Position numbers and translations under genes: made by a program
Shown: piece by piece, positions 1 to 33,960 of the stretch
How positions within the stretch are numbered: position 1 is the first letter of the stretch
How the letters are laid out: the number at the start of each line of letters is the position of its first letter
Notes under the pieces: generated by a model
Database searches by the model: none
Told to the model about the DNA's origin: nothing
Seen by the model: the letters and a program-made list of their open reading frames with translations, nothing else
From: a virus
DNA length: 33,960 nt
Reading direction: 5' to 3' (one strand)
IMG/VR virus record: IMGVR_UViG_3300036800_000076
Span: 1 to 33,960 of that record

Positions 1-2
1 AC

Positions 3-134
3 GAGATCTGGGCTCAGGGCGCCGCCGACGGCGCGGGAGACCCCCCGCTCACCCAGGCGCAGGCCGACCAGGTCGCCGCGATCCTCGCGCCCTGGCGGCG
101 CACGCTCGCCGCCCGCGAGCCGCAGGCGGCGTAA
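3..134 (+). CDS. C-terminal end of a hypothetical phage protein (partial)
   Basis: An open frame enters from the left edge and stops at TAA 132-134, giving at least 43 residues. The end is alanine- and arginine-rich and probably helical, with the stretch LTQAQADQVAAIL followed by LAAREPQAA. No family is recognised. It is followed directly by a GC-rich hairpin, which supports a real gene end here. Confidence 0.55.
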   Translation, partial: EIWAQGAADGAGDPPLTQAQADQVAAILAPWRRTLAAREPQAA

Positions 135-142
135 ACGCGGCA

Positions 143-162
143 GCCCCCGCCAGAACGGGGGC
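143..162 (+). terminator. GC-rich hairpin, possible terminator
   Basis: A perfect 7-bp stem (GCCCCCG at 143-149 pairing with CGGGGGC at 156-162) encloses a 6-base loop, 8 bases after the upstream stop codon. There is no T-tract. It could be a terminator of the T-less actinobacterial kind or an mRNA-end stabiliser. Confidence 0.45.
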
Positions 163-223
163 CGCCACAACGGCGGGAGCGATCAGCTGGCGCCGGATAA
201 CGACAAGGTTACAGGAGCGATCA

Positions 224-529
224 GTGAGTACGGAAGAACAGCTTCAAGCCGAGAACGACCGCCTAGGCGCGGAGGTCGCCGCGCTGCGCGTGCTGCTGAC
301 CGCCGTGAGCGACCTGGCTGACGTGCCGATGCCCGCCAGCAGCGACGACATGCAGGTGCACTACTACGAGTGCGTCCGCCGCATCGACATGATCGCCGTC
401 TACGCCGGCGGGGACCTCGGGGACGTCCGTCCCAGCATCCTGCCGGGCGTCCTGCACGACCGCGCGAACGCCCTGCGCGAGCACGGCCGCCGGGCGCTGC
501 GGTACACGCCGAAGGCGGTGACCGCATGA
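224..529 (+). CDS. hypothetical phage protein with N-terminal coiled coil
   Basis: 101 residues from a GTG start with an AGGAG ribosome-binding site at 213-217. The first 30 residues (EEQLQAENDRLGAEVAALR) have leucine heptad spacing typical of a short coiled coil, suggesting oligomerisation. The rest is mixed helix and shows no catalytic motif. It is the first gene after the 143-162 hairpin and overlaps the next by ATGA. No known function is recognised. Confidence 0.75.
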   Translation: MSTEEQLQAENDRLGAEVAALRVLLTAVSDLADVPMPASSDDMQVHYYECVRRIDMIAVYAGGDLGDVRPSILPGVLHDRANALREHGRRALRYTPKAVTA

Positions 530-708
530 GCACCGGATTCAAGGTCAGGCTCCCGTCTCCGCCGCCGCCGCCCGTCATCGCCCCTGAGGGTGCCGCGCGC
601 TGCGGCGAGGGGCACCCGTTCGAGCGCGTCCGCTGCGACCGGCCGGCCGGCCACGAGGGCGGCCACCTGAACGGGAACGCGAACCTGTACTGGCAGGCAG
701 CGTCATGA
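526..708 (+). CDS. small zinc-binding-like hypothetical protein
   Basis: 60 residues. ATG 526 overlaps the previous stop as ATGA, which is why this start is preferred over longer in-frame options. A proline run (PSPPPPP) is followed by Cys and His spaced as C-x3-H-x6-C-x5-H-x3-H (CGEGHPFERVRC, then GHEGGH). The ending GHEGGHLNGN resembles small zinc-binding proteins seen often in actinophages. Its role is unknown. Confidence 0.65.
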   Translation: MSTGFKVRLPSPPPPPVIAPEGAARCGEGHPFERVRCDRPAGHEGGHLNGNANLYWQAAS

Positions 709-1088
709 TCGCCCTGCTGCTGCCCCACACGGGCGCCCACTGCGCGCCGCCCTCTGCGCCCGGGCTCGTGCGCCAGTTCTTCCGCCGCGCGATTGCGGCC
801 GTGCAGCGGAAGGAGGCCGCCCCGGAGGTCCGGACCCTTGCCCCCGGGGCGGTCCCGGAGCTGCTCAGCGACGCTGAGCCCGTGCTCGGCAACGGCACGA
901 TCGCCGAGGCCAAGGCCCGCTGGGACGCCCGGCAGGACGAGGACGTCGCCGTCACCGGGCACCCCGCGACCGAGCCCGCAGGCTTCCCCGTCACCGCCCC
1001 GGCGCAGCAGGGCGCGGCGCCCGGCGGCGGGCCGCTGCCCAAGCGCGTCCCCGGTGCTGCCGTCCGCGAGCACGGGAGCTGGACATGA
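705..1088 (+). CDS. hypothetical phage protein
   Basis: 127 residues, ATG overlapping the previous TGA. The N-terminal half could form helices (LVRQFFRRAIAAVQRK); the C-terminal half is rich in Pro, Ala and Gly and probably disordered. No family or motif is recognised. It is coupled to both neighbours by 4-base overlaps. Confidence 0.6.
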   Translation: MIALLLPHTGAHCAPPSAPGLVRQFFRRAIAAVQRKEAAPEVRTLAPGAVPELLSDAEPVLGNGTIAEAKARWDARQDEDVAVTGHPATEPAGFPVTAPAQQGAAPGGGPLPKRVPGAAVREHGSWT

Positions 1089-1249
1089 TCGACGTCGAGC
1101 TAGAGCCGGAAGAGATCACGCTCATCCTTCGCGCCCTGAACGCGCTGCACGCAGACGACGACCTCGACGAGGCCGAGCGGGAGACAATGCCCGGACTCTC
1201 CCTCAAGCTCGGCATGGCCATGGGCGAGCACCTGAAGGCCGCGTCGTGA
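1085..1249 (+). CDS. small acidic hypothetical protein
   Basis: 54 residues, starting at ATG 1085 inside the previous stop (ATGA) and ending TGA 1247-1249. It is acidic and predicted helical (VELEPEEITLILRALNALH, then an acidic turn and a second helix). It resembles small two-helix phage proteins of unknown role. No motif points to a function. Confidence 0.65.
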   Translation: MIDVELEPEEITLILRALNALHADDDLDEAERETMPGLSLKLGMAMGEHLKAAS

Positions 1250-1446
1250 ACGCCGCCAGGGCGCGCGAGCACCTCGACGCCGCCGTCCGCGAGCAGCTCC
1301 GCGAGGCATTCGAGCGCGGCCTCGCCGCCGCCCCCCACGGGCCCGGCGCGCTCGCCGACGCCGGGGCACCCGCCGGGTTCGGCGCCGTCAGCCGCTGCGC
1401 CGACGACTACGCCGCCGCCGTCGCCGCTACCTGGAGGCAATCGTGA
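1246..1446 (+). CDS. small alanine-rich hypothetical protein
   Basis: 66 residues from GTG 1246, overlapping the previous stop as GTGA. The start AREHLDAAVREQLREAFERG and the end DDYAAAVAATWRQS resemble another small gene in this window at 2035-2247 (DAREHLTATVWEVLRNY, ending ASATAEYWRTG). The two may be diverged paralogues. Function unknown. Confidence 0.65.
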   Translation: MNAARAREHLDAAVREQLREAFERGLAAAPHGPGALADAGAPAGFGAVSRCADDYAAAVAATWRQS

Positions 1447-1763
1447 GCCCCACCACCGTCCGCGTGACGGGCAAGCACATCGCCGAAGGCAGGGCATGCA
1501 GCGGCAGCGAGTGCCCGATCGCCCTCGCGGTCCTCGAAGCCCTCGCCGCCCAGGGCGTGAAGGCGGGGGTCATGGTCGACAGCTACGACGTCACGGTCAC
1601 GCAGAACGACGCAGCCGGGTACCGCAGGTTCCGCGCCGGCCTGGACTCGCACGCGTCCAGCTTCGTCGACGCCTTCGACGAGCCGGAAGACAGCGACCTG
1701 CGCGACGCGGACATCATCGCCCCGTTCGAGCTGGAACTGACGTGGCGGGAGCTGGTCTCGTGA
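1443..1763 (+). CDS. conserved actinophage hypothetical protein
   Basis: 106 residues from GTG 1443 (GTGA overlap). The opening, TGKHIAEGRACSGSECPIAL, matches by eye a small protein found in many actinophages, with a conserved HI-A-G and a Cys followed by C-P-I-A-L-A. An acidic C-terminal half (FDEPEDSDL) ends in FELELTWRELV. No catalytic residues are identifiable and no function is established that I know of. Confidence 0.75.
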   Translation: MSPTTVRVTGKHIAEGRACSGSECPIALAVLEALAAQGVKAGVMVDSYDVTVTQNDAAGYRRFRAGLDSHASSFVDAFDEPEDSDLRDADIIAPFELELTWRELVS

Positions 1764-2038
1764 CCGCCCCCACGATCGTGCGCCCGGCCCCGGCCGTCAT
1801 CCGCAACGGCATGCCCGAACGGAAGCCCTACGTCTACCGGGGGACCGGGGTCGACGTCCTCACGCCGCACCTCGACACCGGCGAGATCCCGGATGACCTC
1901 AGGCAGTGCTACTGCGGCGGCGACATGCGCGGCTACCGGCAGCACCTCGCCGACGGCGAAGAGCCGTGCCGGGAGTCCCGCGAGTACGCCAGCGCCTACC
2001 ACCGCGCGCGGGCACGGCTGAAGCGGATGACGTCGTGA
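1760..2038 (+). CDS. small protein with a Cys-Gly-Tyr-Arg-Arg-His-like motif
   Basis: 92 residues from GTG 1760 (GTGA overlap). The C-terminal half reads CYCGGDMRGYRQHL, then EPCRESREYASAYHRAR. This resembles the C-G-x(4)-GY-RH-RxGExPC-xxCR module found in many actinobacterial and phage proteins, often near DNA-binding regulators such as WhiB-like proteins. The N-terminal half has no recognisable domain. A nucleic-acid-binding or metal-binding role is inference. Confidence 0.7.
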   Translation: MTAPTIVRPAPAVIRNGMPERKPYVYRGTGVDVLTPHLDTGEIPDDLRQCYCGGDMRGYRQHLADGEEPCRESREYASAYHRARARLKRMTS

Positions 2039-2247
2039 CCGCCGCCGACGACGCCCGCGAGCACCTCACCGCGACCGTCTGGGAAGTTCTCCGCAACTAC
2101 ACCCCGGCCCCGCTCGTCCACCACGCCGACATGATCCACACCGCCGCCGAGGCGTACGGCCACGCCGTCGCCGAGGAGGTAAACGCCGAAGAGATAGCCG
2201 CCGCCCGCCTGGCATCGGCCACCGCCGAGTACTGGAGGACCGGCTGA
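2035..2247 (+). CDS. small helical hypothetical protein
   Basis: 70 residues from GTG 2035 (GTGA overlap). Mostly helical, beginning DAREHLTATVWEVL and ending ASATAEYWRTG. It shares its layout with the gene at 1246-1446, suggesting an old duplication. Its stop shares a base with the ATG of the next gene (TGATG). No function recognised. Confidence 0.65.
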   Translation: MTAADDAREHLTATVWEVLRNYTPAPLVHHADMIHTAAEAYGHAVAEEVNAEEIAAARLASATAEYWRTG

Positions 2248-2495
2248 TGGGCGCGATCATCGGCATCCTCGCCGGCGTCGGCGGCCTGTTCCTGATGTGG
2301 GCCGCGGTGACCGCCTGGGGCTGGGTCCTGGTCCTGGCCCGGAGGTACCGCAAGCGGCGCCAGGCCCGCGCCCGGGCCGCCGCCAGGGCGCAGGCGATGG
2401 ACGCCGCCGTCGAGGCGATAGCCGGCAAGCTCGACGGCGAACTGGCGCGGATGATGCGCGAGTGGAACGAGCAGCGGGGAGGCACCGATGGCTGA
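2247..2495 (+). CDS. small single-pass membrane protein
   Basis: 82 residues. Residues 3-32 are hydrophobic (IIGILAGVGGLFLMWAAVTA, then WGWVLVLA) and form one transmembrane helix. A strongly basic RRYRKRRQ stretch follows, which by the positive-inside rule would sit in the cytoplasm. The C-terminal half is a charged helix. Small membrane proteins of this kind are common in phage early regions; whether it acts in exclusion, lysis or otherwise is unknown. Confidence 0.7.
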   Translation: MGAIIGILAGVGGLFLMWAAVTAWGWVLVLARRYRKRRQARARAAARAQAMDAAVEAIAGKLDGELARMMREWNEQRGGTDG

Positions 2496-2628
2496 CGACT
2501 ACAGGTGCCGCCGCGGCTGCCCCGACGGCGAGTGCTACTGCGCTGAGCCGTCATACGGAGACCCCGCGTACACCGGCATCTGCCCCGGGTGCGGCGGCTA
2601 CGAAGAGTGCTACTGCGGGGAGGACTAG
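2488..2628 (+). CDS. cysteine-rich mini-protein (two zinc-knuckle-like halves)
   Basis: 46 residues, ATG 2488 with a good GGGGAGG site 8 bases upstream, stop TAG 2626-2628. Eight cysteines lie in two halves: C-x3-GC-x4-EC-YC, then C-PGC-x4-EC-YCG. This suggests one or two zinc sites. Two copies of the -ECYC- motif hint at an internal duplication. It lies directly upstream of the exonuclease gene with no spacer. Function unknown. Confidence 0.7.
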   Translation: MADDYRCRRGCPDGECYCAEPSYGDPAYTGICPGCGGYEECYCGED

Positions 2629-3486
2629 ATGACCGAGACCACGTTCCGCCGCAAGTACGGCAGCGGCCACAGCTACACCCTCGACGGCCAGGCACGCGTC
2701 AAGGGCGTCACCACGATGATGAAGGGACTCGGCGGGCCGCCCGAGTCCTACTTCACCAAGACGACCGCGGGCTACGCCGTCGACAACTGGGACCGCCTGG
2801 CCGCGCTCAAGCCGTCCGAGCGCATCGAGGAGATCGCCGGGGCGACCAGGAGCCGGTTCGACTCCGCCGCCGTGCGCGGCACCGCGGTGCACAAGCTCGC
2901 CGAGCCGCTCGCCCACGGCGAGAAGGTCGACATGCCCGACCACCTGCGAGGCCACGTCGAAGCCTGCATCCAGTTCCTCGACGACTACCAGGTTGAGGTG
3001 ATCGCCACCGAGACGGCGCTGTTCAGCCGCCGCCACAAGTACGCCGGGTCGGGCGACATGTTCATCTGGGTCACCCTGCCGAGCGGCAAGCGGATCAGGG
3101 TGCTCGGCGACTGGAAGACCAACGCCAAGGGCCCGTGGGGGTCGGTCGCCTTCCAGCTGGCGGGCTACCGCTACGCCGACTTCATGCTCGACGGCGACGC
3201 CGGCAAGACCTCGAGAGAAGTCCCGGTGCCTGAGGTCGACGACTGCTGGGCGGTCTGGCTCCGGGGTGACGGCTACGACGTTCACCCGATGCACACCTCG
3301 CCTGAGGTGCACCGCGAGCTGCTGTACATCGACCAGTGCCGCATGGCCGACGAGGCCTGCCGCAACTACAAGCTCGACGCCCTGCCGCACCCGGAGACGG
3401 TGCGCAAGGTGCGCCTTCAGGACATCGACCGCCCGGTCGGCACTCCTGGCGGCGAGCCCGGCGACGAGCCGGAATGGACGATCTGA
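2629..3486 (+). CDS. Cas4/RecB-like PD-(D/E)XK exonuclease
   Basis: 285 residues. The pattern of the RecB/Cas4-type PD-(D/E)XK nuclease superfamily is visible in order: RGTAVH with His88, GSGDMF with Asp143, GDWKT with Asp161-x-Lys163, and QLAGYRYA (Gln176-x3-Tyr180, the QxxxY motif). These residues bind metal and cut DNA in the family. Together with the RecT-like gene two positions downstream it forms the usual phage exonuclease/annealing pair, which resects double-strand ends to give single strands for recombination. No C-terminal iron-sulphur cysteine cluster is evident. The start ATG directly abuts the previous stop. Confidence 0.82.
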   Translation: MTETTFRRKYGSGHSYTLDGQARVKGVTTMMKGLGGPPESYFTKTTAGYAVDNWDRLAALKPSERIEEIAGATRSRFDSAAVRGTAVHKLAEPLAHGEKVDMPDHLRGHVEACIQFLDDYQVEVIATETALFSRRHKYAGSGDMFIWVTLPSGKRIRVLGDWKTNAKGPWGSVAFQLAGYRYADFMLDGDAGKTSREVPVPEVDDCWAVWLRGDGYDVHPMHTSPEVHRELLYIDQCRMADEACRNYKLDALPHPETVRKVRLQDIDRPVGTPGGEPGDEPEWTI

Positions 3487-3671
3487 TGCAGCGCTACGAC
3501 ATCACCCTGACCGGCTGCGACGACTCGCAGACCGTGACCGCCGAACTGACCTTGGACCAGCTGAAAGCCGTGCAGCACATCGGCGCCCTCACCGTGCCGG
3601 GGCACGAGAGCACCAGTTGCATGCCCGAGCTAACCGTCACCAGCCACGTGGAAGTGATCACCAGTGAGTGA
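3486..3671 (+). CDS. small hypothetical protein between exonuclease and RecT-like gene
   Basis: 61 residues from ATG 3486 (TGATG overlap with the exonuclease stop). An in-frame ATG at 3474 would add four residues and cannot be excluded. The sequence is mostly beta-prone (YDITLTGCDDSQTVTAELTL) and acidic. It overlaps the start of the RecT-like gene by 8 bases, so it is co-translated with the recombination module. No function is known. Confidence 0.65.
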   Translation: MQRYDITLTGCDDSQTVTAELTLDQLKAVQHIGALTVPGHESTSCMPELTVTSHVEVITSE

Positions 3672-4785
3672 AGTAGCAATCTGGCAGGCCGGCGAGGTCG
3701 CCCTGCCGGGCCAGGTAACCGGCCAGGTCCCCAACGGTCAGCTCGACGACTGGATCATGGTCGCCGACAAGGTCGTCCGCCTGGCCGAGGTGATCTGCCG
3801 CAGCCCGTTCGTGCCCGACGGCCTGCGCGGCAGCGTCCCGGCGACCGCCGCCGCGATCCTCACCGGCAGGGAGCTCGGCATCCCGCCGATGACCAGCCTG
3901 GCCAACATCCACGTCATCCACGGCAAGCCCGGCTTGTCCGCCCTGGTGATGCGCGCCCTGGTGCTCAGCCAGGGCCACGAGTGGATGGACGTGGACGTGT
4001 CCAACACCCGCGTCGTCCTCAAGGGCAGGCGCAAGGGCGAGGCCGAGTGGACCGAGGCCAGCTTCAGCACCGCCGACGCGCAGATAGCCAAGCTGCAGCT
4101 CGGCGGCTACCCGCAGGACAAGCTCTATGCCCGGGCCACGGCGCGGCTGGCCCGCCGCAAGTTCGCCGACGTGATCGCGGGCATGCCGTACTCGATCGAG
4201 GAGCTTGAGGACGGCGTCACCGAGGACGAGGCCGCCCCGGCGGACAGCACGCCGAAGCCTGCCGCACCCGCGGCCCGCACCGCGCAGCGCAGGCCGCGCA
4301 CCCCGAACTCCCCGCCCGCGGCAGCGGTTCCCCCGCCCGCCGCCGCGCCGTCCAACCCCACGGCGCAGGCAGCCGCGGGCGGGGACCTTCCTCCTCTCCC
4401 CGGTGAGGAGGAGCCACGCGGGTCGACGGGAACAGAAGCCCTGGAGTCGATCGAGAAGGACATCGCCAGGGACGCCTCCGCCCCCGACACCACCGACTAC
4501 GACACGCCGGGCACCGTCACCACGCCGCAGATCACCGCGATCTGGACCGTGCTGTCTCAGATCTTCCACTTCACCAAGGAGGAGAAGGAGCAGGCGCGGA
4601 TGGTGTGCGCGTACGTCGCGGAGCACGACCTGGGGTCGACCAAGGACCTGAGCAAGAACGAGGCGAAGTCCATCCTCGACACGCTGTCGCACTGGCAGCA
4701 CCAGGCGGCCGAGCGGGGCGAGGACCCGCGCGCGTACATGCTCGCGCTGATGGTGGCGCAGGACACGGAGGTGCCCGGTGAGTAA
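3664..4785 (+). CDS. recT: RecT-like single-strand annealing protein
   Basis: 373 residues from GTG 3664. Residues about 30-185 carry the features of actinophage RecT-type recombinases: AAAILTGRELGIPPM, IHVIHGKPGLSALVM, a VVLKGRR strand, and a basic helix with KLYARATARLARRKFADVIA. A Pro/Ala-rich linker (about 190-250) leads to a charged C-terminal helical part. Proteins of this family anneal complementary single strands in phage recombination and work with a 5'-3' exonuclease, which here is the Cas4/RecB-like gene just upstream. The long C-terminal extension is not part of the RecT core and may be a partner-binding tail. Confidence 0.75.
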   Translation: MSEVAIWQAGEVALPGQVTGQVPNGQLDDWIMVADKVVRLAEVICRSPFVPDGLRGSVPATAAAILTGRELGIPPMTSLANIHVIHGKPGLSALVMRALVLSQGHEWMDVDVSNTRVVLKGRRKGEAEWTEASFSTADAQIAKLQLGGYPQDKLYARATARLARRKFADVIAGMPYSIEELEDGVTEDEAAPADSTPKPAAPAARTAQRRPRTPNSPPAAAVPPPAAAPSNPTAQAAAGGDLPPLPGEEEPRGSTGTEALESIEKDIARDASAPDTTDYDTPGTVTTPQITAIWTVLSQIFHFTKEEKEQARMVCAYVAEHDLGSTKDLSKNEAKSILDTLSHWQHQAAERGEDPRAYMLALMVAQDTEVPGE

Positions 4786-5017
4786 CCCCGACGTCCGCGA
4801 GGTCGGCACCGTGACCGCCGTCCACGGCATCACGGTCCGGGTCGGCACCGACCGCGACGCGGTGACGCTCAACGGCGTGCAGCTCGGCCCGGAGGCCCGC
4901 GACGACTTCGCCCGGCTGTACTTCCAGGCCGACGAGGAAGCCAAGGCGTGGGCCGTGGCGAACCCGGACGACGAGGACGAGGCCCGCGCGACGATGCCGG
5001 GGCAGGTGACCCAGTGA
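4778..5017 (+). CDS. small acidic hypothetical protein
   Basis: 79 residues from GTG 4778, overlapping the RecT-like gene by 8 bases. A beta-rich N-terminus (VGTVTAVHGITVRVGTDRDA) is followed by an acidic helix. It may be an accessory to the recombination module by position only; no family is recognised. Confidence 0.65.
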   Translation: MSNPDVREVGTVTAVHGITVRVGTDRDAVTLNGVQLGPEARDDFARLYFQADEEAKAWAVANPDDEDEARATMPGQVTQ

Positions 5018-5355
5018 AAGAGGTCATCTACCTCGCCGTCAGCCGCTCGAAGGTCGAGCGGATGACGAAGAACTTGCCCGACCTGAAGCGCGGCGAGATC
5101 CCCGTGAAGCTCGTCGTCGAGGTCGACGCGGGCGCGTTCCGCGAGCCGGTCATCGAGCGCCACGTCAAGGTCGCCGACTGGCGCGAGGGCACCGACATCA
5201 CCGACGTCGAGCTCCGCGAGGCCGTCATCACCGAGGCCGAGGCGGCGATCATCCGCGCCCGCCGGCTCGCTGCGATGCAGGAGGTGCTCATCGCCCACGG
5301 GTGGGACGTCGTGCCGCCCGAGGACGACGAGGACGCCACCGAAGGAGAGACATGA
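5014..5355 (+). CDS. hypothetical phage protein
   Basis: 113 residues from GTG 5014 (GTGA overlap). The fold looks alpha/beta: KEVIYLAVSRSKVERMTKNL opens it, a hydrophobic strand (IPVKLVVEVD) follows, then a long helix with EAEAAIIRARRLAAMQ. The acidic tail ends in EDDEDATEGET. Phage proteins with similar organisation are anonymous. Co-transcribed with the recombination genes. Confidence 0.7.
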   Translation: MKEVIYLAVSRSKVERMTKNLPDLKRGEIPVKLVVEVDAGAFREPVIERHVKVADWREGTDITDVELREAVITEAEAAIIRARRLAAMQEVLIAHGWDVVPPEDDEDATEGET

Positions 5356-5567
5356 GCGACATGACGCAGGCAGGGCGCGAGGCCCGGAAGTGGCTCGCTA
5401 GCGCCTCGCGCGCCAGCGGCGACAGCCTGAACACGGCCGAGGCCGGGACGGTCGACGCGCTACTCGGCATCGGGAGCGCCCTGCTCGACCTGGCCGCGGC
5501 AGTCCGCGAGCAGACGAAGGCATTCAGCGAAGACGGCATCCGGGCACTGACGGAGCGCAACGCGTGA
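5352..5567 (+). CDS. small helical hypothetical protein
   Basis: 71 residues, ATG 5352 with GAAGGAGAGA upstream. It is predicted all-helical (VDALLGIGSALLDLAAAVREQT). No motif is recognised. Tightly coupled to both neighbours (ATGA and GTGA overlaps). Confidence 0.65.
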   Translation: MSDMTQAGREARKWLASASRASGDSLNTAEAGTVDALLGIGSALLDLAAAVREQTKAFSEDGIRALTERNA

Positions 5568-5713
5568 CCACCCGTATCCTCCGCGACGCGAAGGGATACC
5601 CCCGGCGCGGCCCGGCGCGGGTGATCCGCACCAGGCCGCACGCGTGCGGCCGGAGCTGCCCGCTGCATGACGTTCCCGTGCCCCGCCAGCGGAAGCCGCG
5701 CCGCGATGGGTGA
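5564..5713 (+). CDS. small basic hypothetical protein
   Basis: 49 residues from GTG 5564 to TGA 5711-5713. Rich in Arg and Pro, with the possible metal pair H-x-CGRSC-x3-H in the centre. The high positive charge suggests nucleic-acid contact, but this is inference. The overlap arrangement and GC-rich third positions support a real gene. Confidence 0.55.
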   Translation: MTTRILRDAKGYPRRGPARVIRTRPHACGRSCPLHDVPVPRQRKPRRDG

Positions 5714-5846
5714 GCGCCCGCCGTGGTGGCGCTGGTACGAGCCGCCGCGATGGTTCCCGGGCTGGCTGCACGTGCGAACGTGCACGTTCTGCCGGGGCAT
5801 GAGCCGGTACTGCCGCGAGCAGGAGCGGGAGGCGAGCCGTGCCTGA
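5706..5846 (+). CDS. tryptophan-rich mini-protein
   Basis: 46 residues from ATG 5706 to TGA 5844-5846. Eight of the first 21 residues are Trp or Pro (PPWWRWYEPPRWFPGW); the second half has a C-TFC and YCRE cysteine set that might bind zinc. It overlaps both neighbours. Unknown function. Confidence 0.55.
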   Translation: MGERPPWWRWYEPPRWFPGWLHVRTCTFCRGMSRYCREQEREASRA

Positions 5847-6021
5847 CGACAGCGAGTACATGACCGTCGCCGAGTTCGCCGCGCTGCCGTCGGACGCGCA
5901 CCACGCCGTGTGGGCCGCGCACGCGGAGCGGCGCGTCGACGCGGTCGCCGCGCTCCAGGTCCTGCGGTACCGCCGCGACCAGGTGCTGGCACTACTGCGG
6001 GAACTGGAGGCGGTCAGGTGA
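5839..6021 (+). CDS. small helical hypothetical protein
   Basis: 60 residues from GTG 5839 with a GCGGGAGG ribosome-binding site. MTVAEFAALPSDAHHAVWAA followed by a helix ending LRELEAVR. The M-T-V-A-E-F-A start resembles the first helix of small excisionase-like or regulator proteins, but a complete helix-turn-helix is not visible. Function unknown. Confidence 0.6.
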   Translation: MPDDSEYMTVAEFAALPSDAHHAVWAAHAERRVDAVAALQVLRYRRDQVLALLRELEAVR

Positions 6022-6266
6022 GCGAGCTGCGGGAGCTTGTCCATGATCCGGTAATCGCCGGATTGTGCCAGGTCGTAATCAACCGCGTCGTGTGCGCCCA
6101 GCCGTCGGAAGGCACCTGGGAAGGTGGCTGCGTCCACGAGCACGTCATCACGGACGTCGAGATCTGCGCCGGGCACCGGGAACTCGCGGAGCGCCCGTTC
6201 GCCTGCGTCCTTTGCGAGCCGGACCACAAGTGCATGGTGCAACTGCGGGAGGCGGCCCCGTGCTGA
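6018..6266 (+). CDS. cysteine/histidine-rich hypothetical protein
   Basis: 82 residues from GTG 6018. Paired Cys and His residues (GGCVHEHV, EICAGH, CVLCEPDHKC) imply two zinc sites or one binuclear site. The order, C-x-H then C-x2-H then C-x2-C, resembles the small zinc proteins that recur through this window. No enzyme motif is seen. Confidence 0.65.
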   Translation: MSELRELVHDPVIAGLCQVVINRVVCAQPSEGTWEGGCVHEHVITDVEICAGHRELAERPFACVLCEPDHKCMVQLREAAPC

Positions 6267-6544
6267 GCCACCTTGCCTCGCGCCCTTGGCCGCCCGTGCG
6301 CGTCGTCTCGCCGCCGCACGACCCGGAGCCGGGCCCGGACGAGCCGTTCGCGCCCGTCTACGACTTCGTGCGCGAGAGCGGGCAGCGCGCTGCCACGGGC
6401 CTTGAGGCCGCCCGCGCCGAGCTGGGGCCAACGACGGCGGTCGCCGGGACCTGGCGCGAGCTGCCCGGCACACGGCACCTGCCCGACCCGTACGGGCCTG
6501 ACCCGGTGGTTTTTGGCCGCATGCCGAGAGTCGGGCCGACGTGA
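6260..6544 (+). CDS. proline-rich hypothetical protein
   Basis: 94 residues from GTG 6260, overlapping the upstream gene by 7 bases. Proline-rich (SPPHDPEPGPDEPF) and probably largely disordered; one central helix includes TGLEAARAEL. No family recognised. Confidence 0.55.
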   Translation: MLSHLASRPWPPVRVVSPPHDPEPGPDEPFAPVYDFVRESGQRAATGLEAARAELGPTTAVAGTWRELPGTRHLPDPYGPDPVVFGRMPRVGPT

Positions 6545-6735
6545 TGGCCGTCTTCACCGTCGAGCACACCGCCCGCAAGCCGCACACGTGCAGCCGGTGC
6601 CTGTGCCCCATCAGGCCCGGCCAGCGGTACGAGCGCGCCCGGATCACGCCGCGCCACGACGACTACGACAACCCCCGGTGGCTGCGCTACGACAGCCACC
6701 TCACCTACAAGGACTGCGAGAACGCCAGTGAGTGA
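6541..6735 (+). CDS. small zinc-binding actinophage protein
   Basis: 64 residues from GTG 6541 (GTGA overlap; ATG 6544 is an equally possible start). The pattern HTCSRCLCPIRPGQRYERAR, then a tryptophan strand and a final Tyr-x-Asp-Cys, matches by eye a common actinophage zinc protein with C-x2-C, I-x-P-G-x-x-Y. The role of that family is not known. Confidence 0.7.
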   Translation: MMAVFTVEHTARKPHTCSRCLCPIRPGQRYERARITPRHDDYDNPRWLRYDSHLTYKDCENASE

Positions 6736-7090
6736 CATCAAGATCAGCGGCACCCTGCCGAAGGGCGACGCCAACGGGGCCGCCTCCATCGCGGCCGACC
6801 TGATCGCCGACCCGCACCGCTTCAAGGTGCTGCTGATGATCGTGGACTGCAAGAAGGTCACCACCGACAACGACACCGGCGAGGCCGTCCCCACGGCCCG
6901 CGTGCGCCGCGTGGAGGCTGTCCTGCCGCCCGACCTGCCCGCCGCCGAGCAGCTGATGCGCCGCGCCCTGGAGAAGCGCAGCGGGCGCACCGTGCTGCCG
7001 CTCGGCATGGAAGACGAGATGCGGCTTGCCTTCAAGGACATCGACCCGCGCACCGGCGAGAAGCGCGACGACAGCGACAGCGGCGGGTGA
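6728..7090 (+). CDS. conserved actinophage hypothetical protein
   Basis: 120 residues from GTG 6728. An alpha/beta layout with FKVLLMIVDCKKVTTDNDTG, then ARVRRVEAVLPPDL, then a helix (AEQLMRRALEKRSGRTVLPL) and an acidic tail. Proteins with this sequence of elements are common in actinophages, often near recombination or replication genes. The function is not established. It is the last gene before the strong hairpin at 7102-7144. Confidence 0.72.
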   Translation: MSDIKISGTLPKGDANGAASIAADLIADPHRFKVLLMIVDCKKVTTDNDTGEAVPTARVRRVEAVLPPDLPAAEQLMRRALEKRSGRTVLPLGMEDEMRLAFKDIDPRTGEKRDDSDSGG

Positions 7091-7101
7091 CCACACGGGC
7101 A

Positions 7102-7144
7102 GCGCGGAAAGCGCCGGGGGCACTGCCTCCCGGCGCTTCCGCGC
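7102..7144. terminator. bidirectional hairpin terminator
   Basis: A 16-bp stem with one bulged A: 7102-7118 pairs with 7129-7144, loop of 10 bases. It lies between the stops of two convergent genes (7090 rightward, 7153 leftward), the expected place for a shared terminator. There is no long T-run on either strand, as is usual in very GC-rich genomes. Confidence 0.8.
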
Positions 7145-7152
7145 GTGCGCGG

Positions 7153-7425
7153 CTAGGTGTCGGCCGGGTACTCGGCGGGATTGGCTGCCCGGTCCGCACG
7201 GACCAGCTTGGCCGTGAAGTCGTAGGTGTAGGCGTAGCCGATTGCCCGCGCGATATCCGCAGGCTTGTTGCCCTTCCGGGCCGCCCGGACCATGGCGGCC
7301 TTCAGCCGGTCGGGGCCGTTCATGTAGTTGTCGGCGGCCTGCTCAAGCTCGGCGCGAGTGTCTGGATCCACGTCGGCCAGTGTCGCACGGTCAGTGTCTG
7401 CGGTCACTGTTCCACTGTACGACAT
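7153..7425 (-). CDS. small leftward HTH-like protein, possible repressor
   Basis: 90 residues on the minus strand, ATG 7425-7423 to TAG 7155-7153. The central segment LKAAMVRAARKGNKPADIAR followed by AIGYAYTYDFTAKLVR has the spacing of a helix-turn-helix (helix, Gly turn, PADIARAIG recognition part). The N-terminal third is acidic. It is the only leftward gene in the early half, is divergent from the replication operon, and shares repeats in its promoter, all of which fit a regulator. No ribosome-binding site is seen and the predicted -10 lies only 11 bases from the ATG, so the mRNA may be nearly leaderless. A regulatory role is inference. Confidence 0.65.
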   Translation of the reverse strand: MSYSGTVTADTDRATLADVDPDTRAELEQAADNYMNGPDRLKAAMVRAARKGNKPADIARAIGYAYTYDFTAKLVRADRAANPAEYPADT

Positions 7426-7472
7426 AGGACCCGGATCTGATAACTTGATCTGAGACAGTGTTTAATGATAGT
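7405..7472. promoter_or_regulatory. divergent operator/promoter region with short repeats
   Basis: Two direct copies of GATCTGA (7434-7440 and 7447-7453) are 13 bases apart. CACTGT occurs at 7405-7410 and 7413-7418 and in inverted form (ACAGTG) at 7455-7460. A weak rightward promoter candidate is TTGATC at 7445-7450 and GATAGT at 7467-7472 (16-base spacer). The segment is clearly richer in A and T than its surroundings and separates the leftward HTH-like gene from the rightward replication genes. Confidence 0.5.
7437..7465 (-). promoter_or_regulatory. candidate sigma70-type promoter for the leftward gene
   Basis: Read on the minus strand: -35 TTAAAC (7465-7460), 17-base spacer, -10 TATCAG (7442-7437). 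The -10 ends 11 bases before the ATG at 7425. The spacing is ideal and the match to TTGACA/TATAAT is moderate. Confidence 0.45.
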
Positions 7473-7532
7473 GATTGCCCATCCAGAGATTGGTCTCTGG
7501 GGACGATGTGACGTCTTGAGAGGCAGGCCGCA

Positions 7533-8102
7533 TTGGCTCGCAACGGGCTCCCCGGCAGTTACGGGGGCACGCGTTTCCGGTCCCACCTCGAGGCGAGATG
7601 GGCGATCTTCTTTGATCACCTCGACCTCAAGTGGGAGTACGAGCCTCAGGGATTCGACCTGGGCGACGGCATCGCCTACCTGCCTGACTTCGCGGTCTAC
7701 GCCGCGCTCGGCACCGTCTGGGCTGAGGTAAAGCCGGCATGGGACGCCGACCCGGAGGGCGTCGAGAAGTGGCGCAGGTTCGCCGCACAGCGCCCGCAGC
7801 CGTCGCGTGCCGCGCTGCTGGCCGGCAAGCCGTCCGCGGACGGCGAGCACGTCGTCATCGGCGGCGACGACACCGCGGACGATCCCCTGAAGGGGCCATG
7901 GGAGGACAACGGCCAGATGTGGCGACCGTGCCCGGCCGGCTACCACTTCGACCTCGCCTACCGCGGCCAGTACCGGACGAAGTTCCCCGCGGACGGCTGC
8001 CCGGATCACTTCGGCGCGGACGGCGCTGAGCGCATCGAGGCCGCGGTACAGGCGGCACTGTCCTACAGGTTCGGCAAGTTCGGCCCTGGCAGGGCCGCAT
8101 AG
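7533..8102 (+). CDS. PD-(D/E)XK-like phage nuclease
   Basis: 189 residues. The start is TTG 7533, the only one with a plausible site (GAGAGG at 7518-7523) near the beginning of the conserved part. The first 70 residues show a restriction-endonuclease-like core: a helix with Glu20 (RFRSHLEARWAIFFDHLDL), YLPDF with Asp52, and AEVK with Glu65-x-Lys67. This matches a common phage family with the signature G-T-x-F-R-S-x-x-E-A-R-W. Residues 70-189 are a variable extension. It opens the replication operon, so a role in replication, recombination or host DNA breakdown is possible; which one is unknown. Confidence 0.62.
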   Translation: MARNGLPGSYGGTRFRSHLEARWAIFFDHLDLKWEYEPQGFDLGDGIAYLPDFAVYAALGTVWAEVKPAWDADPEGVEKWRRFAAQRPQPSRAALLAGKPSADGEHVVIGGDDTADDPLKGPWEDNGQMWRPCPAGYHFDLAYRGQYRTKFPADGCPDHFGADGAERIEAAVQAALSYRFGKFGPGRAA

Positions 8103-8984
8103 ATGCGCCGCAGCGAGATCTTCGTCCCGCTGTCGACCGACTTCCCCGACAACCGGAAGGTTCGCGCGCTCAGCCGGTACGGCCGCGACGCCCGCGCGGC
8201 ACGCGACCTGTACGTGCAGATGCTGCTGTACTGCAAGCGCACCAAGTCTGACGGCTTCGTGCCCGACGAGCAGCTCGGCCTGCTGGCCTACCCTGACCCC
8301 GTTAAGTTCGCCCGCCGTGACGCCGAGCACCTGGTTGAGGTCGGCCTCATTGAGCTCGGCACCGGGGGATGGGCGCTGCCTGGCTGGCTCGAGCGCAATC
8401 CCTCGCGGGCGTCGATCGACGCCAAGTCCGAGGCGAAGTCACGCGGCGCGCGTCATGCCAACCACAAGCGGTGGCACCAGGACACCCGCGACCCGGACTG
8501 CGAGTGGTGTCGGATATCTGATCAGAGTAGTGATCAGACGTCTGATCAGACCACTGACAATAAGCCGGTCGGCAACCGACAACGGTCCGAATCCACAGAG
8601 ACAGAGACAGAGACAGAGACAGAGACAGAGACAGAGACAGAGACAGAGACAGAGACAGAGACAGAAGAAAAGACACTTGGCCGGCAAGCCGGCCGATCGC
8701 CCCAACCCGGATCGGACGCCGACCCTGACTTCGCCGCGTTCTGGGATGCCTACCCGCGCAAGGTCGCCAAGGGCACCGCCCGCAGGGCGTGGCGCGCAGC
8801 CACCCGCAAGGCCGAACCGAAGGACGTCATCCAGGCCGCGGAACGTTACCGCGACGACCCCGTGCGCAAGGCCGGCACCGCCGAGTTCACCGCCCACCCG
8901 GCCACCTGGCTCAACGGCGAGCGCTGGCTCGACTACGCACCCCGCCCCGCGGGGCAGTCCGCCAGCCCGGCCTGGTGGGAGTGA
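8103..8984 (+). CDS. replication initiator / replisome organiser protein
   Basis: 293 residues, starting ATG 8103 directly after the previous stop. The N-terminal 110 residues resemble the winged-helix DNA-binding part of phage replication proteins (KVRALSRYGRDARAARDLYV and a KSDGFVP turn). Residues 139-150 are an SDQ-x repeat encoded by 12-bp iterons, and residues 165-188 are twelve Thr-Glu pairs. The C-terminal part, with FWDAYPRKVAKGTARRAW and HPATWLNGERW, is a motif found at the end of many phage helicase-loader/replisome-organiser proteins. The gene therefore looks like DNA-binding domain, acidic linker and loader domain. It is followed with GTGA overlap by the primase-helicase. Confidence 0.72.
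   Translation: MRRSEIFVPLSTDFPDNRKVRALSRYGRDARAARDLYVQMLLYCKRTKSDGFVPDEQLGLLAYPDPVKFARRDAEHLVEVGLIELGTGGWALPGWLERNPSRASIDAKSEAKSRGARHANHKRWHQDTRDPDCEWCRISDQSSDQTSDQTTDNKPVGNRQRSESTETETETETETETETETETETETEEKTLGRQAGRSPQPGSDADPDFAAFWDAYPRKVAKGTARRAWRAATRKAEPKDVIQAAERYRDDPVRKAGTAEFTAHPATWLNGERWLDYAPRPAGQSASPAWWE
8517..8580. other. candidate replication origin (iterons) inside the initiator gene
   Basis: Three tandem 12-bp units carry TGATCAGA at 8519-8526, 8531-8538 and 8543-8550; the first and third are within the palindrome TCTGATCAGA. They are followed by a less GC-rich stretch (8551-8564) and a small inverted repeat GTCGG/CCGAC (8568-8580). Phage lambda and relatives also place iterons inside the initiator gene. 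Function here is inference. Confidence 0.5.
8595..8665 (+). repeat. hexanucleotide tandem repeat (ACAGAG), 11.8 copies
   Basis: Eleven perfect copies of ACAGAG from 8595 to 8660 plus a partial copy to 8665, in frame within the initiator gene and coding for alternating Thr and Glu. Because the unit is 6 bases, copy-number changes would lengthen or shorten the linker without shifting frame. Confidence 0.95.
8679..8694. repeat. perfect inverted repeat in initiator gene
   Basis: GGCCGGC (8679-8685) and GCCGGCC (8688-8694) separated by AA, just after the hexanucleotide repeat. It may add to origin structure or be a by-product of GC-rich codons (Gly-Arg-Gln-Ala-Gly-Arg). Confidence 0.5.
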
Positions 8985-10579
8985 CCGTGGACGCACTCCG
9001 CGAGATCCTGCTGCCACGCCTCGAGGGCATCCGCATGTCCGGCGGCTCGTACATGGCGCGCTGCCCCGCCCATGACGACGGCAAGGCCAGCCTGTCCGTA
9101 GCCGAGGGCAAGGAACAGCCCGTCGTGCTCAACTGCCACGCCGGCTGTGACCCGGTAGACATCCTCGCCAAGCTCGGGCTCACCTGGGAAACCCTCTGCA
9201 ACCCCCGTGAGCAGGACCGCCCCGGCCGCGGCGAGTGGACACCCCACGGCGAGGCCGTCGCCGTCTACGACTACACCGACGAGGCCGGCGGCCTGCTGTT
9301 CCAGGTCTGCCGCACCGCCGACAAGCAGTTCCCGCAGCGCGTCCCCGACCGCACCCGCAAGAGCGGCTACAGGTGGAGCACCGCCGATGTCCGCCGGGTC
9401 CTCTACCGGCTCCCGAAGATCATCGAGGCCGTCAAGGACGGCGAGCACATCTGGGTAGCCGAGGGCGAGAAGGACGTGCACGCGCTCGAGCTGGCCGGCG
9501 TCACCGCCACGTGCAACCCCGGCGGCGCCGGCAAGTGGCGCCCCGAGTACGCCGAGTTCCTCCGCGACGTCATCGTGCACGTCGTCGCCGACAAGGACAA
9601 GCCCGGCCAGGCGCACGCCCGCCAGGTCGCCGCCAGCCTCGAGGGCATCGCCCTGGCCGTCCAGGTCGTCGAGGCCGCGGGCAGCCACAAGGACGCCGCG
9701 GCGCACCTTGGCGCGCGGCTCAGCGTCAGCGACTTTGAGGTCACCTGGGAGCAGGGCGATCCCGCCCCCGACCTCGCCCCGGACCTGTACGAGTTCCTCG
9801 CCGCCGTCGACCCTGACAACGACTGGATCATCCCCGGACTGCTCGAGCGCGGCGACCGGCTCATCTGGACCGGCTTCGAGGGACTCGGCAAGTCCGTCAT
9901 CATGCGGCAGCTCGCCATCTGTGCCGCGGCGGGCGTCCACCCGTTCGCTAACGGCCCGTTCGAGAAGCGGCGCGTGCTGTTCATCGACTGCGAGAACCCC
10001 GACCGGAAGTCCCGCCGCCAATTCGCCAAGCTTGAGCGCATCGCCCGCCTCAACGGCTACCCGGTGCCAGAGGGCGCGTTCCGCATCATCCAGCGGCCCG
10101 CGGGCATCGACCTGACCACCGCGGAAGACCGGGCGTGGCTGCTCGAGCGCGTCACCGCCCACAAGCCCGACTTGCTCGTGGTCGGCCCGTTCTACCGGCT
10201 GCACATGGCCGACGCGAACGAGGAAAAAGCCGCCCGGACCGTTGTCGCCGCACTAGACGACGCCCGCGTCAAGGCCGACTGCGCGCTGATCACCGAAGCC
10301 CACGCGGGGCACGCGCCAAGCGGCGGCTTCACCCGGAACCTGCGGCCGATCGGCTCCAGCCTGCTAATGCGCTGGCCGGAATTCGGCTACGGCATCTCGC
10401 CCCACCCTGACGTGGAGCGCGACGACAGCGGCCAGTGCCGCTGGGTGGAGGTACGCCCCTGGCGCGGCCCGCGCGAGGAACGCGAGTGGCCCCGGGAGCT
10501 GGTCTGGGGCACTCACGAAAATGACTGGCCGTGGATACCTGCCACGCCATTCAACAAGCCCGCCAGGAGGTCCGCGTGA
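8981..10579 (+). CDS. bifunctional primase-helicase (zinc finger, Toprim, RepA-like ATPase)
   Basis: 532 residues from GTG 8981 (GTGA overlap; a second GTG two codons later is possible). Three parts are visible. A zinc-binding primase finger has Cys28, His31, Cys52 and Cys56 (CPAH and CHAGC). A Toprim domain has VAEGEKD with Glu161 and VADKDK with Asp204-x-Asp206. An AAA/RecA-type ATPase has Walker A GFEGLGKS with Lys304 and a Walker B-like DLLVVGP near residue 407, followed by EAHAGHA. This is the architecture of phage and plasmid primase/RepA-like helicase fusions, which prime and unwind DNA at the fork. It follows the initiator gene, completing a compact replication module. A separate DNA polymerase is not in the window. 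Confidence 0.85.
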   Translation: MTVDALREILLPRLEGIRMSGGSYMARCPAHDDGKASLSVAEGKEQPVVLNCHAGCDPVDILAKLGLTWETLCNPREQDRPGRGEWTPHGEAVAVYDYTDEAGGLLFQVCRTADKQFPQRVPDRTRKSGYRWSTADVRRVLYRLPKIIEAVKDGEHIWVAEGEKDVHALELAGVTATCNPGGAGKWRPEYAEFLRDVIVHVVADKDKPGQAHARQVAASLEGIALAVQVVEAAGSHKDAAAHLGARLSVSDFEVTWEQGDPAPDLAPDLYEFLAAVDPDNDWIIPGLLERGDRLIWTGFEGLGKSVIMRQLAICAAAGVHPFANGPFEKRRVLFIDCENPDRKSRRQFAKLERIARLNGYPVPEGAFRIIQRPAGIDLTTAEDRAWLLERVTAHKPDLLVVGPFYRLHMADANEEKAARTVVAALDDARVKADCALITEAHAGHAPSGGFTRNLRPIGSSLLMRWPEFGYGISPHPDVERDDSGQCRWVEVRPWRGPREEREWPRELVWGTHENDWPWIPATPFNKPARRSA

Positions 10580-10839
10580 ATGCATTCGCCGACGCCTGCA
10601 TGACCTGCTTCCCCGGAGATGCCGGCGCCGCCATTCCGTCAGAAGTGCAGGCGGGCGCGGACGGCACGATCACCGCGGACTACTCGTGCCCGCTGTGCGG
10701 CCTGGCGTGGCGGACAACGTGGGCCGTCAAGGCCGCGTGGCCGTCAGTCCGCATTTACAGGTCGCCAATTCCGCTTATGGACGAGGTGATCCGCCTCCTG
10801 GCCGACCTGCTTGAGGGCGAAGAACTGGAGGCCGCGTGA
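10576..10839 (+). CDS. small zinc-ribbon hypothetical protein
   Basis: 87 residues from GTG 10576, preceded by AGGAGG about 7 bases upstream, which decides this start over longer in-frame ones. C-MTC at the N-terminus and SCPLCGLAW in the middle form a C-x2-C ... C-x2-C zinc ribbon. The C-terminal helix is acidic. It is coupled to the primase-helicase gene, but no function is known. Confidence 0.7.
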   Translation: MNAFADACMTCFPGDAGAAIPSEVQAGADGTITADYSCPLCGLAWRTTWAVKAAWPSVRIYRSPIPLMDEVIRLLADLLEGEELEAA

Positions 10840-10934
10840 AACCGCCCGCCATATGCCGTGTCCCCGGTTGCGGCAAGCCCGCACTGCTCTACCCTGCGGG
10901 ATTTCTCTGTGACGACCACAAGCCGGGACGGTAA
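10836..10934 (+). CDS. single-zinc-knuckle mini-protein
   Basis: 32 residues from GTG 10836 to TAA 10932-10934. The Cys7-x4-Cys12-x12-Cys25-x2-His28 pattern (CRVPGC, then CDDH) is nearly one unit of the C-x4-C-x9-C-x2-H repeat found three times in the HNH protein at 26606-27229. The whole protein is little more than this zinc module. It is last in its overlapping run; a 64-base gap follows. Confidence 0.65.
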   Translation: MKPPAICRVPGCGKPALLYPAGFLCDDHKPGR

Positions 10935-10998
10935 GCACCACGCAGAAACAGAAATACATATCCATGGAAATCAAGGCGTTCGAGAAAGGGAGAGCGAA

Positions 10999-11397
10999 AT
11001 GAGCGCGACCATGACCTACGGCGGCGTCCTCGTTATCGAGGAGTGCTGCAACTGCCACATCACCTTCGCGATGCCGGCCGACTTCCAGCGGCGGTGCAGG
11101 GACGCCGGACCCGCCATGGCGTTCTACTGCCCGGCCGGCCACGGGCAGCACTACACCGTCAGCGAGGTCAGGCAGCTGAAAGACCGGCTTGACCGCGCTG
11201 AGGCGCGAGCGCGCGCCGCCCGTGACCAGGCCGACGCCGCCGAGCGCTCCAAGCGCGCCTACAAGGGCCAGCTGACGAGGGCCCGCAAGCGGATAGGCAA
11301 CGGCACCTGCCCGTGCTGCAGCCGTCACTTCACGGACGTCGAGCGGCACATGCGCGGCCAGCACCCGAGCTACGCCGACACCCAGGACGACCAGTGA
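10999..11397 (+). CDS. coiled-coil protein with N-terminal zinc ribbon and C-terminal C2H2 finger
   Basis: 132 residues from ATG 10999 with GGGAG at 10988-10992; the 64-base upstream gap (10935-10998) is relatively AT-rich and might hold a promoter, but no clear boxes are seen. Residues 16-55 have CCNC and YCPAGH, a zinc site. Residues about 58-95 are a long charged coiled coil (RLDRAEARARAARDQADAAE). The C-terminus has CPCCSRHFTDVERHMRGQHP, a C2H2-like finger. This architecture is widespread in actinophages and prophages. DNA or RNA binding is likely but its role is not known. Confidence 0.8.
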   Translation: MSATMTYGGVLVIEECCNCHITFAMPADFQRRCRDAGPAMAFYCPAGHGQHYTVSEVRQLKDRLDRAEARARAARDQADAAERSKRAYKGQLTRARKRIGNGTCPCCSRHFTDVERHMRGQHPSYADTQDDQ

Positions 11398-11411
11398 GGA
11401 GCGAAAGCGAA

Positions 11412-11786
11412 ATGAGCGACCTGGAATGCACGCAATGCGGCACGGGCACCGCTGAGCCGGAGGCGGCGAAGGTCATCGTCGTCCGCGACGCCCTCGGCCG
11501 CGACCAGCAGTTCGCCGGCGACGGCTGGGACGCCGAGGAAGCGATCGACATCACCCGCAACGGCGAGGTCATCGCGACCTACCCGCCCGGCCACTGGCAG
11601 CGCGTCCACAAGGACGGCGTGCTCGTGCCCGTCGACCTCAGCACGGAGCGGGCGCTCGGCATCGCGAAGCTGGCGCTTGAGGCCGTTGTCGCGGTCGCCA
11701 AGGGCGGCACGGGCGACATCATGGTCACCCCCGAGCAGATCGCCGCCGACGCGCTCGACGAGATCTACGCGGAGCTGGACCTGTGA
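11412..11786 (+). CDS. hypothetical phage protein with N-terminal CxxC
   Basis: 124 residues from ATG 11412 with GAGGAGCG upstream. It opens with CTQC, continues with a beta-rich segment (AKVIVVRDALGRDQQF, then ITRNGEVIATYPPGHW) and ends in a helical half with MVTPEQIAADALDEIYAEL. No family is recognised. Its leader (GCGAAATGAGCG around the start) closely resembles that of the gene at 10999. Confidence 0.68.
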   Translation: MSDLECTQCGTGTAEPEAAKVIVVRDALGRDQQFAGDGWDAEEAIDITRNGEVIATYPPGHWQRVHKDGVLVPVDLSTERALGIAKLALEAVVAVAKGGTGDIMVTPEQIAADALDEIYAELDL

Positions 11787-12358
11787 CCGCGACGCCAGGG
11801 CAGGCGGACGACCGCGTGCCGTTCCACTGGCAGGGGACCTGGGAGGAGTTCGACGCCGAGGTCCGCCGCAGGTGGATCGACAGCAGCGAGCGGCTCGGCC
11901 TTGACCACGGGATGCCGAACGCCGCCGCCGCCATCGCCGCGCAGGAGCCGCACGCGGCGCCCTTGTGGCCGGACGGCACTCCCGTCCGCGACGCCGACGG
12001 CGAGCCGCAGCCCGCGCCCGGGCTGGCCGTGGTTCAGGAAGCGCTCGCCGTCGCCTTCGGGATGCTCCAGATGGTCACGCTTGGCAACGACGACGTCATG
12101 GTTGCGCAGGCCCGCAAGGCGGTCGCCCTGGTCAAGGACATCCTCAATGGCGACGTGGCCGTACCGGAGCCGCAGCCCGCGCCCGAGCTGGCCGCCTCGA
12201 TGCGCGAGACGAAGGCGGTCCTCGGCCTGCTTGACGACTTCACGCACGCGGTGATCGACCTCGACGACGGCGCCAGGCTGGTCGGTATCAGCAGGCTCGC
12301 CGCAGCCGCCAGGGGCACCCGCAAGAAGGCCGGGCTGCCGCCCGTGGAGGGCAAGTGA
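11783..12358 (+). CDS. hypothetical phage protein
   Basis: 191 residues from GTG 11783 (GTGA overlap). Residues 1-50 include the aromatic VPFHWQGTWEEFDAEVRRRW. The middle and end are alanine-rich helices, with a repeated PEPQPAPELAA-like linker. The paired helices around AFGMLQMVTLGNDDVMVAQA suggest a helical bundle. No motif indicates a function. Confidence 0.65.
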   Translation: MTATPGQADDRVPFHWQGTWEEFDAEVRRRWIDSSERLGLDHGMPNAAAAIAAQEPHAAPLWPDGTPVRDADGEPQPAPGLAVVQEALAVAFGMLQMVTLGNDDVMVAQARKAVALVKDILNGDVAVPEPQPAPELAASMRETKAVLGLLDDFTHAVIDLDDGARLVGISRLAAAARGTRKKAGLPPVEGK

Positions 12359-12720
12359 ACGAGGACCAGATGAGCGGCAAGACAGCCGGACAGGTCGCCT
12401 ACGAGACGCGGCAGGCCGCCAAGGCCCGGCGCATGGGCGCGCCCGACAGCGAGCCGGACAGCACTCTTGTCGCCATCATCGGGCTTCGCTGGGAAGAACT
12501 CCCGGCCGGCATGCAGGCCGACGAGGAAGCCGCCGCAACCGCCGTCGAGACCGATCAGGTCCGCCTCGCCCGCGAGGACCGCGACCAGCTCCGCAAGCAG
12601 GTGCTCGGCCTCGCCGCCGACCTCGACATCAGCGCCATGGCCACCCGCCCGTCCCGCAAGAGCGACATCGAGAGCGAGATCGCGATCGCGCTCCGCAAGA
12701 TCGCCGGGCCGCCGTCATGA
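12355..12720 (+). CDS. hypothetical phage protein, helical
   Basis: 121 residues from GTG 12355 (GTGA overlap). The start (KTAGQVAYETRQAAKARRMG) resembles the N-terminus of several actinophage hypothetical proteins with G-x-x-A-Y-E-A. A long helix includes ARREDRDQL-like charge patterning. Function unknown. Confidence 0.65.
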   Translation: MNEDQMSGKTAGQVAYETRQAAKARRMGAPDSEPDSTLVAIIGLRWEELPAGMQADEEAAATAVETDQVRLAREDRDQLRKQVLGLAADLDISAMATRPSRKSDIESEIAIALRKIAGPPS

Positions 12721-12818
12721 CCCGCCGCGTCCTGCGCGCCGCAGGCATCGCCGTCATCGTCATCACCGGCATCGCCCTGATCTGCGCCGCCGCCTACATG
12801 ACGGGAGTGCCAGCGTGA
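12717..12818 (+). CDS. single-pass membrane mini-protein
   Basis: 33 residues from ATG 12717 (ATGA overlap) to TGA 12816-12818. A basic start (MTRRVLR) precedes about 20 hydrophobic residues (AGIAVIVITGIALICAAAY). It looks like a small membrane-anchored peptide with a cytoplasmic basic end. Function unknown. Confidence 0.6.
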   Translation: MTRRVLRAAGIAVIVITGIALICAAAYMTGVPA

Positions 12819-12901
12819 CCTGCTCAAAGTGCGGCATCGCGTCCGACTCCGACCCGTGCCCGGAGTGCAAGCAGCTGCTGGCCGACCTCGAAGACAAGTG
12901 A
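12815..12901 (+). CDS. 28-residue double-CxxC zinc-ribbon peptide
   Basis: GTG 12815 overlaps the previous stop; stop TGA 12899-12901. The product contains TCSKCGI and PCPECKQ, two C-x2-C knuckles 11 residues apart, the minimum for one zinc ribbon, with an acidic helical tail. It is one of several tiny zinc proteins in this operon. Confidence 0.6.
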   Translation: MTCSKCGIASDSDPCPECKQLLADLEDK

Positions 12902-12946
12902 CCCCGTCCCGTCCGCCCCAGTCATCCCAACCGAAGGAGCACCGTC

Positions 12947-13306
12947 ATGACCGTGAACCGCACCGAGACCGCGCCCGCGACCCGCATCGAGGCCCAGGCC
13001 GAGGCCGCCGCCCGCGGCCGCAACGGCCACGGCCGCGAGCGCCGCCCCGCCGCCCGGTCCCGCATCGAGGCCGCCGCCGCCGCGAACGCCGCGGCCGCCG
13101 CAGCCGCGAGCGCCGCCGGGGAGGCGATGGGCGAGCTGTACGCCAACCGGCTCATCGCCGTCCTCGACGCGGAGGGCATCGGCGGCGACCTGTCCGACGC
13201 CGACCTCGACGCCGTCCTGTACATGGTGCGGCGGCTCGCGGCGCCCGGCCCGCTGCCGCAGCGCGACCCCGGGAGCACCGGCGCGCAGCCCGCCCAGAGG
13301 CTGTGA
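12947..13306 (+). CDS. alanine/arginine-rich hypothetical protein
   Basis: 119 residues, ATG 12947 with AAGGAG 8-13 bases upstream. The N-terminal 60 residues are low-complexity Ala and Arg (helical, basic); the C-terminal half includes LYANRLIAVLDAEGIGGDLS, a helix-turn-helix-shaped pair without clear homology. DNA binding through the basic part is possible but unproven. Confidence 0.6.
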   Translation: MTVNRTETAPATRIEAQAEAAARGRNGHGRERRPAARSRIEAAAAANAAAAAAASAAGEAMGELYANRLIAVLDAEGIGGDLSDADLDAVLYMVRRLAAPGPLPQRDPGSTGAQPAQRL

Positions 13307-13608
13307 TGACCCCGCAGACGCTGCCGCGCAACGCGACCCGCGTGACCTTGGAGCTGCCCGAGATCGACCACGCCGTTGTCCAGCGCGCCCTTGAGCGCGG
13401 CATCCGCCATGCAACGCGCGACCCTGCGGCGGTCGTTAGCTGGTATCCCGCCGACGACGGCGAGGACTTCGTCATCATCGTCAAGCAGGAGCACGCCACA
13501 TGGTGGACGATGATGCCGTCCGGGTTCGCCGAGATGATCGGCGGCTACCTCGGCACCAGCACCCTGCGCTGGCATGACAGCGAGCCGCCCAAGGCCGTCG
13601 ATGCCTAG
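13306..13608 (+). CDS. hypothetical phage protein
   Basis: 100 residues from ATG 13306 (TGATG junction with the previous stop). A beta strand (TRVTLELPEIDH) and helix are followed by DDGEDFVIIVKQEHATWWTM. The alternation suggests a compact alpha/beta domain. No family recognised. Confidence 0.65.
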   Translation: MTPQTLPRNATRVTLELPEIDHAVVQRALERGIRHATRDPAAVVSWYPADDGEDFVIIVKQEHATWWTMMPSGFAEMIGGYLGTSTLRWHDSEPPKAVDA

Positions 13609-14242
13609 CCCCGCCGGCTGCCTCGCGCCGCGCCACGACGAGCCGGAGCCGGCCGAGCCTGGCGCGCGCCTGTGCCGCCCCTGCCTGTCCGGCCTCACCC
13701 GGGACCTGCGCCGCCTCCCGGCCCTCTACGCGGGCCTCGCCGAGCTCCTCGACCCGCGCGTCACCGGCGACGGGGGCGGCGCGGGCGACGGGCTGCCGTT
13801 CAACGACTCGGCGTCGGAGTGCATGAGCCAGGTCCGCCACGACCTGCAGGTCTGGGCGCGCCGCGTCGTCACCGAGCGGCAGCCGGCGGCGTGGCCGGTG
13901 CTGTCGGTGCCCGCCATGTGCGGGTGGCTCGCCGGCTGGGTCGACTGGGCATCGAGGCGGCCCTGGGCGGGCGACATGGCCGGGGCCGTGGCCAGCGACC
14001 GGGGCCGCGCCGTCGCCCTGCTCGACCCGCGCCCCGCGGTCCGGATCACCGTCCCGGCGGCGCTGAACCGCTGCCCCAGGTGCGAGGTCGCCGGGGGCAT
14101 GGCCGCCGTCGTCTACACCGGCCCCGGCGACCCGCGCCCGTCGCTGGTGACCTGCGGCGGGTGCGGCCACGAGTGGGACGCGACGCAGTGGCTGAAACTC
14201 GGCCGCGACATCCTCCGCAACTCCGAAAGGACGGCAGCATGA
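13601..14242 (+). CDS. conserved actinobacterial/phage zinc-ribbon protein
   Basis: 213 residues from ATG 13601 (8-base overlap with the previous stop). The N-terminus has LCRPCLSGLTRDLRRLPALY, a C-x2-C followed by a helix, and the C-terminus has RCPRCE and TCGGCGHEWD, a four-cysteine zinc ribbon. The combination recurs in many actinobacterial prophages and phages as a protein of unknown role. The DNA-binding-like ribbon suggests a regulatory or nucleic-acid function. Confidence 0.75.
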   Translation: MPSPAGCLAPRHDEPEPAEPGARLCRPCLSGLTRDLRRLPALYAGLAELLDPRVTGDGGGAGDGLPFNDSASECMSQVRHDLQVWARRVVTERQPAAWPVLSVPAMCGWLAGWVDWASRRPWAGDMAGAVASDRGRAVALLDPRPAVRITVPAALNRCPRCEVAGGMAAVVYTGPGDPRPSLVTCGGCGHEWDATQWLKLGRDILRNSERTAA

Positions 14243-14691
14243 GCTACCCCCACTACTCCTCCGAATGCGACGAGCACCATGGCCTTGTCCGCGACTTCGG
14301 CGGCGAGGTCCCCCCGATCGTCTGCCTGTGCGGCTCCACGCGCTTCTACGACGAGTTCCAGCAGGCGAACTACGACCTGACCATGAAGGGGACGATCGTC
14401 TTGTCGGTCGGCTTCTACCCGCATGCCAAGGCGCAGCACGGCCACGGCGAGGGAGTCGGCCACGACTCGGCCGAGAAGGTGGCGCTCGACGAACTGCACA
14501 AGCGGAAGATCGATCTTGCGGGCGAAGTCCTAGTCGTATCCCGCGACGGTTACTTCGGCCAGTCCACGGCAGGCGAGATCGCCTACGCCGTGGAGAACGG
14601 CAAGCCCGTCCGGTTCGCCGAGGACGCGGCGTACATGCGGGCGGCGGCCGCCGGGCTACTCCTGGCCGCCAGCCAGGAGGCAATCAGGTGA
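14239..14691 (+). CDS. nucleoside 2-deoxyribosyltransferase-fold (DRHyd-like) protein
   Basis: 150 residues from ATG 14239, with AAAGGACGG upstream. VCLCGSTRFYDEFQQANYDL opens a Rossmann-like domain, KGTIVLSVGFY is the second strand, VALDELHKRKIDLAGEVLVV is the helix and third strand, and DGYFGQSTAGEIAYA with GKPVRF completes it. This order (G-S-T-R-F, L-H-x-x-K-I-D, G-Y-x-G-x-S-T-x-x-E-I-x-Y-A) matches phage members of the deoxyribosyltransferase-like fold. The Glu in AGEIAYA is in the position of the family's nucleophile. It overlaps the RyR-domain gene. It may act on nucleosides, nucleotides or a nucleotide signal. Confidence 0.65.
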   Translation: MSYPHYSSECDEHHGLVRDFGGEVPPIVCLCGSTRFYDEFQQANYDLTMKGTIVLSVGFYPHAKAQHGHGEGVGHDSAEKVALDELHKRKIDLAGEVLVVSRDGYFGQSTAGEIAYAVENGKPVRFAEDAAYMRAAAAGLLLAASQEAIR

Positions 14692-15059
14692 CCTACACCG
14701 ACGAGGAGGTCGCCCGCGTCGTCCACGAGGCGAACCGGGCGCTGCAGGACATCGACGGCGACGAGAGCCCGTCGCCCCCGTGGGCGTCCGAGGACCCCGC
14801 CGTCCGCGCTCTCACCGTCCACGGCGTCGCCCTCGCCCGCAGCGGCCTGCCCGCCGGGGCGCTGCACGAGGCATGGTGCGCCGGCAAGCGCGCCCAGGGC
14901 TGGACCTACGGCGCGGTCAAGAGCAGCACCGCGAAGACCCACCCGTGCCTGATTCCCTACGCGGAGCTGCCCGGGCACCAGCAGGCCAAGGACCGGGTAC
15001 TTCACGCCATCGTCACGGCGCTCACCGCGCCGGCGCGGCAGGCGGGGGACATGCGATGA
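14688..15059 (+). CDS. RyR-domain protein
   Basis: 123 residues from GTG 14688 with AGGAGG upstream, overlapping the previous gene by 4 bases. Residues about 57-113 match the bacterial/phage RyR domain: EAWCAGKRAQGWTYGAVK, then THPCLIPYAELP and KDRVLHAIV. The N-terminal part (VVHEANRALQDIDGDESPSP, then PWASEDPAV) is also typical of phage members. RyR domains are thought to bind small ligands, probably nucleotides. The overlap with the deoxyribosyltransferase-fold gene suggests the two act together. Confidence 0.82.
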   Translation: MTYTDEEVARVVHEANRALQDIDGDESPSPPWASEDPAVRALTVHGVALARSGLPAGALHEAWCAGKRAQGWTYGAVKSSTAKTHPCLIPYAELPGHQQAKDRVLHAIVTALTAPARQAGDMR

Positions 15060-15709
15060 GCCGCCCGCTGCTGTTCGACGCGTTCTGTGGCGAGGGCGGC
15101 GCGGCCATGGGTTACCACCGGGCCGGCTTCGACGTGATCGGCGTGGACATCTGGCCGCAGCCGCGCTACCCGTTCGAGTTCCACCAGGGCGACGCGCTCG
15201 AGGCGCTGGCAACCTTCGACCTCTCGCGGTTCGCGGCGATCCATGCCAGCCCGCCGTGTCACGATCACGTCCGGACGTTCGTTGCGAAGAACGGCACCGG
15301 CGCGCTGCTCGCCCGGACCCGCGACGCGCTCGAGCAGGCTGGCCTGCCGTGGGTCATCGAGAACGTGCCAGGCGCGCCGATGCGGGCCGACTACAAGCTC
15401 TGCGGGTGCATGTTCGGCCTGCCCAAGCTGACCCGCGAGCGGTGGTTCGAGACGTCCTGGCACGGCTTCGAGATGCGGCCCCCGTGCCACCATCCCGAGC
15501 CGTCCGTGACCGCCGCAGGGACCGGCATCCCGTCTCACAGCTGGTTCTACGGCAAGGTCGACGGCTACGAGTACCACCGCCTCATGCGCGAGGCGATGGG
15601 CATCGACTGGATGACCCGCGCCGGGCTCGTCCAGGCCATCCCGCCCGCCTACACCGAGTACATCGGGCGGCAGCTGCTCGAGCACCTGGCCGCACAGGAG
15701 GCACCATGA
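15056..15709 (+). CDS. DNA (cytosine-5) methyltransferase-like protein
   Basis: 217 residues from ATG 15056 (ATGA overlap). Motif I is LLFDAFCGEGGAAMGYHRAG (residues 5-24), Asp31 ends the second strand (VIGVDIW), the catalytic Pro-Cys motif is ASPPCHDH with Cys68, and ENV is present at 102-104 (WVIENVPGA). The protein is shorter than standalone Dcm enzymes (usually over 300 residues), as are many phage versions; the target-recognition region is reduced. It may protect phage DNA from host restriction. No restriction enzyme gene is next to it. Confidence 0.75.
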   Translation: MSRPLLFDAFCGEGGAAMGYHRAGFDVIGVDIWPQPRYPFEFHQGDALEALATFDLSRFAAIHASPPCHDHVRTFVAKNGTGALLARTRDALEQAGLPWVIENVPGAPMRADYKLCGCMFGLPKLTRERWFETSWHGFEMRPPCHHPEPSVTAAGTGIPSHSWFYGKVDGYEYHRLMREAMGIDWMTRAGLVQAIPPAYTEYIGRQLLEHLAAQEAP

Positions 15710-16254
15710 ACCTGCAAGCGGTCCTCAAGCCCGGTGACGTCCTCGCCGTACGCGGCGGCGGCGAGGCCGGCGAACTGATCCGGCTGGGCGCGGCGATCGG
15801 CGGCAGGCCGAACGTGAGCGGCCACGTGGCGGTCATGCACCACTACGACCCGCAGGGCGTCCCGTGGGGACTTGAGGGACGGCCGGGCGGTATCGGGTGG
15901 GTTGACCTGCGCCCGTACATCGCCAGCGAATGGACGCTGAACAACTGCGGCCAGCCGGGCCGCAGCGACAGCGACCGCGAGGACGCGGCCCGTGACGCCG
16001 AGGGAATGCTCGGCAGCCGGTATGACTGGCTCGCCATCCTCGGCGACGGGTTCGACGACCTGCACGTGAAGGTCTGGGGGCTGAACGGCCCGCAGGGCGT
16101 CAAGCCGGGCGAGGCAGTGTGCTCGTCGTTCGCGGCGTACGTCTACGCCAAGCGGAAGTGGGCGCACCCCGACCTCGGCGACGAGCGGTTCTGCCAGCCC
16201 GGCGACTGGGACACCTTCATCGTGACCAACCGCTACAACGTGAGCCTGCGGTGA
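15706..16254 (+). CDS. permuted NlpC/P60-like (papain-fold) hydrolase
   Basis: 182 residues from ATG 15706 with AGGAGG upstream. KPGDVLAVRG is a typical start of permuted papain-fold enzymes. Conserved positions appear in the permuted order His40 (SGHVAVM), Glu57 (GLEGRPGG) and Cys139 (AVCSSFAAYVY), as in the YiiX/poxvirus G6R group. Such enzymes cut amide or thioester bonds in peptides, lipids or peptidoglycan. No signal peptide or membrane segment is present. It lies far from structural genes, so a lysin role is uncertain. Confidence 0.6.
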   Translation: MNLQAVLKPGDVLAVRGGGEAGELIRLGAAIGGRPNVSGHVAVMHHYDPQGVPWGLEGRPGGIGWVDLRPYIASEWTLNNCGQPGRSDSDREDAARDAEGMLGSRYDWLAILGDGFDDLHVKVWGLNGPQGVKPGEAVCSSFAAYVYAKRKWAHPDLGDERFCQPGDWDTFIVTNRYNVSLR

Positions 16255-16472
16255 GCGGGCAGCCGTGGATGCACGTTGACCCCCGGCAGCTGCCAACCGA
16301 CCTGAAGGAGCCCGCCATGGACGCGGGGTATCCGCCGGACCGGAGGGACACCGGCGACGACGAGCGTTGCAACTGGTGCCAGCGCGGCGGCGAGATGCAG
16401 GGCTTCGAGGGACGGCTGTTCTGCGGCGAGGACTGCGCTAACCACTGGTGGTGGGAGTGGAACGATGACTGA
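16251..16472 (+). CDS. small zinc-binding hypothetical protein
   Basis: 73 residues from GTG 16251 (GTGA overlap). ATG 16317, with AAGGAG 7 bases ahead, is a strong alternative giving 51 residues; GC-rich third positions from 16251 on favour the longer form. CNWCQRGGEMQGFEGRLFCG, then EDC, forms a C-x2-C ... C-x3-C zinc site, with a Trp-rich acidic end (HWWWEWNDD). Confidence 0.65.
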   Translation: MSGQPWMHVDPRQLPTDLKEPAMDAGYPPDRRDTGDDERCNWCQRGGEMQGFEGRLFCGEDCANHWWWEWNDD

Positions 16473-16656
16473 CGTCGATGACGACTGGCAGTACCGGGAC
16501 GGCGACGAGGACGACCGCTGCACCTGCTGCGACGGTGACATCTGGGTCGAGTGCGACGACCCGATTCAGTGCTGCGACCCGCGCTGCGACGGCGAGTTCC
16601 ACCCCGACCCGGCATGCGGCGGGACCGGCCTGGCCAGGCACCAGGTGCTCTGGTGA
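16465..16656 (+). CDS. acidic cysteine-rich mini-protein
   Basis: 63 residues from ATG 16465. Eight Cys and two His: CTCCDGDIWVEC, then CCDPRCDGEFHPDPAC and GGTGLARHQ. The acidic start (DVDDDWQYRDGDEDD) and the C-GGTGL-RH ending resemble DnaJ-like or RING-like zinc knuckles in actinophage small proteins. Unknown role. Confidence 0.65.
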   Translation: MTDVDDDWQYRDGDEDDRCTCCDGDIWVECDDPIQCCDPRCDGEFHPDPACGGTGLARHQVLW

Positions 16657-16988
16657 GCGACGGCGATGAGTGGGGGATCTGGATGACGACGGAGCCCAGC
16701 AACGCAGGACGGATAGCCCGGCGGCATGCGCGGCGCCTAAAGCTCAAGTACAAGCTGTGGTCGGTCCGCAACTGGCTCAAGGGCTATCAGTTCGGGCCGG
16801 TCCAGCGGTTCCGCTGCTGCGACCACACCACCCCGTTTCACTCGGCCGGGTGCGATGCCCGCCGCTTACATGCCCATGGCGGACCTCGCCGCCGTCTACG
16901 GCGTCAGCCCGTCGACCGCCCGCAAGTGGGCCGCCGCCGACCGCTGGCGGCGCAAGGGCACCCGGCCGAAGCGGTACTCCGTGGCTGA
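16653..16988 (+). CDS. basic hypothetical protein with a long out-of-frame overlap
   Basis: Frame open from GTG 16653 (GTGA overlap; ATG 16683 is an alternative start) to 16988, 111 residues. The first 65 look like a real protein: RRHARRLKLKYKLWSVRNWL, then FRCCDHTTPFHSAGC. The last 45 residues are read from bases that also encode the next gene in another frame and are low-complexity Arg/Pro. Either the gene genuinely runs 134 bases into its neighbour, or it has lost its stop. Confidence is for the N-terminal part. Confidence 0.5.
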   Translation: MSDGDEWGIWMTTEPSNAGRIARRHARRLKLKYKLWSVRNWLKGYQFGPVQRFRCCDHTTPFHSAGCDARRLHAHGGPRRRLRRQPVDRPQVGRRRPLAAQGHPAEAVLRG

Positions 16989-17076
16989 CGCCGACCGGTC
17001 TTACAACAAGCACCATGGCGGCCGCGTGGCCACGCACCTGGCAGGCAAGTACGGAACCCAGGAGGACATCAAATGA
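16855..17076 (+). CDS. MerR/excisionase-like HTH DNA-binding protein
   Basis: 73 residues from ATG 16855 (ATG 16870 and 16876 are in-frame alternatives). MADLAAVYGVSPSTARKWAA is a clear winged-helix/MerR-like helix-turn-helix, followed by the basic wing-like RWRRKGTRPKRYSVADADR. Single-domain proteins of this kind act as regulators, excisionases or terminase-like binding proteins in phages. It lies 4 kb ahead of the terminase genes. Function is inferred only from the fold. Confidence 0.65.
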   Translation: MPAAYMPMADLAAVYGVSPSTARKWAAADRWRRKGTRPKRYSVADADRSYNKHHGGRVATHLAGKYGTQEDIK

Positions 17077-17540
17077 ACCGTCACCAGTCGATCGCGCTTA
17101 CGCGGCACTGCCGCCTGTCCCTTGAGACGATGCGCCGCGAGTTCTCCCGGCCGCTGCCCGGCAGCCTGTCCGTCGTGCTGACGGTGAACAGCGGCTATGA
17201 ATGAATTGAGGAAGGATTCGGCGGGCCGGTCTGGCACGCGAGCATCGCAGCGCACAACCTTCCCATCCGCGCCGTCCTCGAACGGGAAGCCGAACGGCAG
17301 CTAGCCGGCGTCGGCGACGCCTCGCTAGGCGAGTGGCGCGAGTCCCGCGGCAGGTTCTTCCACCTGCGCCGCAGGCTCAGCGAGGCCGAGCAGCGCCAAG
17401 TCGGCCCGGCCGTGGACATCCGCCGGACACCCGAGGCCATCAGGCGCGGGCTCAGCCTTGGCAGCCTGCTTGCGCTCGCGCCGCCTGAGGTCATCGCCGC
17501 CGAGCTGGGCGAGCTGTTACCGATGGTGCTTGCGCTGCGC

Positions 17541-17572
17541 TTGACACGATGGCATCATCAGCCTCATACAGT
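17541..17572 (+). promoter_or_regulatory. candidate promoter with consensus -35
   Basis: A perfect TTGACA (17541-17546) is followed by an AT-enriched stretch; possible -10 hexamers are CATACA at 17565-17570 (18-base spacer) or TACAGT at 17567-17572 (20-base spacer). The downstream ribosome-binding site GGGGAGGA (17617-17624) precedes ATG 17630. It would drive the genes after the broken gene. Confidence 0.45.
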
Positions 17573-17618
17573 AGCCGGACGTGTCCCCAGGGAACCGCCC
17601 GGCTTTTGCCTTGCCCGG

Positions 17619-17645
17619 GGAGGACAGCCATGGACCGGCCGCTGA
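17619..17645 (+). repeat. 27-bp direct repeat, copy 1 (SD plus first codons)
   Basis: Bases 17619-17645 are identical to 17797-17823. Each copy has GGAGGACAG as ribosome-binding site, ATG, and codons for Met-Asp-Arg-Pro-Leu. The copies are 178 bases apart, so they start frames that differ by one base. Confidence 0.9.
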
Positions 17646-17968
17646 AGCTGCGCTGGCCGCGCAAGTCCGGGCCACGGCAGCCGGTAAGCGGCACCCGCGG
17701 TCACCCGAGAACGCACTCGCATATCGCGGCGTGCAACCGGTGCGCAGAAGAAACGCGCCCAAGGTCAGTGCCTCCGATGACGTCACTTCCCCCCCAGGAG
17801 GACAGCCATGGACCGGCCGCTGATCCGCCTGCTGCTCGCCGTCCTCGCCATGGTCCTCGCCGTCGTGTGGCTCCTCGCCGGCATCGTCCCGTTCGCCGCG
17901 CCCGCGTGGATACCGCCGTCCTCGGTGATCGCCCTCGCGGTCGCCATGCTGCTGTAGACAGGACCTGA
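17630..17968 (+). CDS. uncertain gene starting in repeat copy 1
   Basis: ATG 17630 has a strong site (GGGGAGGA). The first 50 residues are basic, with RTHSHIAACNRCAEETRPR as a possible zinc site. The frame has no stop until 17966-17968, so it contains the complete membrane-protein gene 17808-17957 in another frame. The last 55 residues look like an Arg/Pro-rich out-of-frame translation. It may be a short gene that lost its stop, or an accident of the repeat duplication. Confidence 0.35.
   Translation: MDRPLKLRWPRKSGPRQPVSGTRGHPRTHSHIAACNRCAEETRPRSVPPMTSLPPQEDSHGPAADPPAARRPRHGPRRRVAPRRHRPVRRARVDTAVLGDRPRGRHAAVDRT
17797..17823 (+). repeat. 27-bp direct repeat, copy 2
   Basis: Second copy of the 17619-17645 repeat; it forms the ribosome-binding site and start of the membrane-protein gene at 17808. 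See copy 1. Confidence 0.9.
17808..17957 (+). CDS. small membrane protein, two predicted helices
   Basis: 49 residues from ATG 17808, site AGGAGGACAG. After MDRPLIR, residues 8-29 (LLLAVLAMVLAVVWLLAGIV) form one transmembrane helix and the end, with SSVIALAVAMLL, a second. It begins in the duplicated 27-bp leader. A holin-like size is noted, but there is no lysin next to it, so no function is assigned. Confidence 0.6.
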   Translation: MDRPLIRLLLAVLAMVLAVVWLLAGIVPFAAPAWIPPSSVIALAVAMLL

Positions 17969-17971
17969 ACC

Positions 17972-18241
17972 ATGACCGCTGAGCAGATCGCCCAGGCGTT
18001 CCACGAGGCCTACGAGCGGCTCGCGCCGGACTTCGGCTACAAGACCCGCGAGGCATCCGCCAAGCCTTGGGCTGAGGTTCCCGAGCAGAACAAGTCGCTG
18101 ATGGTCGCGGTTGTCCAGTCACTACTGGACGACGGGTGGGTCATCCTCGGCGTGTCCTCACAGGCACCGTCCGACGAGGACCGGATCCGCGGCGCCATGG
18201 CCGAGGCGCAGGACCACCCCGGCCGCACCGTCACCAGGTAG
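17972..18241 (+). CDS. conserved actinophage hypothetical protein
   Basis: 89 residues from ATG 17972. The block AFHEAYERLAPDFGYKTREA, then KPWAEVPEQNKSLMVAVVQ, matches a small conserved family in phages and some bacteria that carries F-H-x-A-Y-E, P-x-F-G-Y and W-x-x-V-P. The family's function is unknown to me. The tail (SSQAPSDEDRIRGAMAEAQD) is hydrophilic. Confidence 0.75.
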   Translation: MTAEQIAQAFHEAYERLAPDFGYKTREASAKPWAEVPEQNKSLMVAVVQSLLDDGWVILGVSSQAPSDEDRIRGAMAEAQDHPGRTVTR

Positions 18242-18243
18242 CC

Positions 18244-18579
18244 ATGGCCGAGCTCGCCGTTCGCGACGGCTACCCGCCACCGGGTGACCTGCCTCGCGGT
18301 GACTGCGTCACGACCACGCTGTTCGGCGACGACAACCGGCCCGCTGGCCTCCGCGTCGACCATGCCGACCCGCGCGTCCTCATCAGCTCAGAGCTGCTCG
18401 ACAACATCGCCGACCGCCCGGCCGACGCGCTGAGCATCGGCACGCAGCTCGACCTGGCCACGTGCCACACCTACGTCGGCGCGGTGCTGAAGATCAGCGG
18501 CGTCAACCGCACGGTCGTCTACCGCATCACCGAGTACGTCCCGGCCGTCCACGGCTACATCGCCGAGTGGCCCGACTGA
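18244..18579 (+). CDS. hypothetical phage protein
   Basis: 111 residues from ATG 18244, two bases after the previous stop. Beta-rich in the second half (TYVGAVLKISGVNRTVVYRI, then YIAEWPD). Proteins ending in R-I-T-E-Y-x-P-x-x-x-x-Y-x-A-x-W-P-D occur in actinophages as anonymous small proteins. Function unknown. Confidence 0.7.
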   Translation: MAELAVRDGYPPPGDLPRGDCVTTTLFGDDNRPAGLRVDHADPRVLISSELLDNIADRPADALSIGTQLDLATCHTYVGAVLKISGVNRTVVYRITEYVPAVHGYIAEWPD

Positions 18580-18671
18580 TGGCCTTCCACCTCGCCGGCG
18601 CGATTGCCGGACTGGCCGGCTGGGCTATCGGGTACGTCACGGCATGGGTGACCTTCCGGTCGAGGCGCTGA
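18579..18671 (+). CDS. 30-residue membrane peptide
   Basis: ATG 18579 (TGATG junction) to TGA 18669-18671. Almost the whole peptide is hydrophobic with a Gly-zipper look (GAIAGLAGWAIGYVTAWVTF) and ends RSRR. A single transmembrane helix with a cytoplasmic basic tail is likely. No function assigned. Confidence 0.55.
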   Translation: MAFHLAGAIAGLAGWAIGYVTAWVTFRSRR

Positions 18672-18994
18672 TGCCGACCACCCGCCGCGCCTACCAGCGG
18701 TACGCGGCCAAGGGCACGACCACCCAGCGCGGCTACGGCAGCGCGCACCAGGCCGAGCGTGAGCGCAGGCTGCGCCTCTACCGGCCCGGCGACATGTGCG
18801 CGCACTGCGGCCAGCCGATCCTCTGGTGGCCGCTGCCGGCCGCGCGCCGCATGATCGACCTGCCGCACACGCCCGACCGCAGCGGCTACCTGCCCGGCCT
18901 GGCGCACCGGTCGTGCAACCGCGCCGACGGGGCACGCACGGCCAACCGGCTGCGCGGGCTGACGCGGCAGTGGCAGCAGGCACGGCGCTGGTGA
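18671..18994 (+). CDS. HNH endonuclease of the packaging module
   Basis: 107 residues from ATG 18671 (TGATG). TTTQRGYGSAHQAERERR is the characteristic start of phage HNH packaging proteins (R-G-Y-G-x-x-H). CAHC (Cys43, Cys46), IDLPH (Asp63, His66) and AHRSCN (His79, Cys82, Asn83) complete the HNH motif with a structural zinc. HNH proteins lying beside terminase genes are known to take part in DNA cleavage at packaging in cos phages. The small terminase gene follows after one small gene and an intergenic gap. Confidence 0.8.
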   Translation: MPTTRRAYQRYAAKGTTTQRGYGSAHQAERERRLRLYRPGDMCAHCGQPILWWPLPAARRMIDLPHTPDRSGYLPGLAHRSCNRADGARTANRLRGLTRQWQQARRW

Positions 18995-19209
18995 GCGGCA
19001 CACTGGCAGGCGCGCGCCAGTGGTGGCTGTGCCCGAACGAGCCGCGATGCCCGCACGCTGCGCTGTTCCACGACGTCTACGACGACGAGGACGAGGTGCC
19101 GCGCTGCTGCGCTGACGGCTGCCAGTGCGGTGCGGCCGCGCAGGCAGCGGACGACAGGCCAGACCGGCAGTCACCGGCAGTGACCACGGTCAGCCGCGAC
19201 CGGCCCTGA
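18991..19209 (+). CDS. small zinc-binding actinophage protein
   Basis: 72 residues from GTG 18991 (GTGA overlap with HNH). WWLCPNEPRCPHAALFHDVY, then DEVPRCCADGCQCG, a set of six Cys and two His that recurs in actinophages next to packaging genes. A metal-stabilised small domain is likely; role unknown. The last 20 residues are polar. Confidence 0.7.
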   Translation: MSGTLAGARQWWLCPNEPRCPHAALFHDVYDDEDEVPRCCADGCQCGAAAQAADDRPDRQSPAVTTVSRDRP

Positions 19210-19365
19210 CCGCCCGCCTGATGATCAGTGACCACCCGCTGAGCCACCATCCAGGATGGTAAAACCACAGGTCAGCGAATCGCGATGGACAAACCGGACA
19301 TACTGCCGACGCCGCAGCCATACGCCTACATGACGAGTCATCGTGTTACGTAACGGAGGGTGATT
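19210..19365. other. intergenic region before terminase with palindromes (possible packaging site or promoter)
   Basis: 156 bases without a gene, less GC-rich than the flanks. It holds ACCATCC/GGATGGT (19246-19260), the palindrome ATGACGAGTCAT (19330-19341) and the perfect palindrome GTTACGTAAC (19345-19354), then the GGAGGG site of TerS. A clear -35/-10 pair is not visible. The position, between HNH and TerS, is where cos or pac sites are usually found. Confidence 0.4.
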
Positions 19366-19704
19366 TTGGCTGATCCCCCGGCCCTCCGGATGCGCAGGTC
19401 GCGCATGCACAAGGCGGGCGATCACTCGCTCTGCCGTCGTTGCGCCGCGCTCCGGGACGGCACCGAACGGCCGCGACTGCTCACGCCGGTGCCCCCGCTG
19501 CCCGCTCCCGCGCCGGAGCCGGAGTTCGACGCGGCGGCGGAGCTGCGCGCGCTGGCCGCCCGGATGGCGGAGGCGCACCGCGCTGACCCGTCGAACGCGA
19601 TCCTGGGCGCGGAGCTGCGCAAGACGCTGCTCGAGCTGATGCCGAAGAACGCGGGGAAGCCCGATGCTGACCTCACGGGACTGTTCAGCGCCCTGCAGGC
19701 CTAG
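19366..19704 (+). CDS. putative terminase small subunit
   Basis: 112 residues from TTG 19366; GGAGGG ends 5 bases upstream, which rules out GTG 19360. RMRRSRMHKAGDHSLCRRCA suggests a basic DNA-binding start with a His/Cys set. After a Pro-rich linker, a helical segment has AAELRALAARMAEAHRADP and LGAELRKTLLELMP, similar to the C-terminal half of actinophage small terminases. The call rests mainly on its place directly before, and 41 bases overlapping, the TerL ATPase gene. TerS would recognise phage DNA and regulate TerL. Confidence 0.6.
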   Translation: MADPPALRMRRSRMHKAGDHSLCRRCAALRDGTERPRLLTPVPPLPAPAPEPEFDAAAELRALAARMAEAHRADPSNAILGAELRKTLLELMPKNAGKPDADLTGLFSALQA

Positions 19705-20602
19705 GTTCGCGACCCCGGCGACGCCGGGCCGGGCGAACCTGACTGAGGGCATCGCGCTGACGGCGGTGCTGCTGAACTTCCGCACCTCGGCGGGCCCGGG
19801 CCTGATGCCGTGGCAGCACGAGGTGAACGCGGTGGCGACGGAGCTGAAGCCGGACGGCCGGTTCGCTTACCGGCAGGTGGTGCTGGAGGTGATGCGGCAG
19901 CAGGGCAAGAGCGTTGACCTGCTGTCGATGATGATCGCGCGGGGCCTGCGGCGGCCGGGCACGCAGATCGCGTACACCGCGCAGACGAGGCTGGACGCGC
20001 GGCACAGGCTGCTGGACGTGTGGTGGCCGCGGATTCAGGCGAGCAAGCTTGCGCCGCTGATCGGCGTCCGCAAGGGCTCGGGCAGCGAGGCGCTGGTGTT
20101 CGCGAACGGGTCGCTGCTGGGCCTCGTGAGCAACACGCAGACCTCGGGTCACGGCGACAACCTGGACCTGGGCGTGATCGACGAGGCGTGGGCGCAGCAG
20201 GACGACCACCTTGAGCAGGCGATGCGCCCGGCGATGATGACGCGGGACGCCCAGTTGTGGGTGGTGTCCGCGGCGGGCACGGAGAAGTCCTCGTACTTCA
20301 AGGGCAAGGTCACCGACGGCCGGGCGCGCGCTGAGATGGGCGTGACCTCGGACGGGTGCTATATCGGCTACTCGTTCGCCGACGACGAGGACCCGGCGGA
20401 CCCGGTGACGTGGCGGCGGCGGATGCCGGCGCTGGGCATCACGGTGAGCGAGGAGACGGTGGCGACGGATCTCGGGCTAATGGATTTGAGCGAGTTTCGC
20501 CGCGCGTACGGTTGCCAATGGCCGGAAGTCGCCAAGCCTGGCTGGGGTGTCATCGGCGAGGACGCGTGGGGCGCGTCGGCGGCTCAGGGCGGCCTGTTGT
20601 GA
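19664..20602 (+). CDS. terL: terminase large subunit, ATPase part
   Basis: 312 residues from ATG 19664, overlapping TerS by 41 bases. LMPWQHEV is the usual TerL adenine-binding region. EVMRQQGKSVDLL is the Walker A variant (Arg78 to Ser83, Lys82), and LGVIDEAW the Walker B with Asp173-Glu174. TSGHGDNLDL precedes it as in other actinophage terminases. The product stops at the point (VIGEDAWGASAAQGGLL) where full-length TerL proteins of about 500 residues continue into the nuclease domain. That domain is encoded separately at 20784-21290. This part would power DNA translocation into the head. Confidence 0.85.
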   Translation: MLTSRDCSAPCRPRFATPATPGRANLTEGIALTAVLLNFRTSAGPGLMPWQHEVNAVATELKPDGRFAYRQVVLEVMRQQGKSVDLLSMMIARGLRRPGTQIAYTAQTRLDARHRLLDVWWPRIQASKLAPLIGVRKGSGSEALVFANGSLLGLVSNTQTSGHGDNLDLGVIDEAWAQQDDHLEQAMRPAMMTRDAQLWVVSAAGTEKSSYFKGKVTDGRARAEMGVTSDGCYIGYSFADDEDPADPVTWRRRMPALGITVSEETVATDLGLMDLSEFRRAYGCQWPEVAKPGWGVIGEDAWGASAAQGGLL

Positions 20603-20787
20603 GCGAGTGGCTGGGCATCCGCGCGGAGGCGTGGTGGAAGCTGGAGAAGCTTTCCGGGCGGCTATGGGACCGGGTGTGCAGGGACGGCGTTAGCTGCTGG
20701 CTGGACTGGCTGCCGTCGTTTGCGTACCGGCACCGCAAGGAAGCCGAGCGGGCGCACTACCTGCGGAAGTACGGCGTCCCGCTGTGA
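20599..20787 (+). CDS. small tryptophan-rich protein inserted between TerL halves
   Basis: 62 residues from GTG 20599 (GTGA overlap) to 20787 (GTGA overlap with the nuclease gene). Rich in Trp and basic residues: GIRAEAWWKLEKLSGRLWDR, then CWLDWLPSFAYRHRKEAERA. No family is recognised. It lies exactly between the ATPase and nuclease parts of the terminase, and might be a linker protein that bridges the two, or an unrelated insert. Confidence 0.6.
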   Translation: MSEWLGIRAEAWWKLEKLSGRLWDRVCRDGVSCWLDWLPSFAYRHRKEAERAHYLRKYGVPL

Positions 20788-21290
20788 GCGGCGAGGTCGC
20801 GGCCGGCGTGGCGATCAGCGAGGACCGGAAGGTCGCGTCGGTGGTCGCGGCGGGCCGCAGCACGTCGGGGAAGGTGCTGGTCGACCTGTCGCCGTACTAC
20901 GGTCACCCGCGCGGCGTGGTGGCGGCCCTGGCGGAGCTGTACGCGAAGCATGACCCGGTGGCGGTGGTGGTGAACGCGAAGGCGCAGTCGGGGACGCTGG
21001 TGGAGCCGCTGAAGAGCGCGGGGATCATCGCGGTGCTGCCGTCGGCGGAGGACGTCGCGGTCGCGCACGGCCAGTTCCTGGACCTGGTGAACGACGGTGG
21101 CCTGGAGCATCTAGACCAGCCGCCGCTTACCGCGGCGGTGCGGTCGGCTCAGCAGCGGGACCTGGCGGGCGCGCAGGCGTGGGACCCGAAGGTGGCCGTC
21201 GACCAGGGGCCGCTGGTGGCGGCGACACTGGCGGTCTGGGCGTTCCTGCGCTGGGAAGAGCTGGCCACGCCGGGCGTCTGGCAGATCTGA
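20784..21290 (+). CDS. terminase large subunit, RNase H-like nuclease part
   Basis: 168 residues from GTG 20784. The order of elements is that of the TerL C-terminal nuclease: a first strand with SEDR (GVAISEDRKVASVVAAG), VAVVVNAKAQSGTLVEPLKS as the central strand and helix, and LDQPPLTAAVRSAQQRDL followed by VAVDQGPLVAATLAVWAF at the end. Compared with most TerL nucleases (V-D-x-S-x-D-R and V-V-D-x), Ala10 and Asn64 stand where two catalytic aspartates are usually found; Asp140 is kept. Activity is therefore uncertain. Normally fused to the ATPase, here a separate gene. Confidence 0.75.
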   Translation: MSGEVAAGVAISEDRKVASVVAAGRSTSGKVLVDLSPYYGHPRGVVAALAELYAKHDPVAVVVNAKAQSGTLVEPLKSAGIIAVLPSAEDVAVAHGQFLDLVNDGGLEHLDQPPLTAAVRSAQQRDLAGAQAWDPKVAVDQGPLVAATLAVWAFLRWEELATPGVWQI

Positions 21291-21349
21291 GGGCCGGCCC
21301 GTACGGATTGCAAGTCCCGCGTGCACCTTCAGGTCCAGGCCGGCCCGTA
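21291..21349 (+). repeat. 9-bp inverted repeat with 12-bp direct repeat after terminase
   Basis: GGGCCGGCC (21291-21299) can pair with GGCCGGCCC (21338-21346), enclosing 38 bases. Because the arms are themselves near-palindromic, GGCCGGCCCGTA also occurs as a direct repeat (21292-21303 and 21338-21349). It starts one base after the nuclease stop and ends before a strong AGAGGAGA site. It may be a terminator or an mRNA processing structure. Confidence 0.5.
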
Positions 21350-21370
21350 ACTCAGTTTAGAGGAGATGAC

Positions 21371-21589
21371 ATGCGCCTGTCCGTGGTCCTCCTGCTGCTC
21401 TCCCTGGCCGGGGTGCTGGGCGGCGGCGCGCTGATCGGCCTGCCGGCGCTGGGCGGCTGCCTGATCTTCGACAGCCTCGCGGCGGCCGTGTACGCGCTGC
21501 TGCGCGAGTACGGGGACCGGGCGCGCCCGTCGGTGCACGAGGTCCCGACGGTGGCGAGCATCCTTGAGCGGGCCCGGGGCGCGGCGTGA
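21371..21589 (+). CDS. small membrane protein before portal
   Basis: 72 residues from ATG 21371 with AGAGGAGA 7 bases ahead. Two hydrophobic segments: RLSVVLLLLSLAGVLGGGAL, then GGCLIFDSLAAAVYALL; the end is soluble (VPTVASILERARG). A first helix with this composition could also act as a signal anchor. Function unknown. Confidence 0.65.
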   Translation: MRLSVVLLLLSLAGVLGGGALIGLPALGGCLIFDSLAAAVYALLREYGDRARPSVHEVPTVASILERARGAA

Positions 21590-21831
21590 GCGAGGACGCG
21601 GAGTACGGCCTGATCCTGGCCTTCGACACTGACGAGCCCGAGTTCACGCGCGGATTCGAGGCTGGTCAGCTCTGGGAGCGGCTGGAACGCGACGGCTACG
21701 CCGGACAGCTGATCCACGCTGAGAACGCCGAGATGGTCATGCGCATGGCTGAGAGCAAGGACCTCGTATTCACGGCCAAGGATGTCGGCGACGGCTGGAT
21801 GCAGGTCGCTGTTGGGCGTGAGCCTGAGTGA
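21586..21831 (+). CDS. conserved small phage/actinobacterial protein
   Basis: 81 residues from GTG 21586 (GTGA overlap). YGLILAFDTDEPEFTRGFEA, then GQLWERLERDGY, and NAEMVMRMAES match a small conserved protein with the signature L-A-F-D-T-D-x-x-x-F-x-x-G-F-x-x-G-x-L-W. It is soluble and alpha/beta. The function of the family is unknown to me. Its stop overlaps the portal start. Confidence 0.72.
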   Translation: MSEDAEYGLILAFDTDEPEFTRGFEAGQLWERLERDGYAGQLIHAENAEMVMRMAESKDLVFTAKDVGDGWMQVAVGREPE

Positions 21832-23255
21832 GGCTGCTTGACCGGCTGATCCGGCGGGACGCGGGCTACTGGGAGGGGCAGGCCAGCGGCGCGGCGGTCC
21901 TGACCAGCAGCTACGGCAGCCCGGACCGGGAGGCGGTGCTGCCGCAGCTCGCGGGCTGGGCACAGCAGGTCAACGGGTCGGACTCCCCGGTGTTCTCCGC
22001 GATCCTGGTGCGGATGATGCTGCTGGCCGAGGCGCAGTTCCAGTTCCAGGCCAAGGACGACAAGCACCTGTACGGGAACCAGTCGCTGAAGGCGCTCGAG
22101 CACCCGTTCGGCCCCGGGTCGACCAGCGGTGAGCTCATCGCCCGGATGGAACAGGACGGCTCGATAGCGGGCAACGCCTACATCTGGAGCACCCCGGACG
22201 CCGACGCGCCGCTGGTGCGGCTGCGGCCGGACTGGGTCACGATCGTCTCCGAGCTCGTCCCGGTCGACGGCGGCGGCAGCTACCGGCGGAAGGTCGGCTA
22301 CTGGCACCAGCCGCCGCAGGGAACCGCTGGCCACGGCGCGCCGTTCATGGCGCCGGCGGCCGAGGTCGCCCACTGGCACCCGATCCCCGACCCGGCCGCG
22401 GACTTCCGGGGCATGAGCTGGCTCACCCCGGTGATGCGGGACATCCAGGGCGACGACGCGATGACCAGGTACAAGGTCAGGTATCTCCAGAACAACGCAA
22501 CGCCCAACATTGTCATCAAGTACGCCCAGAAGCTGCAGCCCGCCACGCTGGACAGCATCCGGGACCGGATGACGGCCCGGTACGGCGGCCCGGACAACGC
22601 GGGCAAGACCCTGGTCCTGGACCAGGGCGCCGACCTGACGCTGGCCGGGAACAGCCTGTCGCAGATGGACTTCAGCAACGTCTCCGTCGAGGGCGTGCAG
22701 CGGATCCTCGCGCCGTCCGGCGTGCCGGGGCTGCTGATCGGCCTGGAGAGCATCAAGGGCGCGGGCAAGTCGTACGAGGAGGTCATCCGCCGGTTCGCGG
22801 ACCTGACGCTGCGGCCGCTGTGGCGGTCGATGTGCGCGGCGCTCGAGGAGCTCGTCCCGGACGTGCCGGCCGGGTCGCAGCTGTGGTACGACACCGGGGC
22901 GATCGCGGCGCTGCAGGAGGGCGAGCAGGTCCGGGCGCAGGTCTCCCTGATCCGGGCGCAGGCGCTGCTGGCGCTGCGGCAGGCGGGCTACGACCAGATG
23001 TCGGCGGTCGCGGCGGTCGGCGCCGGGGACATGTCGCAGCTGAAGGTGTCGGATGCCCCGGCGCCGCCGCCGGCCGGGAACGTGCAGCACCTGCTGCCGC
23101 AGACGCCGCCGGGGATAACGGCCGCCCCGCTGCCGCCGTCGACGCCGCGGCTGCCGACCGGGTCGGTGTCGCCGGGTGACGGCGGGAACGGGACGCGGCC
23201 GGTGCCGGTGGCGTCTGCGGCGCGGCGGGCGCTGAACGGAGCCGATCATGGCTAA
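21828..23255 (+). CDS. HK97-type portal protein
   Basis: 475 residues from GTG 21828. The course of the chain is that of SPP1/HK97-like portals in actinophages: RLLDRLIRRDAGYW start, SDSPVFSAILVRMMLLAEAQ, AGNAYIWSTPD, a WHPIPDPAADFRGMSWLTPV block, QNNATPNIVIKY, a LAGNSLSQMDF strand, then GVPGLLIGLESIKG and SYEEVIRRFADLTLRPLW. The portal forms the dodecameric ring at one head vertex through which DNA enters and leaves. The C-terminal 70 residues are Pro-rich and variable. The gene follows terminase and precedes protease, as expected. Confidence 0.88.
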   Translation: MRLLDRLIRRDAGYWEGQASGAAVLTSSYGSPDREAVLPQLAGWAQQVNGSDSPVFSAILVRMMLLAEAQFQFQAKDDKHLYGNQSLKALEHPFGPGSTSGELIARMEQDGSIAGNAYIWSTPDADAPLVRLRPDWVTIVSELVPVDGGGSYRRKVGYWHQPPQGTAGHGAPFMAPAAEVAHWHPIPDPAADFRGMSWLTPVMRDIQGDDAMTRYKVRYLQNNATPNIVIKYAQKLQPATLDSIRDRMTARYGGPDNAGKTLVLDQGADLTLAGNSLSQMDFSNVSVEGVQRILAPSGVPGLLIGLESIKGAGKSYEEVIRRFADLTLRPLWRSMCAALEELVPDVPAGSQLWYDTGAIAALQEGEQVRAQVSLIRAQALLALRQAGYDQMSAVAAVGAGDMSQLKVSDAPAPPPAGNVQHLLPQTPPGITAAPLPPSTPRLPTGSVSPGDGGNGTRPVPVASAARRALNGADHG

Positions 23256-23266
23256 ACATGCCTGGG

Positions 23267-23920
23267 TCACTGAAACGGGCGACGCTCCAGGTAGTCACTG
23301 AACCGGCTGGCCAGAACTGGCCGGGCTTCGACGCGGCCGAGGATCAGGTTGCAGACCGCGCACAGCATCCCCCGGATGCACTTCTTGCACGCCCGCTTCG
23401 GACCGCAGCACGAGTGATCATGGTCGATCGCTAGGCGGATAGTGCCGTTCTGCCCACAGAGGGCACAGCGACCCTGCTGACTCTCGCGCAGCCACTCCCA
23501 CTCGGCGGCGGTGATGCCATACAGGGCCTTGATCGTGCGCCAGCGACTGCAGTCGAGACAGTTCGACGTCTTGCCCCGCGAGCGCCGGGGATCGACGCTG
23601 AATTTGCTCCAGGGTTTCCATTCACCGCAGGTGAGGCAGATTCGCCCGGTGTCCGACTCCTGTGAGCGCCAGCGCCGTCCGGCAATAACCGCCTCTCGCC
23701 CCGCGCGGTTGATCTGATTCCACGGGGTGCAACTCAGACAGGTCGTTTTGCCTTGGAGAAGGTTGCTCAGCCACTTCACGACGACGGTGCCGCATCCCGT
23801 GCATCTGCACTCAAAGCGCCGGTTGTAACCAGACCGCTCGACCTCGCGGATCACTACCAGAGTGGCGAAGGTAGTACCCGGTGGGACTGCCCTTGGCGGC
23901 TGTCCGCGTCCTTTCGGCAT
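23267..23920 (-). CDS. endonuclease VII-type HNH homing endonuclease (minus strand)
   Basis: 217 residues on the minus strand. The N-terminal 65 residues carry a zinc-knuckle domain (FECRCTGCG, then TTCLSC) often joined to phage homing nucleases. Two CxxC pairs follow (CLTC, CLDC). Residues 134-200 are the nuclease: YGITAAEWEWLRESQQGRC, CALC (Cys152, Cys155), AIDHDH (Asp166 to His169), RGMLCAVCN (Cys187, Cys190, Asn191). This is the recombination endonuclease VII/HNH layout. It stands alone and antisense between portal and protease genes, typical of a free-standing homing endonuclease. Upstream on its strand GTTAATAT could act as its own -10. Confidence 0.82.
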   Translation of the reverse strand: MPKGRGQPPRAVPPGTTFATLVVIREVERSGYNRRFECRCTGCGTVVVKWLSNLLQGKTTCLSCTPWNQINRAGREAVIAGRRWRSQESDTGRICLTCGEWKPWSKFSVDPRRSRGKTSNCLDCSRWRTIKALYGITAAEWEWLRESQQGRCALCGQNGTIRLAIDHDHSCCGPKRACKKCIRGMLCAVCNLILGRVEARPVLASRFSDYLERRPFQ

Positions 23921-23953
23921 GGACTGATATTAACACAGCGAGAGATGGGCGAC

Positions 23954-25027
23954 ATGGCTGAAATGAGCAGCTCGGCGGTCAATGACCTGCCCGACTCCGA
24001 CTTTGCCTACATCGAGCCCGGCGGCACGAAAGACGCGTCCGGGAAGACCATCCCGCGAAGCAAGCGGCATTTTCCGGTGCACGACAAGACGCACGTGCAG
24101 AACGCCCTGTCCCGCGCGCCGCAGTCACCGTTCGGCGACAAGGCCATGCCGAAGATCAAGGCCAGGGCCAAGAAGTTCGGAGTCGACGTGAGCGACGACA
24201 GCAGCGCGAGCCGGGAGGAATCCTGGGCTCCCCTCTCCTTCCGGCGCGACTTCCCGCTGCAAGACATCTCCATCCGCGCCGGGGGCGACGGCCGCACCGT
24301 GACCGCGTACGCCACGGTGTTCGACACGCCTGTTCCGATCCACGACCAGCAGGGCGACTACATCGAGGTCATCGAGCGGCATGCCTTCGACCGGATCCTG
24401 CCGAAGCTGCAGCCGCAGGGCGACCGGAAGGCGTGGCGCTGCGGCGTCTTCTACAACCACGGCATGACCCTCCACGCGACGCCCAGCGACCGGAACTCGG
24501 TGCCGATCGGCGTCCCGCTGGAGATCGCCGCGGACGCCCACGGACTGAAGACCGTCACCCGCTTCCACCGCGGCGAGCTTGCCGACCAGATCCTTGAGGC
24601 GATCAAGGAGGGCTCACTGGGGGCCTACTCGTTCTCGGGCAGGTTCGACCGGTCGCAGCCTGATGTTCCGCGCGGGGGCTTCCGCCCCGACCGCTACGGC
24701 AACCTGCCGACGGTGCGGCGCTCGGAGTCGACACTGCGGGAGTACGGTCCTACGCCGTTCCCTGCCTACCAGGACGCGGTGATCACCGGCGTGCGCGCCG
24801 AGAAGATCGCCGAGCAGCTCCAGTACATCACTGAGCTGATCCGCAGCGGCGCTCCGCTGGACTCGCCGCAGTTCCACGGCGCTCCCCCCGATGGGGACTC
24901 GCTGACCGACGACTTGCTCGGCCCGGAAGTTGAGGGCGAAGAAGAGCACTCGGCCCGGTATCACCAGCACGCCCTCTACCTGCTGCGCGCCCAAGAGCAG
25001 CGGGAAAAGGCCGGGCTGGCCTGGTAA
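23954..25027 (+). CDS. HK97-family (S78) prohead protease with N-terminal extension
   Basis: 357 residues from ATG 23954 (ATG 23945 is an alternative). Residues 1-80 form a separate domain common in actinophage and actinobacterial proteins (SDFAYIEPGG, PRSKRHFPVHDKTHVQNAL and a KIKARAKKFG helix). Residues about 97-290 are the protease: YATVFDTPVPI, FYNHG with catalytic His169, a PIGVPLEIAADAHGLKT strand pair, and EGSLGAYSFSGRF with catalytic Ser226. It cleaves capsid scaffold domains during head maturation. The minus-strand HNH gene now lies between it and the portal gene. Confidence 0.82.
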   Translation: MAEMSSSAVNDLPDSDFAYIEPGGTKDASGKTIPRSKRHFPVHDKTHVQNALSRAPQSPFGDKAMPKIKARAKKFGVDVSDDSSASREESWAPLSFRRDFPLQDISIRAGGDGRTVTAYATVFDTPVPIHDQQGDYIEVIERHAFDRILPKLQPQGDRKAWRCGVFYNHGMTLHATPSDRNSVPIGVPLEIAADAHGLKTVTRFHRGELADQILEAIKEGSLGAYSFSGRFDRSQPDVPRGGFRPDRYGNLPTVRRSESTLREYGPTPFPAYQDAVITGVRAEKIAEQLQYITELIRSGAPLDSPQFHGAPPDGDSLTDDLLGPEVEGEEEHSARYHQHALYLLRAQEQREKAGLAW

Positions 25028-25052
25028 CCAGACCGAAAGCGAGGCGGTCGCG

Positions 25053-26471
25053 ATGACCGCGCTAGACGACAAGCTTTCCGAGCAGGCCCGCATCACCGCG
25101 GAACTGCGGCGGATGGAGACCGACGAGGAGACCACCGAGGAAAACGACGGTGACCTGCGGGACACCCTCATCAAGCGGTGGAAGAAGCTCGACGAGGAGT
25201 GCAAGCCGATCATCGCCCGGATGCAGGAGATCCAGCAGATCACCCGCACCGCTGCCGACGAGTCCAACCTCGAGCGGCCCGCCGGCGATGACGGCACCTC
25301 GGCATCCAGGTTCGGGTCCCCTGACCTGGTGACCCGCACCGTCCGGGATCCCTACGACGGCATCGAGATGATCCGCAACGAGCGGCAGATCCTCATGCCC
25401 CGGGCTGAGATCAGGGGCCGGGCGCTCGACGCGGTCGAGCTGGAGGCCAGGCGGGGGAACCTGTCCCACGACTACGCCGAGGCCGCCACCGTCAAGGCGC
25501 AGGCCAACGCGGGCATCGCCCGGCACATGCTGCTCTACGGGTCGCAGGAATACCAGGAGGCGTTCCGCGAGTACACCGAGGACCCGGAGCACGTCAGCGA
25601 GGCCAGCCGTGCCGTGCTTACCCTGTCTACCGGCTCGGTGATGCTCCCGTTCGTGCTTGACCCCACCATCGTCCTGACGAACACGGGTTCGGCTAATCCC
25701 TGGCGGCGCATCGCCAACGTCAAGCAGACCACGTCCAACACGTGGAACGGCGTGACATCCGCGGGCGTCAACGCGGCGTGGCTCACTGAAGGCACGATGA
25801 CCACCGACTCCACGCCCTCCCTGTCCAACATCGTGGTGACGCCGCAGAAGGCCGCAGCCTGGGTGTACGGCAGCTATGAGCTGCTGGAAGACAGTGACTT
25901 CGGCCAGCAGCTCCCCCGGCTCCTCGCCGACGCGAAGGACCGGATCGAGGAGAACGCGTTCGCCGTCGGCGCGGGCACCGGCGGCGTCCCCCAGGGCGTC
26001 CTTACCGGGGCGACCACCGTTGTCACCACGGCGACCACGCTGACCGTGGCGGTCGGTGACGTCTACGCGGTGCAGGGCGCGCTGCCGCCCCGGTTCCGCA
26101 ACGCCCCGGGCGCGGCGTGGGCCGCGAACGTCGCGATCATCAACTCGTTCCGCCAGCTCGACACCGCGGGCGGCGCGTCGTTCTGGACGAACCTCGGCAA
26201 GGGGCAGCCGGAAACCCTGCTCGGTGCCCCGATCTACGAGTCCTCGTCCATGTCCGGGACCAAGGCCGTCGGCTCACTCGAAGCCGTGTTCGGGGACTTC
26301 GGCCAGTTCTACGTGGTCGACCGGGTTGGCGTGAGCCTTATCTATGAGCCCCTCGTCAAGGGCATCACCACTCCCTACCTGCCGGCTGGTGAGGCCGGAT
26401 GGTTCATGTTCTGGCGAACTGGATCGACCGTCGCAGTTCCCGGGGCGTTTCGGGTGATGAAGGGCCTCTAG
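25053..26471 (+). CDS. HK97-fold major capsid protein
   Basis: 472 residues from ATG 25053 (25 bases after the protease). Residues 1-70 are a charged coiled coil with EQARITAELRRMETDEE, the delta/scaffold domain expected to be removed by the upstream protease. The shell part includes LTLSTGSVMLPFVLDPTIVL, NPWRRIANVKQ, WLTEGTMTTDSTPSLS, KAAAWVYGSYELLEDSDFGQ, ENAFAVGAGTGGVPQGVL and FYVVDRVGVSLIYEPLVKG, all in the order of actinophage HK97-fold capsids. It builds the icosahedral head. Confidence 0.88.
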   Translation: MTALDDKLSEQARITAELRRMETDEETTEENDGDLRDTLIKRWKKLDEECKPIIARMQEIQQITRTAADESNLERPAGDDGTSASRFGSPDLVTRTVRDPYDGIEMIRNERQILMPRAEIRGRALDAVELEARRGNLSHDYAEAATVKAQANAGIARHMLLYGSQEYQEAFREYTEDPEHVSEASRAVLTLSTGSVMLPFVLDPTIVLTNTGSANPWRRIANVKQTTSNTWNGVTSAGVNAAWLTEGTMTTDSTPSLSNIVVTPQKAAAWVYGSYELLEDSDFGQQLPRLLADAKDRIEENAFAVGAGTGGVPQGVLTGATTVVTTATTLTVAVGDVYAVQGALPPRFRNAPGAAWAANVAIINSFRQLDTAGGASFWTNLGKGQPETLLGAPIYESSSMSGTKAVGSLEAVFGDFGQFYVVDRVGVSLIYEPLVKGITTPYLPAGEAGWFMFWRTGSTVAVPGAFRVMKGL

Positions 26472-26545
26472 TCTGAGCAGGCGTTTCCTCTGTAATTTGG
26501 TTTATGTTCTGCTAGACTGCAGGGGAACGCCCGGACAGCAAAGGA

Positions 26546-26602
26546 CCCCGGCGGATGGGTCAGCATCCCCGGGGCATGGCCGGGCACTCGCGGAGGAGTG
26601 CC
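26546..26602 (+). promoter_or_regulatory. two hairpins in the leader of the HNH gene, one hiding its ribosome-binding site
   Basis: Hairpin 1: 26546-26551 with 26569-26574 and, after one bulged base, 26553-26557 with 26564-26568; 11 pairs, 6-base loop. Hairpin 2: GGCACTC (26583-26589) with GAGTGCC (26596-26602), loop GCGGAG. The GGAGGAG site (26592-26598) lies in the loop and right arm of hairpin 2. The AT-rich stretch at 26490-26517 just upstream may hold a promoter, but its boxes are poor. Confidence 0.6.
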
Positions 26603-26605
26603 GAC

Positions 26606-27229
26606 ATGGCAGATCGTACGTGCTCAGTGGAAGGCTGCACTACCAAGGTCCAGGCCCGCGGGATGTGCGGCAGGCACTACCAGCATGACCGGGCTGTCCG
26701 CAACGGTGCCAAGCAGTGCCGTCGGGCGGGTTGTACCCGGCTGGCGATCCTGGACGGCCTCTGCCGCCCGCATTACATGAAGCGCCGCCGTCTCGACACG
26801 GAAAAGGAACTCCGCGACGGGCGACAGTGCAGCGTGGACGGCTGCAACCGGCCGTACGACACCAATGGCCTCTGCCACCTCCACTACCAGCGCCAGCGGA
26901 AAACAGGCGAGACCGGCCCGGTCGCCCTACTCCGCGCCGTCAACGGCACCGGCTACACAACCAAGGCCGGCTACCGCATCCTCTGGCGCGATGGCCAGCG
27001 CGTCTCCGAGCACACGGTGATCATGGAAGAAGTCCTCGGCCGCCGCCTGGTGACACCAGAGAACGTGCACCATAAGAACGGCATCAAGCACGATAACGAC
27101 CCGGGCAACCTGGAGCTGTGGCTGAAGATGCAGCCGTCGGGCCAGCGGGTCGAAGACCTGATGAAGTACATCGCCGAGTACCACGCGGACGCTATGCGGC
27201 GCCTGCTGGACAGCAGAAGGGCAGGCTGA
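26606..27229 (+). CDS. HNH homing endonuclease with three zinc-knuckle repeats
   Basis: 207 residues from ATG 26606 (GGAGGAG 7 bases upstream). Three tandem C-x4-C-x9-C-x2-H repeats begin at Cys6, Cys38 and Cys75, a likely DNA-recognition array. Residues 130-172 are an HNH_3-type nuclease: RVSEHTVIMEEVLGRRL (His136) and ENVHHKNGIKHDNDPGNLEL (His155, His156, Asn158). It lies between the capsid gene and the next structural gene and has its own leader with hairpins, typical of a free-standing phage homing endonuclease. The knuckle repeat is nearly the same as the whole protein at 10836-10934. Confidence 0.83.
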   Translation: MADRTCSVEGCTTKVQARGMCGRHYQHDRAVRNGAKQCRRAGCTRLAILDGLCRPHYMKRRRLDTEKELRDGRQCSVDGCNRPYDTNGLCHLHYQRQRKTGETGPVALLRAVNGTGYTTKAGYRILWRDGQRVSEHTVIMEEVLGRRLVTPENVHHKNGIKHDNDPGNLELWLKMQPSGQRVEDLMKYIAEYHADAMRRLLDSRRAG

Positions 27230-27231
27230 CC

Positions 27232-27651
27232 GTGGCCAACAAGTACGCACTGTCTCCCGCTGTCGTGCAGCTGGCGTCTGGCGCGAGCGTGTTCGTGGAC
27301 GCGGGCTCGCTGTGGCCGTCCGCGGGCGCGGTGGTGGCGGGCGCCCCGGCGCTGTTCACGACGGCGATGACCCTGGGCGCGACGACGGTGGCGTCGCTGA
27401 ACCCGAACCCGGTCCCGGTGTCGGTGACGATCTCGTCGGGGACGGTGACGGCGATCGCGGTCAACGGCGTCAGCACGGGGCAGACCAGCGGCACGTTCAC
27501 GGTCCCGGCGGGCGGCAGCATCACGGTGACCTACAGCGTGGCCCCGACGTTCACGATGGCCGACATTCCCCCGGCGGCGGGATGGCCGTTCGTCAACAGC
27601 ACGCTCGCCGGCTACCTGGCCGTGTACCCGAACGGCCCGCAAGTCTCCTAG
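27232..27651 (+). CDS. putative structural protein, beta-sandwich
   Basis: 139 residues from GTG 27232. Nearly all beta-prone and rich in Thr, Val and Ser: VTISSGTVTAIAVNGVSTGQ, then GTFTVPAGGSITVTYS. This resembles the Ig-like beta-sandwich of head decoration or fibre-attached proteins in actinophages. Its place after the capsid gene (separated only by the homing gene) fits a decoration protein; this is inference. Confidence 0.6.
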   Translation: MANKYALSPAVVQLASGASVFVDAGSLWPSAGAVVAGAPALFTTAMTLGATTVASLNPNPVPVSVTISSGTVTAIAVNGVSTGQTSGTFTVPAGGSITVTYSVAPTFTMADIPPAAGWPFVNSTLAGYLAVYPNGPQVS

Positions 27652-27663
27652 GAGGATGCCCGC

Positions 27664-27933
27664 ATGGAATGGTTCCGGGCCCAGGACACGTTCACTGCTG
27701 ACCTGGCTGATCACACGCAGGTCCGGGTGGTCAAGGGCGACGTGCTCCCTGGCACGCACGAGCTCGTGAAGCGGGACGCGGACGCCGCGAGGGCCGCAGC
27801 GAAGGACGGCGTTGACCGGCTGCCGCTGTTCAGGCCGATGGATGACGGCGCGGAAGAGGAGCCGCCTGCCAGAAGCCCGGCGAGGGCTGAGGCTAGGCGG
27901 GCGCCGGCTAAGCCGGCCGGGAAGGCGTCCTGA
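27664..27933 (+). CDS. small structural-region hypothetical protein
   Basis: 89 residues from ATG 27664 with AGGAGGA upstream. A small beta domain (DTFTADLADHTQVRVVKGDV, then LPGTHELVKRD) followed by a basic Ala/Pro tail. Small proteins with V-x-x-G-x-x-x-P-x-x-H-x-L-V are common after phage capsid genes, often as connector or head-completion accessories. No firm assignment. Confidence 0.65.
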   Translation: MEWFRAQDTFTADLADHTQVRVVKGDVLPGTHELVKRDADAARAAAKDGVDRLPLFRPMDDGAEEEPPARSPARAEARRAPAKPAGKAS

Positions 27934-28184
27934 TGGCTGATATCTCGCCGGTCCAGTTCACGGCGGATAATGACGCGGGCGGCCATGACATCGTGTCGCC
28001 GACAGTCGACGGCGCGGTGGCGGCCGCGGGCGCGCGGCTGGCCGAGCTGCAGGCCGACACCTTCGGCCAGGGCAGCACGATCGGCGACGTGCTGGACCTG
28101 CCGCACAGCCCGATCAACCCGGCCGTCGGCGTGCTGGACAGCCCGCCGTTCGAGGGCCCGTTCTTCCCTGAGACCAATCCGTGA
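27933..28184 (+). CDS. small hypothetical structural-region protein
   Basis: 83 residues from ATG 27933 (TGATG junction). Acidic with a proline-rich end (SPPFEGPFFPETNP). It shares the MADI start and an acidic Asp/Gly/Pro composition with the gene at 28534. No family recognised. Confidence 0.6.
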   Translation: MADISPVQFTADNDAGGHDIVSPTVDGAVAAAGARLAELQADTFGQGSTIGDVLDLPHSPINPAVGVLDSPPFEGPFFPETNP

Positions 28185-28197
28185 GAGGTGACCGGTA

Positions 28198-28506
28198 ATG
28201 GGCGGCCCGGGGCTCAGGCTCTTCGAGAACTTCACGCCGCTGACGGTGGCCGCGTCGCCGAAGGTGAGCCAGTGGATCGACACGACGGGTTTCACGTCGG
28301 TGCTGCCCTACTTCGTGTTCACGACGGGTTCGACCACGTTCACGGTCGAGGGCAGCTTCGACGGAAGCACGCTTGACGCGGACATGACGTACACGGCGCC
28401 TGTCTCGGGCACCGCGATGGACGTCAAGCACAACTTCGTCCGGTTCCGCCTCGTGCAGGCGACGGCGGATGCCACCGTCACGAAGTGCTTCGTGCAAAGC
28501 AAGTAG
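28198..28506 (+). CDS. putative structural protein, beta-rich
   Basis: 102 residues from ATG 28198, site GAGAGGTG. Strands include FTSVLPYFVFTTGSTTFTVE and HNFVRFRLVQATADATVTKC. The G-F-x-S-V-L-P-Y and F-x-V-E-G-S-F-D-G elements resemble discoidin/galactose-binding-like folds in small phage head proteins. A role as a decoration or carbohydrate-contacting protein is possible, not shown. Confidence 0.6.
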   Translation: MGGPGLRLFENFTPLTVAASPKVSQWIDTTGFTSVLPYFVFTTGSTTFTVEGSFDGSTLDADMTYTAPVSGTAMDVKHNFVRFRLVQATADATVTKCFVQSK

Positions 28507-28533
28507 CAGGCGAACCCGGCGCAGGAGGCTGGC

Positions 28534-28776
28534 GTGGCTGATATTCACGGAATCCCGGACCCGTCGATGATGACCCCGGTGCAGTCGTTCACGAGCGAGC
28601 CGCTGCCGGACCTGAGCGGCCCGCACCCGCTGCAGGTGAACATCGCGGCGGGGACGGACGACGACGGGGACCACGGGGCGGCGATGGGCCTGCCGGCGGA
28701 GCTGACGGACGGCGACGGCCAGTCGGCGGCCCTGGATATCGCGCCGTCGCTGCTGGACGACGGCAGCCCGGGCTGA
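28534..28776 (+). CDS. small acidic hypothetical protein
   Basis: 80 residues from GTG 28534, site AGGAGG. Acidic and low in secondary structure (AAGTDDDGDHGAAMG, then ELTDGDGQSAALDI). Similar start to 27933 (MADI). Probably a linker or accessory of the structural cassette. Function unknown. Confidence 0.6.
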   Translation: MADIHGIPDPSMMTPVQSFTSEPLPDLSGPHPLQVNIAAGTDDDGDHGAAMGLPAELTDGDGQSAALDIAPSLLDDGSPG

Positions 28777-28781
28777 CCGCC

Positions 28782-29429
28782 GTGCCTGACAGCGCGGTCA
28801 TCGGCTACGTGCACCCTGGCACGGTCCGCGCTGAGTTCTGCGCGTCGCTGCTGGCGGTGTGCATGGAGGGCGCGACGCCGGTCACGCAGGTGCTGGCGGT
28901 CAGCTCGGGCCCGAACATCAGCCACGCCCGGAACGTCGTGTGCCGCCAGTTCCTCGAGCAGGACGAGGCGGACTGGCTGTTCATGTGCGACACGGACATG
29001 TGGTTCCCCGCGGACACGGTCAGCCGCCTGCTGGCCGCTGCCGACCCGGTGGACCGCCCGGTGGTAGGCGCGCTGTGCTTCAGCCAGAACACCGACAACG
29101 GCGGCGGCGAGCCGTACCCGACGATGTACGAGCTGACCGAGCGCGACGGGGACTTGGCCTTCATCCGGTACAAGCACTGGCCGGAAGACGCGGTGATGCA
29201 GGTGGCCGGGACGGGCGCGGCGGCGCTGCTGATCCACCGCCGGGCGCTTGAGGCCGTGGAGAAGCGGGCTGGTGACGTGGCGGCGCCGTGGTTCCGCGAG
29301 TCGCAGACGAAGACGGCGCTGATGGGCGAGGACCTGACGTTCTGCCTGCGCTGCGCGGCGGCGGGCATCCCGGTTCACGTCCACACGGGCGTGCGCGCGG
29401 GCCACATGAAGACGACGATGCTGATCTGA
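28782..29429 (+). CDS. GT-A fold glycosyltransferase
   Basis: 215 residues from GTG 28782. SSGPNISHARNVVCRQFLEQ, then ADWLFMCDTDMWFP with the metal-binding DTD at 70-72, RPVVGALCFS, MQVAGTGAAALLIHRRALE and MGEDLTFCLRCAAAGIPVHV with an ED-x2-F motif, as in family-2-type GT-A enzymes. H-x-G-x-x-A-G-H ends the fold. It would move a sugar from a nucleotide-sugar to an acceptor. In the middle of head genes, the acceptor may be a phage structural protein or DNA, but nothing in the sequence decides this. Confidence 0.8.
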   Translation: MPDSAVIGYVHPGTVRAEFCASLLAVCMEGATPVTQVLAVSSGPNISHARNVVCRQFLEQDEADWLFMCDTDMWFPADTVSRLLAAADPVDRPVVGALCFSQNTDNGGGEPYPTMYELTERDGDLAFIRYKHWPEDAVMQVAGTGAAALLIHRRALEAVEKRAGDVAAPWFRESQTKTALMGEDLTFCLRCAAAGIPVHVHTGVRAGHMKTTMLI

Positions 29430-29440
29430 GAGGCGCCCCG

Positions 29441-29635
29441 ATGCAGGACGACGTGACGAAGGCATCGATGGTGGCGCGGGCGGCCGTCGATGCTGACGGG
29501 ACTCCGCTGTGTCACGGCGAGCGCATGACCGAGGTGTCGCCCGGCGTCTGGATGGACCCGCTGGCCGATGCGCTTCTCCGCTACCTCCAAAGTCACGTTC
29601 CCCCGCTGTGGCCCTACATGGAAGACGAAGCCTGA
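29441..29635 (+). CDS. small hypothetical protein between modifying enzymes
   Basis: 64 residues from ATG 29441. MVARAAVDADGTPLCHGERM, then SPGVWMDPLADALLRYL and a Trp/Pro-rich end. One Cys and one His only. It is coupled to the methyltransferase gene by TGATG. No family recognised. Confidence 0.6.
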   Translation: MQDDVTKASMVARAAVDADGTPLCHGERMTEVSPGVWMDPLADALLRYLQSHVPPLWPYMEDEA

Positions 29636-30210
29636 TGCATCCTTCGGCGATGGCTTTCGCCTGCTCGGCGCTGACCGCGGACGACGTGCGCGGCAGGATC
29701 GTGATCGAGGCGGGGGCGCTCAACGTGAACGGCTCGGTGCGGGCGCACGTGGAGTCGCTCGGCCCGGCGTCGTATACCGCCACCGACATGCGCGAGGGCC
29801 CCGGCGTGGACCTGGTGTGCGCGGCGGAGGACCTGCCCGCGGCGTTCACGCAGGACGGGCACCGCCAGCGGTTCGGCGTGGTGGTCAGCACGGAGATGCT
29901 GGAGCACGCGGCGGACTGGCAGGCGGCGGTGCGCGGCATGGTCAGCGTCCTCGCGCCGGGCGGCGTGCTGGTGCTGACGACCCGCAGCGACGGCTTCCCG
30001 GTCCACGGCTACCCGGATGACCACTGGCGCTACTCCGTAGAGGCGATGGGCGAGATCCTGAAGGCCGCCGGGCTGGACGTGGAGCGCCTGGAGCCGGACC
30101 CGGACCCGCAGTCGCCGGGGGTGTTCGCGAGGGCCCGCAAGCCCGCGGGCTGGTCGTGGCCGGAGGGCGCCCGGCAGGCGTGGGACGACGTTGAGGTCAC
30201 CCGGCCGTGA
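29635..30210 (+). CDS. class I SAM-dependent methyltransferase
   Basis: 191 residues from ATG 29635. RIVIEAGALNVNGSVRAHVE is motif I in the form common to phage-encoded enzymes, TATDMREGPGVDLVCAAEDL supplies the second strand and acidic loop, FGVVVSTEMLEHAADWQAAV is motif IV, and LAPGGVLVLTTRSDG the later strand. The GYPDDHWRYSVEAM end is also typical of this group. It lies between glycosyltransferase and fibre genes, so it may modify a sugar or a structural protein; substrate unknown. Confidence 0.78.
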   Translation: MHPSAMAFACSALTADDVRGRIVIEAGALNVNGSVRAHVESLGPASYTATDMREGPGVDLVCAAEDLPAAFTQDGHRQRFGVVVSTEMLEHAADWQAAVRGMVSVLAPGGVLVLTTRSDGFPVHGYPDDHWRYSVEAMGEILKAAGLDVERLEPDPDPQSPGVFARARKPAGWSWPEGARQAWDDVEVTRP

Positions 30211-30365
30211 CTATTTCGTACTCCGAGATGACGCTTGTGCCCAACGGGGCGCCCGCGAACGTCGACGGTGGCAGCGCGGGGGGCACCGGGGCATCTGTGA
30301 TCGACGGTGGCACGGCGTCCGCCGCGCCGTCGTACGTGATCGACGGGGGGAACGCGGGATCATGA
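30207..30365 (+). CDS. small Gly/Ala repeat protein before the fibre gene
   Basis: 52 residues from GTG 30207 (GTGA overlap) to TGA 30363-30365. A repeat of the form V/I-D-G-G-S/T/N-A occurs three times (NVDGGSAGGT, SVIDGGTASA, YVIDGGNAGS). The tail of the gene overlaps the fibre start as ATGA. The repeat suggests a short beta or collagen-like assembly strip. Function unknown. Confidence 0.6.
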   Translation: MTISYSEMTLVPNGAPANVDGGSAGGTGASVIDGGTASAAPSYVIDGGNAGS

Positions 30366-32548
30366 GCCAGCGGATACAGCTCCGCCGGGACACCGCAGCG
30401 AACTGGACGCCGGTGAACCCGGTACTCGCGCAGAGCGAGCTGGGCATCGAGACGGACACAGGTAAGGGCAAGCTGGGCGACGGGGCCACGGCGTGGAACG
30501 ACCTGGATTACTGGCCGACCCCGGCGGATGTCGGCGCGGCCAGCACGGGCGCGCTGTCGGATGAGGTGACCCGCGCGGAGGCGGCTGAGGCGCGGCGTGT
30601 CCCGTGGGTACTCCCGTCAGGCACCGACGACTCGGCGGCGATCGCCGCGTCCCTGTCCGCCTATGGCGTGGCGATCCTCGCTGCCGGCCAGTTCTGGGCT
30701 CATGACCTCGTGCTCGGTACGGGGCAGTGGATCATCGGGCAGGGCAAGCAGGCAACGGTCTTGTCCCTGGCGGCCGGGTACACGCGGCTGATCTCATCGC
30801 AGAACTTCGCCAGCCTGACGAAGACCAACACGCAGCTGACCGGCGTGCCTTACCACTTCGGCTGGCGCGACCTCACCATAGACGGCAACAACACGAACCA
30901 GGCAGCGCAGCTCGCCAGGCCTGCCGCGCCCACGGTCGCGAACGTGGGCACGCCGGGAAGCACCAGTTACACCTACCGGGTCACCTGGGTCAACGCGCTG
31001 GGCGAGACGGTCGGCTCGGCCGCGACGACGACCGCGACCGGCAACGCGGCACTGGACGGCACGAACTACAACACCGTCACGCGGCCGACGGCGCCGGGCG
31101 GGGCGACCGGCTGGAACGTCTACGTAGGCGGACGGGGCCAGGAAGCGCTGTGCAACGCGAGTCCCGTTCCGGTTGCCACCGCGAGCTACAGCGACCAGGG
31201 GACGCGCGCCTCCGGCACGTGGACGGTCTTGCCCCGGTACAACACCACGGCGGACGTCCTCGTCGCGGTGTACGGGTTCGGCTGGCAGGGGCACGGCTTC
31301 CTGATCCGCAACGCGGCCGGGCTCGGGCTGTGGACCGAGTGGGCCACCAACGTCAACGTCAGCTCGTCCATCGGCGCGCTAGAGGCCTACCTCAACGACT
31401 TCAGCATGTACAACTGCCTGGGCGGCGCGTGGATGTGCGCGGGCACCCACGACATGCAGGCAAACAACTTCGTGCTAGGCCAGAACTGCTCCGGCGCCGG
31501 GTACTCCACGCTGGTCGTCCCGTTCGACGGGTACGTGAACGGCGGCACGTTCCTGGAGTACCACGTCTGGGGCGGCGGCTACGACTACGGCATCTACGCG
31601 GCCAGTGCCGGCCTCGAATTCGACGGCCAGGTAGAGGGCGGCCTGCTCGCTGAGTTCTTCATGAACGGCTCACTGAACCGGGTCAAGGGCAAGCTGTTCA
31701 CCGGCGGCATCCAGACGGCCACCGCCGTCGGGCTCGTCATCGGCACGAACATCAACAACATCTTCGCCGATGTCAAGGTCGAGCAGATGGGCGGCGGCCT
31801 GTTCGACATCACCGGATTCGGCGGCTCCTGCGACCTGCGCGTGTACGGCACCTTCTACAACGGGCAGGCCTCCGCGAGCCCGCTGTACCTGGGCACCATC
31901 GACTCCAACAGCGTCGTGGACCTGCACGTGGTCGACCACCTGGGCGCCGTCGTGGCCGGCTCGGGCCTGTACCGCGGCAACGCGACGATCGCGGCGCTGG
32001 CGGGCACTACGGGGACCTTCAGCAGCTCCGTTGCCGCCGCCGGGGTCAACCTCGGTGCCGGGCTCGCCGATCCGCTCGCCATCGGGTTCGCGACTACCAC
32101 CGACCCCCGGGTATTCCCCTCCGGCGCCGCCGCGATGTTCGCCGTGAACGCCGCATGCTACGCGGCGTTCATCGGCTACGGGCAGACCGTCAGCGCCTTG
32201 CGGATCGCGGTCGGCACCAGCAGCGGCAACATATCGGCGGCCACCTACGGCAACGGCAGCCAGCCAGGATCGACCCGGCTGCCCTCCGCGCAGAAGTCCA
32301 CAACCGGGGCGATCCCCTGCCCGGCCAGCGGCGTCGCCACGGTCACCCTCACCGGCTCCGTGGCCATCGCCAAGGGCGACTACGGGGCGATCTCGGCCGA
32401 CAACACGACTGCCACGTTCCAGCGGGCGACCAGCAACAGTCCCACCAGCTTCGGCGTGGCCGCCAACCAGTCCAGCGCCCACCCGCTCCCCGCCACGGCC
32501 GGGGCAGCCAACGGCGGCGGCTACGCCCCGTGGGTGGCGACCTCATGA
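30362..32548 (+). CDS. fibre/tailspike protein with N-terminal attachment domain and beta-helix
   Basis: 728 residues from ATG 30362. Residues 1-55 (RIQLRRDTAANWT, then ELGIETDTGKGKLGDG) are the small attachment domain at the start of many actinophage tail fibres. After a coiled part (ALSDEVTRAEAAEARR) the GTDDSAAIAASLSAYG block starts a pectate-lyase-like right-handed beta-helix. A fibronectin/Ig-like insert lies at about residues 185-275 (STSYTYRVTWVNALGETVGS). The helix resumes (FDGQVEGGLLAEFFMNGS) and the C-terminal 180 residues are Gly/Ser/Thr-rich. It is likely a receptor-binding or polysaccharide-degrading spike. Its place between capsid and connector genes is unusual. Confidence 0.78.
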   Translation: MSQRIQLRRDTAANWTPVNPVLAQSELGIETDTGKGKLGDGATAWNDLDYWPTPADVGAASTGALSDEVTRAEAAEARRVPWVLPSGTDDSAAIAASLSAYGVAILAAGQFWAHDLVLGTGQWIIGQGKQATVLSLAAGYTRLISSQNFASLTKTNTQLTGVPYHFGWRDLTIDGNNTNQAAQLARPAAPTVANVGTPGSTSYTYRVTWVNALGETVGSAATTTATGNAALDGTNYNTVTRPTAPGGATGWNVYVGGRGQEALCNASPVPVATASYSDQGTRASGTWTVLPRYNTTADVLVAVYGFGWQGHGFLIRNAAGLGLWTEWATNVNVSSSIGALEAYLNDFSMYNCLGGAWMCAGTHDMQANNFVLGQNCSGAGYSTLVVPFDGYVNGGTFLEYHVWGGGYDYGIYAASAGLEFDGQVEGGLLAEFFMNGSLNRVKGKLFTGGIQTATAVGLVIGTNINNIFADVKVEQMGGGLFDITGFGGSCDLRVYGTFYNGQASASPLYLGTIDSNSVVDLHVVDHLGAVVAGSGLYRGNATIAALAGTTGTFSSSVAAAGVNLGAGLADPLAIGFATTTDPRVFPSGAAAMFAVNAACYAAFIGYGQTVSALRIAVGTSSGNISAATYGNGSQPGSTRLPSAQKSTTGAIPCPASGVATVTLTGSVAIAKGDYGAISADNTTATFQRATSNSPTSFGVAANQSSAHPLPATAGAANGGGYAPWVATS

Positions 32549-32796
32549 ACGGTGGAACCGTGACCTACACGCAGCAAGTCGGGGACTGCGGCGACCACGA
32601 CGGGTGCACCGTCATCGCCTGCACCGAGGACGGCACCGGCCGCCAGGTCTGGGAGTCGCACGCCGATGCGGCCACCCATCCCGAGTGCCGGGCCAACCCG
32701 GATCACCCGCTGCTCGCGACGGACGGCACCGCGCTCGACAGCACCCGCGAGCAGTGCCAGGGCTGCCGCGATCACTTCAACGGAGGGGCATCGTGA
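32545..32796 (+). CDS. cysteine-rich hypothetical protein after fibre
   Basis: 83 residues from ATG 32545 (ATGA overlap). Six Cys and several His (VGDCGDHDGCTVIAC, then HPECRANPDHPLL and CQGCRDHF). Could be a metal- or disulphide-stabilised domain. It is translationally coupled to the fibre gene, so a chaperone or accessory role is possible. No family recognised. Confidence 0.6.
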   Translation: MNGGTVTYTQQVGDCGDHDGCTVIACTEDGTGRQVWESHADAATHPECRANPDHPLLATDGTALDSTREQCQGCRDHFNGGAS

Positions 32797-32861
32797 CATT
32801 CGCAGGCACCGGCACCCACCGCCGCAGGCCCGTGCAGCCCCAGCTAATCAAGGCGGCCTGA
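32793..32861 (+). CDS. 22-residue peptide
   Basis: GTG 32793 (GTGA overlap) with a strong GGAGGGG site 4-10 bases upstream, stop TGA 32859-32861. The product is basic (THRRRPVQPQLIKAA). The good ribosome-binding site is the main support. It may be a real mini-gene or only a leader that carries ribosomes toward the connector gene. Confidence 0.4.
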   Translation: MTFAGTGTHRRRPVQPQLIKAA

Positions 32862-32892
32862 CCGACGGCAGTCAGCAGGAGGTGAGGAACCC

Positions 32893-33780
32893 GTGAGGTA
32901 CCCCAACGGGCAACCTGTGCGCGTCGCCACCACCGTCCGCGACCTGTCCGGCGACCTGGCTGTCCCGGACGCCCTGACGCTGCTTGTGAAGCTCGCCCAG
33001 GCTGACGGCACGCAGCTGGTCACCGGCACCTACGCCGCCCCGACGCTCGACTCGACGGGTAATTACCACCAGGACATCCCGGCCGCCGACCTCGCCCAGA
33101 ACGGCCACTACCAGTACGCGTGGACCGCCACCGGCACCGAGGCGGGCGTCGCGTTCGGTGACTTCGACGTGTTCGACCCGTTCGAAACCGCCGTGCTGCC
33201 CCTGTCCGACGCGAAAGACGCCCTGAACATCCCCCAGTCGACCACCACGTCCGACAGTGAGATCCAGGGGTACGTCGCGACGATCACCTCGTGCCTCGAG
33301 CGGATGACCGGTGGCCCCCTCGTGAACCGGGCAGTCACCGAGCGGTCGGAGATGCAGTCCTGGCAGACGGTCATCCCGGTGCGGCAGCGGCCCCTGGTGT
33401 CGGTCACCAGCATCACGGGCGCGTCGGGCGGGGCGATCGACATCAGCGCGGGCCTGGACCTCGACGTGAACGCGGGCCTGATCCGGCGGCAGCTGGGGCT
33501 GCCGTTCTACGGCCCGTTCTTCCAGTGGCTGCCCATGGTGAACGTCACCTACGTCGCGGGATGGGGGACGAGCGTCCCGGCGGCGTTCAACAGCGCCGCG
33601 CGGATCATCCTTCAGCACCTGTGGATGACCCAGCACGGCCCGTCAGTGCGCCCGTCGATGTTCGGCGGCGAGGACACGGTCACCATGCCGGGGTTCGGGT
33701 TCGCTATCCCGAATGCCGCCGCGGAACTGCTACAGGGGTCGCAGAACGGCGTGCCCTTCATGCAGGAAGCTTTCGTCTGA
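32893..33780 (+). CDS. head-tail connector protein with N-terminal Ig-like domain
   Basis: 295 residues from GTG 32893, site AGGAGGTGAGG. Residues 1-95 are an Ig-like sandwich (RVATTVRDLSGDLAVPDALT, STGNYHQDIPAADL, HYQYAWTATGTE). Residues 100-295 match the gp6-like connector/adaptor family: LSDAKDALNIPQSTTTSDSE, IQGYVATITSCLERMTGGPL, RPLVSVTSITG, VNVTYVAGWG and the helix with NSAARIILQHLWMTQHG. The connector joins portal to tail. The Ig domain is found in other actinophages as a separate small gene; here it is fused. Confidence 0.8.
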   Translation: MRYPNGQPVRVATTVRDLSGDLAVPDALTLLVKLAQADGTQLVTGTYAAPTLDSTGNYHQDIPAADLAQNGHYQYAWTATGTEAGVAFGDFDVFDPFETAVLPLSDAKDALNIPQSTTTSDSEIQGYVATITSCLERMTGGPLVNRAVTERSEMQSWQTVIPVRQRPLVSVTSITGASGGAIDISAGLDLDVNAGLIRRQLGLPFYGPFFQWLPMVNVTYVAGWGTSVPAAFNSAARIILQHLWMTQHGPSVRPSMFGGEDTVTMPGFGFAIPNAAAELLQGSQNGVPFMQEAFV

Positions 33781-33960
33781 TGCCGACCACGACCAGCCGC
33801 ATCCCGGCGCTGCTCGACTACCTGGTGACCCTGTTCGCGAACTCGGCGCTGCTCGGCGCGGCGGTCCCGCCGGTGACGGTGTTCGACGGGCCGCCGACGA
33901 CGGGACTGGACGACAAGCTAGTGCTGTACGTCGGCCTGTCCGACCCGGACAACCCGAACG
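33780..33960 (+). CDS. head-completion/tail-terminator region protein (partial)
   Basis: Starts at ATG 33780 (TGATG junction) and runs off the right edge; 60 residues visible. SRIPALLDYLVTLFANSALL, then PPVTVFDGPPTT and KLVLYVGLSDPDNPN match by eye an actinophage protein encoded right after the connector, usually called a minor tail or head-completion protein. Exact role unproven. Confidence 0.65.
   Translation, partial: MPTTTSRIPALLDYLVTLFANSALLGAAVPPVTVFDGPPTTGLDDKLVLYVGLSDPDNPN

Follow-up and report, generated by a model that had tools for sequence, protein, structure and literature searches.

A phage-type terminase large subunit encoded as separate ATPase and nuclease genes in soil viruses, with likely exchange of the nuclease gene between ATPase lineages

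The large terminase is usually regarded as one inseparable motor protein and serves as a common phage marker gene. Here, we describe a group of uncultured soil viruses in which this motor is apparently made as two proteins and in which the nuclease gene seems to have been re-paired repeatedly with unrelated ATPases, in most cases after the loss of residues required for DNA cutting. The arrangement is described for a GC-rich IMG/VR virus record of 33,960 bases, the whole of which was analysed and is called the window in the following, and for its relatives. We propose that the first chain is the packaging ATPase, extended at its C-terminus by a tail that forms the first structural element of the nuclease domain, and that the second chain is the remaining RNase H-fold nuclease domain. 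As indicated by the gene structure, the two chains would be produced from overlapping or adjacent genes; they would then assemble in trans, with the tail docking on the second chain. Comparison of the loci indicates that tail and stand-alone nuclease were recombined as a unit under at least four ATPase lineages, and a docking tail would allow such recombination. The nuclease of the window lineage has lost two of the three canonical metal-binding acids while being kept under purifying selection; it is probably a structural subunit that binds DNA or the portal, and an HNH protein encoded upstream would cut the genome ends. For this scheme as a whole, including a passenger gene at the junction, we estimate a probability of about 0.7. 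The features on which it is based are listed in Table 1.

Table 1. Genes and sites of the packaging module in the window
Feature	Position	Strand	Basis or remark
HNH endonuclease gene, packaging-module type	18644..18994	+	phrog_1808, E 3.7e-13
Probable small terminase subunit, 114 aa	19360..19704	+	position only; directly precedes and overlaps the ATPase gene
TerL ATPase subunit, 312 aa	19664..20602	+	phrog_9, E 6.7e-33; start conserved in relatives
ATPase C-terminal tail WGVIGEDAWGASAAQGGLL, residues 294-312, proposed docking element	20543..20599	+	common to split ATPases
Trp-rich gene, 62 aa, insert at the split junction, apparent passenger	20599..20787	+	distribution in relatives
Stand-alone TerL nuclease subunit, 168 aa, RNase H fold	20784..21290	+	phrog_9, E 2.3e-9
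Ala10 codon, at the position of HK97 catalytic Asp302	20811..20813	+	Glu or Asp in many relatives
Asn64 codon, second catalytic position (HK97 Asp388)	20973..20975	+	Asp in many relatives
Asp140 codon, third acidic position, kept	21201..21203	+	two positions off HK97 Asp471 in the sequence alignment
Small membrane-protein-like gene between nuclease and portal genes	21371..21589	+	
Portal protein	21828..23255	+	PF04860, E 3.2e-31

The ATPase open reading frame covers positions 94-471 of the terminase family phrog_9 and the nuclease open reading frame positions 481-668, so that the two together represent one terminase large subunit. The translated ATPase contains both a Walker A (RQQGKS) and a Walker B motif (VIDEAW), and the columns corresponding to R, G and K and to DE of these motifs are invariant in an alignment of fused terminases. 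GTGA overlaps join the ATPase, the 62-residue and the nuclease frames, exactly as a sequence-only reading of the window had described them. For the 114-residue frame preceding the ATPase, scans with family and PHROG profiles gave no significant family match.

To see how general the split is, IMG/VR was scanned twice, once with each half, which yielded about 100 loci. Among the 70 distinct loci with both halves, 67 were split and three (L092, L096 and L102) were fused in one open frame. Most of the split loci have the 4-base GTGA overlap; junction inserts can reach 684 nucleotides and reading frames vary. More than 90 distinct split loci are now known from all scans, and an assembly or sequencing error that masks an intact fused gene is therefore excluded. 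The recurrence of the same junction across related loci also bears out the proposal that the split is maintained and not accidental.

A split that is only apparent would result if programmed frameshifting or splicing restored a fused terminase, and in the common layout with the GTGA overlap the nuclease does lie in the -1 frame directly after the ATPase. Against this, at least ten loci have inserts, stop codons and differing frames at the junction, and genes inserted there mean that the nuclease is translated separately. In the window, the sequence preceding the ATPase stop shows no slippery heptamer of the type X-XXY-YYZ, and an Rfam search of positions 19000-22000 found no intron, only a sub-threshold microRNA match. 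The junction in relatives is in addition usually free of inserts. No intron or intein is thus involved, in agreement with the initial reading. Restoration of a fused protein is thus hardly credible, and a terminase working as two chains is very likely.

Two-gene terminases as such are already known. Arthrobacter cluster AY phages such as BillyTP (PP978841) have consecutive ATPase and nuclease genes (PMC11920828), and as in the window these are two overlapping genes in the same order between the small terminase and portal genes. In the window, however, the 62-residue gene is interposed, whereas most of its relatives show the direct overlap. Neither half of the cluster AY terminase has detectable similarity to the window (BLASTP E 0.40 and 9.5), the BillyTP nuclease appears to keep acidic motifs (GFDGS, YCDPQD), and no partner exchange is reported for cluster AY (PMC11920828). 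The open-access literature yielded cluster AY as the only description of a split terminase, and no description of a stand-alone nuclease clade with repeated change of the ATPase partner and mostly lost acids. The expectation that split terminases are uncommon has to be qualified, as they are common in the present soil clade and have been reported for cluster AY. Terminases homologous in both domains (phrog_9) are found in the actinobacteriophages Keelan, Fryberger and Yeezy (Gordonia), MooMoo (Mycobacterium), RRH1 and Mbo4 (Rhodococcus) and Maggie (Arthrobacter); these differ from the window in being fused in a single gene, and in the matches listed their identity to the window nuclease does not exceed 38%.

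In several loci, a nuclease about 70% identical to that of the window is adjacent to an ATPase that is just about 25% identical to the window ATPase. Scans with two such foreign ATPases and one fused relative defined four ATPase lineages, A to D, with 60 split and 3 fused distinct loci for lineage A, to which the window belongs, 9 and 21 for lineage B, 25 and 44 for lineage C, and 1 and 11 for lineage D; the sampled loci include near-duplicates from related samples. Each of the four lineages thus also occurs fused to a nuclease of its own. For the most similar pairs of split and fused ATPases, identity is 89% in lineage B, 86% in A and 68% in C, yet their nucleases share only 35-40%. The identity of the DNA falls off where the ATPase body ends in lineage B, and immediately past the tail in the pair from lineage A.

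In a tree of 169 IMG/VR nucleases, which was a quick build from a sample shaped by the search queries, all 93 stand-alone nucleases lie on one side of a single branch (SH-aLRT 100) and the 76 fused ones lie apart. A second tree, smaller and built with more care after masking of the two catalytic columns, likewise groups the 65 split rows as a clade (100/98). Across the stand-alone nucleases of the larger tree, the type of ATPase partner changes at least 13 times, compared with 28-33 changes for shuffled labels. These trees support a single origin of the split on the nuclease side. Independent fission is known from cluster AY, and the genes might have been separated repeatedly at a domain boundary suited to it, with no exchange of a unit. 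Such repeated fission would have to account for one clade of 93 stand-alone nucleases next to ATPases of four lineages that also occur fused, and for breakpoints at the ATPase end, and we consider it most improbable. Exchange of the tail together with the nuclease between at least four ATPase lineages is likely the better description of these loci.

Split ATPases of all four lineages end alike, with W-VIG-D-W followed by about ten residues. The tail segment has the pattern GW-VI-EDAW and corresponds to the last 19 ATPase residues in the window. While the ATPase bodies of the foreign lineages are only 23-42% identical to those of the window type, their tails reach 46-75% identity to the best window-type tail, and split tails are closer to the split tails of lineage A (0.46-0.51) than to the linkers in fused members of their own lineage (0.29-0.34). 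When a model of the fused relative L092 (pLDDT 88.5) is compared with solved structures, the match to ATPase domains extends to residues 288-296, and that to isolated nuclease domains begins at residues 292-296, at the first W of the tail segment. These alignments place the gene boundary about 17-19 residues inside the nuclease fold, with the first nuclease element on the ATPase chain; the earlier statement that the ATPase ends exactly where the nuclease domain starts has to be corrected in this respect. In HK97, the linker strand stacks on a hairpin of the nuclease (PMC9410871). Judging from the fold alignment and the co-inheritance of the two parts, it is plausible, and the option we lean towards, that the tail docks the ATPase and nuclease chains onto each other. 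The shared tails could instead reflect hitch-hiking, with recombination breakpoints upstream of the tail, and not a functional need.

The 62-residue gene shows the features of a coding sequence, with a GC content of 0.63, 0.51 and 0.90 at the three codon positions and a dN/dS of 0.17 between the window and its homologue in L002, indicating purifying selection. It had been suggested that this Trp-rich protein bridges ATPase and nuclease as a third subunit, and the 4-base overlaps at either end as well as the purifying selection in the window/L002 pair would be compatible with such a role. A search for the three-gene order in relatives does not favour it: among the loci tested, only the window and contig 3300036790_000208 (L002/L053) have the gene at the junction, and all other split loci do without it there, most of them with a direct overlap of ATPase and nuclease genes. 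The junctions of other relatives carry unrelated genes. In L068, a homologue is found away from the junction, directly upstream of the portal gene and preceded by an open reading frame similar to the small membrane-protein-like gene of the window. Partial homologues are encoded in a non-packaging region near a helix-turn-helix-like frame (L119:2940-3200 and L120:3800-4168), and phage records gave zero matches to the protein. A bridging function is consequently very unlikely. The gene is real, but its distribution in relatives shows it to be a later arrival, a passenger at a junction tolerant of insertions.

The AlphaFold2 model of the window nuclease (pLDDT 86.9) has HK97 TerL (6z6d) as its best structural match (Z 14.1, rmsd 2.9, 149 aligned residues), followed by other terminase nucleases. 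By sequence, a profile of the fused relatives finds HK97 TerL with E 1.8e-27, and searches of PDB sequences with the nuclease alignment alone or with a single fused protein returned no relative. The window terminase thus has the fold and family of HK97 TerL, and an HNH gene is located near the terminase in both; HK97 TerL, however, is one chain with the catalytic acids D302, D388 and D471 (PMC9410871), whereas the window has two chains with A10, N64 and D140 at these positions, two of the three canonical acids being gone. A10 aligns with the Asp of the HK97 motif AGLDLS, which we read as Asp302, and N64 follows the fourth strand of the sheet in the model, as expected for the second catalytic position. 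The split nucleases examined comprise 48 of the A10/N64 type and 36 of the E10/D64 type, with linked differences at positions 66, 69, 134 and 135, and the independent pairs are too few to separate linkage of positions 10 and 64 from shared ancestry. Partners of lineage C ATPases have E/D/D in 24 of 25 cases. The dN/dS of the nuclease is 0.19 between the window and L002, showing that the A10/N64 type is under purifying selection.

An A10/N64 nuclease might still be active, using other residues or a site shared with the partner chain. D140 and D100 are conserved, cultured phages have equally incomplete triads, and the linked substitutions at positions 66, 69, 134 and 135 could mean that the site is remodelled and not dead. 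On the other hand, the side chains that have taken the place of two of the three canonical carboxylates are poor metal ligands or no ligands at all, and the A10/N64 group gained no clearly compensating acid, the sole acid shift being at position 108 (Glu in 36 of 48). We regard retained activity as somewhat unlikely. The triads of cultured fused terminases are A,A,D in MooMoo, D,N,- in Mbo4 and Yeezy and A,D,S in RRH1, so that the loss is independent of the split and part of a broader tendency of the family, in which the canonical triad may be no guide to activity.

In the window, the HNH gene adjoins the terminase genes, as is characteristic of HNH-assisted cos packaging, and the HNH protein gp74 of HK97 promotes cos cleavage (PMC9410871). 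An HNH homologue is present in 20 of 26 related contigs; in 37 of the 38 split loci with enough upstream sequence, it precedes the ATPase by no more than 3 kb. No correlation was seen between HNH presence and catalytic loss, since loci with intact acids and the majority of fused loci have HNH genes as well. From this gene neighbourhood and by analogy with HK97, the upstream HNH protein is a plausible cutter of genome ends. A catalytically dead nuclease combined with cutting by HNH is a tentative reading, held at a little under even odds. The full combination, in which a swappable dead nuclease subunit docks on unrelated ATPases by tail complementation and has a structural role while HNH cuts, is possible and marginally more doubtful. 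A precedent for an inactive nuclease is the packaging ATPase of phi29, which retains a vestigial nuclease domain (PMC7672431). As in the window, an RNase H-fold domain without catalytic residues is kept in the motor; the phi29 domain, however, is fused, reduced and tied to the packaging of unit-length genomes, whereas that of the window is separate, full-size and encoded near an HNH gene.

If terminase activities reside on separate proteins whose genes reassort, trees of the "terminase" can mix two histories, and annotation based on one domain may miss the other half. The natural split also offers a ready system for studying ATPase-to-nuclease signalling, a difficult subject as long as both parts share one chain. 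Since catalytic acids are often missing, both here and in cultured actinobacteriophages, it can be tested directly whether DNA in these phages is cut by the HNH partner and not by the terminase.

Some further observations were made at these loci. In two relatives, a gene lies exactly between the terminase ATPase and nuclease genes, a DNA methyltransferase gene (231 aa; L051:1092-1787) in one and an endonuclease VII gene (L089:1994-2578) in the other. At least one canonical acid is missing in six cultured fused terminases (L110 and L112-L116; RRH1, Maggie, Mbo4, Yeezy, PFR1 and MooMoo), and in fused lineage B loci (L222-L244) the three catalytic positions are highly variable and the ATPases well conserved. 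The window itself has an Endonuclease VII-type gene (23267-23920, minus strand; PF02945, E 2.4e-17) between the portal and capsid genes, which resembles a free-standing homing-type endonuclease, and a second HNH-family gene (26555-27229, plus strand; phrog_20891, E 2.1e-21) immediately 3' of the major capsid gene. Its early region (2629-4785 and 14780-15709) contains exonuclease and RecT-like annealing genes and a DNA methyltransferase gene, and primase/helicase and replication initiation frames are also present. The single hint at a host in the genome collection is contig L248, from an Actinomycetota MAG.
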